Assembly (NCBI RefSeq): GCF_021631985.1
Contig: NZ_CP070225.1
Span: 3,782,001-3,846,000 of the forward strand
Direction of reading: 5' to 3'
From: Sandaracinus amylolyticus
GTDB lineage: Bacteria > Myxococcota_A > Polyangia > Polyangiales > Sandaracinaceae
DNA length: 64,000 nt
Part shown: one piece after another, positions 1 to 64,000 of the stretch
Position numbering within the stretch: the stretch's first letter is position 1
Layout of the letters: each line of letters starts with the position of its first letter
Translations under genes and position numbers: made by a program
Notes under the pieces: generated by a model
The model's input: the letters and a program-made list of their open reading frames with translations, nothing else
Told to the model about the DNA's origin: nothing
The model's database searches: none

Positions 1-369
1 CATCCCGACGGCCAAGCGCCCGCGTTCACGCTGCGCGAGAACCGCTTCGTGCCGGCCGACGCCGTGAAGGAAGCGCTCGAGCAGGGCCGGCGGATGGTCA
101 TCCTCGACGCTCGCGCCACGAGCGACTGGGCGAACGGGCACATCCCGGGCGCAGCGCCCTTCCCGTTCTACGACATCGAGCAGATGGCGCAGAGCCTCCC
201 GCACGACGGCACGTGGATCCTCGCGTACTGCGCGTGCCCGCACGCCGCGTCGGGGCACGTCGTCGACGAGCTGCGCTCGCGCGGCTTCGAGCACACCGCG
301 GTGATCGACGAGGGCATCCACTACTGGATGGACCACGGCTATCCGATCGAGCGCGGATCGGCGCAGTGA
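1..369 (+). CDS. Rhodanese-like domain protein (5' end outside window)
   Basis: The reading frame is open from the first base, so the N-terminus lies upstream and only the last 122 residues are visible. They form a rhodanese domain: VILDARATSDWANGHIPGA matches the first half of the fold, and AYCACPHAAS occupies the active-site loop, with the first Cys at the persulfide-carrying position. The C-terminal stretch from DELRSRGF to IHYWMDHGYP is typical of single-domain rhodaneses. A sulfur-relay or redox role is inferred, and the substrate is unknown. The stop codon overlaps the GTG start of the MutH gene (GTGA), which suggests translational coupling. A GTG at 49 is a possible internal start but would cut off residues that read as coding. 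Confidence 0.8.
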   Translation, partial: HPDGQAPAFTLRENRFVPADAVKEALEQGRRMVILDARATSDWANGHIPGAAPFPFYDIEQMAQSLPHDGTWILAYCACPHAASGHVVDELRSRGFEHTAVIDEGIHYWMDHGYPIERGSAQ

Positions 370-1037
370 CGACCACGCCCCAGAGCGAGCGCGAGCTCCT
401 CGCACGCGCGCGCACGCTCGGGGGCCGCACGCTCGCGGAGATCGCGCGGACGCTCGAGGCGATCCCAGGCGGCGATCCACGACGCCACAAGGGCGCCGCC
501 GGCGCGCTGGTCGAGCGCGCGCTCGGGGCTCCACGCACCACGACCGCGCGGAGCGCGCCCGACTTCGAGGCGCTCGGCGTCGAGGTCAAGACGCTGCCGA
601 TCGACGCGCGAGGCATGCCCGCGGAGACGACCTTCGTCGCGGCGACACCGCGCACGCCCGAGCCCGACTGGGAGCGCTCGTCGGTGCGCCGCAAGCTCGC
701 GCGCGTGCTCTGGGTCCCGATCGCGATCGACGCGCCGTTCACGGAGCGACGCGTGGGCTCGGCGTTCCTGTGGTCACCCGACGACGAGTCGGAGCGCGTG
801 CTGCGCGAGGACTGGACCGAGCTGATGGAGCGCTTCGCGCTCGAGCCCGAGGGGATCTCGGCGCGACACGGTCGCGCGCTGCAGCTGCGGCCCAAGGCGC
901 GCGACGCGTCGGTGCGGGTGCGCGCCGCGAGCCTCGACGGCGCACCGCTCCTCGCGGCCCCTCGCGCGTTCTATCTGCGGCGCACGTTCACCGCGCAGAT
1001 CCTCGATCGCGCCGGCTTGCTGCGCGCGACCCGCTGA
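366..1037 (+). CDS. mutH: DNA mismatch repair endonuclease MutH
   Basis: The protein is 223 residues, close to the 229 of E. coli MutH. In the E. coli enzyme MutH nicks the unmethylated strand of hemimethylated GATC sites after MutS/MutL signalling. The catalytic signature is visible: D66 and E73-x-K75 in DFEALGVEVKTLPID, aligning with E. coli D70, E77 and K79, plus K42/E50 matching K48/E56. Downstream blocks also match from memory: ETTFVAATP, VRRKLARVLWVPI, RRVGSAFLWSP, LREDWTELM, ISARHGRALQLRPKA and FYLRRTFT. The GTG start is fixed by the overlap with the preceding stop. MutH is best known from gammaproteobacteria that carry Dam methylase, so its presence in a myxobacterial-type genome is unusual and may reflect transfer. 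GATC is very frequent in this DNA. Confidence 0.92.
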   Translation: MTTTPQSERELLARARTLGGRTLAEIARTLEAIPGGDPRRHKGAAGALVERALGAPRTTTARSAPDFEALGVEVKTLPIDARGMPAETTFVAATPRTPEPDWERSSVRRKLARVLWVPIAIDAPFTERRVGSAFLWSPDDESERVLREDWTELMERFALEPEGISARHGRALQLRPKARDASVRVRAASLDGAPLLAAPRAFYLRRTFTAQILDRAGLLRATR

Positions 1038-1044
1038 ACGAGAG

Positions 1045-1575
1045 ATGACGACGATGCACCACGCTGCTCTTCCTCTCCACGCGAGCGCCGGCGACAAGCG
1101 CGAGACCTACGCGCGCGTGCGCGCCTCGATCGAGTCGCTGATCGACGGCGAGGACGACTGGATCGCCGCGATGGCCACGGTCGTGTGCGAGCTGCACCAC
1201 GCGTTCGAGGCGTACGACTGGACCGGCTTCTATCGCGCGGTCTCGCCGGAGCTGCTCTTGATCGGCCCCTACCAAGGCGGCCACGGATGTCTGCGCATCC
1301 CGTTCTCGCGCGGCGTGTGCGGCGCGGCGGCGCGCACCCGCGAGACCCAGCTCGTGCCCGACGTGCACGCGTTCCCCGATCACATCGCGTGCAGCTCGAC
1401 GACGCTCTCCGAGATCGTCGTGCCGGTGCTCGCGCCCGATGGTCGTGTGCTCGCGGTGCTCGACGTCGACTCGAACGCGCCCGCCGCGTTCGACGAGATC
1501 GATCGCGACGCGCTCGAGTCGCTCTGCGCGATGCTCGGCGCGCGCTACTCGCAGGAGATGCGCCGGAACGTGTAG
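1045..1575 (+). CDS. msrC: Free methionine-(R)-sulfoxide reductase (GAF-type fRMsr)
   Basis: This 176-residue single GAF-domain enzyme reduces free L-methionine-(R)-sulfoxide, with electrons normally supplied by thioredoxin. The three conserved cysteines of the family are present at C82 (GPYQGGHGCLRIP), C92 (RGVCGAA) and C116 (FPDHIACSS), aligning with E. coli C84, C94 and C118. Other family blocks are YDWTGFY, the SEIVVPV strand and AVLDVDSN. It starts 7 bp after mutH with a GAGAG ribosome site and probably belongs to the same transcript, giving a small repair and oxidative-damage group with the rhodanese. Its 3' end overlaps the convergent gene by 31 bp. Confidence 0.92.
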   Translation: MTTMHHAALPLHASAGDKRETYARVRASIESLIDGEDDWIAAMATVVCELHHAFEAYDWTGFYRAVSPELLLIGPYQGGHGCLRIPFSRGVCGAAARTRETQLVPDVHAFPDHIACSSTTLSEIVVPVLAPDGRVLAVLDVDSNAPAAFDEIDRDALESLCAMLGARYSQEMRRNV

Positions 1576-2492
1576 GGCGCGTTGATCTCGACGTGCCCGT
1601 CGTTGTTCGTGGCGTCGAGCTCTTCGCGTGTCGGATCGACGCGACCGCTGAAGCTGTCGGGGTAGTAGAGCGTGTCCTCCCACGGGCAGTCCACGCGCGC
1701 GACCTCGTAGTCGTCCGAGCCGAACGTGAAGCGCTCGCCGTCGACGCGACCCCGCGCGGGCATGCGCACCGTGACGTCGTAGCGCCCCTCCGCGCACGGC
1801 AGCGGACGTCGATCGCTCGGCATGCCGCTCCAGATGCGCGACGTGATCGTGCCGCGCAGCTCGTCGCCCTCGCGCCGGATGCGCAGCGTCATGCGGCCCC
1901 AGTTGCGACGCGCCGGGCTGTAGCGATGCGACGTCCACACGCCCGCGATCGGATCGGGGCAGCGCAGCGCGTCCTCGAGCAGCGAGCGCGCGCCCGACGA
2001 AGGCCCACCGAGCCCGACGCTGCCGAGGATCACGGCGGCGGCACGATCCCCCGCGGCGCGACCGGTCTGCTCTTCCTCGGCTCCCTCGCGCGGCGGGATC
2101 GGCGGCTCCTCGGGCGTCGCGCGCACGCCACCGGATCCGCCCTCCAGCGCGACCTCCTCGCTCGTTCGCTCCGGCGTGATCGTGCGGCGGGCGGGCGCAG
2201 GCGCGCGCGGAGCAGGCGGCGCCGTCGGCGAGGGCTCCTCCGCGGTGAGCACCGTCTCGGGCGGCTCCGCAGCGGCGGGCTCGCTCTCGTCCTCCGCGTC
2301 CTCGGTGCGCGAGCCGTCCCAGCCCTGGATCGTGATCTCGAGCGTCTCGCCGCCCGCGCCGAGCCAGCCGCCCTCGCCCCCGCCGAACGGGCTCCCTCCG
2401 CCGAGCCACGCGCCCACGAAGACCGCGACGTGCACGCACAGCGACACCAGCAGCGCGATCCACGCCGGGAGCGGACGGAGCTCGCGCTTCAT
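1545..2492 (-). CDS. Membrane-anchored protein of unknown function
   Basis: The 315-residue product has a short basic N-terminus (MKRELRP) followed by one hydrophobic segment (about residues 8-28). A Pro/Glu/Gly-rich low-complexity stretch runs to about residue 170. The C-terminal domain is of about 140 residues and has four or more cysteines (LRCPDP, LPCAEGRY, VDCPWED, final RISCE). The layout resembles TonB-like or stalked periplasmic proteins, but no TonB C-terminal motif is visible, so no function is assigned. The ATG overlaps the stop of the upstream short-chain reductase gene by one base, so the two are probably cotranscribed. The last 31 bp are antisense to the end of the fRMsr gene. 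Confidence 0.7.
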   Translation of the reverse strand: MKRELRPLPAWIALLVSLCVHVAVFVGAWLGGGSPFGGGEGGWLGAGGETLEITIQGWDGSRTEDAEDESEPAAAEPPETVLTAEEPSPTAPPAPRAPAPARRTITPERTSEEVALEGGSGGVRATPEEPPIPPREGAEEEQTGRAAGDRAAAVILGSVGLGGPSSGARSLLEDALRCPDPIAGVWTSHRYSPARRNWGRMTLRIRREGDELRGTITSRIWSGMPSDRRPLPCAEGRYDVTVRMPARGRVDGERFTFGSDDYEVARVDCPWEDTLYYPDSFSGRVDPTREELDATNNDGHVEINAPYTFRRISCE

Positions 2493-3274
2493 CACCCCTC
2501 GCCCGAAGGACGACCGGTCATCGCGACGCCGCCGTCGACGAGGATCTCCTGTCCCGTCACGAACCCCGCGCGCACCAGGTAGAGCACCGCGTCCGCGACG
2601 TCCTCGGCGCTGCCGAGCCGCTGCAGCAGGGTGCGCTCCGCGAGCACGCGCTTCTCCTCGTCGTCCATCGACTCGGGAGGAAGCACCGTGCCCGGCGCGA
2701 CCGCGTTGACGCGCACCTCCGGCGCGAGCTCGAGCGCGAGCGTGCGCATCAGCTGCTTCGCCGCGCCCTTGCTCACCACGTAGGGCAGGAAGTTGCGATA
2801 CGGCGCGGTCGCGCTGGTGCAGGTGATGATCACGATCGATCCGCGCGCGTCGCGCAGCGCCGGCGCGGCCCTCTGTGCGAGCAACATGGGCGCGCGCACG
2901 TTCAGCGCGATCGTCCGATCGAAGTCCTCGCTCGTGATCGTCCCGAGCTCGACCCGCTCGAAGATGGCGGCGCTCGCGATCAGGTGATCGAGCCGCCCGA
3001 AGCGCGCGACGACCGCGTCCACGAGCGCCTCGCACGCGCGCGGATCGCCGAGGTCGGCACGGAACGTCTCCGCCTCGAGACCGCTCGCGCGCAGCTCGTC
3101 CCGCACCGCGAGCGCGCCTTCCGCCGAGCCGTGGTGGTGCACCGCGACCCTCGCGCCCGAACGTCCGAGCGCCCGCGCGATCGCTGCGCCGACGCGACGT
3201 CCGCCTCCCGTGACGAGGGCCACGCGCCCCTGGAGATCCTCAGCTCGGCTCACCTGGCGGTTCCGTAACGGCAT
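2492..3274 (-). CDS. Short-chain dehydrogenase/reductase, pteridine-reductase-like
   Basis: This is a 260-residue classical SDR. The cofactor motif TGGGRRVG (residues 22-29) has an Arg pair that favours NADP(H). S154 and the Y165-x-x-x-K169 pair (YVVSK) complete the catalytic set, and VNAVAPGTV and the C-terminal GQEILVDGG are standard. The GGGRRVG loop and HHHGS after the second strand resemble pteridine reductases and FolM-type dihydromonapterin reductases, so reduction of a pteridine is the best guess, though ketoacyl-type substrates cannot be excluded. A GTG at residue 8 is an alternative start. It is divergent from the iron-sulfur carrier gene across 62 bp. Confidence 0.82.
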   Translation of the reverse strand: MPLRNRQVSRAEDLQGRVALVTGGGRRVGAAIARALGRSGARVAVHHHGSAEGALAVRDELRASGLEAETFRADLGDPRACEALVDAVVARFGRLDHLIASAAIFERVELGTITSEDFDRTIALNVRAPMLLAQRAAPALRDARGSIVIITCTSATAPYRNFLPYVVSKGAAKQLMRTLALELAPEVRVNAVAPGTVLPPESMDDEEKRVLAERTLLQRLGSAEDVADAVLYLVRAGFVTGQEILVDGGVAMTGRPSGEG

Positions 3275-3277
3275 CCC

Positions 3278-3283
3278 TATACT
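3278..3283 (+). promoter_or_regulatory. Candidate -10 element of the IscA/ErpA gene
   Basis: TATACT (5 of 6 consensus positions) stands in the 62-bp divergent spacer, with an expected start of transcription near 3290 and the ATG at 3337. No convincing -35 hexamer is visible 17 bp upstream, so this is only a candidate. Confidence 0.35.
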
Positions 3284-3336
3284 CGCCGCGTATCAGCGGC
3301 AAGGAGCAGCGCCGCTCGAAGGAGCACGGTCCGAAC

Positions 3337-3660
3337 ATGATCAACCTCACGGAGAAGGCGGCGGAGAAGGTCAAGGAGATCCGCGACGCCGAGGGGCTGG
3401 GCGAGCAGGGTCTGCGCGTCCGCGTCATCGGCGGTGGATGCTCGGGCTTCAGCTACGACCTCTTCTTCGAGGACGAGACGACCGACCTCGACCAGACCTT
3501 CGAGTCGGCGGGCATCAAGCTCTACGTCGACATGATGTCGTTCCAATACCTGGAGGGCGTCGAGATCGACTACGTCGAGGGCCTCCACGGCGCGGGCTTC
3601 AAGTTCGTGAACCCGAACGCGAAGAGCACCTGCGGCTGCGGATCGAGCTTCAGCGCCTGA
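3337..3660 (+). CDS. erpA: Iron-sulfur cluster carrier, IscA/ErpA (HesB) family
   Basis: This 107-residue A-type carrier accepts Fe-S clusters and delivers them to apoproteins. The three cluster-ligating cysteines are C35 (GGGCSGFSY) and the C-terminal pair C99-G-C101 (STCGCGSSF). The sequence GGGCSGFSYDLFFE and NPNAKSTCGCGSSF match ErpA/IscA closely. No suf or isc genes are adjacent, which fits a stand-alone ErpA better than an operon IscA, but the symbol is a best fit only. A clear rho-independent terminator follows, so the gene is monocistronic. Confidence 0.88.
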   Translation: MINLTEKAAEKVKEIRDAEGLGEQGLRVRVIGGGCSGFSYDLFFEDETTDLDQTFESAGIKLYVDMMSFQYLEGVEIDYVEGLHGAGFKFVNPNAKSTCGCGSSFSA

Positions 3661-3679
3661 TCTTTTCGCCCGCTCGCCG

Positions 3680-3717
3680 AACCGCCCGCCGCGACCCCGC
3701 TGCGGGCGGTTTTGTTT
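3680..3717 (+). terminator. Rho-independent terminator after the IscA/ErpA gene
   Basis: A perfect 10-bp stem (AACCGCCCGC at 3680-3689 with GCGGGCGGTT at 3702-3711) and a 12-nt loop are followed directly by a T-rich tail (TTTTGTTT). Confidence 0.8.
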
Positions 3718-3867
3718 CCGTCGGATCCAGAAACCCTACGAAACGTCACGCTCCAGGCCTTCCGCCAGCGCGACGTCCGCCCCAAGGTCCGGAGGCGAGG
3801 CAGCAATCGACACCGTTCGTGAACTTGTGTGAAGACGCCCCATCAGGGTTGACCGAGCTCTCAGGTG

Positions 3868-3881
3868 ACGTTACGTAACGT
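3868..3881. promoter_or_regulatory. 14-bp perfect palindrome in the sigma-factor promoter region
   Basis: ACGTTACGTAACGT is its own reverse complement. It lies 22 bp before the sigma-factor ATG and 14 bp after a TTGACC hexamer (3849-3854) that could be a -35 box. With a 17-bp spacer the -10 would fall inside the palindrome (TACGTA, 3872-3877), so a repressor bound here would block the promoter. Palindrome seen; operator role inferred. Confidence 0.45.
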
Positions 3882-3902
3882 TGACCAAACGGAGCACGGT
3901 CA

Positions 3903-4754
3903 ATGGCGGCATACGAGCACGACGGCGCCCTCTCCCGTTACATCGAGAGGGTTCGAAGCATTCCCCCGCTCTCCCGAGAGGACGAGCACGACCTCGCGGT
4001 GCGCGCTGCCAAGGGTGACGCGGTCGCGATGGACAAGTTGGTCGAGGCGAACCTCCGGTTCGTGGTGGCCGTGGCGCTGCAGTACCGGCGCTATGGGCTC
4101 CGCCTCGCCGACCTGATCGCCGAGGGCAACCTCGGTCTGATGATCGCGGCGCAGAAGTTCGACGCCGAGCGCGGCACCCGGTTCGTGACCTACGCCGGGT
4201 ACTGGATCCGCGCGCTGGTGCTGGACCTGGTGGTCCGCTCCTCGAGCATGGTGGGCGCGGGCTCGGGCCCGCTGCGCAGCAAGCTCTTCTTCCGCCTGCG
4301 CCGCGAGCGCGCGCGGGTGGCGAACCTCGCGAACGACCCGACGGAGCGCAACGAGATCCTGGCGGCGCGCTTCGAGACGACCCCGGAGAAGATGGAGGAG
4401 ATGCTGCGCCGTCTCGACGCGCGCGACGTCTCGCTCGACACGACCATCTACCCGGACTCGGGCGTGACGATGCTCGACACCCTCGAGGGCAGCGAGCAGG
4501 ACCAGGAGAGCGCGCTCTCCGACAGCGAGCGCGAGAGCGAGATCAAGGAGCGCCTGGCGAACGCCCTGGGTCAGCTCGATCAGCGCGAGCGCTACATCGT
4601 CGAGCAGCGCTACATGGGCGAGAAGGAAGTCTCGCTCGCGGCGATCGGTCGCAAGCTGGGCGTGTCGCGCGAGCGTGCACGTCAGCTCGAGGCGCGCGCG
4701 AAGCAGAAGCTGAAGCAGCGTCTCGAAGGCCTCGAGCTCGACCTCGTGGCCTGA
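3903..4754 (+). CDS. rpoH: RNA polymerase sigma factor, RpoH (sigma-32) type
   Basis: This 283-residue sigma-70-family factor directs RNA polymerase to heat-shock or stress promoters. Region 2 is clear (NLRFVVAVALQYRRYGL, DLIAEGNLGLMIAAQKFD, TYAGYWIRA). The stretch SKLFFRLRRERARV corresponds to the RpoH box, which distinguishes RpoH from the housekeeping factor. Region 4 has the helix-turn-helix IGRKLGVSRERARQLEARA. Length and the absence of region 1.1 fit RpoH. The ATG has a GGAG 8 bp upstream. Myxobacteria carry several RpoH-like factors, some developmental (Myxococcus SigB/SigC), so the regulon may not be heat shock. It is flanked by terminators on both sides. Confidence 0.88.
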   Translation: MAAYEHDGALSRYIERVRSIPPLSREDEHDLAVRAAKGDAVAMDKLVEANLRFVVAVALQYRRYGLRLADLIAEGNLGLMIAAQKFDAERGTRFVTYAGYWIRALVLDLVVRSSSMVGAGSGPLRSKLFFRLRRERARVANLANDPTERNEILAARFETTPEKMEEMLRRLDARDVSLDTTIYPDSGVTMLDTLEGSEQDQESALSDSERESEIKERLANALGQLDQRERYIVEQRYMGEKEVSLAAIGRKLGVSRERARQLEARAKQKLKQRLEGLELDLVA

Positions 4755-4780
4755 TCGCGAGCGAAGAAGCGGTCCGAGGG

Positions 4781-4820
4781 AGCGCGCAGACCGGTGACGG
4801 TCTGCGCGCTTCCGCGTTTT
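4781..4820 (+). terminator. Terminator after the RpoH-type gene
   Basis: A perfect 13-bp stem (4781-4793 with 4798-4810) is closed by a GTGA (GNRA-type) tetraloop, followed by TCCGCGTTTT. It lies 26 bp after the stop codon. Confidence 0.65.
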
Positions 4821-4881
4821 CGGGGCCGCGAGAAAGCGATGGTGGTCCGAACGCGCGCTGGGGCATCATCTCCAGCACCCG

Positions 4882-7800
4882 ATGGCCGGTCACGATCGCA
4901 GTAAGCCCCCGCCCCCGGGCTCGAGCGGGCCCAAGAAGGAGCGGTCCGACTCCACCATGGAGGTGCTGCTCGACGAGGTGGAGGAGCAGCCTCAGCCCAA
5001 GCAGCAGCCTGCGTTGCGCGCGGGCGCGCCAGCGGCACGGGTGGAGTCGCGCCCCGACGGGACGCTGCAACGCCCCGAGGCGAGCGCGTCGGTGGAGACG
5101 CTGCTCTCCGACCTCGACGCCGAGCTCGCGCATGCGGTGACCACGGGTGGGCCGATCCCCGCGCCGGCTGCCGCACCGAAGCCGGTGCGCGAGGGGACCG
5201 CGGCGTTCGCGCATGCGCGCGTCCAGGCGAGGCCACCGGCGGCGACGCCCGGTGCGGGCGTGCCGAAGAAGCCGTCGATCCCGCCGCCCGCGGTGACGGC
5301 GAAGCACACGCTGAGCGGCGGCATCGGCGCGCCGACGACGTCGCCGGGGCTCGGCACGCTGCGTCCGCCCTCCCCTGCACCCGGCGGAGGCACGCTGCGT
5401 CCGCCCTCCCCTGCGCCCAGTGTCCCGCGGCGGCCCGCGTCGATCCCGCCGCCGATCGCGACGCCGCGCGCGCGCTCGACCACGCCCGAGCGGCCGATCC
5501 CTGCGCCCCCGCGGCCTTCGTCGCCGGGCAGCGATCCCGCGGTGCCGACCGACGCGGCGAGCGAAGAAGCGCGGCGCACCATCGAGTCGTGGGAGCGCGA
5601 GCTCGCGGCGAGCAGCGATCCGCTCCGACAGGCTCGAATTCATTACGAAATCGGGCGCATCGCCGAGGTGCAGCTGCAGGACCTGCGGCGCGCGGCGGCG
5701 CACTACCAGGAGGCGCTCTCGCGCGCGCCCGAGCACGTGCCGACGCTGCGCGGCGCGCGGCGCGTGATGATCGCGCGCAAGAACTTCCAGATGGCGCTCC
5801 CGCTCTTCGACGCGGAGGCACGCATCACCAGCGATCCGCACGCGAAGGCGGCGCTGCTCTACGCGAAGGGCCGCTTGCTCGAGGACGTGCTCGGGCAGCG
5901 TGGCGAGGCGCGTCGCGAGTACGCGATCGCCGGCGAGCTCGATCGCGGCGCACCGGTGATCCTGAAGGCGCTCGAGCAGTGCGATCAGGACGCGGGCGCG
6001 TGGAGCGAGCTGGCGCGCACGTACGAGCGCATCGCGAACGCGGTCGCGGGCGATCCGCGGCATCGTGCGGCGTTGATCGTCCAGCGCGCGCGTCTGCTCG
6101 AGTCGCGGCAGCGCGAGGTCGATGCGGCGATCGAGCTCTACGAGACGGCGCTGCGCCTCGATCCCGAGGTCGCGGGCGCGCTCGAGGCGCTCAAGCGGCT
6201 GCACCACGCGCAGCGTCGGTGGCGCGATCTGATCGCGGTGCTGGAGCGCGAGGCCGAGCAGAGCGGCGATCGCGGCGTACGCACGATGGCGCTCTATCGT
6301 ATCGCGCGACTGCACGCCGAGCGATTGGGCAACCGCGACGAGGCGCTGACCGCGCTGGAGCGCGCCTCGCGCGAGTCGCCCGACGAGCCGCTGGTGCTCG
6401 AGGAGATGGCGCGGCTCTACGAGTCCGCCGAGAAGTGGGACCCGCTGGTGCGCGTGCTCGAGCAGCTCGTCGACACGACGCGCGAGGGTGCGGCGCGGGT
6501 GACGCTGCTCGCGCGCGTGGGTCAGCTGCGCGAGGAGAAGCTCGGCGACGCGCCGGGCGCGCTCGTCGCGTACGAGGCCGCGCTCGCGATCGGGCCGACG
6601 CACCTGCCGACGCTGCAGGCGCTCGGGAAGCTCTACACGCGCAGCGGCGACTGGGAGCGCCTGGTGCGCATGCACCTCGGCGAGGCCGATCACGCCGACG
6701 AGCCGCGCCGTCGCGCGGCGGCCCACGCGCGGGTCGCGGAGATCCTCGAGGTGCACCTCGGTCAGCCCGATCAGGCGATCGAGCACCACGCGCGCGCGCT
6801 CTCGATGCAGCCGGGGTATCCGCCCTCGTTCAAGGCGCTCACGCGCCTGTTCGCGGAGGCGGGGCGCTGGCGCGAGCTGGTCGACCTCTATGCGCGCGCG
6901 GTCGACGAGGCGTCCGAGAAGGAACGCGCGATCACGTACCTGCTCAAGATGGGCGCGATCTACGAGGACGCGCTCCAGGAGCACGCGCAGGCGGCGCACG
7001 CGTATCGGCGCGTGCTTCAGCTCGATCCGAAGCACCTCGGCGCGATCCACGCGCTGCAGCGCGCGACCGAGCGCGCGGCGCGATGGACCGAGCTCGTGGA
7101 GTCGCTCGAGCTCGAGGCCGAGCTCACGCGCGATCCCAAGCAGATCGTCGCGCTGCTGCATCGCGCGGGCGAGGTGCTCGACGATCTCGTCGGGGATCGC
7201 GAGGCCGCGGTGGTGCGGTTCCGGAAGGTGCTCGGGATCGATCCGACGTACGTGCCGGCGCTGACGAGCCTGGGGCGCATCTATCACCGCGCGGGGCGCT
7301 GGGAGGATCTGCTCGAGCTCTACAAGCGCGAGCTCGAGCTCACGCCGCGAGGTGCGGAAGCAGTCGCGCTGCTCGCGAAGATGGCGGAGCTCTGCGAGGA
7401 GCGCATCGGGCGCGACGACGAGGCGATCGCGCACTACCGGCGCGCCATCGAGATCGATCCGACGAACCGTACGGCGCTGCGCGCGCTCGCGCGGAAGCTG
7501 CGGGAGCGCGGCGCGTGGGACGAGCTGGTGCGCGTGCTCGAGATGGAGCTCAGCGGCCTCACCGATCCCGCGGCGCGCGCGCGTGCGGCGTATCGCGTGG
7601 GCGAGGTCTGGGAGGAGCGGCTCCAGCAGGTCGAGCGCGCGATCGCGGCGTACGAGCAGGCGCGCGATGCGGAGCCGAGCTATCGGCCGGCGATCGATGC
7701 GCTCGCGCGTCTGCGCGCCGAGCAGGGCGCGTGGCGCAAGCTCGCGGACGAGCTCGAGCGCGAAGCGGCGAGCAGCCCCGATCCGAAGCTCGCGGTCGCG

Positions 7801-10473
7801 GCGCTGGTGCGCGCGGGCGAGATCTGGAGCGAGCACCTGAACGAGCCGCGCCGCGCGTGCGCGGCCTACGACAAGGTGCTGGAGCGCGAGCCCGGGCACC
7901 TCGGCGCGCTGCTCGCGATCGAGACGCTCTATCGACGGCTCGCGTCGTTCGAGGGGCTCGCGCGGGTGTACGCGAGCGAAGCGCGCGTGCTCACCGACGC
8001 GAGCGCGCGCGTCGCGGCGCTGCACGAGCTCGCGCGGCTGCAGGAGATGCGGCTCGCCGCGCCGACCGACGAGGTGCGCGCGACGTACCAGGCGATCCTC
8101 TCGCTCGCGCCCGACGATCCGCTGGCGATCGCTGCGCTCGAACGGATCGCGATCGCGGGTGGCTCGCGCAGCATGCTCGCCGACGTCGATCGCCGGCTCG
8201 CCGAGGGCGCCGACGATCCGATCGTCGCGGCCGCGTACCGCACGCGGCTCGCGGAGTCGCTCGAGGCGAGCGGTGATGCGCGCGCGCTCGAGGCGTATCG
8301 CGCCGCGCTCGAGGCGGATCCCGAGAACCTCGCAGCCGCGCGTGGTCTCTCGCGCATCGCCGAGCGCACCGATGATCCCGAGGCGCTCGCCGATGCGGCG
8401 CGCCGAGAAGCGCGCGTGGTGCAAGATCCCCAGCAGGCCGCGCGCCTGCTCGTCAAGGCCGCGCAGGTCGCGGAGGATCGCCTCGCCGACACGCGACGCG
8501 CAGTGGAGGACTACGAGCGCGCGCTCGAGCTCTGGGCCGACGACGTCGACGCGGCGCAGCGCCTGCTCGAGATCCTGCTCGCCGCGGGACAGGGCGCGCG
8601 CGCCGCGGATCGCCTCGCCCGCGCCGCGCAGACCGCGCGCTCGGTGGATCGTGCGGCCGAGCTCTGGCTCGAGGTCTCGCGCCTGCAGGCCGATCTGCTC
8701 GACAACCTCGCGGGCGCGATCGGCTCGCTCAACCGCGTGCTCAAGAGCGCGCCGGCGCACGTGCCCACGCTGCGCCGGCTCGCCGAGCTCTACGAGCGCG
8801 ATCAGCAGTGGACCGAGGCCGCGCAGCTCCTCGGTCGCGTGGTGCAGCTCGCGCCCGATCGCGACGTGCTCAAGGACGCGCACCTGCGTCTGTCGGCGCT
8901 CTGGGACGGGCGCCTCGGCGACTCGTCGCGCGCGCTGGTCTCGCTGCAGGCGGTGCTCGCGCTCGAGCCCGAGAACCGCGCCGCGCTCGCGCGTCTCGCG
9001 GCGATGCACGATCGCGAGGGCGATCTCGACAAGGCCGCCGATGCGGCGGGTCGGCTCGTCGAGGCCTCGCACGCGCCGCCCGAGCGCGCCGAGGCGCTGT
9101 GCACGCTCGCGCGCATCGAGCTGCGCCGCGGGCGCACCGAGTCGGCGACGAGCGCGCTGGTGCAGGCCGTCGTGCTCGAAGGCCCGGGCGGTGCGGCAGC
9201 GCGCGCGCTCAAGGACACGATCCGCGATCGCGAAGGCTACGCGACGTACGCGCAGGCGCTGCGCGATCACGTGCAGCGCTGGAACGGGAAGCCGCCCGCG
9301 CCGCGTCAGGCCTGGGTCGAGCTCGCGGGTGTGCTCGGCGACTCGCTCGGGCAGCACGCGGACAGCGCCGAGGTGCTGCGCGTCGCGGCGCGCGCGCTCC
9401 CCGAGGACGTCGAGCTCGATCGCCAGCTCGCGGCGCGCCTCGCACGCGTCGGACGTCGCGACGAGGCGGTCGCGATCCTGCGCCGTCGCATCGACGAGCA
9501 CGTCGGTCGCGTCGAGTGCTGGCGCGATCTCCGCGGCCTGTGGAGCCCGACGCCCGAGCTCGCGATGCTCACCGTCGGCCCGCTCGCCCTGCTCGGCGGC
9601 GCGAGCAACGACGACGTCGAGCGGCTTCGCGCGCGCGCCTCGCAGTCGGGCCGCGCGCGCCCCGGAACGCTCGGGTCCGAGACGCTGCCCGGCGTCTACG
9701 AGATGGACGCCAACTCGCCGGTGCTCACCGTGCTCGCGACGCTGCCCGAGGCGTTCTCGCGGCTCTATCCGCCCGACCTCGAGGGCTTCGGGCTCAGCAC
9801 GCGCGATCGCATCACCACGCGCTCGGGGCATCCGCTCCGCGCGCTCACCGATCGCATCGCCGCGATCTTCCGCGTGGAGAACTACGAGCTCTACGTGCAC
9901 CGCGTGCGCGCGCGCGGCCTCGCGGTCGAGCTCGGAGAGCCCGCGTCGATCCTCGTGCCCGCGAGCCTGACCGAGCTGCCCGAGACGCAGCAGGTCTTCC
10001 TGCTCGCACGCGCGTTCGCGAACGTCGCGATGCGCTTCCACATCACCGACAAGCTCACGCCGCGCGAGATCGAGGTGCTCGTCGCGTCGGCGGTGCGCGC
10101 GTTCGCGCCCGGCTTCGGGTCGGGCCTGACCAGCGAGGACATCCTCGACGATCAGATGCGCCGCATCCAGAAGGCGCTCTCGCGCCGCGCCCGTCGCTCG
10201 CTCGAGGAGGCGACGCCGCGCTACGTGAACGCGCCGCCCGTCGAGTTCGCGGCGTGGGCGCGGCAGATCCAGCTCGGGTCGGCGCGCGCGGCGCTGCTCG
10301 TCTCCGACGATCTGCTCGGCGCGATCGAGGTGCTCCGCCGCACCGAGCGCGACCTCGCGCACGTCGAGCCGCGCGACATCGTGCGTGCGTCTCCGCTCGT
10401 CGGTGAGCTCGTTCGATGGTGGGCGTCCGATGCGGCCATCGACCTCCGTCGCCGCGCGGGTATGCTCGCGTAG
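4882..10473 (+). CDS. Giant TPR-repeat protein (1863 residues)
   Basis: The first 220 or so residues are a Pro/Ala-rich, probably disordered segment with repeated PPSPAPG-type elements. From about residue 225 to 1500 the protein is an almost unbroken run of helical TPR-type repeats, recognisable by ALE..P...A, A...Y..AL..DP and W..L...Y..E patterns. A distinct C-terminal domain of about 280 residues (from YPPDLEGFG onward, including [16 protein letters not shown] and [16 protein letters not shown]) has no repeat pattern and is unassigned. No signal peptide or membrane segment is visible, so a cytoplasmic scaffold is inferred. The ATG lacks an obvious ribosome site. A second protein of the same style is encoded at the right edge of the window. 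Confidence 0.85.
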
Positions 10474-10507
10474 CTCCGCGACCAGGACCTCACGGAGGAG
10501 CGGGAAC

Positions 10508-11035
10508 ATGGACAAGATTCGGACGCTGATCGACGAAGCGACGCTCGCCGCGAAGGTGAAGGAGCTGGGCAGGAAGATCACCGAGCGCCATCGCGGCCAC
10601 GAGGTCGTGCTGGTCCCGGTGCTCAAGGGCAGCTTCGTGTTCGCGGCCGATCTCGCGCGGCAGATCGATCTGCCGGTGACCATCGAATTCCTCGGATGCC
10701 GCAGCTACGAGGGCACCGAGAGCAGCGGCGTGGTGCAGATCACGTACGACCTCACGAAGCCCATCGAGGGCAAGCACGTGATCATCGTCGAGGACATCGT
10801 CGACACCGGGCTGACGATGACCTACCTGCTCGAGAACCTCGAGACGCGCCGCCCCGCGAGCCTCGAGCTCTGCTCGCTGCTCCACAAGCCGGCGCGCACC
10901 CGCGTGCCGGTCGAGATCCACTACCTCGGCTTCACGATCGACGACGTGTTCGTCGTCGGCTACGGCCTCGACTACGCCGAGCGCTTCCGCAACGTGCCCT
11001 TCATCGGCGTGCTCGAGCAAGGCGCGAAGACCTGA
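10508..11035 (+). CDS. hpt: Hypoxanthine phosphoribosyltransferase
   Basis: This 175-residue purine salvage enzyme converts hypoxanthine or guanine plus PRPP to IMP or GMP. The PRPP-binding loop [13 protein letters not shown] is intact, and the N-terminal [15 protein letters not shown] and [13 protein letters not shown] blocks are typical of bacterial Hpt. [22 protein letters not shown] matches the base-binding end of the fold. GGAGGAG sits 9 bp before the ATG. The stop overlaps the start of the next small gene (TGATG). Confidence 0.95.
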
Positions 11036-11343
11036 TGAGCAAGCGTCTCGAGATGCTCGAGATGATGACGAGCAAGAAGCCGGACGACCCGTTCGTCTGG
11101 TACGCGCGCGCCATGGAGCTGCGCTCGCTCGATCGGAAGGACGAGGCGCTCGCGGCGTTCGGCGAGGTCGCGACGAAGTTCCCGACCTACGTGCCGACGT
11201 ACCTGATGGGCGCGCAGGTCGCGGCCGAGCTCGGTCGCGCCGACGAAGCGCGCGCCTTCGCGGAGCGCGGCATCGAGAAGGCGCGCGCCGGTGGCGATGG
11301 GCACGCGCTCTCCGAGCTCACGTCGTTCCTCGCCACGATCTGA
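11035..11343 (+). CDS. Small TPR protein
   Basis: The 102-residue protein consists of about two and a half tetratricopeptide-like helical repeats (DPFVWYARAMELRSLDRKDEALAAF, PTYVPTYLMGAQVAAELGRADEARAFA). It has no signal peptide. Translation is probably coupled to hpt through the one-base TGATG overlap. Such small TPR proteins usually act as adaptors; a partner is not evident here. Confidence 0.8.
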   Translation: MSKRLEMLEMMTSKKPDDPFVWYARAMELRSLDRKDEALAAFGEVATKFPTYVPTYLMGAQVAAELGRADEARAFAERGIEKARAGGDGHALSELTSFLATI

Positions 11344-11374
11344 TTCGCTTTTCTTTTCGATCGCGGAGGCTTCG

Positions 11375-13069
<1,695 letters not shown>

Positions 13070-13073
13070 CGCG

Positions 13074-15536
<2,463 letters not shown>

Positions 15537-15545
15537 GCCGGGCGC

Positions 15546-16154
15546 TCAGCCCGACGGGTGCAGCGACGCGATCAGCGACTCGAACGCGCCCGACGCGTCC
15601 TGCACCGCGGCCTCGGGCCCGGTGAGCTTGAAGAACACCATTCCGTCGGGCCCCTCGGCGATCGCGCCGAGCAGTCGATAGCCGGGCTGCGCCGCCCCAC
15701 CGCCGCCGCCCATGCCGCGCATGCCCGCGAACGCGCCCGCGACCTGCACGCGCGTCACGCGGATGCCGTTCACCTCGGCGCGCTCGATCACCGCGACCTC
15801 GCGGCTGGGGCGTCCGTCGGGCTGCTCGAACTGATCGACCCAGCGCGCGACGTTCTCGTCGACGCCGCCGCCCTGATCGCGACCGAAGTGGAACACCGTG
15901 AGCTCGGCGCCCTCGTGATCGCGCACGGCGTACTCCGCCGCGCGCATCGGCGAGCTCGGACGCCGCGAGATCAGCGGCTCCTCGGCGCGCCATGCGAGGC
16001 CGCCCGCGGCGTCCTCGAACTCCGGCTGCGCAGGCGCTTCGCTCGGGGTCTCCTGGTGCGCGGCGGGAGCCTCGTGCGGGACCGGCGTGCCGCCGCCCTG
16101 GGGCCCGCAGGTGCACCCGGTCAGCAGCACGATCATCGCGAGCATCGAGCGCAT
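15546..16154 (-). CDS. Lipoprotein of unknown function
   Basis: The 202-residue protein has a short signal peptide with lipobox LLTGC14, a Pro/Ala/Glu linker to about residue 50, and a beta-rich domain (ELTVFHFGRDQGGGVDENVARWVDQFEQPDG, then a Gly stretch). The VFHFGR..GG....N..RW..QF pattern looks like a family of secreted proteins seen as hypothetical proteins in other lineages, but I cannot name it. It begins 4 bp after the stop of the upstream membrane protein gene and is probably cotranscribed. Confidence 0.75.
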   Translation of the reverse strand: MRSMLAMIVLLTGCTCGPQGGGTPVPHEAPAAHQETPSEAPAQPEFEDAAGGLAWRAEEPLISRRPSSPMRAAEYAVRDHEGAELTVFHFGRDQGGGVDENVARWVDQFEQPDGRPSREVAVIERAEVNGIRVTRVQVAGAFAGMRGMGGGGGAAQPGYRLLGAIAEGPDGMVFFKLTGPEAAVQDASGAFESLIASLHPSG

Positions 16155-16158
16155 CGCG

Positions 16159-17181
16159 TCACTCCTCGACGGTCATCTCGGCGAGCCCGCCGCCGAGGTT
16201 GTGGTGGCTGCGCGACACGAAGCGAACGCGGTCGATCCCGTCCGCATCGAAGTCGTGCGAGACCGGCTGCGGATCGCGCTCGAAGGACGCGAACTCGCCG
16301 TCGATCTGCTCCACGACGCGCCCGCCCGAGTAGAGCTCGATGCGGTACTCGCGCGTCGCGCGATCGAAGTGCGGCGCGTTCTTCGCGTTCGTCAGCGTCA
16401 CGCGCGCGACGTGCCGCGGCGGCGAGAGGCGCGTCTCGACCCACCCGCTCGCGCGATCGGGCAGGAGCCACTCGCTGTTCACGTCGCCGTCGATCGCGTT
16501 GCCCGCGCCGAACGTCGGGCTGTTCGCGAACGTCGCCGATGCGTCCGCCGTCACCTCGTGCGGCGTGCGCATCACGAAGACGAGCGCGGCGATCAGCGCG
16601 ACCCCGAGCACCGCCGCGGTCGCGATGCGCGCGATGCGCGTCACGCCGAGCTCGCGCGGCGACATCGCCGCGTAGGCGAGCGCACGCTCCACGTCGAGGC
16701 GCGCGCGCGCGATCTGCTGATACAGGTCGGCGTGCGCCGCGTTCACGTCGGCATCGAGGCGTGGCAGCGTCGTGGTGCGCGCCTTCTCTTCCGCCTCCGC
16801 GATCGCGTTGAGCCGATCGGCGCTCACACCGCGCGCAGCGAGCACGGTGCGCCACGTCGCGGGCGGCGGGGGCTCGCTCTTCGGCGCATCGCTCTCGGCG
16901 CCCTCGACTTCGCCTTCCGGCTTCGCGGGCTCCTTCGCGGGCGCGCTCGTCGCTCCGTCGTAGCGAGGCGCGGCCTCGAGCGTCGCGGTCAGCGCCTCGA
17001 CCACGAGCCGCAGCCCTTCGGCCGCGTGCCCGTTCGACCAGAGCGCCTCCGCGGCCTCGGCCTTCTGCCGCCCGAGCGCGAGCGCATCGGCGATCTCCTT
17101 GCGCTTCGTCTCCGGGATCCGGGCCGCGGTCGCGCTCGCATCGCGCAGCGTGAAGTACTCGGCGATCGAAGAAGAAGCCAT
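16159..17181 (-). CDS. Membrane protein with C-terminal discoidin-like carbohydrate-binding domain
   Basis: The 340-residue protein has a helical N-terminal part with an acidic linker (about residues 80-105). A second helical stretch runs to about 180, followed by a single membrane segment near 184-204 (IARIATAAVLGVALIAALVFVM). The C-terminal domain (about 215-340) carries the F5/8 C-like pattern: FGAGNAIDGDVNSEW early, then WVETRLSPPRHVARVTLTN and the closing VRFVSRSHHNLGGGLAEM. Such domains usually bind glycans, so an anchored sugar-binding protein is inferred. It leads a two-gene leftward unit. Confidence 0.75.
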   Translation of the reverse strand: MASSSIAEYFTLRDASATAARIPETKRKEIADALALGRQKAEAAEALWSNGHAAEGLRLVVEALTATLEAAPRYDGATSAPAKEPAKPEGEVEGAESDAPKSEPPPPATWRTVLAARGVSADRLNAIAEAEEKARTTTLPRLDADVNAAHADLYQQIARARLDVERALAYAAMSPRELGVTRIARIATAAVLGVALIAALVFVMRTPHEVTADASATFANSPTFGAGNAIDGDVNSEWLLPDRASGWVETRLSPPRHVARVTLTNAKNAPHFDRATREYRIELYSGGRVVEQIDGEFASFERDPQPVSHDFDADGIDRVRFVSRSHHNLGGGLAEMTVEE

Positions 17182-17248
17182 CGTTCCGTCGCGCTCCTCG
17201 AGGGCGCCGACAGTAGCACGCGCCCCACGCGCGCATTAGAACCGCGCG

Positions 17249-18028
17249 ATGCGCGCCGACGAGCACGAGCGGATGTATCGCGTCGAGACGCGGCACTTCT
17301 GGTTCACCGGTACGCGCCGCGTGATCGTCTCGGCGCTCGAGCGCGCCCTCGGCTCGCGCCTCGCCGGCGCGCGCGTGCTCGACCTCGGCTGCGGCACCGG
17401 GTTCACCCTCACGCGCCTGCCCGACGGTGTCCGCTCGGTGGGCCTCGACTACTCGCCCGCCGCGCTCGCCTTCGCCCGCGAGCGTGCGTCCTCGTCGGCG
17501 CTGGTGCGCGGATCTGCGTACGCCCTCCCCTTCGCCGACGGATCGTTCGACGCGGTGCTCGCGCTCGACGTCCTCGAGCACCTCGACGACGACCTCGCCG
17601 CCGCGCGCGAGCTGCGCCGCGTGCTCGCCCCGGGCGGCGTCGCGATCGTCACCGTGCCCGCGTTCCAGGCGCTCTGGAGCGCGCACGACGAGGCGCTCGA
17701 TCACCGTCGCCGGTACCGCCTGTCGCGCATCGAGGCGGTGCTCCGCGACGCTGGTCTCACGATCGAGCACGGCAGCTACTACAATTTCTTCCTCTTCCCC
17801 GCGGTCGCGGCGGCGCGCCTCGCCGAGCGCGCACGCGTCGCGATGGGGCTCACGCGCACGTCCTCGACCGCGGGCAGGTCCTCGCCCGGAGCAAAGGGAA
17901 CCGACCTCCGCATCCCGCCCGCGCCGATCAACGACGCGCTCGCCGCGCTCCTCGGCGCGGAACGCGCGATCGCTCCGCGCATGCGGCTGCCCTTCGGAGT
18001 GTCCTGTCTCGTGATCGCCCGCGCCTGA
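17249..18028 (+). CDS. SAM-dependent methyltransferase, class I
   Basis: This 259-residue protein has a Rossmann methyltransferase core: motif I VLDLGCGTGFTL, the acidic strand VGLDYSP, motif II-like GSFDAVLALDVLEHLDDD, and LRRVLAPGGVAIVTVPAF. The N-terminal HERMYRVETRHFWFTGTRR and the region SAHDEALDHRRRYR are typical of UbiE/Coq5-like enzymes that act on small molecules or glycolipids. No substrate can be named. It is divergent from the membrane protein gene across 67 bp. Confidence 0.85.
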   Translation: MRADEHERMYRVETRHFWFTGTRRVIVSALERALGSRLAGARVLDLGCGTGFTLTRLPDGVRSVGLDYSPAALAFARERASSSALVRGSAYALPFADGSFDAVLALDVLEHLDDDLAAARELRRVLAPGGVAIVTVPAFQALWSAHDEALDHRRRYRLSRIEAVLRDAGLTIEHGSYYNFFLFPAVAAARLAERARVAMGLTRTSSTAGRSSPGAKGTDLRIPPAPINDALAALLGAERAIAPRMRLPFGVSCLVIARA

Positions 18029-18203
18029 CGCGCAGCTCGCGCTCGCACGACGGCGAGGTCGGGGTCGACGGCGTCGACGGCACGCCCCACGCTACTCCAC
18101 CCCGCGCGCGCCACCTCTTCGCGGCGGTCAGTCCGCGAACCCGCCAACACTGCGGTGCGCTGTGCGCGACGCAATGCGTCAGGCGAACGCAGGTGTCCCA
18201 GCC

Positions 18204-18232
18204 TTGCGTCGCGAAAAGCGCCTGACTATGTT
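18204..18232 (+). promoter_or_regulatory. Candidate sigma-70 promoter of lon
   Basis: TTGCGT (18204-18209), a 17-bp spacer and TATGTT (18227-18232) lie 48 bp before the lon ATG, with the spacing of a vegetative promoter. An imperfect inverted repeat (GACGCA/TGCGTC, 18168-18180) sits just upstream. No RpoH-like -35 is visible. Confidence 0.4.
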
Positions 18233-18279
18233 CCCACGAGCAATTTTCGTCCCGGAACGCCGGAGAAACGAAGAGAGAT

Positions 18280-20697
<2,418 letters not shown>

Positions 20698-20739
20698 TCG
20701 ACGCAGGGCGCTGACCAAGCGACGAGCGCGAGTGCACAC

Positions 20740-20778
20740 CGAGACGGGCGCGAGGCGAGAGCTTCGCGCCCGTGCTCG
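20740..20778 (+). terminator. Hairpin downstream of lon
   Basis: A 10-bp perfect stem (20744-20753 with 20764-20773), extended by CGAG/CTCG with one bulged base, lies 45 bp after the lon stop. Only two T residues follow, so termination is plausible but not certain. Confidence 0.4.
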
Positions 20779-20802
20779 TTCCGTCTACGTTCTGCGCTCG
20801 CG

Positions 20803-21411
20803 ATGTGGGCGCACTTCATCTACCGCGTGCACGCGACGAGCCTCGCGGAGGTCGAGCGCGCGATCGCGCGCAACGCGGAGCTCATCGCGCGACCGAAGAG
20901 CGGGCACTCGTACGGCTACGTGCTCGAGCACGTCTGTCGTTTCGACGGTGCGCGGAAGAGCGTCGTGCTCGATCGCGATCCGCATCGGCCTGCGTACTGG
21001 CACTCGCTGGCGAGCGAGGAGGACGTGCTGCGCCTGGTGCACGAGCGTCGAGGGAACGGGCTCTTCGGGCGAGGGACGGCGACGGACACGACGCCCCCTG
21101 CGGCGCTGATGGCGGAGCTGCGCGTGCGCCATCGCGCGGTGTGGACGCGCGAGGAGGAACGCGCGCTGCTGCGCGAAGCGGAGGAGCGCGCGCGGGTGTG
21201 GGCGCTCGACGAGGAGCCGCTCCGCAGCTCTCCGTGGGCTTCGATCTGGGGCCTGATGCGAGCGCGCTGGAAGTGGACGAAGCGCCACACCAGCGCGACG
21301 TCGTTCCCGTTCATCCGCGCAGGGATCGACGTGTACAAGGCCGACGGGTTCGAGCTCGGCACGCCCGGCGCGGGCACCGCGTTCTATGCGTTCGCGCTCT
21401 TCCACTACTGA
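20803..21411 (+). CDS. Protein of unknown function
   Basis: The 202-residue protein is rich in Arg, Glu and aromatic residues, with no signal peptide or membrane segment. Recognisable stretches are YGYVLEHVCRFDGARKSVV, the central helix TREEERALLREAEERARVWALDEE and the end GTPGAGTAFYAFALFHY. I do not recognise the family. It sits between lon and the threonine leader, same strand as both, but the leader has its own candidate promoter. Confidence 0.65.
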   Translation: MWAHFIYRVHATSLAEVERAIARNAELIARPKSGHSYGYVLEHVCRFDGARKSVVLDRDPHRPAYWHSLASEEDVLRLVHERRGNGLFGRGTATDTTPPAALMAELRVRHRAVWTREEERALLREAEERARVWALDEEPLRSSPWASIWGLMRARWKWTKRHTSATSFPFIRAGIDVYKADGFELGTPGAGTAFYAFALFHY

Positions 21412-21419
21412 CGGCGCGT

Positions 21420-21447
21420 TTGCGCGATCACGCGCGCTCGGCATACT
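21420..21447 (+). promoter_or_regulatory. Candidate promoter of the threonine leader transcript
   Basis: TTGCGC (21420-21425), a 16-bp spacer and CATACT (21442-21447) lie immediately before the leader peptide. Transcription would begin about 4 nt before the leader ATG, giving a nearly leaderless start, which is a weakness of this assignment. Confidence 0.35.
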
Positions 21448-21457
21448 GAGCCTCGTC

Positions 21458-21517
21458 ATGTCGCTCGCGTTCGCGCGCACCACCACGACCACCACTACCC
21501 GCGAGGCGGGTCGGTGA
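21458..21517 (+). CDS. Threonine-rich leader peptide (attenuation sensor)
   Basis: A 19-residue frame reads MSLAFARTTTTTTTREAGR. Residues 8-14 are seven consecutive threonines (21479-21499; five ACC, one ACG, one ACT). It ends 134 bp before the start of a threonyl-tRNA synthetase gene. Runs of codons for the amino acid made or charged by the downstream gene define attenuator leader peptides (for example the thr, his and leu leaders of enterobacteria). Ribosome stalling here would report low charged tRNA-Thr. A weak GAG precedes the ATG by 7 bp. Confidence 0.85.
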   Translation: MSLAFARTTTTTTTREAGR

Positions 21518-21591
21518 TCGTGCGCGCGTAGACGAGACGAACGACGCGACAACCACGATCGAACCGACGACCCGCCCGACGCGACGGGTCG
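21506..21591 (+). promoter_or_regulatory. Attenuator: mutually exclusive stems upstream of the ThrRS gene
   Basis: Two alternative structures share one strand. A long stem pairs 21506-21522 (GCGGGTC, GGT and GATCGTG blocks) with 21554-21575 (CACGATC, ACC and GACCCGC blocks). A compact GC stem pairs 21568-21574 (CGACCCG) with 21585-21591 (CGGGTCG). The leader stop codon (21515-21517) lies in the 5' strand of the long stem. A ribosome that finishes the leader would cover that strand and release 21568-21575 for the compact stem. A ribosome stalled on the early Thr codons would leave the long stem free to form. No run of T follows the compact stem, so it may act by Rho or at translation rather than as a classic intrinsic terminator. 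Confidence 0.7.
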
Positions 21592-21623
21592 ACGGCGTGG
21601 TGCATCGATCCGGCGTGCTCGGG

Positions 21624-21644
21624 CTCCTGACCGAACCGAAGGAG
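21624..21644 (+). promoter_or_regulatory. Possible stem hiding the ThrRS ribosome-binding site
   Basis: CTCCT (21624-21628) can pair with AGGAG (21640-21644), which is the Shine-Dalgarno sequence of the ThrRS gene, 7 bp before its ATG. This could add translational control downstream of the attenuator. A 5-bp stem is weak evidence alone. Confidence 0.35.
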
Positions 21645-21651
21645 AACGACG

Positions 21652-22854
21652 ATGCTCGACGACGACGATCACCGCGCGATCGCGCGGAGGCTGGGGCTGC
21701 TGCACTTCCAGGAGGAGGCCCCCGGCATGGTGTTCTGGCACCCGCGCGGCCTCGCGATGTACCGCGCGCTGGAGGACGCGCAGCGCGCGCAGGTGCGGCG
21801 CGAGGGCTACGAGGAAGTGCGCTCGCCGCAGGTGATGCGGCGTCCGATCTGGGAGGCGAGCGGGCACTGGAAGCACTTCGCCGAAGGGATGATGCGCATC
21901 GACGACGACGAGCTCGAGGCCGCGCTCAAGCCGGTGAGCTGCCCCGGGCACGCGCAGATCGTGAAGCGCATGGCGCCCTCGTATCGCGATCTGCCGATCC
22001 GTCTCGCCGAGCTCGGCGTGGTGCATCGCGACGAGGCGAGCGGCGCGCTGCACGGGCTCATGCGGCTGCGACAGTTCTCGCAGGACGACGGACACGTGTT
22101 CTGCGAGGAAGCGCAGGCCGAGGACGAGGTGGTGCGCTTCCTCGAGGGGCTGCGGCCGTTCTACGCGCAGTTCGGCTTCCACGAGCTCGACGTCGCGCTC
22201 TCGCTGCGGCCCGAGGATCGCGCCGGCGACGACGCGGTGTGGGATCGCGCCGAGGCGGTGCTCGCGCGCGCGCTCGATCGACGCGGAGAGAAGTACCGCG
22301 TGCAAGAAGGCGCAGGCGCGTTCTACGGCCCGAAGATCGAGGTCGCGCTGCGGGATCGCGCGGGGCGTCTCTGGCAGTGCGGGACGATCCAGATGGATCT
22401 CGTGATGCCGGTGCGCTTCGACCTGCGCTACGTGGACGCGCGCGGCGAGAAGCAGCCGGTGGTGATGCTGCATCGCGCGCTCTACGGCAGCCTCGAGCGC
22501 TTCCTCGGCATCCTGCTCGAGCAGCACGGTGCGTCGCTGCCGGCGTGGCTCGCGCCCGAGCAGATCGTCGTGGTGCCGGTGTCGGGCGCGCAGCACGAGA
22601 TCGCGCGGGCGCTGGTGCGGAAGCTCGAGCGCGACGGTGCGCGGGTGTCGATCGACGCGCGCGAGGAGTCGCTCGCGCGGCGCATCGCCGAGGCGCACGA
22701 GCGCGGCGTGCCCCACGTCGCGATCGTCGGGGCGCGCGAGGTCGAGCGCGGCGAGGTCGCGCTGCGATCGCGAGACGGCCAGCGCGTGCTCGCCGAGGAC
22801 GACGCGCGCGCACTCCTGCGCGAGGCGCTCGCGCGACCGGAGCGTGCGTCGTGA
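21652..22854 (+). CDS. thrS: Threonyl-tRNA synthetase, compact form without TGS and editing domains
   Basis: The 400-residue protein contains only the class II catalytic core and the C-terminal anticodon-binding domain; a full ThrRS has about 640 residues. Zinc ligands that select threonine are present at C97 (PVSCPGH), H148 (SQDDGHVFC) and H274 (MLHRALYGS). Motif 2 is HRDEASGALHGLMRLRQFSQ and motif 3 is HRALYGSLERFLGILLEQ. The anticodon domain begins near WLAPEQIVVVPVSG. Lacking the N2 editing domain, it cannot clear Ser-tRNA-Thr by itself. A full-length ThrRS presumably exists elsewhere, making this a conditional or trans-edited paralogue. The upstream Thr leader implies induction when charged tRNA-Thr falls. 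The ATG has GGAG 7 bp upstream. Confidence 0.9.
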   Translation: MLDDDDHRAIARRLGLLHFQEEAPGMVFWHPRGLAMYRALEDAQRAQVRREGYEEVRSPQVMRRPIWEASGHWKHFAEGMMRIDDDELEAALKPVSCPGHAQIVKRMAPSYRDLPIRLAELGVVHRDEASGALHGLMRLRQFSQDDGHVFCEEAQAEDEVVRFLEGLRPFYAQFGFHELDVALSLRPEDRAGDDAVWDRAEAVLARALDRRGEKYRVQEGAGAFYGPKIEVALRDRAGRLWQCGTIQMDLVMPVRFDLRYVDARGEKQPVVMLHRALYGSLERFLGILLEQHGASLPAWLAPEQIVVVPVSGAQHEIARALVRKLERDGARVSIDAREESLARRIAEAHERGVPHVAIVGAREVERGEVALRSRDGQRVLAEDDARALLREALARPERAS

Positions 22855-22870
22855 TCGAGGGCACTACTCG

Positions 22871-22908
22871 GGAGGCCGTCGCGCCGCGCCCATGGCGCGA
22901 CGGCCTCC
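22871..22908 (+). terminator. Strong hairpin after the ThrRS gene
   Basis: A perfect 15-bp stem (22871-22885 with 22894-22908) and an 8-nt loop begin 16 bp after the stop codon. There is no T run, as is usual for terminator-like hairpins in this DNA. Confidence 0.5.
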
Positions 22909-23010
22909 GACGCACGCGCGAAACAGCCCGTTCACGCAGACGTCCACGAACACGACGCAGCGCGCGCGACGTGCACAACGGAGCGCGCGCTGGTCTACAC
23001 TCCGACCCCG

Positions 23011-24003
23011 ATGCTCGGCGGGGGTCAGGACGCGCTGCACGTGCTGCTCGAGCTGACACGTCGGCTCGCGGAGCCGATCGAGCTCGAGGCGCAGCTCCAG
23101 GCGACGACCGACGCCGCGCTCGCGATCCTGCCGGGCGATCACGCGAGCCTGCGTCTCTTCGACGAGGGCAAGAGCGAGCTGCTCTCGAGCGCGCGCTCGG
23201 GCACCGGCGTGACCCAGCCGCCCGCGACGTTCCGTCGCGGACAGGGCGTCGTCGGTGCGGTCGCGGAGAGCGGGCGATCGACGCTGGTGCCCGATGCGCT
23301 GGAAGATCCGCGCTTCGTCGCGCATCCGACGCAGGGCTTCGAGGTGCGCGCGGTGATCGCCGTGCCGCTGGTCGCGGGCGGCGAGGTGATCGGCGTGCTC
23401 TCGGTGTCGTCGGCGCGCGCCGCGACGTTCGGGCCCGAGGATCGCGATCTCGCGCAGCTGATCGCGAACTGTGCGGTGCCGGCGATCGAGAAGTCGCGCC
23501 TCGGGCGCCTCGCGATCACCGACTGGCTCACGCGCGCGTACAACCATCGGTATCTCGCGCCGCGTCTCGAAGAAGAGGTCGAGCGCGCGCGCCGCCATGC
23601 AGAGCCGCTCTCGCTCGCGCTGCTCGATCTCGATCACTTCAAGCGCGTGAACGACGCGCACGGACACGACGCGGGCGATGCGGTGCTGCGCGCGTTCGTC
23701 GATCGCGTGCGCGCCGAGGTGCGACGGCACGACGTGGTGGTGCGGCGCGGTGGCGAGGAGTTCGTGCTGATCATGCCGGAGACCGGCGCGGCCGATGCGT
23801 TCCTGGTCGCGGAGCGCGTGCGCACGCGCGTCGCGAGCGGGCCGATCGCGCTCGGTGAGGGGCGCGAGGCGGCGATCACGGTGTCGATCGGGATCGCGAC
23901 GTGGCGCGGCGAGCGCGCGCAGGCGCTCGAGCAGCGCGCCGATGCCGCGCTCTATCGCGCCAAGGGCGAAGGGCGCGACCGCGTGATCGTCGATCTCGAG
24001 TGA
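23011..24003 (+). CDS. Diguanylate cyclase, GAF-GGDEF
   Basis: The 330-residue protein has an N-terminal GAF sensor domain (about 20-160, including FRRGQGVVGAVAESG and VIAVPLVAGGEVIGVLSVSS) joined to a GGDEF domain (about 170-330). The active site is GGEEF at 247-251, a functional variant of GGDEF. An RxxD inhibitory site (R238-R-H-D241) stands five residues before it, so product feedback is expected. DLDHFKRVNDAHGHDAGD supplies the metal-binding Asp. It should make c-di-GMP in response to a ligand or redox state sensed by the GAF domain. Confidence 0.9.
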   Translation: MLGGGQDALHVLLELTRRLAEPIELEAQLQATTDAALAILPGDHASLRLFDEGKSELLSSARSGTGVTQPPATFRRGQGVVGAVAESGRSTLVPDALEDPRFVAHPTQGFEVRAVIAVPLVAGGEVIGVLSVSSARAATFGPEDRDLAQLIANCAVPAIEKSRLGRLAITDWLTRAYNHRYLAPRLEEEVERARRHAEPLSLALLDLDHFKRVNDAHGHDAGDAVLRAFVDRVRAEVRRHDVVVRRGGEEFVLIMPETGAADAFLVAERVRTRVASGPIALGEGREAAITVSIGIATWRGERAQALEQRADAALYRAKGEGRDRVIVDLE

Positions 24004-24010
24004 GCTCCGA

Positions 24011-25126
24011 TCACAGCGCGCCGTCGAGGATCCAGGTGGGATCGCGGGCGTCGGCGGTGGTGATCTGACCGAGGATCGCGTCGTTGCCGCGCAGCGAGCG
24101 ATCGAGCGCGATCTGGCCCGCCGGCGCTTCCTCGAGCGGCCAGTACGCAGCGAGCGTGGCGGTGCCGGTCGGCAGGCGCGTGAACGCCGACGCCTGGAGC
24201 GCGGCCGCGCTGCGCACCGTGCTCCAGATGCGGATCTCGTCGAGGTCGCCATCGAAGCGGCCGATCAGGAGCGGCTCGATGTTGAACGAATCGCCGATGT
24301 CGTCGGGGAAGTCGGCCATCGCGACGACGGTGAAGTTCACGTAGAGGAGCGTGCGCAGCACGGTGCCGGTGCGCTGGATCGTGAGCGCGACGTGCGTCCA
24401 CTCGCCGAACGCGTCGAAGGGCGCGCGCACCTCGCGGCGCTCGCTGCGCACGGTGGTCCAGCCCGCGACGAGCTCGATGCGGCCGTCGGCACCGGTCACG
24501 AGCTCGAAGACGAGGTGGCGCTGGCCGTCGTCCTGGCCCTTGCGCGCGATGATCCCGGTGCCGCGGGCGCGCATCCAGAGCTCGGTCGTGGTGTCCCCGC
24601 CGACGCGAAGACCGGGGCGATCGGGGACGAGGAGGTACTGATCGGGCGTGAACCGGAGCGCGGGCGAGCGACGGCCTGCGTCGATCGGGCCGGCATCGCG
24701 GGGGCCGGCATCGCGCGGCGGGCCGGCATCGCGCGGCGGGCCGGCGTCGCGCGGCGGGCCGGCGTCGCGCGGCGGACCGGCATCGCGCGGCGGGCCCGCA
24801 TCACGAGGACCTGCGTCGCGCGGCGGACCTGCGTCGATCGTGCCCGCGTCGAAGCGGCCTCCGTCGGACGGGCCGGCATCGTCGGGCACCGAGCCGTCGT
24901 CGGGCGGTGCCGCGTCGAAGGGGAACGTCGCGTCGACGTCGATCGGGAACCCCGCGTCCATCGCGGCATCCGAGCCGTCGCCCCCGTCGGATGGGGCGCT
25001 TCCGTCGAAGCCGATGCGCGCATCGACGGCGTCGATCGGTCCGTCTCCGCGCTCGCGCGCCTCGTAGCACCCGGTCAGCGCGATCGTGATCGCCAGCGCG
25101 ATCACGCAATTCGCGCGCGAAGTCAT
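24011..25126 (-). CDS. LamG-domain lipoprotein with Asp-Ala-Gly repeat linker
   Basis: The 371-residue protein has a lipoprotein signal (TIALTGC20), a long acidic linker (about 30-150) ending in tandem PPRDAG repeats, and a C-terminal concanavalin-like LamG/laminin-G type domain (about 155-371). The domain pattern is LWMRARGTGIIARKG, then GEWTHVALTIQRTG, FDGDLDEIRIWSTVRS and AYWPLEE. This fold usually binds glycans or matrix. An in-frame ATG 18 bp upstream (25144) is an alternative start. The Asp-Ala-Gly linker style recurs in the GH1 lipoprotein at 11.4 kb. Confidence 0.82.
   Translation of the reverse strand: MTSRANCVIALAITIALTGCYEARERGDGPIDAVDARIGFDGSAPSDGGDGSDAAMDAGFPIDVDATFPFDAAPPDDGSVPDDAGPSDGGRFDAGTIDAGPPRDAGPRDAGPPRDAGPPRDAGPPRDAGPPRDAGPPRDAGPRDAGPIDAGRRSPALRFTPDQYLLVPDRPGLRVGGDTTTELWMRARGTGIIARKGQDDGQRHLVFELVTGADGRIELVAGWTTVRSERREVRAPFDAFGEWTHVALTIQRTGTVLRTLLYVNFTVVAMADFPDDIGDSFNIEPLLIGRFDGDLDEIRIWSTVRSAAALQASAFTRLPTGTATLAAYWPLEEAPAGQIALDRSLRGNDAILGQITTADARDPTWILDGAL
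24689..24835 (-). repeat. Tandem 18-bp coding repeats (PPRDAG units)
   Basis: About eight tandem copies of an 18-bp unit, some shortened to 15 bp, encode (P)PRDAG in the lipoprotein linker. Near-identity of neighbouring units suggests recent slippage or unequal exchange, so copy number probably varies between strains. Confidence 0.75.
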
Positions 25127-25210
25127 GCTCCCCCAGCTCGACATACGAAGGGCGGCAGCATAGCGCGCGCTCGCTCGCACGTCGCTTGCGGGGCGCGGTA
25201 CAGTCCGCGC

Positions 25211-26218
25211 ATGACGCACACCATCGCGGTGTTGGGGGCGGGCGCGTGGGGCACGGCGCTCGCGAAGGCGCTCTCGGACAAGGGCCACTCGGTCCACCTC
25301 TGGTCGTGGCAGAAGCCGCATGCCGATGCGATCCAGCGCGATCGCGCGAACCAGGAGTTCCTGCCGGGCTTCGAGCTCGCGCCGACGCTGCGCGCGACGA
25401 GTGATCTCGCGGACGCGCTGAGCGGCGCGGACATGGTGCTCACGGCCGTGCCGACGCACGTGCTGCGCGAGGTGCTCGGCAAAGCCGCGCCCCACCTTCC
25501 GAAGGGCGCGCCGATCCTCAGCGTGAGCAAGGGGATCGAGATCAGCACGCTCAAGGTGGTCAGCGGGATCTTCGAGGACTGCGTCCCGAAGGAGGCGCTC
25601 GATCGCGTCGCGTACCTCGGCGGGCCGAGCTTCGCGAAGGAAGTCGCGGCGGGGATGCCGACCGCGGTCGTCGTCGCGTGCACGAGCCACGAGGTCGCGT
25701 GCCAGTGGCAGGAGGCGCTCGCGACCGATCGGCTGCGCGTCTACACGACCGACGACGTGATCGGCATCGAGCTCGGGGGCGCGCTCAAGAACGTGATCGC
25801 GATCGCGGCCGGCGTGAGCGACGGGCTCGGGTTCGGGCACAACTCGCGCGCGGCGCTGATCACGCGTGGGCTCGCCGAGATGACGCGCCTCGCCACCAAG
25901 ATGGGCGCGCACCCGCTCACCCTCGCGGGGCTCGGCGGGATGGGCGATCTCGTGCTGACGTGCACCGGGGATCTCTCGCGCAATCGCACGGTGGGCCTCG
26001 AGCTCGGCAAGGGACGCAAGCTCGACGACATCCTCGCCGGTATGACGCAGGTCGCCGAGGGCGTGAGGACCACGAAGGCGGCGTACGCGCTCGCGCAGCG
26101 CGAGGGCTGCGAGATGCCGATCACCGACGCGATGTACCGGATCCTCTACGAGGGGCAGTCGCCGCTCGAGGCGACCGTCGAGCTGATGACGCGTCGGAAG
26201 CGCGCCGAGCGCGACTGA
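25211..26218 (+). CDS. gpsA: Glycerol-3-phosphate dehydrogenase [NAD(P)+]
   Basis: This 335-residue cytoplasmic enzyme makes sn-glycerol-3-phosphate from dihydroxyacetone phosphate for phospholipid synthesis. The cofactor motif is VLGAGAWGTALAKAL near the N-terminus, followed by LTAVPTHVLREVL, SVSKGIE, the LGGPSFAKEVA catalytic-region block, ELGGALKNVIAIAAG containing the catalytic Lys, and GLGGMGDLVLTCTG with RNRTVGLELGKG. Length and all blocks are standard. Confidence 0.96.
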   Translation: MTHTIAVLGAGAWGTALAKALSDKGHSVHLWSWQKPHADAIQRDRANQEFLPGFELAPTLRATSDLADALSGADMVLTAVPTHVLREVLGKAAPHLPKGAPILSVSKGIEISTLKVVSGIFEDCVPKEALDRVAYLGGPSFAKEVAAGMPTAVVVACTSHEVACQWQEALATDRLRVYTTDDVIGIELGGALKNVIAIAAGVSDGLGFGHNSRAALITRGLAEMTRLATKMGAHPLTLAGLGGMGDLVLTCTGDLSRNRTVGLELGKGRKLDDILAGMTQVAEGVRTTKAAYALAQREGCEMPITDAMYRILYEGQSPLEATVELMTRRKRAERD

Positions 26219-26221
26219 GCG

Positions 26222-27163
26222 TCAGGGGGCGAAGCGGGCGATCGCTGAGACGACCTCGGCGATCATCGTTTCGCCTCCGTGGCCTTCGTCGTCGATGATC
26301 GTCAGCGTGCTCTTCGGCCACGCGCGCTGGAGCTGCCACGGCCACTCGAGCGGCGAGCTGATGTCGAGACGGCCGTGGATCATCGCGCCGGGGATGTGCG
26401 CGATGCGATCCATGCGGGAGAGCAGCGCGCCGTCGTCGAGGAAGCCGGCGTGCTTCCAGTAGTGGATCGTGAGCGTCGCGAACGTCCCGCGGAACACCGG
26501 ATCGTCGAAGAGCGGCTGCGGGCGGTAGCGCGGGTCGAGCGAGACGTGGGTGTCCTCCCACGCGCACCACGCGCGCGCCGCTTCGTCGCGCTCGATCGGA
26601 TCGGGTGAGGTGATGCGCTCGTGGTACGCGTCGATCACGCGCTGGCCGGGGCGGCGTTTCGAGGCCGCCTCGAAGCGCTCCCACTCCCGCGGGAAGACGC
26701 GGCGCAGATCCTCGGTGATCCACGTGACCTCGGCCGCGCTCGTCGACACGACGCAAATCAGCACGAGCTCGGTCACGCGCTCGGGGTGCGCCTGCGCGTA
26801 CGCGAGCCCGAGCGTGGTGCCCCACGAGACGCCGTGCACGAGCCACGCGTCGATGCCGAGGTGCTCGCGCAGCGCCTCGATGTCGGCGATCAGCGCGTCG
26901 GTCGTGTTCGTCGCGAGCGTGTCGAGCGCGTCGGTCACGCGCGGCGTGCTGCGCCCGCAGCCGCGCTGCTCGAGCGCGACGACGAGCCAGCGCTCGGGAT
27001 CGAAGCGGCGACGATGCCCCGTCAAGATCCCGCTGCCCGGACCCCCGTGGAGATAGAGCGCGGGCTTTCCCCGCGGGTTGCCCGAGGTCTCCCAGTGGAT
27101 CTCCTGGCCGTCGCGGGTGCGCAGCCTCCCCGTCGCGAGCGGGTCGATCGGAGGGAACGTCAT
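26222..27163 (-). CDS. pip: Proline iminopeptidase (alpha/beta hydrolase)
   Basis: This 313-residue S33-family peptidase releases N-terminal proline. The oxyanion motif HGGPGSG (39-45), nucleophile S113 in HGVSWGTTLGL, acid D266 in HGRLDISSP and H294 in DEGHGGET form a full triad, and FDPERWLVVALEQRGCGRS is typical of the family. The ATG overlaps the stop of the histidine kinase gene (ATGA), so the peptidase is translated from the same transcript as the sensor. No signal peptide is visible. Confidence 0.92.
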   Translation of the reverse strand: MTFPPIDPLATGRLRTRDGQEIHWETSGNPRGKPALYLHGGPGSGILTGHRRRFDPERWLVVALEQRGCGRSTPRVTDALDTLATNTTDALIADIEALREHLGIDAWLVHGVSWGTTLGLAYAQAHPERVTELVLICVVSTSAAEVTWITEDLRRVFPREWERFEAASKRRPGQRVIDAYHERITSPDPIERDEAARAWCAWEDTHVSLDPRYRPQPLFDDPVFRGTFATLTIHYWKHAGFLDDGALLSRMDRIAHIPGAMIHGRLDISSPLEWPWQLQRAWPKSTLTIIDDEGHGGETMIAEVVSAIARFAP

Positions 27164-28779
27164 CGCTCACCGATGTCGTCGTCGGGAGGCGGTCCCGCGT
27201 CGTTGCGCCAGCTCGAGAGCCCGACCGTGGGGCCGCCGCCCGCGAGGTTCGAGAACGGGAGCGACAAGCTCACGCGCGCGCCACCGCCCTCCGCGTTCTC
27301 CACCCATGCGCGCCCGCGATGCGCTTCGATGATGCGCTTCACCAGCGAGAGCCCGATGCCCGATCCGCGCGCGCTGCTCGCGCCGTTGCGCACCCGATAG
27401 AAGCGCTCGAACACGCGCTTGTGGTGCTCGTCGGGGATGCCCGGCCCGTGATCGCGCACCCGCACGTACGCGTGCCGGCGGCCGCGCTCGATCGTGACCT
27501 CGATCGTCGAGCCCGCGCCGTACTTCATCGCGTTGTCGAGCAGGTTCATCACCGCGAGCAGGATCGCCTGCTCGTCGAAGCGCACCGCGGGCACTTCTCC
27601 GATCACCTCGAGCTTCACCTCGAGGTTCTCGCGCTCGAGGCGATAGCGGAACGTGTCGATCGCGCGCGCGACGATGTCGGCGAGATCGCCCTCGCGCATC
27701 TGGTAGGTCTGCTTGCCGCGCTCGATCGCGCTGAAGTCGAGCACGTTGTCGATCAGCGCGGTGAGGCGCTCGCTCTCGCGCGCGATGATCTGCAGGTACT
27801 GCTCGCGCTTCTTCTCGTCGCGCACCCGGCCCGTCATCAGCATCTCGCTGAACATCCGCACGACCGAGAGCGGCGTCTTCAGCTCGTGCGAGACGTTCGC
27901 GATGAACTCGCTGCGCAGCGCGTTGAGCCGGCTCTCCTTCACCGCGGCGTAGATGAGGAAGCCCACGCCCAGCAGCACGATCGCGAACGAGAGGCCGATC
28001 AGCGCGCTCTCCGTGTAGACCTGCTCCGCGCCGCGCACGATCAGCTCGGGCGCTTGCTTCGGTGCGATCTGGAGGCGCCATCCGTAGAGCGTCGTCGGGA
28101 AGCGACGACCCACGAGGTAGTCGCCGGCGCGCGCGATGCGGGACTGCCCGTAGACCAGGCGGTTGTCGTCGTCGACGACGTTGTACGAGACGCGCTCTTC
28201 CTCGTGCACGAAGAGCGTGGGGAACACCTCGCGCTCGATGAACCCGGTGTCGTGGTGCGCGATCAGGTAGTGGCGACGGCCCTCGTGGCGCACCGCGCGG
28301 TAGCTGATCAGATAGCTCGTGTCCGCGTAGGTGCGGTGGTGATGCCGCAGCACGCCGATGCGCTCTCGCTCGAGCTCGAGGTTCGGCAGGATGCGCTCGG
28401 TGAACACCTTCAGGAAGTCACGACGCTCCTGCGCCGAGCAGCGACACGCGTAGCCGAGCACCTCGCCGCCGTCGTCGAGCACGAGGAACGCACGCACGCT
28501 CGGCGAGATGCGCTCGGCGAGCGGCTGCCAGGTGTCGGAGACCGCCTGGGGGCGCTCGAGATCGACGAGGTGGAACACCGCCTCGTCGCTCGTGATGATC
28601 ATCTGCTCGACGCGATCGACCTTCTCGTCGACGAGCACGAGCGTCGACGCGAGCACCGACTGCTCGCTCTCGCGCGCGAACTGACGCGCCGACTGGATGG
28701 AGAAATACCCGAGGATCCCGGCCGCGATCGCGATCGCGGGGATCAAGGCGAGGTACACGAGGCGCGAGCGCCACTCCAT
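27160..28779 (-). CDS. Membrane sensor histidine kinase
   Basis: The 539-residue protein has a membrane helix at about 7-27, an extracytoplasmic sensor region (about 30-255), a second helix at 258-280, then HisKA with phosphoacceptor H298 (FIANVSHELKTPLSVV) and an HATPase domain (NLLDNAMKYG, DHGPGIPDEH, GSGIGLSLVKRI). The sensor part has no Pfam-like motif I recognise; a CRCS pair near 112 might bind metal or form a disulfide. It is divergent from the response regulator gene, which is its likely partner, and overlaps the iminopeptidase gene downstream. Confidence 0.9.
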   Translation of the reverse strand: MEWRSRLVYLALIPAIAIAAGILGYFSIQSARQFARESEQSVLASTLVLVDEKVDRVEQMIITSDEAVFHLVDLERPQAVSDTWQPLAERISPSVRAFLVLDDGGEVLGYACRCSAQERRDFLKVFTERILPNLELERERIGVLRHHHRTYADTSYLISYRAVRHEGRRHYLIAHHDTGFIEREVFPTLFVHEEERVSYNVVDDDNRLVYGQSRIARAGDYLVGRRFPTTLYGWRLQIAPKQAPELIVRGAEQVYTESALIGLSFAIVLLGVGFLIYAAVKESRLNALRSEFIANVSHELKTPLSVVRMFSEMLMTGRVRDEKKREQYLQIIARESERLTALIDNVLDFSAIERGKQTYQMREGDLADIVARAIDTFRYRLERENLEVKLEVIGEVPAVRFDEQAILLAVMNLLDNAMKYGAGSTIEVTIERGRRHAYVRVRDHGPGIPDEHHKRVFERFYRVRNGASSARGSGIGLSLVKRIIEAHRGRAWVENAEGGGARVSLSLPFSNLAGGGPTVGLSSWRNDAGPPPDDDIGER

Positions 28780-28844
28780 CGGGGCCAGAGTCTAGGACGC
28801 GCGGCCCGATGCGGCCTCTCGGGAATGCTATGTTCGCCCGGCAC

Positions 28845-29537
28845 ATGGCGGCCCCCGAGCGACGCATCTTGCTCGTCGAGGACGACCCGGCGATCGCGCT
28901 CGGGCTCGTCGACTCGCTCGAGTTCGAGGGCTTCGCGGTCACCCACGCGCGCACGGGACACGAGGGCATCCAGCTCGCGCGCAGCGAGCATCCGGACTGC
29001 ATCATCCTCGACCTCATGCTGCCCGACACCAACGGCTATCGGGTGTGCGAGCAGATCCGCGCGCACGACACGCTGGTGCCGATCCTCATGCTCACCGCGC
29101 GCTCGCAGGAAGCGGACAAGATCCGCGGGCTCGACGCGGGCGCGGACGACTACGTGACGAAGCCGTTCAGCGTCGGCGAGCTCGTCGCGCGCATCCGCGC
29201 GATCTTCCGCCGCACCACGCGCGCGCAGATCACGGAGGCGCCGATCCGCATCGGCACTGCGTCGATCGATCCCGCGGCGCAGACGATGAAGCGCGGTCGC
29301 GAGACCACGTCGCTCTCGTTCTACGAAGTGCAGCTGCTGAAGTACTTGTTCGAGCGCGCGGGCCAGGTCGTCAGCCGCGAGGAGCTGCTCGACAAGGTGT
29401 GGGGCGTCGAGGGCAGCCCGACGAACCGCACGATCGACAACTTCATCGTGAAGCTGCGCAAGAAGATCGAGCCCAACCCCGAGAAGCCCGCGCACATCCT
29501 CACGGTGTACGGCTTGGGCTACAAGCTCGTCGTGTGA
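28845..29537 (+). CDS. OmpR-family response regulator
   Basis: The 230-residue protein has a receiver domain with the acidic pair D13/D14, phosphoacceptor D56 (IILDLMLPD), the TAR switch Thr and the conserved Lys (YVTKPF), then a winged-helix DNA-binding domain (about 130-230) ending VYGLGYKLVV. I chose the ATG at 28845 because the conserved sequence begins right after it; an in-frame ATG at 28809 adds 12 residues. A TATGTT -10-like element lies at 28829-28834. Divergence from the kinase gene across 65 bp suggests a shared, possibly autoregulated promoter region. Confidence 0.92.
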   Translation: MAAPERRILLVEDDPAIALGLVDSLEFEGFAVTHARTGHEGIQLARSEHPDCIILDLMLPDTNGYRVCEQIRAHDTLVPILMLTARSQEADKIRGLDAGADDYVTKPFSVGELVARIRAIFRRTTRAQITEAPIRIGTASIDPAAQTMKRGRETTSLSFYEVQLLKYLFERAGQVVSREELLDKVWGVEGSPTNRTIDNFIVKLRKKIEPNPEKPAHILTVYGLGYKLVV

Positions 29538-29555
29538 TCGGCTAGAAGCTCGCGC

Positions 29556-29945
29556 ATGAGCAAGCGCGAAGTCCTCTCGAGCGAGCACGCACCGAAGGCG
29601 ATCGGCCCCTATTCGCAGGGCATCCGGTGCGGACAGATGGTCTTCTTCTCGGGGCAGATCCCCCTCGACGCGAACGGCGAGTTCGTCGGCCAGGGCGACG
29701 TGCGCGCGCAGGCCGAGCAGGTGATGAAGAACATCGAGGCGCTGCTGAAGAGCGCCGGCCTCGGGTTCGACGACGTGGTGAAGGCGACGATGTTCCTCGT
29801 CGACCTCGCGGACTTCGCGACGGTGAACGAGATCTACGCGAAGCGGTTCGAGGGGATCGCGCCGCCGGCGCGGTCGACGATCCAGGTCGCGGCGCTGCCC
29901 CGTGGGGCGAAGGTCGAGGTCGAGATCATCGCGATCGCGGGCTGA
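29556..29945 (+). CDS. ridA: RidA-family enamine/imine deaminase
   Basis: This 129-residue YjgF/YER057c/UK114 protein hydrolyses reactive 2-aminoacrylate-type enamines released by PLP enzymes. The signature GPYSQGI appears near residue 17, R106 in the APPARSTIQVAALPRGAKVEVE block is the carboxylate-binding Arg of active RidA, and the C-terminal EVEIIAIAG is typical. It starts 18 bp after the response regulator stop and may be in that transcript. Confidence 0.93.
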   Translation: MSKREVLSSEHAPKAIGPYSQGIRCGQMVFFSGQIPLDANGEFVGQGDVRAQAEQVMKNIEALLKSAGLGFDDVVKATMFLVDLADFATVNEIYAKRFEGIAPPARSTIQVAALPRGAKVEVEIIAIAG

Positions 29946-29958
29946 GGTCCGGAACGAC

Positions 29959-30103
29959 CGAGCACGCGCACGAGCACGAGGACGAGCACGCGGGACGAGC
30001 AGGTGCACGCGCACGCGTCGCGGTGCGCCGCCGCCGTCGGAGACCCGTGCTCGTGCACGTGCGCGTGACGCGTGCTCGTCCTCGTGCCACCTGCGCGTGC
30101 TCG
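29959..30103. repeat. 145-bp long inverted repeat between ridA and the GH35-like gene
   Basis: Two outer arm segments pair perfectly: 29959-29970 with 30092-30103 (12 bp) and 29975-29992 with 30069-30086 (18 bp), separated by a 4/5-nt internal loop. The interior (about 29996-30066) contains a second imperfect palindrome rich in GTGCACG/CGTGCAC elements. The whole can fold as one long hairpin. It may act as a strong terminator, a processing site or a palindromic mobile element remnant. Confidence 0.65.
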
Positions 30104-30157
30104 GCCGTTTCTCGGCGCGCTGGCCTCCGCGGCCAACCCGACTATCCTCCGCCCCCG

Positions 30158-32236
30158 ATGAAACCCAAGAGGCCTGCGGCCCGCCCTGCCACGCGGGCTC
30201 GCGCCGTCCGTCGCGTGGGCGGCGTTCGCCTCGAGGACGGAGCACTGCGCATCGCGGATCGCAGCGTCCCGCTGCTCTGCGGCGCCGTGCACTACTGGCG
30301 CCTCGAGCGCGAGTCGTGGCGCGCTGCGCTCTCCGAGACACGCGCGCTCGGGATCCCGATCGTCGAGACCTACGTGCCCTGGCAGGTGCACGAGCTCGCG
30401 CCCGGCGACTACGACTTCGGGCAGCGCGATCCGCGCAAGGACGTCGGCGCGTTCCTCGATCTCGCGGCCGACCTCGGGCTCTACGCGTTCGTACGACCGG
30501 GGCCGCACATCAACTCCGAGATGACGTGGTTCGGGCTGCCCGAGCGCATCGTCTACGACAAGTCGATCCAGGCGCGCTCGCCGCGACAGAGCCCGGTCGT
30601 GCTCGGGTTCCCGCCGCGCATGTTCCCGGTGCCCTCGTACGCGAGCGAGCAGTACCACCTCGAGTCGCAGCGCTGGCTCGAGGCCGCCGCCGGGCAGCTC
30701 GCGCCGCGCCTCTGGCCGCAGGGCCCGATCGTGCTGCTCCAGGTCGACAACGAGGCCACCTACTGGTTCCGCGACTCCGCGTACGACCAGGACTACCACC
30801 CCGACGCGATCGCGGGCTGGCGCGCGTGGCTCGCGCAGCGCTACGGCACGCCGCACGAAGCAGGCAAGGCGCACCGCCGCGAGTACGCCGCGTGGGAGGA
30901 CGCGACGCCGCCCGAGCGCTTCGACGCCGAGACCCCCGAGCAGCTCGCGCTGCACCTCGACTGGGGCGCGTGGCGCGAGGAGCTGATCACGCGCTCGCTC
31001 GTGCGCTTCAAGAGCGCGATGTCGGGCGCGGGCCTCAAGGGCGTGCCGACCGTGCACAACCTCCCGCTCGGCGAGCAGGCCGCGCCGGTGAGCACGCCGC
31101 GCATCGAGGAGATCGTCGATCTCGTCGGGCTCGACTACTACCACGCACGCCGCGAGCACCGGACGATCAAGCGCCGCACGCTCTTCCTCGCGGGCAGCTC
31201 GCGCCTGCCGTTCGCGCCCGAGATGGGCGTGGGCGCGCCGCCCTGGTTCACGCCGCTCACCCACGAGGACTCGCTCTTCTGCGCGATGAGCGCGTGCGCG
31301 TACGGCCTGCGCGGGATGAGCCTCTACATGACCGTCGATCGCGATCGCTGGTATGGCGCGCCGATCGACGCGACCGGCAACCCGCGGCTCGAGGCGGGCG
31401 CGTGGAAGAGCTTCCTGCACGCGCTCACGAACGTCGGGTTCCATCGCCTCCAGCGGCGCGTCGAGGTCGGGCTCGCGCTGCCTCGCGAGTACTCGCGCCT
31501 CTCGCGCGCGACGCACCTCATGGGCGTGCTCTCGCCGATCACGCTCGAGGCGATCGGCGGCTCGCCGGTCGAGGCGTGCAGCGAGGAGCCGCTCGGCTTC
31601 GCGGGGCCGATCCAGGTGCTCTGGTGGACGATGATCGCGCGCTTCGCCGAGGCGCTCACCGCGGCGGGCGTGCCCTACGTCTACGTCGACGGCGATGCGC
31701 CCGAGGAGCGCTACGACGGGCTTCGCGTGGTGATCGCGCCGACCTACGAGTTCGCGTCGGTCGCGCGCTGGTCGCGGCTCTGCGACTTCGCGTCGGAGGG
31801 CGGCACCGTGGTGTTCGGTCCCGCGATGCCGACGCTCGACGACACGATGCGCGCGCGCCCCTTCGAGGTGCCGCGCAACGGGCGCAGGGTGCTGATCGAT
31901 CGCCCCGAGGACGCCGACGAGGTGGTGCGCACGCTCGTGCACGACCTCGGGCTCGAGACGCCCTTCCGCGCGTCGCCCGCGCCGGTCGAGACCACGGTGC
32001 ACGAGGACGACGGCGGGCCGCGCGTGCTCTTCGTGATCAACCCCGCGCCCGAGCGCATCGAGGCGACGATCGAGCTCCCCTACGCGATCGCGTTCGAGGA
32101 CACAGCGAGCGGTGATCGCTTCGCGGGCGATCGCTCGATCACGGTGCCGATGGCGCCCCACGCGTGCCGCATGCTCGTGGTGCGGCGGAGCGCGCAGGAA
32201 GAGGGCGCGCAGGCGACGGCCGGGAGGGTCTCGTGA
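30158..32236 (+). CDS. GH35/GH42-like glycoside hydrolase (beta-galactosidase type)
   Basis: The 692-residue protein has a clan GH-A barrel that begins LLCGAVHYWRLERESW and continues IPIVETYVPWQVHELAPGDYDF and YAFVRPGPHINSEM, the order found in family 35. The proposed acid/base is E199 in LLQVDNEATYW and the nucleophile E355 in LPFAPEMGVGAPPW. A Rossmann-like glutamine-amidotransferase-type segment (YRGLRVVIAP-like, about 525-560) and a beta C-terminus follow, as in GH35/42 proteins. No signal peptide is seen; the N-terminus is basic. The stop overlaps the GTG of the next gene. Confidence 0.82.
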   Translation: MKPKRPAARPATRARAVRRVGGVRLEDGALRIADRSVPLLCGAVHYWRLERESWRAALSETRALGIPIVETYVPWQVHELAPGDYDFGQRDPRKDVGAFLDLAADLGLYAFVRPGPHINSEMTWFGLPERIVYDKSIQARSPRQSPVVLGFPPRMFPVPSYASEQYHLESQRWLEAAAGQLAPRLWPQGPIVLLQVDNEATYWFRDSAYDQDYHPDAIAGWRAWLAQRYGTPHEAGKAHRREYAAWEDATPPERFDAETPEQLALHLDWGAWREELITRSLVRFKSAMSGAGLKGVPTVHNLPLGEQAAPVSTPRIEEIVDLVGLDYYHARREHRTIKRRTLFLAGSSRLPFAPEMGVGAPPWFTPLTHEDSLFCAMSACAYGLRGMSLYMTVDRDRWYGAPIDATGNPRLEAGAWKSFLHALTNVGFHRLQRRVEVGLALPREYSRLSRATHLMGVLSPITLEAIGGSPVEACSEEPLGFAGPIQVLWWTMIARFAEALTAAGVPYVYVDGDAPEERYDGLRVVIAPTYEFASVARWSRLCDFASEGGTVVFGPAMPTLDDTMRARPFEVPRNGRRVLIDRPEDADEVVRTLVHDLGLETPFRASPAPVETTVHEDDGGPRVLFVINPAPERIEATIELPYAIAFEDTASGDRFAGDRSITVPMAPHACRMLVVRRSAQEEGAQATAGRVS

Positions 32237-33309
32237 TCGCCGCGGAGCTCCGGGTCGAGGGGTTCGACGCGCGCTCGTGGACGAACCTGATCTCGCTCTT
32301 CGCGCCGGGCGTGGTGACGCGCATCCAGCGCGAGCCCTCGCCGAGCGACGCGCCCGAGCTCGACACCAAGGAAGCCGAGGACGATGCACGCAGCGGCACG
32401 CTCGTCGTCGTGATCTCGGAGAGCGGCCGGGTCCGCAAGGCGTTCCACTCGCAGCGCGGGCGCATCCGCGATCTCGCGCAGGCCAGCGCGAGCGAGCTGC
32501 CGATGATCTCGGAGCGCTATCGCGCGCGCCGTGCGCTGTTGATCCGCGAGGGCGCGATCGAGGAGATCGCGGAGCGCGTCGCGGTGCGGCTCGAGCGCGG
32601 CGACGACTACATCGCGCAGTGGCTCGTGGTCGCGCGCACGGTCCGCGAGGTGATCGACGCGGGGATGATCCACGTGTGGCCGCGCCCGCTCGCGGGCGTG
32701 CCGATCCCGACCGCGGGCATGGTGCGGCGCGCGATCGACACGGTGCTGCCCGACGATCGCGCGCTGGTGATGGTGATCTGGAGCGGCAGCACGCCGTGGA
32801 CCGGCGTGGTGCTGCGTCGCCGGCGCGGCGAGATCGATCTCGTCGCGGGGCCCGATCTGATCGCGCGCTGGAGCGGGCCGCTCGGCGGTGACTGGCGGCG
32901 TGATCATCGCTTCGTGAGCGAGGGGATCGCGCGCGCGGTCGCGCCGGTGCACCTCGGGATCTACGGCGAGATCGGATCGCTGCGGAGGCTCTTGCGGAGC
33001 GCGGAGCCGGGCGCGTGGGCGCGCGCGGTCGCGGTGCGCGAGGTCATCGTGAGCCCGACGCCGCCGTACGTCGCGGTGGCGATCGGCGCCGATGCCGCGC
33101 GCGCGGTCGCGCAGCGGACGACGACGTGGCTCGGCGGGATCGACGCGCTCGCGTCGCTGGCGCCCGCGGTGACGTACGTGCGCGGGCGCATCTCGGAGAT
33201 CGCGAGCGTGACGCAGACGCTGGGGTTCGATCCGCTCAAGCTGCTCGCCGGGTCGCTCGCTCGGTCGTCTTCGCCGTCGTCTTCGGACGAAGAAGAGAAC
33301 GAACGGTGA
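32233..33309 (+). CDS. Protein of unknown function
   Basis: The 358-residue product starts at a GTG overlapping the glycosidase stop (GTGA). It has alternating beta and helical stretches: GTLVVVISESGRVRKAFHS, then IDTVLPDDRALVMVIWSGSTPWTGVVLRRRRGEIDLV, and a C-terminal Ser/Glu tail. No motif, signal peptide or membrane segment is recognisable. Coupled translation suggests a link to the glycosidase, but a function cannot be proposed. The coding end is followed at once by the repeat-rich spacer. Confidence 0.7.
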   Translation: MIAAELRVEGFDARSWTNLISLFAPGVVTRIQREPSPSDAPELDTKEAEDDARSGTLVVVISESGRVRKAFHSQRGRIRDLAQASASELPMISERYRARRALLIREGAIEEIAERVAVRLERGDDYIAQWLVVARTVREVIDAGMIHVWPRPLAGVPIPTAGMVRRAIDTVLPDDRALVMVIWSGSTPWTGVVLRRRRGEIDLVAGPDLIARWSGPLGGDWRRDHRFVSEGIARAVAPVHLGIYGEIGSLRRLLRSAEPGAWARAVAVREVIVSPTPPYVAVAIGADAARAVAQRTTTWLGGIDALASLAPAVTYVRGRISEIASVTQTLGFDPLKLLAGSLARSSSPSSSDEEENER

Positions 33310-33321
33310 GGGTTCGGCGGG

Positions 33322-33496
33322 GGCGCGTGGCAGGGGCTCCTCGCTAGGTGCTCGCGACCTGCCTCGCGCGAGCGGCGCGAGCTTCGGGCAGCGGAGTCGT
33401 TCGCGTCTCGCGGTCGCGAGACGCGAACCGTGCACGGACGTGATTGCCGTCGTGCGGCCGTCGCTGCGCGATCGCTCGGAGCCCCTGCCACGCGCC
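33322..33496. repeat. 175-bp element bounded by perfect 19-bp inverted repeats
   Basis: The 5' arm (33322-33340, GGCGCGTGGCAGGGGCTCC) is the exact reverse complement of the 3' arm (33478-33496). Inside lies the 13-bp hairpin at 33400-33427. It begins 13 bp after a stop codon. No transposase is encoded within, so it may be a non-autonomous palindromic element or a large terminator. Confidence 0.7.
33400..33427. repeat. Perfect 13-bp hairpin within the 175-bp element
   Basis: TTCGCGTCTCGCG and its exact complement are separated by GT only, giving a near-perfect 28-bp palindrome at the centre of the larger inverted repeat. Confidence 0.75.
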
Positions 33497-33715
33497 CTGC
33501 TGCACGGCTTCGGCTCGCATGGAGAAGCGCGCGCCCATTCTCGCAGAGAGGGAGAGCGTCTCGTTCGAGTCCCGCGCTGTTCGCGCGGGATTCGCGGGCC
33601 GGCAGCGCGCGCTTCGCGCGCGACTGGAGCCGAATTGGTCTTCGTCGCGTGTGGAATTCGCGGCGCGCCGACGAAAAACACGCGCGCGCGGAGGAAAATC
33701 GGGTCGAAAATCGCG

Positions 33716-33741
33716 AATTCGTCGGGGCTTTTCGACGAATT
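33716..33741. repeat. 9-bp hairpin with AT-rich flanks
   Basis: AATTCGTCG (33716-33724) pairs with CGACGAATT (33733-33741) around the loop GGGCTTTT. It lies in the most AT-rich stretch of the spacer. Confidence 0.5.
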
Positions 33742-33784
33742 TTCGATCCTAGGGGTGGGGGTCGGTTGATCCTAGGGCGTCGGG

Positions 33785-33882
33785 CGGATCGATCGGCCCG
33801 GCGGGTCGGATCGATCGGCCGGCAGGGTCGGATCGATCGAGCGCCGAGGTCGGATCGATCGACCAGCGACGTCGGATCGACC
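33785..33882. repeat. 22-bp iteron-like direct repeats
   Basis: Four contiguous units of exactly 22 bp start at 33785, 33807, 33829 and 33851, and a partial fifth starts at 33873. Each begins CGGATCGATCG (the fifth CGGATCGACCG) and then diverges. Regular two-turn spacing with a conserved core suggests cooperative protein binding on one DNA face, as in plasmid iterons or multi-site operators. Each full core holds two overlapping GATC sites. Confidence 0.75.
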
Positions 33883-33949
33883 GCCCTCACACGCCCGCGT
33901 GTCCCGTTCCGCGTCCCGGCGGGGCGCCGCTCACGTGATAGCGATCCGC

Positions 33950-34963
33950 ATGACCGACGAGCCCCGACCTTCGCCTGATCTGCCGGGCTTCCGATGGAGC
34001 GATGTCGTCGTGCCGCTCGTCGAGCAGCACGGCGGATGGACCGCGCTCGCGAACGCGCTCGTCCAGCGCAGCACCGGGCTCGGCGACGCGCTCACCGTCG
34101 AGAAGGGGCTGCGCCGGCTCGCGCGTCGCGGGCACCGCGAGGGCGGACGCTACGGACGCTGGGTGCTCCGTGCCTTCGGCGCGCCCGCAGAGATCGAGGC
34201 GTGGGCCCGATGGCTGGCGCAGTGGCACTCGCGCTTCACCGATCTGCCGAGCTCGATCCGGCTCGAGCAGCTGCGGCTCTGGGATCGCCCGCCGATCTCC
34301 GAGTCGCGCATCGCGGCGTGGATCCACACCGGCATCGCGTCGGCGCACTTCACCCGAGGAGAGCTCGACGAGTGCCTCCGGCGCCTCGCGATCGCGCGCG
34401 CGATCGCCGCGCGCCACGACCTCGACGCCGACATCGAGATCGCGCTGTTCGAGGGCCGGCTCGCCGGCGATTCCGGCGAGCACGAGCGAGCGCGCGCGCG
34501 GATCGACGATGCCGAGGCGTCGCTCGCGCGACGTGAGATCGGCCGCGCCGATCGACTCGCCTACCGCGCCCGCATCGCCGGCCAGCGCGCGTTCCTGCGG
34601 CTGAGACCGCCCGACGGCGAGCGCCGCGACGTCGAGGCCGCGCGCGCGCTCTACGAGTCGCTCGAGGACGCGCACGACGTGCCGTTCGCCGCGTGCGCCC
34701 GCGCGAACGGCATCGCGTACTGCGCCTTCGAGATGGGCGACCGTGCGCTCGCCGTGCGCGCTGCGCGTCGCGCCGCGGAGCACGCCGCCGATGGCGGGCT
34801 CGTGCGCTTCCGGCTGATGGCGCTCTCGTTCCTCTCGCGCGTGGTCGAGCCGGACGAGGCCGCGGAGATCATCGCGCGCACTCGGCGCATGGCGAAGATG
34901 CTCGACGACGACGAGCTCGTGCGCCGCACCGAGCACGACGCGCTGCGCCGCGCCCGCCGTTAG
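33950..34963 (+). CDS. Helical-repeat protein of unknown function
   Basis: The 337-residue protein is almost wholly alpha-helical with TPR-like spacing (GELDECLRRLAIARAIAARHDLDADIEIALFEGRLAG, then HERARARIDDAEASLARREI). The N-terminal 50 residues (FRWSDVVVPLVEQHGGWTALANALVQRST) look like a small helical DNA-binding-like module but this is not certain. The ATG at 33950 is preferred over upstream in-frame starts (from 33899). The 22-bp repeat array ends 67 bp upstream and could control it. Its 3' end overlaps the convergent kinase gene by 4 bp. Confidence 0.72.
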   Translation: MTDEPRPSPDLPGFRWSDVVVPLVEQHGGWTALANALVQRSTGLGDALTVEKGLRRLARRGHREGGRYGRWVLRAFGAPAEIEAWARWLAQWHSRFTDLPSSIRLEQLRLWDRPPISESRIAAWIHTGIASAHFTRGELDECLRRLAIARAIAARHDLDADIEIALFEGRLAGDSGEHERARARIDDAEASLARREIGRADRLAYRARIAGQRAFLRLRPPDGERRDVEAARALYESLEDAHDVPFAACARANGIAYCAFEMGDRALAVRAARRAAEHAADGGLVRFRLMALSFLSRVVEPDEAAEIIARTRRMAKMLDDDELVRRTEHDALRRARR

Positions 34964-36360
34964 AAGTCGAGCTCGCGGCGGATCGTGGGCTCCGTCGCGT
35001 CGCCGGGATCGGGCTCGCCGGTGCTGCCGGCCGGGCGCCGCGCGCGGCGGCGCGGGCGGCGCGTGCTGCGCTCGGGCGCGGCCTCCTCGGTGGCGTCGCC
35101 CTCGCTCGCTTCTTCGTCGTCGCTCGCGGCCGGCGGCGCGGGCGCTTCGTCCTCGGGGACCGTGCTCGGGACCGCGGTGGAGGGCGCGGCCTCCGCGGCG
35201 TGCACGGCGGCGGTGGCCGGTGGCTCGCCTGCGCGCTCGTCGCTGCCCTGCATCGCGAGCCACATCGCGCCGGCGCCGACGACCACGAGCATCACCACCG
35301 CGATCGGGGTCCACGGCGTGCGCCCCCGCCCCGCGGGCGGCGGCAAGGTCTCGGCGAGCGTCTCGCCGCTGCGCGTGACCCCGCTCGCGGCGACCGTCGC
35401 GACCGCCCTCGCCTGCAGCCCGCTCACCCGCGAGTCGCGCGGCACCGCCGAGCTGCGGCCGGTCACGTCGGGACCGCGGCCCACCGCGTCGAGCAGCGCG
35501 CGACGCATCTCGCGCGCCGAGTCGTACCGCGCCTCGGGCATCGGCGACATCGCGCGCGCGACCACCTCGCAGATGTCGGGCACGTCGGGGCGCATCGAGA
35601 TCAGCGGCGCCGGCGTGCCGTGCGCGACGAGCTCCACGACCTTCTGGGGATCGGGATCCTCGAAGGGCAGCACGCCCGAGAGCATCTCGTAGAGCACCAC
35701 GCCGACCGCGTAGAGATCGGAGCGCGCGTCGAGCGGCTCTCCGAACGCCTGCTCCGGCGACATGTACTCGGGCGTGCCGACCACCACGCGATCCGACTCG
35801 GTCGCGACCTCGTCGGCGCCCTGCGAGATCCCGAAGTCGAGCAGGCGCGCGAAGATGCCGTCGACCTCGTCGTGCGTGAGGAAGACGTTCCCGGGCTTCA
35901 GATCGCGATGCACGATCCCGGCGCGGTGCACCGCGTCGAGCCCGCTGAGGAGCTGCGCCGCGATCTCGATGACCTCGTCGACCGGCACCGGCCCACGACC
36001 GAGGCGCTGATCGAGGGTCTCGCCCTCGAGCAGCTCCATGACCATGTAGGGCTCGCCGTTGCGGCTCGTGCCGAAGTCGATGATGTCGACGACGTGCCGG
36101 TGCCGCACCGACGCCGCGACCTTGGCCTCGCGCAAGAAGCGCTCGTTGCGCTCCTCCGGCGTCGCGCCCCACGCGTCGACGAACTTCACCGCGACCGGGC
36201 GGTTCAGCGTGACGTGCGTCGCGCGCCAGACGCGCGCCATCCCGCCGCGCGCGATCGCCTCGTCGAGCCGGTATTTGCCGCCGAGAACGACCCCGGGGAT
36301 GCCGACCGGTGCGCGCTCGACCTCGTTCGGTCGAATCGCGTGGATCGTGGATCGCGTCAC
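34960..36360 (-). CDS. Membrane-anchored Ser/Thr protein kinase
   Basis: This 466-residue Hanks-type kinase has the ATP-binding Lys K59 (VAVKFVD), catalytic loop HRDLKPGN with D153, DFG at 175-177 and activation-segment block GTPEYMSPEQ. A juxtamembrane region leads to one membrane helix at about 349-372 (WTPIAVVMLVVVGAGAMWLAM) and an acidic/Arg-rich extracytoplasmic tail without a recognisable sensor. Its ATG overlaps the stop of the FHA gene (ATGA), so the phosphothreonine reader and the kinase are made together. Confidence 0.93.
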   Translation of the reverse strand: MTRSTIHAIRPNEVERAPVGIPGVVLGGKYRLDEAIARGGMARVWRATHVTLNRPVAVKFVDAWGATPEERNERFLREAKVAASVRHRHVVDIIDFGTSRNGEPYMVMELLEGETLDQRLGRGPVPVDEVIEIAAQLLSGLDAVHRAGIVHRDLKPGNVFLTHDEVDGIFARLLDFGISQGADEVATESDRVVVGTPEYMSPEQAFGEPLDARSDLYAVGVVLYEMLSGVLPFEDPDPQKVVELVAHGTPAPLISMRPDVPDICEVVARAMSPMPEARYDSAREMRRALLDAVGRGPDVTGRSSAVPRDSRVSGLQARAVATVAASGVTRSGETLAETLPPPAGRGRTPWTPIAVVMLVVVGAGAMWLAMQGSDERAGEPPATAAVHAAEAAPSTAVPSTVPEDEAPAPPAASDDEEASEGDATEEAAPERSTRRPRRRARRPAGSTGEPDPGDATEPTIRRELDF

Positions 36361-37148
36361 GCGCTGCCCTTGCCCACGCGGCGCGTCAGCGCGCCGATGC
36401 GACGAAGGCGGACGTGCTCCTGCGGCGAGAGCGTCGCGCCACGCGCGTGCATCGCCGCGAGGTACGTCTCGAGCGCTTGCGAGGTCGCGCCCGCGAGGTA
36501 CGGCAGCGCGTTCTGGATCGCATCGATGCTCGCGCCGTCGATCACCAGGCGGCGCCCGGTGTGGATCTGGAAGACGCGGTCGAAGAAGCGCATCTCGCCG
36601 GTGCGCTCCGAGAGCGCGAGCAGCAGCTCGACCACCCGCGCGAGCTCGCCTGGCATCAGCGCCTCGGAGGGGTCCGCGTAGCGCGCGACCACCGCGTCCA
36701 TCGCGACCGTCGCGCCCTCGAGGTCGTCGTCCGCGAGCGCCTGCGCGATGGTGTCGAGCGGCGTGACGATCGCCCGCTGCGCGCGCGGCGTGGGCCGGGT
36801 CGCGGCGGCCGTGCGCATCGAGCCGCGGGTCGTCGGGGCGTTGCTGCGATGCTCTCTACGCTGGTCGACCACCAGGAACACGTGCGCGCCGATCTGCACG
36901 CGATCTCGATGGCCGAGCGCCCTGACACCCTTCACTGGCACGTCGTTCACGCGGACGCCGTTCAGGCTCTCGAGATCGACGATCTCGAGCTCGTCGTCAC
37001 CGTGAGAGCGGAACGCCGCGTGACGGCGCGAGACCAGACGATCGTCGAGCGCCACGTCGGCGACGGTCGCATCACGTCCCACCACCAGCTCTCCCGCCTC
37101 GGGCAGCGCGATCTCACGATCCTGCAGTCGCAGCCGGAATCGAGCCAT
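36357..37148 (-). CDS. FHA-domain protein
   Basis: The 263-residue protein has an N-terminal forkhead-associated domain (about 1-90) with the phosphothreonine-binding signature: VVGRD, LVSRRHAAFRSH, and ESLNGVRVND. After a basic linker (about 95-125) the C-terminal half is helical (ALADDDLEGATVAMDAVVARY to the end) and may be a scaffold. It is the first gene of an FHA-kinase operon and is likely a substrate or reader of the kinase. The ATG was chosen at the start of the FHA fold. Confidence 0.9.
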   Translation of the reverse strand: MARFRLRLQDREIALPEAGELVVGRDATVADVALDDRLVSRRHAAFRSHGDDELEIVDLESLNGVRVNDVPVKGVRALGHRDRVQIGAHVFLVVDQRREHRSNAPTTRGSMRTAAATRPTPRAQRAIVTPLDTIAQALADDDLEGATVAMDAVVARYADPSEALMPGELARVVELLLALSERTGEMRFFDRVFQIHTGRRLVIDGASIDAIQNALPYLAGATSQALETYLAAMHARGATLSPQEHVRLRRIGALTRRVGKGSA

Positions 37149-37192
37149 GACGCGGTCTTGCAATCTAATCGCAACCGGCGAAGATCGAAAGC

Positions 37193-38023
37193 GTGGTGAC
37201 ACCCCGTTGGGCACGCCTCGGTCTGGGAGGCGTGTGGCTGGCGGTCGCGCTCGCGATCGCGGTCCCTCGATCGAGCGCATCCGCGCAGGACGCCTCGGTG
37301 CGAGACACGGCCGCGGCGAGAGCGCTCTTCCAGGAAGGCGTGGCGTGCGCGGACCGCAGCGACTGGAGCTGCGCCGCGGATCGTTTCGCCCGCGCGCACG
37401 AGCTGCGGGCGTCCGCGGTCATCGCGTACAACCTCGGGCACGCGCTCGTGGAGTCGGGGCGGCTGGTCGAGGGCACCGAGATCCTGCGCCGGCTGGTGCG
37501 CGACGAGAGCGTGGCCGCGAACGTGCGCGCCGATGCGTCGCGCGTGATCCGCGACGCGGAGCCGCGCATCGGCAGGCTCGCGGTGCACCTTCGCGGGCCG
37601 CACGACGACGTGTCGGTCGCGCTCGGCACGCACGAGCTCGCGTCGTCGCTGCTCGGCACCGCGGCCCCGGTGGATCCCGGCGAGCACGTGCTCGAGGCGC
37701 GGCGCGACGGCGAGATCGTCGCGAGCGCGCGCGTGCACATCGAGCCGGGCGGCAGCGAGGAGATCGAGCTCGAGATCCCGGCGCGACCGGAGCGTCCGGC
37801 GGCGAGCGCGATCGGGCCCGAGGCCGCGGCGCGGACCGCGCTGGATCCGACGAGCCCGCCCGACGTGGAGAGCAGCGACGAGGGCACGTGGATCGCGCTC
37901 GGCGTCACCGGCGGCGTGCTCGTCGTGGCCGCGGCGGTGGTGGTCGCGGTGGTGCTCGCGGCGCCGGCGCAGGAGCCCGCGCCGTTCGACGGAACGCTGG
38001 GCTGGGTGGAGATCGGACGATGA
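37193..38023 (+). CDS. Secreted TPR protein with C-terminal membrane segment
   Basis: The 276-residue product has a signal peptide (cleavage likely after SSASAQ, near residue 32), a TPR-like pair (ALFQEGVACADRSDWSCAADRFARAHELRASAVIAYNLGHALV), and a beta region with PEGA-like character (VDPGEHVLEARRDGEIVASARVHIEPG). A membrane helix near 232-258 (VTGGVLVVAAAVVVAVVLAA) follows. Tandem GTG codons open the frame (37193, 37196). The stop overlaps the ATG of the cysteine-repeat lipoprotein (ATGA), so the two are made as a pair. It is divergent from the FHA-kinase operon across 44 bp. Confidence 0.8.
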   Translation: MVTPRWARLGLGGVWLAVALAIAVPRSSASAQDASVRDTAAARALFQEGVACADRSDWSCAADRFARAHELRASAVIAYNLGHALVESGRLVEGTEILRRLVRDESVAANVRADASRVIRDAEPRIGRLAVHLRGPHDDVSVALGTHELASSLLGTAAPVDPGEHVLEARRDGEIVASARVHIEPGGSEEIELEIPARPERPAASAIGPEAAARTALDPTSPPDVESSDEGTWIALGVTGGVLVVAAAVVVAVVLAAPAQEPAPFDGTLGWVEIGR

Positions 38024-40518
38024 CGCGCGCGCTCCGGCTCGCGACCGCGGCGCTCGCCGCGACCGCGCTCGTCGCGTGCAACGAGCGACCGCTGACGCAG
38101 CTGATCGTCGTCACCGACACCGATCTCGCGATCCCCGCGGAGGCGACCGCGATCGAGATCGAGGTGACCGCGCCCGACGGCACGATGCAGCGGGTCGCGG
38201 GGGATCTCTCGGGCGACGCGGCGATCACGATCCCGGCGACGCTCGGCGTGGTGCATCGCGGGGGCGCGCTCGGTCCGGTCGAGATCACCGCGCGGGCGCT
38301 GCACGAGAGCACCGCGATCGTCGAGCGGCGGGCGCGCGCGTTCATGGTCACGGGGCACACCCTCGTGCTCACGCTGCACCTCGAGCGCGGGTGCGCGGGC
38401 GTGGCCTGCGCGGGCGACACGACGTGCGAGCACGGCACGTGTCGCGCGGTGCTCGTCGACGCGACGGAGCTGCAGGACTACGACGGAACGATCCCGCGGC
38501 TCGCGCACGACGGCAGCGTCGGCGACGGCTGTCTGGGCGTCGAGCTGTGCAACGGCGTCGACGACGACTGCGACGATCGCATCGACGAAGGGATCGATCT
38601 GCAGACCAACGCGATGCACTGCGGTGCGTGCGATCGGCGGTGCCCGGCGTTCGGCAACTCGACGCCCGCGTGCATCGACGGCGAGTGCGGCGTCGCGTGC
38701 AGCGAGGGCTTCGGCGACTGCGACCTCGAGGTGCGCACGGGCTGCGAGACGCCGCTCGACTCGCTGACGATGTGCGGTGAGTGCGGGCGCGAGTGCGCGG
38801 TCGAGCACGGCACGCCCGACTGCTTCGGCACGGTGTGCGCGGTGCAGTCGTGCGCGCCGGGGTTCCGCGACTGCGACGATCGCGTGGAGAACGGGTGCGA
38901 GCAGCGCCTCGACGATCTCGTGCACTGCGGCGCGTGCGGCGTGCACTGCGAGCCCGCGAACGCCGCGCCGAGCTGCGCCGGCGGCACCTGCGGCTTCGTC
39001 GCGTGCGAGCCCGGGTTCGCGAGCTGCGACGGACTGGCGGGGAACGGGTGCGAGGTGCCGATCGACACCGTGACCGACTGCGGCGCGTGCGACGTGGAGT
39101 GCCCGACGCCGGCGAACGGGAGCCCGGCGTGCATCGGGGGTCGCTGCGCGATCGGCGCGTGCGAGACCGGCTGGGGCGACTGCAACGGCATGGTGAGCGA
39201 CGGCTGCGAGACCCGGCTCGACACGCTCGCGGACTGCGGCACGTGCGGGCGCGCGTGCGCGCTGCTCCACGCGAGCGAGACGTGCAGCGCCGGGACGTGC
39301 GAGGTCGTCGCGTGCGATGGGGGCTGGGGCGACTGCGACGCGGCCACGCCGGGGTGCGAGACCAGCCTCGAGACGGCGAGCCACTGCGGAACGTGCGACG
39401 TGTCGTGCGTCGCGCCGGCGCCGCTCTGCAGCGAGGTCGGCGGCGTGCGCGCGTGCCGCAGCGCGTGTGGCGCGGGCGAGACGCTCTGCGGGACCGAGTG
39501 CGCGGATCTCGGGACGAGCCTCGATCACTGCGGCGGGTGCGATCAGCCGTGCGCGCCGGCCCACGCGACCGCGCAGTGCGCGACCGGCGCGTGCAGCATC
39601 GCGGCCTGCGATCCCGGGTGGGACGACTGCGACGGCCGCGCGGACAACGGGTGCGAGACGCCGCTCGACACGCTGACCGACTGCGGCGGCTGCGACGTGG
39701 GCTGCGATCTGCCGGGCGCGAACGAGACGTGCGCGGGCGGGCGCTGCGCGATCGCGACGTGCGAGCCCGGCACCGCCGACTGCGACGGCACCACGAGCAC
39801 CGGCTGCGAGACGCCGCTCGACACGCTGACCGACTGCGGCGGCTGCGGGGTCGCGTGCGCGCTCGCGAACGCCGCGGAGTCGTGCGCGAGCGGCACCTGC
39901 ACGCTCGGCGCGTGCGAGCCCGGATGGGGCGACTGCAACGGCATGGCGAGCGACGGGTGCGAGACCCCGCTCGACACGCTGACGAGCTGCGGCGCGTGCG
40001 GCATCGGGTGCGATCTCCCGCACGCGAGCGACGCCTGCACCGGCGGGACGTGCACGATGGTCGCGTGCGATCCCGAGTGGGGCGACTGCGACGCGGCGAT
40101 GCCGGGATGCGAGCAGAGCCTGCGCACGCTCACGAGCTGCGGCGCGTGCAACGCGGCGTGCGGGCCCTTCCCCAACGCGACCGCGACGTGCGCGAGCGGC
40201 ACCTGCGAGATGGCGTGCAACGCGCTCTTCGGCGACTGCAGCGCGGCGATGCCCGGATGCGAGACGCGGCTCGACTCGCTGACCAGCTGCGGCGCGTGCG
40301 GGGCGCGCTGCACCGTGGGCCCCGACGCGACGGCGACGTGCAGCACGGGGACCTGCGCGATCGCGACCTGCACGCGCGCCGATCGGCGCGACTGCAACGG
40401 GCGCATCGACGACGGATGCGAGACGCGGATCCTCGACGACGAGAACCACTGCGGCGCGTGCGGCACGCGCTGCGGACCTCGCGAGCGCTGCCGCATGGGG
40501 CGCTGCGTGCGGGACTGA
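38020..40518 (+). CDS. Large cysteine-repeat surface lipoprotein (MopE-like)
   Basis: The 832-residue protein has lipobox LVAC20, a beta domain (about 25-150), then the MopE-type acidic motif CNGVDDDCDDRIDEG near residue 185. Twelve full units and one partial unit of 48-54 residues follow from residue 201 to the end. A typical unit has eight cysteines (CGGCDVGC, then C, C, C, DC, GC) and the recurring end GCETPLDTLTDCGGC. The repeats should form disulfide-stabilised modules along a rod outside the cell. MopE-type motifs bind metal in some relatives; that is family knowledge, not shown here. Confidence 0.88.
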   Translation: MTRALRLATAALAATALVACNERPLTQLIVVTDTDLAIPAEATAIEIEVTAPDGTMQRVAGDLSGDAAITIPATLGVVHRGGALGPVEITARALHESTAIVERRARAFMVTGHTLVLTLHLERGCAGVACAGDTTCEHGTCRAVLVDATELQDYDGTIPRLAHDGSVGDGCLGVELCNGVDDDCDDRIDEGIDLQTNAMHCGACDRRCPAFGNSTPACIDGECGVACSEGFGDCDLEVRTGCETPLDSLTMCGECGRECAVEHGTPDCFGTVCAVQSCAPGFRDCDDRVENGCEQRLDDLVHCGACGVHCEPANAAPSCAGGTCGFVACEPGFASCDGLAGNGCEVPIDTVTDCGACDVECPTPANGSPACIGGRCAIGACETGWGDCNGMVSDGCETRLDTLADCGTCGRACALLHASETCSAGTCEVVACDGGWGDCDAATPGCETSLETASHCGTCDVSCVAPAPLCSEVGGVRACRSACGAGETLCGTECADLGTSLDHCGGCDQPCAPAHATAQCATGACSIAACDPGWDDCDGRADNGCETPLDTLTDCGGCDVGCDLPGANETCAGGRCAIATCEPGTADCDGTTSTGCETPLDTLTDCGGCGVACALANAAESCASGTCTLGACEPGWGDCNGMASDGCETPLDTLTSCGACGIGCDLPHASDACTGGTCTMVACDPEWGDCDAAMPGCEQSLRTLTSCGACNAACGPFPNATATCASGTCEMACNALFGDCSAAMPGCETRLDSLTSCGACGARCTVGPDATATCSTGTCAIATCTRADRRDCNGRIDDGCETRILDDENHCGACGTRCGPRERCRMGRCVRD
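38620..40515 (+). repeat. Tandem coding repeats of about 150 bp
   Basis: Twelve and a half imperfect tandem copies encode the cysteine modules of the surface lipoprotein. Neighbouring units in the second half (about 39530-40140) are the most alike, pointing to local duplication. Confidence 0.8.
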
Positions 40519-40546
40519 CGATCGTTCGGCGGGGCCGAACGATCGT
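40518..40546. terminator. Bidirectional hairpin between convergent genes
   Basis: A perfect 13-bp stem (40518-40530 with 40534-40546) around a GGG loop begins at the stop codon of the cysteine-repeat gene and ends 10 bp before the stop of the convergent lipoprotein gene. Confidence 0.6.
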
Positions 40547-40555
40547 CTCCGTCGT

Positions 40556-41044
40556 TCACTGGATCCGAATGCTCGCGATCGCGCGCCGCACGTCCTCGAC
40601 CTCTTCGTCGAACACCTCGCGGCGCCCGCCCGCCTCGACCACGGTCACGCGCCCCTCGCGCACGAACACCGTGATCCAGTACGCGTAGGGACGGCCGCTC
40701 TCGTCGCGGCCGAAGCGCATCTGGTGCCCGGTGTCGCCGCTCGCGGCGCGGATGTCCTCCTCCTCGAGGAGCGCGTAGCCGCCGGCGCGACGCAGCCGGT
40801 TGCGGATCGCCTCGACCCAGAAGTCGCGGGTGCCGCGGCGCGGATCGTCGATCTCGCGGACCGCGATCACGACTCCGTCCGCGGTGGTCGCGCGCATCGC
40901 GTAGCCGCGCTGCTGCTGCGTGCCCTCGTCGAGCGAGACGAAGTCGTCGGGCGTGTCGATGCCGAAGTGCGGGCCACACGCGCCGAGCGTGAGCGCGAGC
41001 GCGAACAGGATCGTCCTCGTCGTCGTGGTCATGGGGCGCCTCAT
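40556..41044 (-). CDS. Small lipoprotein of unknown function
   Basis: The 162-residue protein has a basic start (MRRPM), a hydrophobic segment and lipobox TLGAC. The mature part (about 140 residues) alternates strands and helices (GYAMRATTADGVVIAVREIDDP, RDFWVEAIRNRLRRAGGYALL, ending EEVEDVRRAIASIRIQ). I do not recognise the family. The start at 41044 overlaps the DUF4349 gene stop (ATGA); an internal ATG at 41032 is also possible. Last gene of the VWA-DUF4349 operon. Confidence 0.78.
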   Translation of the reverse strand: MRRPMTTTTRTILFALALTLGACGPHFGIDTPDDFVSLDEGTQQQRGYAMRATTADGVVIAVREIDDPRRGTRDFWVEAIRNRLRRAGGYALLEEEDIRAASGDTGHQMRFGRDESGRPYAYWITVFVREGRVTVVEAGGRREVFDEEVEDVRRAIASIRIQ

Positions 41045-42060
41045 CGCAGGTCCAGGAGGGTCGCGAGGCCCAGCTGATCGAGCCACGGGAAGGGGAGCTG
41101 GAAGATGTCCGGCTGCCCCAGGAGCTCGCGCGGGCGCGGCCGGAAGAGCACGGTGACGGTCGAGAACGCGATGCGATCCGCGAGGAAGCGCTGGCGCCCG
41201 CGCAGGCGCTCGAGCTCCTCGGTGATGCGCTGCAGCTGCTGCTCGACCCGCAGCGCGTCCTCGACGGTCTGTGCCTGCGCGAGGAGCGTCTCGACGCGGC
41301 GGCGCATCGCCTCGAGGTTGCGGATGCGGATGTCGACGTCGTGGAACTCCTCGCTCACGTCCTGCGCCTGGACCTCGCGGTGCTCGACGTCGCCCGCCTG
41401 CTCGACCTGCTCGATCAGCGCGTGGAAGCGCGGCGCGGGGACACGCACCACCAGGCGATCGTCGGCCTGGGTGAACACGAAGCCGCCGAGCTCGCGCGTC
41501 GCAGCGACGATGCGCTCCTGGCTCTCGGCGACCTCGTAGACCGCGAGGTGCATGAGCGCGGTGTAGATGAGCAGCGGGCCCGAGGTGTCGACCGCATCGG
41601 TCGCGGTCTGTGCCGCTTGCGCCTGGGCCTGCTCGCGCGGCGTGGTGCTCGCGGTCGGCGGGGTCTGGCGCGGCGTCGCCTGCGCGATCATCGGGCGCTC
41701 TTCGCTGCGCGTGCTCGCGACGTGATCCGACGCGGGTGCCGCGGCGGGCTCGCGGGGCACGGCGCGCGCCTCGGACTCGAGCACGACCGACTGCTCGTAA
41801 TCGGCCCCCTCGTCGGCCTCGCCCTCGAAGTCCATCGTCGCGCCCGCGCTGTCGGTGCTGCCGTACGAGCCCGTCGACCGCTCCCGCCAGACGTCGTCGT
41901 AGCCGCTCGCGCCTCCGCCGCCGTACGACGACGCGGTGGTCTCGACCGTCGCGCCGTAGCTCGTGCGTGGAGCGCTGCCGCCGCATCCCGCCGCGAGCGT
42001 GCCCGCGACGAGGAGCGCGGCCGCGGCGAATGGAGCGCCGCACCATCGTCTCTCTCTCAT
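41041..42060 (-). CDS. DUF4349 lipoprotein
   Basis: The 339-residue protein has lipobox TLAAGC26, a Gly/Ser/Ala-rich linker to about 150, then the DUF4349 domain: LIYTALMHLAVYEVAESQERIVAATRELGGFV, followed by a coiled coil with VSEEFHDVDIRIRNLEAMRRRVE and VEDALRVEQQLQRITEELERL, and a closing RIAFSTVTVLFRPRP. The usual C-terminal membrane helix of the family is reduced here. Function of DUF4349 proteins is unknown; an envelope role is inferred from the lipoprotein signal and the VWA neighbour 22 bp upstream. Confidence 0.85.
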   Translation of the reverse strand: MRERRWCGAPFAAAALLVAGTLAAGCGGSAPRTSYGATVETTASSYGGGGASGYDDVWRERSTGSYGSTDSAGATMDFEGEADEGADYEQSVVLESEARAVPREPAAAPASDHVASTRSEERPMIAQATPRQTPPTASTTPREQAQAQAAQTATDAVDTSGPLLIYTALMHLAVYEVAESQERIVAATRELGGFVFTQADDRLVVRVPAPRFHALIEQVEQAGDVEHREVQAQDVSEEFHDVDIRIRNLEAMRRRVETLLAQAQTVEDALRVEQQLQRITEELERLRGRQRFLADRIAFSTVTVLFRPRPRELLGQPDIFQLPFPWLDQLGLATLLDLR

Positions 42061-42082
42061 GCTCTTCCTCCCGCGCTCCCGC

Positions 42083-44371
42083 TCACCGCAGGAACGCGCT
42101 GACGTCGGTCTCGGTCACGCGCTCGGGCGCGCTCGGATCGATCACGATCACGCGCGCGTCGTCGATCGCGATGGTCACACGTTCTCCGAGCGCGAGCGCG
42201 GGGCCCAGCTCGGGTCGCGCGCGCAGCAGCGCGAAGTAGCCCTCGCTGCCCCAGCGCATCCTCAGCTCGCGCCGGCCCGCGCGATACCGCGAGTCGACCC
42301 ACATGCCGTCGCGACGCACGAACGCGCGACCCAGCACGAAGCGCGCGTCCTGCGCGCCGAGCGCCGCGGCCTGCTCGGCGCCCCGCAGATCGCGGAGGCG
42401 CGCCGAGAGGCGACGACCGCTCTCGCCACGTCCGCCTTCGGGCGCCATCGACGCGGACGCGCCGGCGCCCGAGCTCCCGGAGCTCGTCGTCTCGGGCGCG
42501 CGCGCGGCGGTCGCGTCCGCGAACCGCTCGAAGTCGGCCTCTGCCTCGCTCACCGGCGCCGGCTCTTCCATCGGGCGCACGTCGGGCATCGGCGCGATGC
42601 TGCGCGGCATCTCGACGTCCTCGGCGACGAGGTAGCTCGTGTACGGCGTGACCAGACCGAACTGTCGCGCGAGCCGCACGACCTCCTCGCGCAGCTCGGG
42701 GCGCTCGCCGTTCAGGCGGATCTCGTCGAGCAGCGTCGCGACCTTCCGCGTCGCCCAGACGCGCGGCAGGAAGTCGTTGCGCGTCTCGGCGCCGGGCATC
42801 GTCACCGGGAACTCGAGGCGCAGCGGCGTGGCGCCGCCGACGCGCCCCTCGAGCACCACCTGCACCGGGCCCTCGCCGCGATATCGACCGACGACGAGGA
42901 GCTGATCGCCCCGGTAGAGATGCCCGAGATCGCGAGGGTACACGTCGAACGCGGACGCGCCGGGGAGCGCGAGGTGGAGGTCAGCGAGCACCGGGTACGC
43001 GATGCGATCGTAGAAGGTCGAGAGACGCTGCTGGAGCTCGACGCCGTCCGCGCCGCGCACGTAGTCGGACGAGCCGCCACTGCCGACCGCGAGCGCGTCG
43101 AGGAACGTCGTGTTCACGTCGTCGCCGACGCCGAACACGAAGAGGCGCGTGCTCGCGCCCGTGCTCGCCGCGGTGCGCGCGGTCACCTCGCGCACGATCG
43201 TGGCGGGATCGGTCTGGCCGACGGTGGGCATGCCGTCGGTGAGGAACACGATCATGCGCGGCGGCGCGCCGGCGGGCGCGCGGGTGCGCAGCGCCTCGTG
43301 GAGCGCGGGATGGATCGCGGTGCCGCCCGCCGCGACGAAGCGGCTCGCGAAGCGACGTGCCGACGCGACGTTCGCGGGGGTCGCGGGCATCGAAGCGCCG
43401 CGATCGAAGAGGAGCTCGACGTCGGTCGAGAAGCGTACGACCTGGAACGAATCGTTCGGGCCGAGCCGCGCGAGCATGTGATCGAGCGCGGCGCGCGCCC
43501 GCTCGATCTTGTCGCCCGCCATCGAGCCCGACGTGTCGAACACGAAGATGACTTCCTTGCTCGCGAGCTCGTGCTCGGTGAGCGCGGTGCGCGGCGCGAT
43601 CATCGCGAGGAAGTAGCCGTCGTCGCCGCTCGCGCGGTGCGAGAGCAAGGAGAGCCCGACGTCTCCGTCGGCGACCGCGTAGTAGAGGTCGAAGTCCTGA
43701 TCGAGCGCGACGCGATGGCCCTCGTAGGACGCGATCGCGCGCTGGTCGCCTTCGCGCGCGATCGCGACCGCGTGGGTCGGCGAGTAGATCGCGCGCACCG
43801 GCGTGCGCGAGACGATCTCGGCGGTGATCGTGAGGTCCTCGAGCGTCCGCGCCGCGCGCCCCGCGGTGCGCAGCGGATAGCGGTAGTGCACGACGCCGCT
43901 CTGGTACTCGAGCGTCTGCGTGAAGCGCAGCTCGATGCGCTGCTCGCTGTGCGGCGCGATCGGGAAGACGCGGGCGCGGAAGAGGTTGCCGCCGATCTGC
44001 TCGACGAGCCCGGGATCGCGCATGCGCGCGACGATCTGCTCGTACACCGCGCGCGCCTGCGCGGACTCGAGGAGCTCGCCGCGCTGCGGGCGACCGTCGA
44101 CCCACATCGTGAAGCCGCTCACCGTCGCGCCGGGCGGGACCGGGAAGACGTAGGTCGCCTCGAGGGTCTCGCCCGACTGGTTCAGGAACACCTGCTCGAC
44201 GCGCGTCTCCGCGATCCGCTCGCGCACGCTGATCGACACGCGGTGGTGTCGGATCGCGAGGGGCTCGATCTCGGGACGTGTCGGGAGCAGCACGCCGATC
44301 GCGTGGACGCGTCCCTGCGCGGCGAATGTGACCAGGAGCGCGGCGAGCGAGGCGAGCAGCGATCGGCGCAT
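42083..44371 (-). CDS. VIT and von Willebrand factor A domain protein
   Basis: The 762-residue exported protein has a signal peptide (about 1-24), a VIT domain (about 35-165, VEQVFLNQSGETLEATYVFPVPPGA), and a VWA domain from about 272 with the metal-binding MIDAS motif DTSGS (279-283) and FLTDGMPT further on. A C-terminal region with VTPYTSYLVAEDVE (typical of this inter-alpha-trypsin-inhibitor-like family) leads to a Gly/Ser/Ala linker and a short beta tail. It heads a three-gene leftward operon with two lipoproteins, and is divergent from lexA across 158 bp. Likely an adhesion or protein-binding factor. Confidence 0.9.
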   Translation of the reverse strand: MRRSLLASLAALLVTFAAQGRVHAIGVLLPTRPEIEPLAIRHHRVSISVRERIAETRVEQVFLNQSGETLEATYVFPVPPGATVSGFTMWVDGRPQRGELLESAQARAVYEQIVARMRDPGLVEQIGGNLFRARVFPIAPHSEQRIELRFTQTLEYQSGVVHYRYPLRTAGRAARTLEDLTITAEIVSRTPVRAIYSPTHAVAIAREGDQRAIASYEGHRVALDQDFDLYYAVADGDVGLSLLSHRASGDDGYFLAMIAPRTALTEHELASKEVIFVFDTSGSMAGDKIERARAALDHMLARLGPNDSFQVVRFSTDVELLFDRGASMPATPANVASARRFASRFVAAGGTAIHPALHEALRTRAPAGAPPRMIVFLTDGMPTVGQTDPATIVREVTARTAASTGASTRLFVFGVGDDVNTTFLDALAVGSGGSSDYVRGADGVELQQRLSTFYDRIAYPVLADLHLALPGASAFDVYPRDLGHLYRGDQLLVVGRYRGEGPVQVVLEGRVGGATPLRLEFPVTMPGAETRNDFLPRVWATRKVATLLDEIRLNGERPELREEVVRLARQFGLVTPYTSYLVAEDVEMPRSIAPMPDVRPMEEPAPVSEAEADFERFADATAARAPETTSSGSSGAGASASMAPEGGRGESGRRLSARLRDLRGAEQAAALGAQDARFVLGRAFVRRDGMWVDSRYRAGRRELRMRWGSEGYFALLRARPELGPALALGERVTIAIDDARVIVIDPSAPERVTETDVSAFLR

Positions 44372-44451
44372 GGACGGCCTCCGACGCGCGAGCGCAGCGG
44401 GCGATCTGACTTTCGTTCTCGATGTCGTGCGTCACGTGCGATGCGAAAATC

Positions 44452-44480
44452 TTGACTGGTGCACAGGCGTCACGTAATCG
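44452..44480 (+). promoter_or_regulatory. Promoter of lexA
   Basis: TTGACT (44452-44457), a 17-bp spacer and TAATCG (44475-44480) give the best sigma-70 match in the window, with transcription expected near 44487. A GCGTCACGT element occurs twice in the spacer DNA (44429-44437 and 44467-44475), 38 bp apart. Confidence 0.6.
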
Positions 44481-44487
44481 TTTGTCG

Positions 44488-44501
44488 CACCTGCCCAGGT
44501 G
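44488..44501. promoter_or_regulatory. Candidate LexA operator
   Basis: The inverted repeat CACCTG-CC-CAGGTG begins at the predicted transcription start of lexA, where a repressor would block initiation. It differs from the E. coli (CTGT-N8-ACAG) and Gram-positive SOS boxes; LexA sites vary widely among proteobacterial classes. Position supports autoregulation; sequence specificity is not established. Confidence 0.45.
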
Positions 44502-44529
44502 AACAGCGCGCGGGCAGCGGAGGCCCTCG

Positions 44530-45258
44530 ATGAACAAGCTCACCGATCGTCAGCGGATGGTGCTCGAGTACATCTGCGAGTCGATCCAGGACCGCGGGTA
44601 CCCGCCGACGCTTCGCGAGATCGGGCTGAAGCTCGGCATCCGCAGCACCAACGGCGTGAACGATCACCTCCGCGCGCTCGAGCGGAAGGGCTATCTCACG
44701 CGCGAGGACATGAAGTCGCGCACGCTGCGCCCGACCGACACGACGCTGCGCATCGTGGGACGTGGCGCGGCGAGCATGGGCGGCGGCATCGCGCGCGAGG
44801 AGCACGATCTCGTCGACGTCGAGACGACGCGCGAGGCCGAGGCCGCGAACGACGACATGATCGAGATCCCGATCCTCGGTCGCGTCGCGGCGGGTCTGCC
44901 GATCGAAGCGATCGAGCAGCACGGCGGCGACACGGTGCGCATCGATCGGATGCTGCTGGGGCGTGGGGCGCGCGGCGGCGACGTGTTCGGCCTGCGGATC
45001 CAGGGCGAGTCGATGATCGAGGCCGGCATCCACGACGGCGACTACGTCTTCGTGCGCAAGCAGGCGCAGGCGGCGCGCGGGACGATCGTGATCGCGATGG
45101 TCGGCGACGAAGCGACCTGCAAGTACTTCTACCCGGAGTCGACGCACATCCGGCTCGAGCCCGCGAACTCGACGATGGCGCCGATCCTGGTGCCGAAGAG
45201 CGAGTGGCGCGAGACGCAGATCCTCGGCGTCGTCGTCGGCGTGTTCCGGAAGATCTGA
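44530..45258 (+). CDS. lexA: SOS repressor LexA
   Basis: The 242-residue protein has the N-terminal winged helix (LTDRQRMVLEYICESIQDRGYPPTLREIG, with recognition helix STNGVNDHLRALERKGYLTR), a linker longer than in E. coli (202 residues), and the S24 peptidase domain. The self-cleavage bond is A121-G122 (GRVAAGLP), with nucleophile S161 (GESM) and general base K198 (ATCKYFY). It represses DNA-damage genes until RecA-stimulated cleavage. The start fits GGAGG just upstream. Confidence 0.95.
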   Translation: MNKLTDRQRMVLEYICESIQDRGYPPTLREIGLKLGIRSTNGVNDHLRALERKGYLTREDMKSRTLRPTDTTLRIVGRGAASMGGGIAREEHDLVDVETTREAEAANDDMIEIPILGRVAAGLPIEAIEQHGGDTVRIDRMLLGRGARGGDVFGLRIQGESMIEAGIHDGDYVFVRKQAQAARGTIVIAMVGDEATCKYFYPESTHIRLEPANSTMAPILVPKSEWRETQILGVVVGVFRKI

Positions 45259-45264
45259 GCGCGA

Positions 45265-46968
45265 TCAGAACGCGCGCTCGCGCATGTCGAGCGCGCGTCG
45301 GACGAGATCCTGCACCGCACCTCGCACGCGATCGTTGAGGTGCGCGACGGCGATCGGATCGTCGGGATCCGCGTCCTCGAGATGGATCGGCTCGCCGCAG
45401 AGGATCACCCAGCGGCTCGGGAGCGGGACGAGGCCGACCGGGCCGAGCCACGGGAACGTCGGCGTGATCGGCAGGAAGGGCAGGCCGACGAGGCGCGCGA
45501 TCGCGCCGCTGCGGAAGAGCAGCGGGTACGCTTCCTCGCTGCCGACGATCGCGGTCGGGACGATCGGCGTACGGGTGCGGAGCGCGAGCTTCACGTAGCC
45601 GCCGCGGCCGAATCGTTGGAGCTCATACCTTTGCCCGAAGGGCTTGCCGAGGCCCTTCTCGCCCTCGGGGAAGACCGCGACGAGCATGTCGCGCGCGAGC
45701 ATGCGCTCGGCGTTCTCGGGGCAGGCGCGCACCGCGCCGACGCGGTTCACGAAGGCGCCGAGGAAGGGCGCGTGCGCGACGAAGTCCTCGGCGAGCCAGC
45801 GCAGCTCGCGGCGCGACGGATGATCGAGGCGCATCGCGGTGCGGAGCATCAGGCCGTCCCACGGGAGCGCGCCGCCGTGGTTCGCCACGACGAGGCAGCG
45901 ACCGGTGTCGGGCACGTGCTCGAGGCCGCGCGCGAGCACGCGGAACCAGCTGCGGTAGATGCGATCGAAGAGCGGCAGGAAGCGCGCCTCGTAGGCGCGA
46001 TCGAGGCCGAGCTCGTCGATCTCTTCGCTGAGGTCGCGCAGGCCGAGGCGACCCCACTGCCGCACGTAGTAGCCGGGGCGCAGGAGCTCGCGCGCGAGGC
46101 CGGGGGATTCGGGGGCGTCGGTGGTGCCGCCGAGGTGCGCAGCGACCTGCGCGAAGGCCTCGGCAGCGCGGCGGCGCGCAGCGCGATCCTCGGTGGACGC
46201 GGCGTCGTCGAGGAAGCGATCGAGGGTCTCTTCGATCGCGTAGAGATCGTCGACGGGGTCCAGGTCCGGGTCGCGAGCGGGAGCGGGCGACTGGACGGGG
46301 GCGAGGTCGGGAGCGGCGGGCGGCTCGGGGAGCGGGGCCGCGACGGCTGCGTCGGGAGCCGCGGGCTCGGGCGGGGGCTGGGACACGCGCACGGGCATCG
46401 TCGCGCGGGCTGCCGGGCGGGACGGGCGCGGGGCCGCGACGGTGCCGGGGGAGCTCGGCTCGAGGCGCACCGGAGGTGCGGGCTGCGGGCTCGGACGGGG
46501 CGCGCGGGTGTCGGCGTTGGGGAGCGCGGGCGGGAGCGGGAGCGTGGAGCGACGCACCGACGGGCGTGCGCTGCGCTCGGTGGGCGCAGCGTCGGGAACC
46601 GGCTGCGCGGGCTCGGGGCTCGCGATCACTCGCTCTTCGATGCGTGCGGGACGCGCCGAGGCACGACGCGGCTTCGACGTTTCGGTCGACTCGTGACGCG
46701 GCTCCGGTGCGGGCTCGGGCGCGACGGGGCGTGCGGACTTGCGGCTCGCCGTCGGAGCGCGATCGGGCTTCGCGGCGGGGCGCGCCGATGCGCGGGCCGG
46801 CTTCGCGTCGGGCGAGATGGTGCGACGCACCGCGGGCTTCGCCTCGCGGCGCACCTCGGGCTTCGCCTTCTGCGGCTTCGCGTGCTTCTTCTTCGCGCGC
46901 GCCTTCGCCGACGGCTTCGGCGCGACGTAGGCGCGACGCGGGCGCTCGAGCTCGTCGTCGTCGCTCAC
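45265..46968 (-). CDS. PlsC-like acyltransferase with long basic N-terminal extension
   Basis: The 567-residue protein has about 250 N-terminal residues of Lys/Arg/Pro/Ala-rich low-complexity sequence, a short helical linker (about 250-300), and a glycerophospholipid acyltransferase domain. The latter has the NHxxxxD motif (VVANHGGALPWDG), the FPEGEKG block and the following block GGYVKLALRTRTPIVPTAIVG. It should transfer acyl groups to a lysophospholipid or other glycerol-phosphate acceptor. The basic extension, unusual for the family, may bind nucleic acid or membranes. The GTG start overlaps the epimerase stop (GTGA). Confidence 0.85.
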   Translation of the reverse strand: MSDDDELERPRRAYVAPKPSAKARAKKKHAKPQKAKPEVRREAKPAVRRTISPDAKPARASARPAAKPDRAPTASRKSARPVAPEPAPEPRHESTETSKPRRASARPARIEERVIASPEPAQPVPDAAPTERSARPSVRRSTLPLPPALPNADTRAPRPSPQPAPPVRLEPSSPGTVAAPRPSRPAARATMPVRVSQPPPEPAAPDAAVAAPLPEPPAAPDLAPVQSPAPARDPDLDPVDDLYAIEETLDRFLDDAASTEDRAARRRAAEAFAQVAAHLGGTTDAPESPGLARELLRPGYYVRQWGRLGLRDLSEEIDELGLDRAYEARFLPLFDRIYRSWFRVLARGLEHVPDTGRCLVVANHGGALPWDGLMLRTAMRLDHPSRRELRWLAEDFVAHAPFLGAFVNRVGAVRACPENAERMLARDMLVAVFPEGEKGLGKPFGQRYELQRFGRGGYVKLALRTRTPIVPTAIVGSEEAYPLLFRSGAIARLVGLPFLPITPTFPWLGPVGLVPLPSRWVILCGEPIHLEDADPDDPIAVAHLNDRVRGAVQDLVRRALDMRERAF

Positions 46969-48047
46969 GCGATCGCCTCGCGGATGAGTCTCGCCTCGCG
47001 CAGGCGCAGCGCGCCGCCGAAGTCGAGCACGGCCTCGCGCGTCGTGTACGCGGGCTCGAAGCCCAGCGCGTCGCGCGCCTGCGTCGTGTCGGCGACGCAG
47101 AGATATCGCAGGTAGTCCACGAAGGACGCGGGCGCCTCGTTCATGCCGCCCATCCAGAGCAGCGCCGTCGCGCGCCGGAGCAAGGGGCCCGGCAGCGGCG
47201 CGCCGATGCGCCCTGCGAGCTTGATGATCGTGGTGATCGGGAGCACGCCCTCCCCCGCCACGTTGAACGTGCCGGGCACCTCGACGTCGATCGCGGTCTT
47301 GAGCGCCGCGATCGCGTCCGCCTCGTGCAGCAGCTGCACGAGCGGGTCGAAGCCGAGCAGCGTCGGCACGAAGCGCCGCGAGAGCCAGCGCGTGAGCCAG
47401 GTGCGCACCGTCGGGCCGAGCACCGGCGCGAGCCGCAGGATCGTCGTGCGCGCGCCGGTCTCGCTCGCGAAGCGCGTGAGCTGCACCTCGGCGTCGATCT
47501 TGTCGGCGAGGAAGCGACAGCCCTCGATGCCGCGCAGCGCCGCGCCCTCGAACAGGAAGTTCGGATTCGAGCGGTGCGGCCCGTAGAGCATCGTCTGCGA
47601 CGCGGCCACGACCCGCCGCACGCCCGCTTCGCGCGCCGCGACGAGCAGGTGCATCGTGCCCACGCTCTCGAGCTCGTGCGCCCATCCCTCGGCGGGGGTC
47701 GGGCTCGAGAGGAACGCGAGATGGGCGAGCACGTCCACCTGCTCCGCGCGCAGGATCTCCGAGGCGCGCGCCGCCGCGGTCGGCTGCGTGAGGTCGACAC
47801 GGTACGAGCGCGTCTTGCGGCCCGCGGTGCGCGGCGTGGCGACGTCGAGCACCACGACGCGCGCGATCGTGTCGTCCTCCTCGAGCACGCCGATGAGGTT
47901 GCGCCCGAGGAACGAGCACGCGCCGGTGATCGCGACCGTGCGCCCACCGCGCGGAGGGAGCGCGCGCAGCGAGCCGCCGCGCGCGCTGCCGTTCGGGGCA
48001 CCGGCGTCGCGGCCGTGAGGCGTGCATTCGTGCGTGCCGAGCTGCAC
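46965..48047 (-). CDS. NAD-dependent epimerase/dehydratase (extended SDR)
   Basis: The 360-residue protein has a Rossmann start TGACSFLGRNLIGVLEED after a 37-residue leader of doubtful conservation, the D-x-D-type strand VVVLDVAT, and the block AASQTMLYGPHRSNPNF where the catalytic Tyr usually lies. The following Lys of a canonical YxxxK is not evident, so catalysis may be lost or altered. TFNVAGEGVLPI resembles sugar-nucleotide epimerases. The N-terminus could begin later (around GGRTVAITG). Cotranscribed with the acyltransferase. Confidence 0.8.
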   Translation of the reverse strand: MQLGTHECTPHGRDAGAPNGSARGGSLRALPPRGGRTVAITGACSFLGRNLIGVLEEDDTIARVVVLDVATPRTAGRKTRSYRVDLTQPTAAARASEILRAEQVDVLAHLAFLSSPTPAEGWAHELESVGTMHLLVAAREAGVRRVVAASQTMLYGPHRSNPNFLFEGAALRGIEGCRFLADKIDAEVQLTRFASETGARTTILRLAPVLGPTVRTWLTRWLSRRFVPTLLGFDPLVQLLHEADAIAALKTAIDVEVPGTFNVAGEGVLPITTIIKLAGRIGAPLPGPLLRRATALLWMGGMNEAPASFVDYLRYLCVADTTQARDALGFEPAYTTREAVLDFGGALRLREARLIREAIA

Positions 48048-48130
48048 GCGGGGAGCCTAGGTTGCGCGCCTCGCGGGCGTCAACGACGGGAGATTCTTCG
48101 GCGGACTGCTAGGCTGCGCGCCGCTCCCGG

Positions 48131-49870
48131 ATGATCTCGCGTCGCATCCCGCCGCCGCCGCCGTCGCACGCTCGCACCTGGGCCGCGATCGCGATCTGCG
48201 CGGCGGTCTACGTCTACGCGTTCCCGTACCAGCCCGAGGTCAACAACCCGAACGAGAACGTGCGGTTCTTCATGACCGCCGCGATCGTCGACGAGGGCAC
48301 CTACGCGATCGACGCGATCCGCGCGCGCTGGGGCTGGGTGAACGACGCGGCGCTCTACGAGGGGCACGTCTACAGCGTGAAGGCGCCGGGGACGAGCCTG
48401 ATGGGCGTGCCCGGCTACTGGCTCTATCGGCAGTGGTGCGATCTGCGCGAGACGCCGCTCGATCGCACCACCGCGCTCTGGGTCGTGCGCATGACCGCGT
48501 CGGCGTTGCCGATGCTGGTATTCCTGTTCTTCTTCCATCGCTGGCTCGGCCGACGCGGCGCGCCACCGGTGGTGCGCGACGGAGTGTTCCTCTCGGTCGC
48601 GCTGGGATCGCTGCTGCTCGCGTACGCGACGATGTTCGTCTCGCACGCGACGAGCGCGGCCACCGCGTTCGGCGCGTTCATGCTGCTCGAGCGCGCGCGC
48701 CACGCGCAGCGCATCTCGTTCGGCGGCGCGTGGCTCGCGGGGCTCCTCGCCGCAATGTGCACCGCGCTCGAGTACCCCGGCTTCGTCGCGACCGCGGTGC
48801 TCTGTCTCTACGCGCTCGTCTGCGTGCGGCCGTGGCACCGGCTCGTGCCCTTCGCGCTCGGCGCGATCCTCCCGACGCTCGCAGTGCTGCACTTCCACTG
48901 GCGCGCGTTCGGCGATCCGATGACGCCGGGGCATCGCTACCTCGAGCACGCCGCGTTCCGCGAGCTCGCGAACGAAGGATTCTTCGGCGCGAGCACGTTC
49001 TCGACCGACGCGGCGGGCGGGCTGCTCTTCGATCTCGGCTACGGGCTCTTTCCGCTCACGCCGGTGCTGCTGCTCGCGTTCTTCGGGTTCCCGCGGCTGC
49101 TCGCGCGGCGTCGCACCCGCCTCGACGCGCTCGTCGCGCTCGCGATCCCGCTCGGCACCTGGGGCCTCATCTGCTTCATGAACAACTGGCGCGGCGGATG
49201 GACCGTCGGGCCGCGTTATCTCGCGATCGGTCTGCCCTTCCTCGCGTGGGCCGCGCTCGAGGGCGGCACGTGGATGGCGCGCTCGCTGCCGCGCGTCACC
49301 GGCGCGCTCGTCGTGGGCGCGACGGGCGCGGCGTTCATCGCGTCGGGCGGGCCGAGCGTCTACTACCCGCACCTGCCCGAGGCGTTCACGCGGCCGGTGC
49401 CGCAGCTCGTGCGGTGGCTCGTGCGCCACGACTTCGCGCCGTACAACGCGGGCAGCTGGATCGCGCAGCAGCTCGGCGACGAGCTCTGGGGCACGCGCTC
49501 GATGCTGCCGATGTTCCTGCTCGCGCTCCTCGCGCTCGCGTGGATCGCGTGGGCGCAGCGGCGCCTGACCGATCGACTGCTGGTGCTGATCGGCGCGTCG
49601 TTCTTCGGCTCGACGTTCCTCGCGCCGGTCGTCGCCGACGATCCGAACGCGACCGGCGCGCCCGACGCGCTCGCGTACGTGGTGCGCTTCTGGGAGCCCG
49701 AGGGGCACGACGTCGCGGCGCGCCTCGAGGAGCGCACCGAGAGCGGCGAAGCGACGCCCGAGGACTGGGCGCGCCTGGTGCGCACCTACGAAGAAGAAGG
49801 TCGGCGCAGCGAGGCGCGGAGCGCCGAGCGGCGGGCGCGCAGCGCAGCGGGCCTCGGCGCGTCGCGCTGA
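48131..49870 (+). CDS. Polytopic membrane protein, possible GT-C glycosyltransferase
   Basis: The 579-residue protein has about eleven predicted membrane segments between residues 16 and 500 (for example AIAICAAVYVYAFPY, LVFLFFFHRWLG, LLAAMCTALEYPGFVATAVLC). The first loop has an acidic stretch (FFMTAAIVDEGTYAIDAIRARWGW) like the catalytic loop of lipid-linked GT-C enzymes, but no diagnostic motif is certain. The soluble C-terminal tail (about 515-579) is charged. It ends one base before the TonB-dependent receptor start, suggesting cotranscription. Confidence 0.75.
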   Translation: MISRRIPPPPPSHARTWAAIAICAAVYVYAFPYQPEVNNPNENVRFFMTAAIVDEGTYAIDAIRARWGWVNDAALYEGHVYSVKAPGTSLMGVPGYWLYRQWCDLRETPLDRTTALWVVRMTASALPMLVFLFFFHRWLGRRGAPPVVRDGVFLSVALGSLLLAYATMFVSHATSAATAFGAFMLLERARHAQRISFGGAWLAGLLAAMCTALEYPGFVATAVLCLYALVCVRPWHRLVPFALGAILPTLAVLHFHWRAFGDPMTPGHRYLEHAAFRELANEGFFGASTFSTDAAGGLLFDLGYGLFPLTPVLLLAFFGFPRLLARRRTRLDALVALAIPLGTWGLICFMNNWRGGWTVGPRYLAIGLPFLAWAALEGGTWMARSLPRVTGALVVGATGAAFIASGGPSVYYPHLPEAFTRPVPQLVRWLVRHDFAPYNAGSWIAQQLGDELWGTRSMLPMFLLALLALAWIAWAQRRLTDRLLVLIGASFFGSTFLAPVVADDPNATGAPDALAYVVRFWEPEGHDVAARLEERTESGEATPEDWARLVRTYEEEGRRSEARSAERRARSAAGLGASR

Positions 49871-49871
49871 G

Positions 49872-51884
49872 ATGCGCGCGCTCGGGGCATGGTGCGGGGT
49901 CGCCGTCGCGCTCGTCGCGACCAGCGCGCCCGCGCATGCGCAGTTCGGCGCGCGCGCTCGGATCGAGCGACCGATCGCGGCGGGCAGTGATCTCGATCCG
50001 ACGTCGAGCGCGACGACCATCGAGCTCGAGGATCGCCCGCGCGCGCTCGAGACCACCGACGAGGTGTTGCTCGAGGTGCCGGGCGCGCGACGCCGTCGGA
50101 GCGCGGGATTCGGCGGGTTCACCGCGCTCTCGCTGCGTGGCGCCGAGGCCGAGCACACGACCGTGATGATCGGCGACGTGCCGCTCTCCACCGCGGACGG
50201 GAGCGCGGTCGATCTCTCGACGCTGCCGCCGTGGCTCTTCGAGCGCGTCGAGGTGCATCGCGGCGGCGCACCGGTGTGGCTCGGCGCGGGCGCGATCGGC
50301 GGTGTGCTGCGGCTCGTCCCACGTCGCGCGCGTGCGACCCGCCTCGAGGCGGTGGGCGGCGGAGGCTCGTTCGATCTCGCGCAGGGCCGGCTCGGCGCGA
50401 GCGTCGACGGCGCTTCGTTCTCGTGGGCGACGACGCTCGGCCTCACGTACTCGGGCGGCGCGTATCCGATCACGATCGACACGCGGCCGCTCGAGCCCGG
50501 CGGGATCGAGCCGCGCACCCAGACCAACGCGCAGCTGCTCGAGGGCGCGGGGCTGATGCACGCGCGGCTGCGCGCCGGCGACGCGACGCTCTCGTTCGTC
50601 GGGCTCGGTCTCGCGCGCACCGGTGGCATCCCGCCGCCGGTCACGCGATGGACCCCGGCGTCGGCGGCGCGCCGCCGTCATCTGCGCACGCTCTTCGCGG
50701 TCGCGAGCGAGTGGCTCGAAGGCGGGCGCCCTCCCGAGCAGGCCGACCTCGCCGCGTGGCGTGTGCAGCTCGTCGCGTCGGTCGCGCTCGATCGACGCTC
50801 GCTGAGCGATCCCTACGCGCAGTACGGGCAAGTGCGGCGCGAGACCGATCAGACGGTGACGCGCTCGTCGATCCGCGCGGCGGGCACGCTGCGGCTTGCG
50901 GAGTGGATGGACGCGACGATGGTCGCGGTCGGCGCGCACGAGACCTTCGCGCCCGAGGACGCGCTCGCGCGCACGACGCTCGGCACGTCGCGGCGAGACT
51001 CGGCGGTGGCTGCGCTGGAAGCGCGCCTGCACGGGCGATTCGATCGCACCATGCGCTGGGAGCTGCGGCCCTCGGCGCGCATCGAGGTGATCGACTCCGC
51101 GCTCGCCGAGATCCGACCGGGCAGCGAGCACCTGCGCACCTCGCGCGTCGACGCGCTGCCCACTGCGCGGCTCGGCGCCGCGCTCGAGCTGGTGCCCGGG
51201 ATCGCGCTCTCGGGATCGTTCGCGACCGGCGTGCGCGCGCCCTCGTTCGTCGATCTGTTCGGCGACGGCGCGCTGATCTCCGGCAACACCTCGCTGCGCC
51301 CCGAGGAGTCGACCGGCGGCGATCTCGGCGTGGTCGCGCGCGGGCGCATCGGGGCGCTCGAGGGCTTCGCAGAGCTGCGTGGCTTCGGGCTCTGGATGCG
51401 CGATCTGATCCGGTACGTGCGCACCGACGCGAACCAGTGGACGCCGCAGAACGTCGCGGAGGCGTGGACCGCGGGGATCGAGGCGAGCACGAGCCTGCGC
51501 TTCGAGCGCGTCATCGGGCTCGCGTCGGCGCTCACGTGGATCGAGTCGCAGGATCTCTCGCTCGCGCGCGCCCTTCCCTTCCGCCCGCGCTTCACCGGCT
51601 ACGCACGCCTGGACGCGACCTTCGATCTCCCCGCGCCGCTCGCCTCGGTGAGCGCGTGGGTCGACGGCGAGTACGTCGGAGAGACCTACGACACACCGGA
51701 GAACGACGTGCCGATCCCCGAGGTCGCGCGCTTCGGCGCGGGCGCGTCCTTGTCGGCGTGGGAAGGCGCGGTGAGAGTCGACGTGATCGTGCGCGACCTG
51801 TTCGACGCGCGGGGGCGCGACGCACTGCTGAGGCCGCTTCCGGGGCGATCGGTCGCGCTGCAGATCTCGTTGAGGATGGAGTGA
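49872..51884 (+). CDS. TonB-dependent outer-membrane receptor
   Basis: The 670-residue protein has a signal peptide (cleaved near SAPAHAQ) and a plug domain (about 60-160: GFTALSLRGAEAEHTTVMIGDVPLS, LPPWLFERVEVHRGGAPVWLGAGAIGGVL). The 22-strand barrel follows, with the closing C-terminal beta signal (ALQISLRME). The plug form resembles BtuB-type transporters. Beside the DUF71 ATPase, cobalamin uptake is a reasonable inference. No B12 riboswitch was seen upstream. The start is one base after the preceding gene. Confidence 0.88.
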   Translation: MRALGAWCGVAVALVATSAPAHAQFGARARIERPIAAGSDLDPTSSATTIELEDRPRALETTDEVLLEVPGARRRRSAGFGGFTALSLRGAEAEHTTVMIGDVPLSTADGSAVDLSTLPPWLFERVEVHRGGAPVWLGAGAIGGVLRLVPRRARATRLEAVGGGGSFDLAQGRLGASVDGASFSWATTLGLTYSGGAYPITIDTRPLEPGGIEPRTQTNAQLLEGAGLMHARLRAGDATLSFVGLGLARTGGIPPPVTRWTPASAARRRHLRTLFAVASEWLEGGRPPEQADLAAWRVQLVASVALDRRSLSDPYAQYGQVRRETDQTVTRSSIRAAGTLRLAEWMDATMVAVGAHETFAPEDALARTTLGTSRRDSAVAALEARLHGRFDRTMRWELRPSARIEVIDSALAEIRPGSEHLRTSRVDALPTARLGAALELVPGIALSGSFATGVRAPSFVDLFGDGALISGNTSLRPEESTGGDLGVVARGRIGALEGFAELRGFGLWMRDLIRYVRTDANQWTPQNVAEAWTAGIEASTSLRFERVIGLASALTWIESQDLSLARALPFRPRFTGYARLDATFDLPAPLASVSAWVDGEYVGETYDTPENDVPIPEVARFGAGASLSAWEGAVRVDVIVRDLFDARGRDALLRPLPGRSVALQISLRME

Positions 51885-52057
51885 CTCCTTGCCGGAGTGC
51901 TCGTCCCGCAGGTCCCGGACGGGAGCGCGCGACGCGCGCGGACGGTAGGGACCTGCGGGCGAGCCGATTTGAGTCCTTGCCGGAGTGCTCGTCCCGCAGG
52001 TCCCGGACGGGAGCGCGCAACGCGCGCGGACGGTAGGACCTGCGGGCGAGCCGATTT
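51883..52057. repeat. 88-bp tandem duplication, each copy a strong hairpin
   Basis: Copy 1 (51883-51970) and copy 2 (51971-52057) differ at only a few positions and one deletion. Each contains near-complementary arms (for copy 1 51898-51914 and 51949-51964) around a GCGCGC-rich loop. Copy 2 ends in five Ts, so at least one copy can terminate transcription between the receptor and the DUF71 gene. Confidence 0.8.
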
Positions 52058-52076
52058 TTCGACAGTCTTGGAGCAG

Positions 52077-52766
52077 ATGAAGCCGAAGGCGTGGGTGAGC
52101 TGGTCGAGCGGCAAGGACGCGGCGTGGGCGCTGCACGTGGCGCGCGCGTCGGGGGAGCTCGACGTGGTCGGGCTGCTGACGACGACGAACGAGCACTTCG
52201 ATCGTGTCGCGATGCACGGCGTGCGTCGCGATCTGCTGATGGCCCAGGCCGAGGCGACGGGCCTTCCGGTGCACGTCGTGCCGCTCCCCTGGCCCTGCTC
52301 CAACGACGAGTACGAAGCGCGCATGCGCGCCGCGCTCGAGGTCGCGCGCGGAGAAGGCGTGACCCACGTGATCTTCGGCGATCTCTTCCTCGAAGAGGTG
52401 CGGCGCTATCGCGAGAGCCGGCTCGAGGGCACCGGCATCACGCCGGTCTTCCCGCTCTGGGGCGTGCCCACGCACACGCTCGCGCGCGACATGGTGAGCG
52501 CGGGCGTGCGCGCGCACATCGTCACGCTCGATCCCCGCAAGGTCCCGCGCGAGCTCGCGGGGCGCGTGCTCGATCACGCGCTGCTCGACGCGTTGCCCGA
52601 GGGGGTCGACCCCTGCGGCGAGAACGGCGAGACCCACACGTTCGTGTCCGCGGGCCCGATGCTCCAGCGCGCGCTCCCGGTGCGCGGAGGCGAGGTCGTG
52701 GAGCGCGAGGGATTCGTGTACGCCGACCTGATGCTCGATCAGGACTCGCAGCCGACGCCGTCGTGA
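52077..52766 (+). CDS. DUF71/COG2102 PP-loop ATPase, likely B12-salvage subgroup
   Basis: The 229-residue protein has the PP-loop signature SWSSGKDAAWAL near the N-terminus, the block HGVRRDLLMAQAEATGLPVHVVPLP and the family motif GVTHVIFGDLFLEEVRRYRE. The C-terminal half has GENGETHTFVSAGPM, which is the EN-GE-H-T motif of DUF71. Archaeal and eukaryotic relatives ligate ammonia in diphthamide synthesis; bacterial members next to B12 transport genes were proposed to act in B12 salvage. The adjacent TonB-dependent receptor favours the latter here. Confidence 0.88.
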   Translation: MKPKAWVSWSSGKDAAWALHVARASGELDVVGLLTTTNEHFDRVAMHGVRRDLLMAQAEATGLPVHVVPLPWPCSNDEYEARMRAALEVARGEGVTHVIFGDLFLEEVRRYRESRLEGTGITPVFPLWGVPTHTLARDMVSAGVRAHIVTLDPRKVPRELAGRVLDHALLDALPEGVDPCGENGETHTFVSAGPMLQRALPVRGGEVVEREGFVYADLMLDQDSQPTPS

Positions 52767-52987
52767 TCGCGATCGAAGCGGTGCGGATCGGGATCGAGCA
52801 CGCGGAACCCACGCTCCTCGATGTCGCCGCAGTCGAGATCGGGCGGCGCGGGCGGGATGCACACGTCGGGGTACGCGGGCTCGCACGCGTCCTGCGCCGG
52901 CACGCTCGACGTGACGCCGAGCGCGATCGAGAGCGCGATCACGAGGTGTTTGCTCTGTCGCAGACCGATCGCTGCGAAGTGCCGCAT
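52739..52987 (-). CDS. Small secreted Excalibur-like protein
   Basis: The 82-residue protein has a signal peptide (about 1-30, ending SSVPAQ) and a mature domain with four cysteines and the Ca-binding-like end DRDHDGVGCES, the pattern of the Excalibur domain (DxDxDGxxCE). The last 28 bp are antisense to the end of the DUF71 gene. Function unknown; a short exported calcium-binding protein is the best description. Confidence 0.65.
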   Translation of the reverse strand: MRHFAAIGLRQSKHLVIALSIALGVTSSVPAQDACEPAYPDVCIPPAPPDLDCGDIEERGFRVLDPDPHRFDRDHDGVGCES

Positions 52988-53007
52988 GCATCGACGAGCG
53001 TACCGGA

Positions 53008-53730
53008 TCAGCGCGCGATCCCGATCACGGCCGCGATCAGCGACACCACCAGGACGAGGTGCGTGAGCCGCATGCACCACGCCTCGCCGATGCGCGCGCG
53101 CACGCGCCCGCCGAGCACGTTGCCCGCGAGGATCCCGCCGCCGAGCAATAGCGAGACCACCAGCGCCGCGCCGCCGAAGAGGCCCGCGACGCCGTAGCCC
53201 GCGATGCGCCCGACGTGCATCGTCGCGGCGACCACGGAAGACGTCGCGATCAGCGCCTCGCCCGCGAGCCCACCCGCGACGAGGATCGGCGACACCAGGA
53301 TGCCCGCGCCCGATCCCGCGGCGACCATGCCCGCGCCGAACGCGAAGGGCAGGTACGCACGCGCCGAGGGCTTCCACTCGAGCTTTCCCGCGGCCCGCGC
53401 CAGCGCGAACGCGGTGACGATCACGAGCAGCACCTCGATCGCTGTGTCGGGCATGCGCGCCGACACGAGCCCGCCCACCAGCGCTCCCGGCAGCGCGCCG
53501 ATCAGGAACGTGAGCGCGACGCCGCGATCGACCGCGTGTCGATAGAGCCACGTGCGATGCAGGTTGCCCGCGAGGAGCGCAGGCGCGGTGGTCGCGAGCG
53601 CCGCGTGGGGCCCGAGCGCGAGCGACATCGTGACCACGAGCAGCACGCCGCCGCCCATGCCCGCCATCGTCGAGAGCGCGCCCGCACCGATCCCTCCGAG
53701 CACCAGCACGATCGCTTCGAGCATGTCCAT
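53008..53730 (-). CDS. TauE/SafE-family membrane transporter
   Basis: The 240-residue protein has about eight membrane segments and the internal duplication of the family: GGIGAGALSTMAGMGGGVLLV in the first half and FGAGMVAAGSGAGILVSPILVAGGL in the second. Family members export sulfite, sulfonates or related anions. It is divergent from a LysR regulator, which is its probable controller. Confidence 0.9.
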   Translation of the reverse strand: MDMLEAIVLVLGGIGAGALSTMAGMGGGVLLVVTMSLALGPHAALATTAPALLAGNLHRTWLYRHAVDRGVALTFLIGALPGALVGGLVSARMPDTAIEVLLVIVTAFALARAAGKLEWKPSARAYLPFAFGAGMVAAGSGAGILVSPILVAGGLAGEALIATSSVVAATMHVGRIAGYGVAGLFGGAALVVSLLLGGGILAGNVLGGRVRARIGEAWCMRLTHLVLVVSLIAAVIGIAR

Positions 53731-53765
53731 CGAGGCTCACGGTGGGCGCGTGAGGTCGATACATC

Positions 53766-53775
53766 CAATCGATTG
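53766..53775. promoter_or_regulatory. Candidate LysR operator
   Basis: The palindrome CAATCGATTG lies in the 72-bp spacer between the divergent TauE and LysR genes, the usual place for a LysR-type binding site. A TACGAT -10-like element (53786-53791) precedes the LysR start. Confidence 0.45.
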
Positions 53776-53802
53776 ATTCTCGGGTTACGATAAACAACGC
53801 TG

Positions 53803-54663
53803 ATGATCGACGAGCTCGCGCACTTCCTGCTCATCGCGGAGCACGGCACGTTCACCGAGGCCGCGCGTCACGCGCACCTCACGCAGCCCGCGCTCAGCGC
53901 GTCGATCCGCCGGCTCGAGGAGCGGGTGGGATCGCGTCTGCTCTCGCGCGGACGCCACGGAGCGACGCTCACCGCGTCGGGCGCTGCGTTCCTGCCCCGC
54001 GCCCGCGCGACCATCGCGGCGTTCGAGGACGGTCGCCGCGCCGCGCGCGAGATCGAGGGGCTCGAAGCGGGCGAGGTGCGGCTCGGCGCGGGCGCGACGG
54101 TGTGCACGTACCTGCTGCCGCCGATCGTCGCGGCGTTCCGGCGCGCGCACCCGGGGATCACGTTCGTGCTGCGCGAGTCGACCACCGACGAGGCGCTCGA
54201 CGGGCTCGCGCGCGGTCACCTCGATCTCGCGATCGTGACCACCAAGGGCGGCGAGCGCTGGATGACCGACGAGCTCGTGCTCATCGCCGCGCCGGGCACG
54301 TGCGATCCGCTGAGCGCGCCCTTCGTCACGTTCCGTCCGGGCGCGACCACGCGGCAGCTCGTCGAGAAGAGCTTCCCCGACGCGCGCATCGTGATGGAGC
54401 TCGGCTCGATCGCCGCCGTGAAGGAGAACGTGCGCGCCGGCGTGGGCGTCGCGCTGGTGAGCCGACACGCGGTCGCGGACGACGTCGCGCGCGGACGCCT
54501 GATGATCGTCGACGACCGGCGTACCCCGATCGCGCGTCCGCTGCGCATCGTGCACCGCGGGCACGATCGCCTCCCGCCCGCGGCGCTCGCGCTGCTCGAG
54601 ATGCTCCTCAGCCGCCGAGCCAGCCGCGCCGGCGGAACCAGAGGTAGAGCACGACCTCGGTGA
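53803..54663 (+). CDS. LysR-family transcriptional regulator
   Basis: The 286-residue protein has the N-terminal helix-turn-helix (FLLIAEHGTFTEAARHAHLTQPALSASIRRLEERVGSRLLSR) and a C-terminal effector domain (about 90-275) of two Rossmann-like halves. It is likely to control the divergent TauE exporter. Its last 56 bp overlap the convergent corA gene; the basic tail encoded there (RASRAGGTRGRARPR) may be non-conserved. Confidence 0.92.
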   Translation: MIDELAHFLLIAEHGTFTEAARHAHLTQPALSASIRRLEERVGSRLLSRGRHGATLTASGAAFLPRARATIAAFEDGRRAAREIEGLEAGEVRLGAGATVCTYLLPPIVAAFRRAHPGITFVLRESTTDEALDGLARGHLDLAIVTTKGGERWMTDELVLIAAPGTCDPLSAPFVTFRPGATTRQLVEKSFPDARIVMELGSIAAVKENVRAGVGVALVSRHAVADDVARGRLMIVDDRRTPIARPLRIVHRGHDRLPPAALALLEMLLSRRASRAGGTRGRARPR

Positions 54664-55564
54664 ACGCGATCACGACCCACACGGCGGCGTAGCCGTAGGG
54701 CGACGCGAGCTCCGGCATGTGCTCGAAGTTCATCCCGTAGACGCCGACGATGAACGTGATCGGCAGGAAGAACACCGAGAACAACGTCAGCACGCGCATG
54801 ACGTCGTTGGTGCGGTTCGAGGCGAGCGCGAGCTGCACGCCGAGCAGGCTGTCGAGATCCTCGTCCAGGCTCTCCGCGAAGAACGAGAGGCTCGCGACGC
54901 GCTCGCGGAGCTCGAGCGCGAGCGGTTGATTCGCCTGGGAGTGCGGCAGGTACTTCTGCGACGCGTTCTGCATGTGCCAGAGCAGGCGCTTGATCGTCTG
55001 CACGCGCACCTTCGTGCGGAACACGTCGCGCCACTGCACGGTCGTGTGCTGAGGCTCGAGCGCCGACGCCTCGAAGTCGTGGATCCGGAGCTCCGCCTCC
55101 TCGAGCGGTGCGTGAAAGGTCTCCACGCCGTCGAGCAGGATCTCGAGCATCACGTCCTGCAGGTAGATCGGGTCCCGCGACTCGCGCATGCGCTGCTTGA
55201 GCTTCTCGAGGAAGGGCAAGCGCCTCCGGTGGATCGTGACGAGGCATCCGTCGCTCAGGAACATCGCGATCTTGCGCGTGATCGTCTGGAACGAGTCGGC
55301 CTCGGGCGGAGCCTCCTCGTCGTAGACGCGCGCGACGATGAACACGACGTCGCCGAGCTTCTCGTGGCGAGGGAGGTGGCGCGGCGACATCGCCTCCTGG
55401 AGCGTCGCGAGCGGGACGTCGTGATCGCCGCTGAGCTGCAGCAGCTCGTCCTCCGTCGGCGCGAGCACGTCGACCCAGAGCGCGCGTCGATCCGCGATCG
55501 ACGAACGATCGGCTTCCCCGCTCATCGAAGGGCGATCGCTCGCCCGCAGCACCACCTCGATCAT
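54608..55564 (-). CDS. corA: CorA-family magnesium/divalent-cation channel
   Basis: The 318-residue protein has a cytoplasmic alpha/beta domain, the long helix (SQKYLPHSQANQPLALELRER...), and two C-terminal membrane segments with the pore motif YGMNFE between them (VLTLFSVFFLPITFIVGVYGMNFEHMPE, then YGYAAVWVVIAFTEVVLYLWF). The GMN motif is intact. The start at 55564 (MIEVVLRASD) is chosen because upstream sequence loses coding character. Confidence 0.92.
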   Translation of the reverse strand: MIEVVLRASDRPSMSGEADRSSIADRRALWVDVLAPTEDELLQLSGDHDVPLATLQEAMSPRHLPRHEKLGDVVFIVARVYDEEAPPEADSFQTITRKIAMFLSDGCLVTIHRRRLPFLEKLKQRMRESRDPIYLQDVMLEILLDGVETFHAPLEEAELRIHDFEASALEPQHTTVQWRDVFRTKVRVQTIKRLLWHMQNASQKYLPHSQANQPLALELRERVASLSFFAESLDEDLDSLLGVQLALASNRTNDVMRVLTLFSVFFLPITFIVGVYGMNFEHMPELASPYGYAAVWVVIAFTEVVLYLWFRRRGWLGG

Positions 55565-55721
55565 CGATTCTTCTCCCGCGAGGTGCAGCTTCGCGCGCGC
55601 CGCGACGGGACGCACGCACGTCGACCGCTGGCGCCCCGGCGCCGACGGCTCGCGCCTCACCGGCGCGCGCTCACGACCGCGTGCTGGACGGCGATGCAGC
55701 GCAGCGCTAGTCCCGGTGCCG

Positions 55722-57062
55722 ATGGCGAACGGCAACGGGAGCGGCCTGTCGATGATCGAGGGCTGGGGCGGGATCGGCGTGCCGGGGCGAGAGCTCCGCT
55801 CCGAGAACCTGGAGCGCGTCACCGAGCGCGCGGTGCTGAGCCGAGGCCTCGGTCGCTCGTACGGCGACAGCTCGCTCCCGCCCGCGAGCGTGGGCGAGGT
55901 CGTCAACACGACGCTCGCCGATCGACTGCTCGCGTTCGACGAAGAGACCGGGCTCATGCGCGCCGAGGCGGGCCTCTCGCTCTTCGCGCTGAACCGCATC
56001 TTCCTGCCGCGCGGTTGGTTCGTGCCCGTCACCCCGGGCACGCAGTTCGTCACGCTCGGCGGGATGGTCGCGAGCGACGTGCACGGCAAGGAGCACCACG
56101 CGCGTGGCTGCTTCGGCGAGCACGTCACGCGCCTCAAGATGCGCGTCGCCGACGGGCGCGTGCTGTGGTGCAGCGACGAGCAGCACGGCGATCTCTTCCG
56201 CGCGACGATCGGCGGCATGGGCCTCACCGGGCACATCCTCGAGGTCGAGGTGCGGATGATGCGCATCCCGACCGCGTGGATCCTCCAGGAGAGCCGCCGC
56301 GTCGACGACATCGACGACTTCATCGCGCGCCTCAAGGACGCGTCGCATCGCCTGCCCGCGACGATGGGCTGGATCGACCTGCTGACGCGCGGGAAGAACA
56401 TGGGCCGCGGCACGCTGATGGCGGGCGACTTCGCGTCGCCGGACATCGCACCGAAGCGCTTCCCCAAGCCGCTGCCGCGCGTGACGATGCCCTTCGAGCT
56501 GCCGTCGTGGACCGTCGATCGCTGGTCGGTCCGCGCGTTCAACACGGCGTACTACTGGAAGCACCTGCCGCGCGAGATGCACGGCATCGTGCACTGGGAG
56601 ACGTTCTTCTATCCGCTCGACATGATCCGGCACTGGAACCGGATGTACGGGACGCGCGGGTTCACCCAGTACCAGTGCGTGCTGCCGGACGCCGCAGGGC
56701 CGAGCGCGCCGCGTCGCCTCCTCGAGATCCTCACGTCGCGCGGCGGCGCGTCGATGCTCTGCGTGATCAAGAACTGCGGGCCCGAGGGCAAGGGCATCCT
56801 CTCGTTCCCGATGCCGGGCACGTCGATCGCGCTCGACATCCCGGTGCGCGACGACACGCAGCAGCTCGTCGACGCGCTCAACGAGTTCGTGCTGCGCGAG
56901 GGCGGGCGCATCTACCTCACGAAGGATCAGTTCACGCGCCCCGAGCACTTCCGCGCGATGGAGCCGCGCCTGCCGAAGTTCCAGGAGATCCGCGCGAAGT
57001 GGGATCCCGAGCAGCGCATCCGCAGCGCGCAGTCGGTGCGCCTCTTCGGCGACAAGCCCTGA
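55722..57062 (+). CDS. DprE1-like FAD-dependent oxidoreductase
   Basis: The 446-residue flavoprotein has a PCMH-type FAD domain (LSRGLGRSYGDSSLP, VTPGTQFVTLGGMVASDVHG) with the KEHHARGCFGEHV block matching the DIHGKNHH region of mycobacterial DprE1, and an ALO-like C-terminal domain. DprE1 oxidises decaprenyl-phospho-ribose, the first step of conversion to the arabinose donor for arabinans. Position 370 in PMPGTSIALDIPV is Ala where the mycobacterial sequence has its benzothiazinone-target Cys. The partner reductase follows 11 bp later. The substrate in this organism is inferred from the pairing. Confidence 0.87.
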   Translation: MANGNGSGLSMIEGWGGIGVPGRELRSENLERVTERAVLSRGLGRSYGDSSLPPASVGEVVNTTLADRLLAFDEETGLMRAEAGLSLFALNRIFLPRGWFVPVTPGTQFVTLGGMVASDVHGKEHHARGCFGEHVTRLKMRVADGRVLWCSDEQHGDLFRATIGGMGLTGHILEVEVRMMRIPTAWILQESRRVDDIDDFIARLKDASHRLPATMGWIDLLTRGKNMGRGTLMAGDFASPDIAPKRFPKPLPRVTMPFELPSWTVDRWSVRAFNTAYYWKHLPREMHGIVHWETFFYPLDMIRHWNRMYGTRGFTQYQCVLPDAAGPSAPRRLLEILTSRGGASMLCVIKNCGPEGKGILSFPMPGTSIALDIPVRDDTQQLVDALNEFVLREGGRIYLTKDQFTRPEHFRAMEPRLPKFQEIRAKWDPEQRIRSAQSVRLFGDKP

Positions 57063-57073
57063 AGGAACGAGAG

Positions 57074-57847
57074 ATGGCGATGGATCAAGGAGCGCGCGGA
57101 CCGAAGCGCGTCGTGGTGCTCGGCGCGACGAGCGGCATGGGACGCGCGCTGGCGCGACGTATGGCGGCGCGTGGTGATCGACTGCACGTGCTGGGCATCG
57201 GCGACGACGAGCTCGCGCGCAGCGTGGCGGACCTCGAGATCCGCGCGGGTGTGCGCTCGGGATCGATCGGATGGTCGCGCTGCGACCTCGAGAAGCCCGA
57301 GACGTTCGCGGGCGCGCTCGAGGAGGCGGAGACGAAGCTCGGCGGGCTCGACGTGGTGGTGGTCACCGCGGCGATGTTCGCGGCGCAGGCGGACCTCGAG
57401 AGCGACGCGAAGCTCACGCAGCGGCTGCTGACGATCGACTTCACGAACACCGTGCTCTTCTGCGAGGAGGCGAAGCGTCGTCTGCTCGCGCGCGGTGGCG
57501 GCACGCTGTGCGTGTTCAGCTCGGTCGCGGGCGAGCGCGGGCGCAAGCCGGTCGCGCTCTACGGCGCCGCGAAGGCGGGCCTCACGCGCTACCTCGAGGC
57601 GCTCGACCACAAGCACCACGCGGAGGGGCTGCGCGTCGTGACGGTGAAGCCCGGGTTCGTGAAGACCGGGATGACGGCGGGGCTGAAGCCGCCGCCGTTC
57701 GCCGGTGAGCCCGAGGACGTCGCGGCGCGCGTGGTGCGCGCGGTGGATCGCGGCACGCCCGAGGTCTACGCGCCGGTCGCGTGGGGCCCGATCATGGGCG
57801 TGATCCGGCGCCTGCCGCGCTTCGTGATGCGCCGCGTCGGGTTCTGA
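57074..57847 (+). CDS. DprE2-like short-chain reductase
   Basis: The 257-residue SDR has GATSGMG (17-23), S149/S150, Y163 and K167 (YGAAK), and a C-terminal basic amphipathic tail (MGVIRRLPRFVMRRVGF) like DprE2. DprE2 reduces the keto intermediate made by DprE1 to give decaprenyl-phospho-arabinose. The ATG follows GGAACGAGAG. Gene order DprE1-DprE2 matches the mycobacterial pair. Confidence 0.87.
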   Translation: MAMDQGARGPKRVVVLGATSGMGRALARRMAARGDRLHVLGIGDDELARSVADLEIRAGVRSGSIGWSRCDLEKPETFAGALEEAETKLGGLDVVVVTAAMFAAQADLESDAKLTQRLLTIDFTNTVLFCEEAKRRLLARGGGTLCVFSSVAGERGRKPVALYGAAKAGLTRYLEALDHKHHAEGLRVVTVKPGFVKTGMTAGLKPPPFAGEPEDVAARVVRAVDRGTPEVYAPVAWGPIMGVIRRLPRFVMRRVGF

Positions 57848-57896
57848 CGACGGGCGGGCGAGCTCGTCGCGGCTGACTCGCGGCTATTCTCGCCGC

Positions 57897-58559
57897 ATGA
57901 CGTCTCCGGACCTGCTCGCCGAAGCGCGCGCACTCACTCGTCCTTGCCTCCATCTCCGGCCCGAGTCGCCCGGCGCACTCGTCGCGGTGTTCTACGGGGA
58001 TGCGGGATTCGACGACGCCGGCGATGACGACCCCGGAGAGATCCCGTGGATCACGGTCGATCTCTCCGCGCATCCCGACACGCGCGTGGCGCGCGATGCG
58101 TGCCTCGAGGTGCGCGCCGACATCGGCTCGGGGCGCGGCAGCGCGGCGCTGGCGCCGCTCGGCGCTCTGCAGGGCGAGCACGGTCGCGGTGTCCCTCTGC
58201 GCGCCACCCCGAGCCGAGAAATGCCTCCGCTCGACGCGCTCTTCATCGAAGGCGGCGATGCGATCGGCACGTGGCTGGACGGCCTCGGCTGGAAGCGCGA
58301 ATGGGGGATGAACGACAACTTCCGCGATCTCGAGACCGCGTACGCGTACGAACGGGCGTGGAGCGCGAACCACGCGCTCTGCGGCACGAACGACGCTTGG
58401 GCGCAGCTCGGCGGGTGGCCTCTCACTTGGCCCGACGAGCCGTATCGCGCGCAACGAAAGGCGATCCTCGTGCTGCGTACCTACCGCGCGAGCGAGCCGT
58501 GGATCGAGGTCCTGCAGATGCCGGACGGCAAGCACATCGTCCGCGCACGCATCACGTGA
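57897..58559 (+). CDS. Protein of unknown function
   Basis: The 220-residue protein has no signal peptide or membrane segment. The middle contains GGDAIGTWLDGLGWKREWGMND and, later, CGTNDAWAQLGGWPLTWPDEPY. The LGGWP....DEP form is reminiscent of the DUF1963 (YwqG) family, but this is too weak for a name. A TATTCTC -10-like element lies at 57883. Confidence 0.7.
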   Translation: MTSPDLLAEARALTRPCLHLRPESPGALVAVFYGDAGFDDAGDDDPGEIPWITVDLSAHPDTRVARDACLEVRADIGSGRGSAALAPLGALQGEHGRGVPLRATPSREMPPLDALFIEGGDAIGTWLDGLGWKREWGMNDNFRDLETAYAYERAWSANHALCGTNDAWAQLGGWPLTWPDEPYRAQRKAILVLRTYRASEPWIEVLQMPDGKHIVRARIT

Positions 58560-58608
58560 TGCAGTCGCGTGGCGACTGCCGGGCCGGCGCGTCGGGTTCT
58601 GATTCTGA

Positions 58609-59121
58609 TCAGTCGTCGATGTTGCAGCCGGGGGCGGCGGCGCAGCCTTCGATCGCGTCCATCGCGAGCGCTGCGTCGACGCCGTCGGTGCCGGCGAGCG
58701 AGCAGTCGATCGCGTTGCGGCTCGCGCCCGTGAGCTGGGCGATCTGCGCGACGACGCACGCCTCGAACTGCTCGACGGTCACGGCGCACGCGTCGTCGAA
58801 GTGATCCTCGGTGCAGTCGACGTCGCTCTCGTACGCGGCGGTGGGCAGGCACGCGTCGACCTCGGTCTCGCACGCCGCGGGCGTCTCCGCGTCACCGAGG
58901 AGCGCGAGCTCGGTGCAGTGGAAGCGACGTGCGTCGTCGCGCGCGGTCTCGGTCTCGGCGTACTCGACGAAGCGCTCGCACAGCGTGCGGGTCTCGTTCG
59001 CGTCGAGGCTGCCGAGCGTGCGTGACCCCTCGAGCCCCGAGGCGAGCGGCGTGGTCTGCGAAGGCTCGCCGCCGCAGGCCGAGGCGAGCACGAGGATGGC
59101 GAAGATCGAAGCGCGCGACAT
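58609..59121 (-). CDS. Cysteine-rich lipoprotein of unknown function
   Basis: The 170-residue protein has a short signal with lipobox VLASAC16 and a helical mature domain with about nine cysteines (TLCERF, FHCTEL, AACETEVDAC, DCTEDHFDDAC, EACVVAQ, AIDCS, EGCAAAPGC). The regular C-x(n)-C spacing suggests a compact disulfide bundle. Similar small lipoproteins are common in this lineage. GGAGAG precedes the ATG by 6 bp. Confidence 0.78.
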   Translation of the reverse strand: MSRASIFAILVLASACGGEPSQTTPLASGLEGSRTLGSLDANETRTLCERFVEYAETETARDDARRFHCTELALLGDAETPAACETEVDACLPTAAYESDVDCTEDHFDDACAVTVEQFEACVVAQIAQLTGASRNAIDCSLAGTDGVDAALAMDAIEGCAAAPGCNIDD

Positions 59122-59272
59122 GTGAAGCTCTCCCTGGAGTCGCCACGGCATCACGCCGTGACGCATTCGGGCAGAGCACGGCACGTGCCGCTGTATGTGC
59201 GCGAGATCACCGCCGAATCAGACAGGCCGTTCTGCGCCACTGTGGTGCGAGCCTCACGCCCCAGAACGCGAG

Positions 59273-59303
59273 CGGCGCGCGAGAGGGCCTCTCTCGCGCG
59301 CCG
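59273..59303 (-). terminator. Hairpin after the right-edge TPR gene
   Basis: A perfect 13-bp stem (59273-59285 with 59291-59303) with a 5-nt loop lies 26 bp after the TPR gene stop in the direction of transcription. No T run follows. Confidence 0.5.
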
Positions 59304-59328
59304 CGTCGGGAGCTCGTGATCCGGAAGC

Positions 59329-62300
59329 TCAGCTCTCGCCGATGCCGCGGAGGAACTCTTCCGCCTCGCTCAGCTCGCCGTCCTCGATGCGCGCGCGACG
59401 CGCCCAGAGCACGGCCTTCTGGTGGTCGCCCGCGCGATGCGCGATCTGCGCCTGCCGCAGGAACGCGACGGCCTTGCTCATCGGGCCGGGCGTCTTCTGC
59501 AGCGTCACGACCTTGAGCGCGTTCATCGCGGTGCCGTCGTCGCCGAGCGCCATCGCGAGCTCTGCGAGCTCGGCGGCGATCGCGCCGTTCGTCTTGTCGG
59601 ACTCGAGCGCGACCTTGAGCCACTCGAGCTGCGTCTGCTGATCGCCGCTCAGCCCCGCGATGCGCGCCATGCGCAGCTGCATCATCGCGAGCGCCGGCGA
59701 GCGACGACGGCGCGACGCGCCGATCGCGTTCTGCAGGAGCTCGACGGCCTCGGCGAGCGCGCCCGCGCCGATCATCGCGTCGGAGAGCACGACCACGACG
59801 TCCTGCTCGTCCTCCTTGAGCGCCAGCGCCTCGCGCAGCGGCTCGATCGCGCGCGCCGGATCCTGCACCTCGTAGACGAGGAGCTCACCCGCGCGGCGCA
59901 GCGCCGCCCAGCGCACCTCGACGTCGCTCGCGCCCGCTGCGTCCGCGAGGAGGATCCCCGCGAGCTCGGCCCACGCCTGCGACTGCTCGTACATCGTGCG
60001 GAGCGCGTCGCGCACGCGGCCGTCGGCCGGCTGATCGTGGTGCACTCGCTCGAGGCCGGGACGCGCCTCGTGCGGCGCGCCGATGCGCGTCGCCGCGTCG
60101 GCGAGGGCGAGCGCCGCTTCGACCTGCGCCTCGCCCTGCTCGATCTCGACCAGGCGCGCGCAGTGACGCACGACCTCGTCGAAGCGACCGCTCACCGTGT
60201 CGATCACGCGCAGCGTGCGCAGCGCCTCGAGATCGCTCGGCTCGCGATCCGCCCACTCCGCGAGCACGTCGCGCGAGCGCGCCGCGTCGCCGTTCTCCTG
60301 GAGCACCGACGCGAGGCGCATCGTGAGCGGGCGCTCCGAGTCGCGATCGACCTCGCGGCGACGGCGCTCGAGCGCGTCGATCAGCTCGGCGTAGGTCGAG
60401 CGTGCATCGATCGCGTAGGCCTCCTCGAGGTCGGCGATCGCTCCGTCGCCCTCGCCGCTCTGCAGGCGCAGCGTCGCGCGCATGCGGAGCAGGTGCGCGC
60501 GCGACGAGTCGGCCTCGGCGTGCGCCTCGAGCGCGCCGCCGACGTCGGCCGCGGCCTCGTCGGGGCGACCACACGCGAGCAGCGCGGCGACGAGCTCGCC
60601 GAGCACCGTGAGGCTGCCGGGCGAGAGCTGCTGCGCCTGGCGCAGGATCTCCGCGGCGCGCTCGGGCATGTCGAGGCGCTGCGTGTAGAGCGTCGCGGCC
60701 TCGCGGAAGCGCGCGACCGCCGCGCTCGGATCGCTGCGGTGCGCGGCGTCGTAGGCGATGGTGTCGGCCAGGCCCGCGAGGTCACCGCGATCGGAGTGCC
60801 ACGCCTCGAGGCGCGCGCGGAGCGCATCGCTGGCAGGCATGGCGCGGAACCCGAGGTCGAGCGCGCGGCCCACGCCTTCGCCGTCCTCGAGAAGCGCGTA
60901 GACGTCGGCGAGCTCGAGCGCGAGCGTCGCCGCGCTCTCGCCGGTGCTCACCGCGAGCAGCCGCTCCATTAGCGCGGCGCGATCGTGCGAGTCGTCGCCG
61001 TCACCGTGGAGCGTGAGCATCGCGCGCAGGAGCGGCGCGTCCTCGGGCGCCCACTCGAGGCCCTGGCGATAGAGATCGCGCGCGTCCTCGCGACGTCCCG
61101 CCGACTCGAGCAGCCCGCCCATGCGCAGCGCGAGCGCCGCGATCGCGACGGTGTCCGAGCGATCGCGAGCGCGATCGAGCTGGCGCTGCAGCAGCTCGGC
61201 GAGCTCCTCGTGGCGCCCGTCGCGCTCGAAGAGATCGGCGAGGCGCTGCGCGGCGCCGAGATGATCGGGATCCTCGTCGAGCACCGCGCGGAGCACGTCC
61301 ACGCCGTCCTGCTCGGCCTTCACGATGTCGAGCAGGAAGGCCGCGTGCGCCATGCGCAGCTCGTTGCGATCGCCCGGATCGAGCAGCGCGTCGAGGAGCG
61401 TCGCGATCGCGGCGTCGAAGCCCGCGCGGTCGCGCAGCTTGCCGTGCACCTCCGCGAGCGGGCCCCAGAGAGCGCGATCGTTGGGCTCGCTCTCGAGGAG
61501 ACGACGATAGGTCGCGGCCGCGAGCGCGAGATCCCCGCCGGGCTGCGACGCCGCCTCCGCGACCTCGCGCCACAGCGAGCGCGCGCGGTCGACGTCGCCC
61601 GCGCTCTCCGCGGCCTCGGCCGCGACGCGGCGCCACTCGAGCGCGCCCGGGACGTCGCCCGCATCGATGCGGCGCATCGCGAGCGCCATCGGGATCCACA
61701 GCTCGCCGGCGAGCCCGTCCGCACTCGCGCGAGCGACCTCGATGCCGCGCCGCAGGAGCGCCTCGGCGCGCGCCCCGTCGATCGAGATCGCGACGTCGAT
61801 CGCCTCGCGCACCTCGTCGATCGTCGCGCCCTCGCGCGCCGTCTTGATCTCGAGCATGTCGAGGAGCAGCGCCGCATCACCGCTGCCACGCGCAGCGCGC
61901 TCGTAGAGCACGAGCACTCCGTCGTGCGCCGGGAACGCGCGCGCCGCCGCGTTCAGGATGCGTGCGCCTCGCGCGTGATCGGGCTTCTTCGCGAGCGCCT
62001 CGGAGAGCGTCGCGATGCCGCTCTCGAGCGTCTCCGCCTCGGCGAGCTCGACCTCGGCGATGCGATAGAACGCCTCGACCTTCGCGTCCTCGGGGATCGA
62101 GTCCTCGGCGCCGAACGACGAGGTGTCGACACCCGCCGCGACGAGGCGGCGCAGCACGCGGATCTCCTCGACGTGATCGCCACGCGCCGACGCGACACGC
62201 GCGAGCGCGCGCCACGCGTCGAGGGTGCGCGCGCCGAGGTCCTCGACGCGCTGGTAGAGCTCGCTCGCGGTCGCGAGATCGCGAAGCTCGCGCTCCGTGA

Positions 62301-64000
62301 CCTCACCGAGCGTCATGAGGAGATCCGAGACGACCTCGGCGTCCTCCTTGCGGCGCATGCGATCCGCGAGCGCGCGGACGCGCTCGACGAAGCGCGTCAC
62401 CTGGTCGGTGCGCACCGCGAGATCACGCGCCGCCTCGCTCACCGCGCGGCCGGGCGCGAGCTCGAGCGCCTCGAGGCGCGAGCTCAGCGCGTCCTCGGGC
62501 TTGCCCAGCAGCTTCTCCTGGATCTCGGCGCGGTCGACGAGCGTGCGCGCGCGGCTCGCGACGTCGGTCTCCGCCGCGATGCGCATGTCGATGGTGCGCA
62601 GCGCGAGATCGGTCGCGCCACGGGCGACGAGGGTGCGGGTGAAGCGCGCGGCCTCCGCGGTCGAGTGCGACGCGGTCTCGAAGGCCGACTCGAGCAGCTC
62701 CTTCGCCTGCGCGTCCTGCTTGCGCTCGGTCGCGAGCCGCGAGAGCTCGTAGAGCACCTCGCTCACGCCGACGGAGAGCTCGTGGCCCTCGCTCGCCTGA
62801 CGGCGCACGAGGAGGAGCAGCGCGCGGTACGAGCGCTCGGCGCGATCGAGCTGGGCCGCTTCGCGGGCGAGATCGCCCGACATCTTGAGGATCCCGGGGT
62901 GCCCGAGGTCCATGCTCGACGCCTTGTCGAGCTGCTCGAGCGCCTGCTTGAGATCGCCGGCTGCGTGCGCGACCTGCGCGAGCTGGAAGTGCACCGCGGC
63001 GCGCTCGGGCGAGCGACGGCGGCCGAACTCCGACGCGAGCTTCTCCAGGATCTCGCGCGCCTCGTCGAGACGACCCGCGACGCGCAGGCCCGCGGCGAGC
63101 GTGCTGCGCAGCTCCTGATCGTCGGGCGCGAGCTGGACGCCGCGCTCCATGATCGGGATCGCGAGCTCGGGGCGATCCAGGCGCTTGCGGTAGATCTCCG
63201 CGGCCTCGCGCACGTACGCGAGCTGCGTGGTCTCGTCGCTCACGTGGCCGACGCCGTCGCTGAGCAGCGCGGCGAGCTGCTCCCAGCTCTCGGCGCGTCG
63301 ATAGAGATCGGCGAGGCGCTCGCGCACGTCGCGCGCGCCGCGATCCTCGGAGAGCGCGCGCTCGAGCGCGTGCATCGCGCGATCGTTGCGGCCCGCGAGC
63401 AGGCGCGCCTCGGCGAGCCGCAGCGCGAGCGGGATGCGCTCGGCGCCCTTGGCGTGCTCGAGTCGCTTCTCGAGCCACTCGCCGGCCTGCGCGGGCTCGT
63501 TGCGCTCGAGGTGCAAGCGCGCGAGCGCGTCGAGCGCCTCGGTGGTCACGTCGAGCGCGACCACGCGACGGTGCGCGGAGATCGCGCGCTCGGCGTCGCG
63601 GAGGCGCTCCTCGGCGAGGCGCGCGACCATCGCCCAGAGGCGCGCGCCGCGCGGCGCGTCGGCGACCTCGACGTCGCGGGCCTGCGTGGTGAGCAGATCG
63701 GCGAGCTCGGGGCTGCGGCCCTTGCTCTCGAGCACCGACGCGACCTCGTCGATCGACGCGTCGTGACCGGGCTTCTCCGAGAGGTTCGCGCGCAGCATCT
63801 CGATGCGGCCGCCCTCGGCCTCGAGACGACCGAGGAGGCGCGCGACGTCGAGGCGCACCGCGAGCCGGCGCTCGGGCGTGAGCGAGCCCTCGAGCTCGCG
63901 CTGGCGCAGGGCGAGGAGCTCGGGGATGCGCTTGCGCGCCTCGTACATCGCGGCGAGGCGATCGACGGTCTCCGCGTCCTCGAGCGACTCGTCGGCGATC
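59329..64000 (-). CDS. Second giant TPR-repeat protein (5' end outside window)
   Basis: At least 1556 residues are visible, and the frame is still open at the window edge (coding continues beyond the ATG at 63946-63948). The whole of it is TPR-like helical repeat (W..LA.LL.....A....E....LA.L and Y..AL..DP patterns), ending KAVLWARRARIEDGELSEAEEF. It has no signal peptide in the visible part. It is the same type of protein as the 1863-residue gene at 4.9 kb, but lacks the distinct C-terminal domain of that one. A scaffold function is inferred only. Confidence 0.85.
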   Translation of the reverse strand, partial: IADESLEDAETVDRLAAMYEARKRIPELLALRQRELEGSLTPERRLAVRLDVARLLGRLEAEGGRIEMLRANLSEKPGHDASIDEVASVLESKGRSPELADLLTTQARDVEVADAPRGARLWAMVARLAEERLRDAERAISAHRRVVALDVTTEALDALARLHLERNEPAQAGEWLEKRLEHAKGAERIPLALRLAEARLLAGRNDRAMHALERALSEDRGARDVRERLADLYRRAESWEQLAALLSDGVGHVSDETTQLAYVREAAEIYRKRLDRPELAIPIMERGVQLAPDDQELRSTLAAGLRVAGRLDEAREILEKLASEFGRRRSPERAAVHFQLAQVAHAAGDLKQALEQLDKASSMDLGHPGILKMSGDLAREAAQLDRAERSYRALLLLVRRQASEGHELSVGVSEVLYELSRLATERKQDAQAKELLESAFETASHSTAEAARFTRTLVARGATDLALRTIDMRIAAETDVASRARTLVDRAEIQEKLLGKPEDALSSRLEALELAPGRAVSEAARDLAVRTDQVTRFVERVRALADRMRRKEDAEVVSDLLMTLGEVTERELRDLATASELYQRVEDLGARTLDAWRALARVASARGDHVEEIRVLRRLVAAGVDTSSFGAEDSIPEDAKVEAFYRIAEVELAEAETLESGIATLSEALAKKPDHARGARILNAAARAFPAHDGVLVLYERAARGSGDAALLLDMLEIKTAREGATIDEVREAIDVAISIDGARAEALLRRGIEVARASADGLAGELWIPMALAMRRIDAGDVPGALEWRRVAAEAAESAGDVDRARSLWREVAEAASQPGGDLALAAATYRRLLESEPNDRALWGPLAEVHGKLRDRAGFDAAIATLLDALLDPGDRNELRMAHAAFLLDIVKAEQDGVDVLRAVLDEDPDHLGAAQRLADLFERDGRHEELAELLQRQLDRARDRSDTVAIAALALRMGGLLESAGRREDARDLYRQGLEWAPEDAPLLRAMLTLHGDGDDSHDRAALMERLLAVSTGESAATLALELADVYALLEDGEGVGRALDLGFRAMPASDALRARLEAWHSDRGDLAGLADTIAYDAAHRSDPSAAVARFREAATLYTQRLDMPERAAEILRQAQQLSPGSLTVLGELVAALLACGRPDEAAADVGGALEAHAEADSSRAHLLRMRATLRLQSGEGDGAIADLEEAYAIDARSTYAELIDALERRRREVDRDSERPLTMRLASVLQENGDAARSRDVLAEWADREPSDLEALRTLRVIDTVSGRFDEVVRHCARLVEIEQGEAQVEAALALADAATRIGAPHEARPGLERVHHDQPADGRVRDALRTMYEQSQAWAELAGILLADAAGASDVEVRWAALRRAGELLVYEVQDPARAIEPLREALALKEDEQDVVVVLSDAMIGAGALAEAVELLQNAIGASRRRRSPALAMMQLRMARIAGLSGDQQTQLEWLKVALESDKTNGAIAAELAELAMALGDDGTAMNALKVVTLQKTPGPMSKAVAFLRQAQIAHRAGDHQKAVLWARRARIEDGELSEAEEFLRGIGES

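Follow-up and report, generated by a model that had tools for sequence, protein, structure and literature searches.

The window, a stretch of 64,000 nt from the Sandaracinus amylolyticus genome, contains on its forward strand a gene for a short threonyl-tRNA synthetase (ThrRS; gene thrS) that is preceded by a tiny Thr-rich reading frame and followed by a hairpin. The leader frame comprises 19 codons, from an ATG at 21458 to a TGA stop at 21515–21517, and its Thr codons read ACC ACC ACG ACC ACC ACT ACC (21479–21499); a gap of 134 nt separates the stop from the thrS ATG at 21652. A preliminary description of this DNA, made from the sequence alone, had reported just such a leader, with seven Thr codons in a row, 134 bp before the ThrRS start, and we found it at the positions given there; the coordinates and stems of that description hold to within one base. 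The features discussed here, including six RNA strands numbered in 5′ to 3′ order and the Shine–Dalgarno (SD) sequence of thrS, are as follows.

21420–21425, forward strand: −35-like TTGCGC, presumed promoter (promoter-pair scoring over 30 loci)
21442–21447, forward strand: −10-like CATACT, 10 nt before the leader ATG (promoter-pair scoring over 30 loci)
21458–21517, forward strand: leader reading frame, MSLAFARTTTTTTTREAGR followed by a stop (read from the sequence; homologous Thr-rich leaders at 39 of 39 loci)
21472–21502, forward strand: strand 1, which holds the Thr codons and pairs with strand 2 (swap test; window fold)
21479–21499, forward strand: seven consecutive Thr codons, presumed sensor (read from the sequence)
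21505–21528, forward strand: strand 2, GGCGGGTCGGTGATCGTGCGCGCG, which contains the leader stop (alignment A1, in which GGCGGG and TCGTGCGCG are conserved)
21555–21576, forward strand: strand 3, which can pair with strand 2 as antiterminator or form the 5′ side of a terminator-like hairpin (2 × 3 swap test)
21585–21595, forward strand: strand 4 (covariation and swap tests of 3:4)
21612–21628, forward strand: strand 5, pairing partner of the SD and start codon of thrS (5 × 6 swap test; window fold)
21640–21656, forward strand: strand 6, from the thrS SD to the start codon, sequestered by strand 5 (swap test, accessibility, window fold)
21652–22854, forward strand: auxiliary threonyl-tRNA synthetase, 400 aa (Pfam PF00587 and PF03129; TIGR00418)
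22871–22908, forward strand: perfect 15-bp hairpin without a T run, 17 nt past thrS (read from the sequence)

The only domains of the short ThrRS are the class II catalytic core (PF00587) and the anticodon-binding domain (PF03129). It scores 433.5 bits against TIGR00418 (cut-off 383.65) and aligns to residues 243–617 of E. coli ThrRS (1QF6), which comprise the catalytic and anticodon-binding regions; as judged by Pfam and by the alignment to the E. coli enzyme, the 400-aa protein has neither a TGS nor an editing domain. A motif scan showed that the zinc-ligand C/H/H motifs are retained in 41 of 43 short proteins. The same genome encodes a full-length ThrRS at C1:2223558, upstream of which we found an apparent tRNA-Val gene and no Thr leader, and a full-length enzyme is likewise present in all ten genomes with the short enzyme that were checked (this one and nine others). 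When 39 short ThrRS proteins were placed in a tree with 26 full-length ones, a single branch with support of 100/100 set the short proteins apart. These comparisons identify the gene under presumed control as a backup, editing-less ThrRS paralog and not the housekeeping enzyme. The position of the borrelidin contact Leu489 of E. coli is occupied by L or M in short and full-length ThrRS alike and does not discriminate between them, and no conserved gene neighbourhood hinting at function was seen in the few loci scanned. Downstream of thrS, the hairpin at 22871–22908 is probably the 3′ end of a one-gene transcript, and hairpins like it may act as transcript ends in this lineage. Farther on, a reading frame at 24496–25100 contains many repeats of an Asp-Ala-Gly-Pro-Pro-Arg-type unit.

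Six or more ACN codons in a row occur at only about 30 separate places on both strands of the whole 10.96-Mb genome, so that a run lying in frame just before a ThrRS gene is already unlikely by chance; the decisive test against chance, within sequence comparison, is conservation across loci. We picked loci by ThrRS protein similarity alone and dropped five near-duplicates, which left 39 non-redundant short-thrS loci, 38 from Myxococcota and one from Acidobacteriota; the named near orthologs, for example those of Nannocystis and Polyangiaceae, all belong to Myxococcota. A scan upstream of thrS for frames in which four or more of six codons specify Thr recovered a leader at 39 of the 39 short-thrS loci; applied to full-length thrS, the identical scan was positive at 7 of 104 loci. 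Across the short loci the leader lies 88–366 nt from thrS. Four loci found later also have a Thr leader (two from Acidobacteriota, and those of Burkholderia arboris and Caballeronia). In the Burkholderia arboris and Caballeronia loci (L219, 2369–2466, and L220, 2359–2456), Thr leader, hairpin and short ThrRS lie on megaplasmids or secondary replicons, a location that points to horizontal transfer.

Each leader contains 5–10 Thr codons in runs of 4–9 (30 loci counted), and over these 30 loci the Thr codons used are ACC (110), ACG (70), ACT (26) and ACA (1). Because the third base varies, it appears to be Thr itself that is kept and not merely an RNA word. Leader length ranges from 16 to 36 aa; the N terminus shows no conservation, and a C-terminal pattern, ..GG..VV.(C/R)AR directly before the stop, recurs among loci. 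At L113 and L134 the leader is 245 and 366 nt before the conserved ThrRS start, and these loci possibly carry N-terminal extensions or inserted sequence.

Between the leader and thrS, the preliminary description had drawn two mutually exclusive stems that share a segment. Both stems exist and the overlap is real, with edges one base away from those first given: 21506–21522 pairs with 21555–21576 (CGACCCGCC plus ACGATC), 21568–21574 (CGACCCG) pairs with 21585–21591 (CGGGTCG), and 21568–21574 is common to the two. Hairpin 3:4 as a whole extends over 21564–21595. The leader stop, which had been described as sitting in the strand that decides between the stems, indeed falls inside strand 2, and the arrangement is the classical one, with Thr codons in strand 1 and the stop codon within strand 2. 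Single-sequence folding was uninformative at 70% GC, the window stems being not significant against dinucleotide shuffles (z from −0.9 to −2.0). In an alignment of 28 sequences (A1), by comparison across loci, 88.9% of the 3:4 pairs are standard, seven of the eight pairs carry two-sided changes and 27 cells are compensated, against 8.5 ± 2.5 after shuffling (0 of 500). Covariation of 21568–21574 with 21585–21591, which had been suggested as a check, is thus borne out by strong compensatory change.

The core of 2:3, GGCGGG:CCCGCC, hardly varies, and its covariation does not exceed that of shuffles. For this reason we used a swap test, which sets the duplex energy of strands native to one locus against that of strands exchanged between lineages; the test is independent of alignment columns and ignores phylogeny. 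With kinship thus ignored, native partners were favoured for 2 × 3 (z = −4.35 with the core left out, z = −5.29 with the full strands), for 1 × 2 (z = −2.71, p = 0.003) and for 3 × 4 (z = −8.4, and z = −10.9 in a second set); in the second set, 2:3 with short strands gave z = −2.66. The other proposed check, covariation of 21506–21522 with 21554–21575, therefore holds for the outer parts, which pass the swap test, and fails for the core. Among the controls, the unexpected pair 1 × 3 gave z = −0.36, and 2 × 4, 2 × 5, 2 × 6, 3 × 6 and 4 × 6 showed no native advantage. Across lineages, sequence comparison supports the pairings 1:2, 2:3 and 3:4. In constrained folding of the window, the free RNA was predicted to form 1:2 and 3:4, masking of the Thr codons gave 2:3, and masking of the stop region gave 3:4. 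A Thr run or stems that vanish in relatives had been named in the preliminary description as grounds for giving up its reading; both are conserved, which weighs strongly against doing so.

At E ≤ 3e-4, a covariance model of the element had hits in 24 of 183 order-level genomes, each with a short ThrRS, although most of the recovered loci belong to the training set. The model also detected four loci outside the training set (Burkholderia, Caballeronia and two Acidobacteriota), and among the 183 genomes it found no convincing copy of the element outside those with a short ThrRS. Spread of the same hairpin from Myxococcota to Acidobacteriota and Burkholderia suggests that the ThrRS gene and its switch travel together. 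A second hit of the RNA model in the Sandaracinus genome, at C1:2537653, lies inside a coding gene and was rejected.

The SD-hiding stem that had been pointed out as a possibility at 21624–21644 is also present and conserved. CTCCT at 21624–21628 pairs with AGGAG at 21640–21644 across the thrS SD (AAGGAG, 21639–21644), and the 5 × 6 swap test gave z = −7.67 (p < 5e-5, 28 loci, kinship ignored). Predicted accessibility of the SD and AUG was 0.298 for native sequences compared with 0.459 when strand 5 was shuffled (p = 7e-8). In many loci strand 5 is complementary to both strand 4 and strand 6, as at L132 (CCGGACGGGGC with GCTCCGTCCGG; CTCCGTC with GACGGAG), and release of strand 4 raised the mean predicted accessibility to 0.388, compared with the native 0.298 (p = 0.001) and with 0.334 when strand 4 was shuffled (p = 0.019). 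In the window itself the SD stays hidden when strand 4 is released (0.31 vs 0.37), and constrained folding does not account for an opening of 5:6 in the on state. Native 4:5 pairs were not better in the swap test (z = −1.57, p = 0.059), and against shuffles 4:5 did no better than a control pair; because neither test was significant, a 4:5 relay was dropped as a general feature.

Over 30 loci, the best −35/−10 pair just before the leader start had a mean score of 7.5/12, compared with 5.0 at control start codons, and pairs scoring at least 8/12 were found at 50% of loci versus 1.25% of controls; the window’s own pair scores 7/12. In most loci the −10 element ends 6–10 nt ahead of the leader start, and an SD-like 4-mer precedes the leader start in 4 of 30 loci and thrS in 25 of 30. 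Given this close spacing of the −10 element and the scarcity of SD-like words, the leader frame is probably leaderless or nearly so. Leader peptides of this kind have precedents in Sinorhizobium trpL (PMC7298713) and in Streptomyces (PMC8079986).

We propose that a ribosome-mediated, Yanofsky-type threonine attenuator very probably controls the auxiliary ThrRS gene. The preliminary description had reached the same reading, and the leader and stems conserved across lineages make it the best explanation. Sequence comparison supports the leader and its specific association with the short paralog, the pairings 1:2, 2:3, 3:4 and 5:6, and the promoter position; from these features we infer stalling, switching and a response to threonine. 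Transcription would begin at the leader AUG or a few bases from it, and a ribosome would load straight onto the emerging RNA. With ample Thr-tRNA, the ribosome would pass the Thr run, reach the stop in strand 2 and cover that strand, whereupon the terminator-like hairpin 3:4 would form and thrS would be off; without translation, 1:2 would form, 3:4 would again form and the gene would likewise be off. With scarce Thr-tRNA, the ribosome would stall on the early Thr codons and cover strand 1, so that 2:3 would pair, 3:4 would be prevented and the backup ThrRS would be made. Only early stalling fits, because a ribosome halted at Thr codon six or seven would also mask strand 2 in part. Stem 5:6 would conceal the SD and start codon of thrS and hold expression low.

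Transcription termination is rather likely to be the main and ancestral output of 3:4. The window has no T run after this hairpin, as the preliminary description had observed of its compact stem, but homologous hairpins elsewhere carry T4–T6, for example in Nannocystis (GGGGCTTTTGC, T4), at L115 and L145, and in Burkholderia (GGGGCTTTTTT, T6), and the absence can therefore be read as a trait of this lineage. Across loci, T directly after the hairpin stands at 30% versus 20% (p = 6e-4). Moreover, the distance from the end of 3:4 to thrS is 39 nt or more (median 58), too great for the hairpin itself to block the ribosome site. A 20-kb part of the window contains seven T-run terminators versus 4.0 ± 1.9 in shuffles, hardly an enrichment, and the genome may accordingly make little use of such terminators.

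The same sensor could also act on translation, through a relay of 1:2, 2:3, 3:4, 4:5 and 5:6 that needs no terminator: stalling would lead to 2:3, strand 4 would be free to take strand 5 and the thrS SD and start would be exposed, and otherwise 3:4 and 5:6 would hide the SD. Such an output would agree with the strong conservation of 5:6, the double complementarity of strand 5 in many loci, the higher mean predicted accessibility with strand 4 free and the lack of a T run in the window. We nevertheless consider it unlikely, since 4:5 fails the swap test and equals the control pair against shuffles, the window’s SD stays hidden with strand 4 freed, and T runs past 3:4 in several lineages favour termination. 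Marginally less likely still is a single element with both outputs, in which a five-stem relay of strands 1–6 would expose the thrS SD and start alone or on top of termination, according to lineage. In lineages without a T run, the sensor might instead work through Rho, with the untranslated C-rich stretch past the leader stop admitting Rho and the stalled complex or 2:3 blocking Rho termination. The T-run-less window and the scarcely enriched T-run terminators of the 20-kb stretch would suit this output, which is improbable all the same because Rho needs no conserved 3:4 and 3:4 is the best conserved stem.

Two further explanations would make the attenuator itself secondary or unnecessary. 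E. coli thrS is autoregulated at its SD and start region, and the conserved stem over the SD and AUG could in principle be the site of a similar operator, at which ThrRS protein would feed back on its own mRNA with the Thr leader in a secondary role. ThrRS autoregulation is mentioned in PMC2965389. Here, though, the sequence and loop of the stem vary freely, no loop resembling the tRNA-Thr anticodon was recognised by eye, and the Thr leader and 1:2, 2:3 and 3:4 would be left unexplained, all of which makes such feedback very improbable. The idea that the product of the leader frame is a conserved small protein with a role in trans draws on its recurrent C-terminal end, but the recurring residues are the coding content of the conserved strand-2 RNA, and the variable length and unconserved N terminus speak against a protein; we regard this as barely credible.

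The attenuator that we favour matches no Rfam family. The T-box model (RF00230) had no covariance-model match in the whole genome, with control genomes positive, and Thr_leader (RF00506) had no gathering match in the window and none at E ≤ 5 in 21400–21680. The preliminary comparison with the T-boxes of Gram-positive bacteria is thus beside the point for a myxobacterium whose genome has no T-box. The thrLABC attenuator (RF00506) controls biosynthesis and senses Thr and Ile; both it and the present element place leader Thr codons in control of downstream genes, but its target is biosynthesis and its Rfam family has no match here. In B. subtilis, thrS and thrZ are said to be under T-boxes (Putzer 1992); there too a second ThrRS gene is induced on shortage of tRNA-Thr, but uncharged tRNA is sensed directly. 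Vecchione and Sello (2010, J Bacteriol 192:3565) reportedly found ribosome-mediated transcriptional attenuation of the gene for the indolmycin-resistant auxiliary TrpRS of Streptomyces coelicolor. That gene is likewise a second aminoacyl-tRNA synthetase (aaRS) gene under a leader-peptide attenuator for its own amino acid, but that amino acid is Trp and the phylum another, whereas here the paralog lacks an editing domain and the SD-hiding stem is conserved. Lopatovskaya et al. 2010 is said to be a comparative study of aaRS attenuators. Searching the literature turned up no aaRS element of this kind for Myxococcota, and the study by Lopatovskaya et al. may contain related predictions.

Candidate trpS and leuS attenuators in Streptomyces and a pheST attenuator in gammaproteobacteria have been described in a study that reported no threonine element in Actinobacteria (PMC1262725); they too represent classical leader-peptide attenuation of an aaRS gene, for other amino acids and in other taxa. 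For Streptomyces lividans, a leaderless Thr leader, thrL, has been predicted upstream of thrS with one hairpin that lacks a U run (PMC8079986). It resembles our element in these respects, but has only two Thr codons (MKRVRPFLETTPGFVPAR) and was described in one genome, its stems without a comparative test. The T1/T2 ThrRS pair of Anabaena also includes a stress-induced auxiliary ThrRS, but the signal there is low zinc (PMC9437257). The element appears to be an undescribed, well-supported attenuator family in Myxococcota that is also found in Acidobacteriota and on megaplasmids of Burkholderiaceae. Its sensor type is already known; its target, its taxa, the conserved stem hiding the ribosome-binding site (RBS) and the probably leaderless leader are new.

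The proposed switch links a starvation signal to a second ThrRS without proofreading. It raises the question of whether accuracy is traded for supply or whether the enzyme is a spare that can be induced to withstand borrelidin or other ThrRS inhibitors, an idea that parallels the Streptomyces TrpRS and indolmycin. The RBS-hiding stem, together with the absence of the T run in some lineages, offers a natural set for studying how output changes between transcription and translation.

Tiny Thr-rich frames were also observed before full-length thrS in Lysobacterales/Xanthomonadales-like genomes (loci L074, L107, L073 and L104). In this group the frames read MSTTTAHC, MSTTTTR and MKTTTTN, each up to a stop codon, and are followed by a hairpin with a T6–T9 tail; they possibly represent an independent Thr attenuator of housekeeping thrS.
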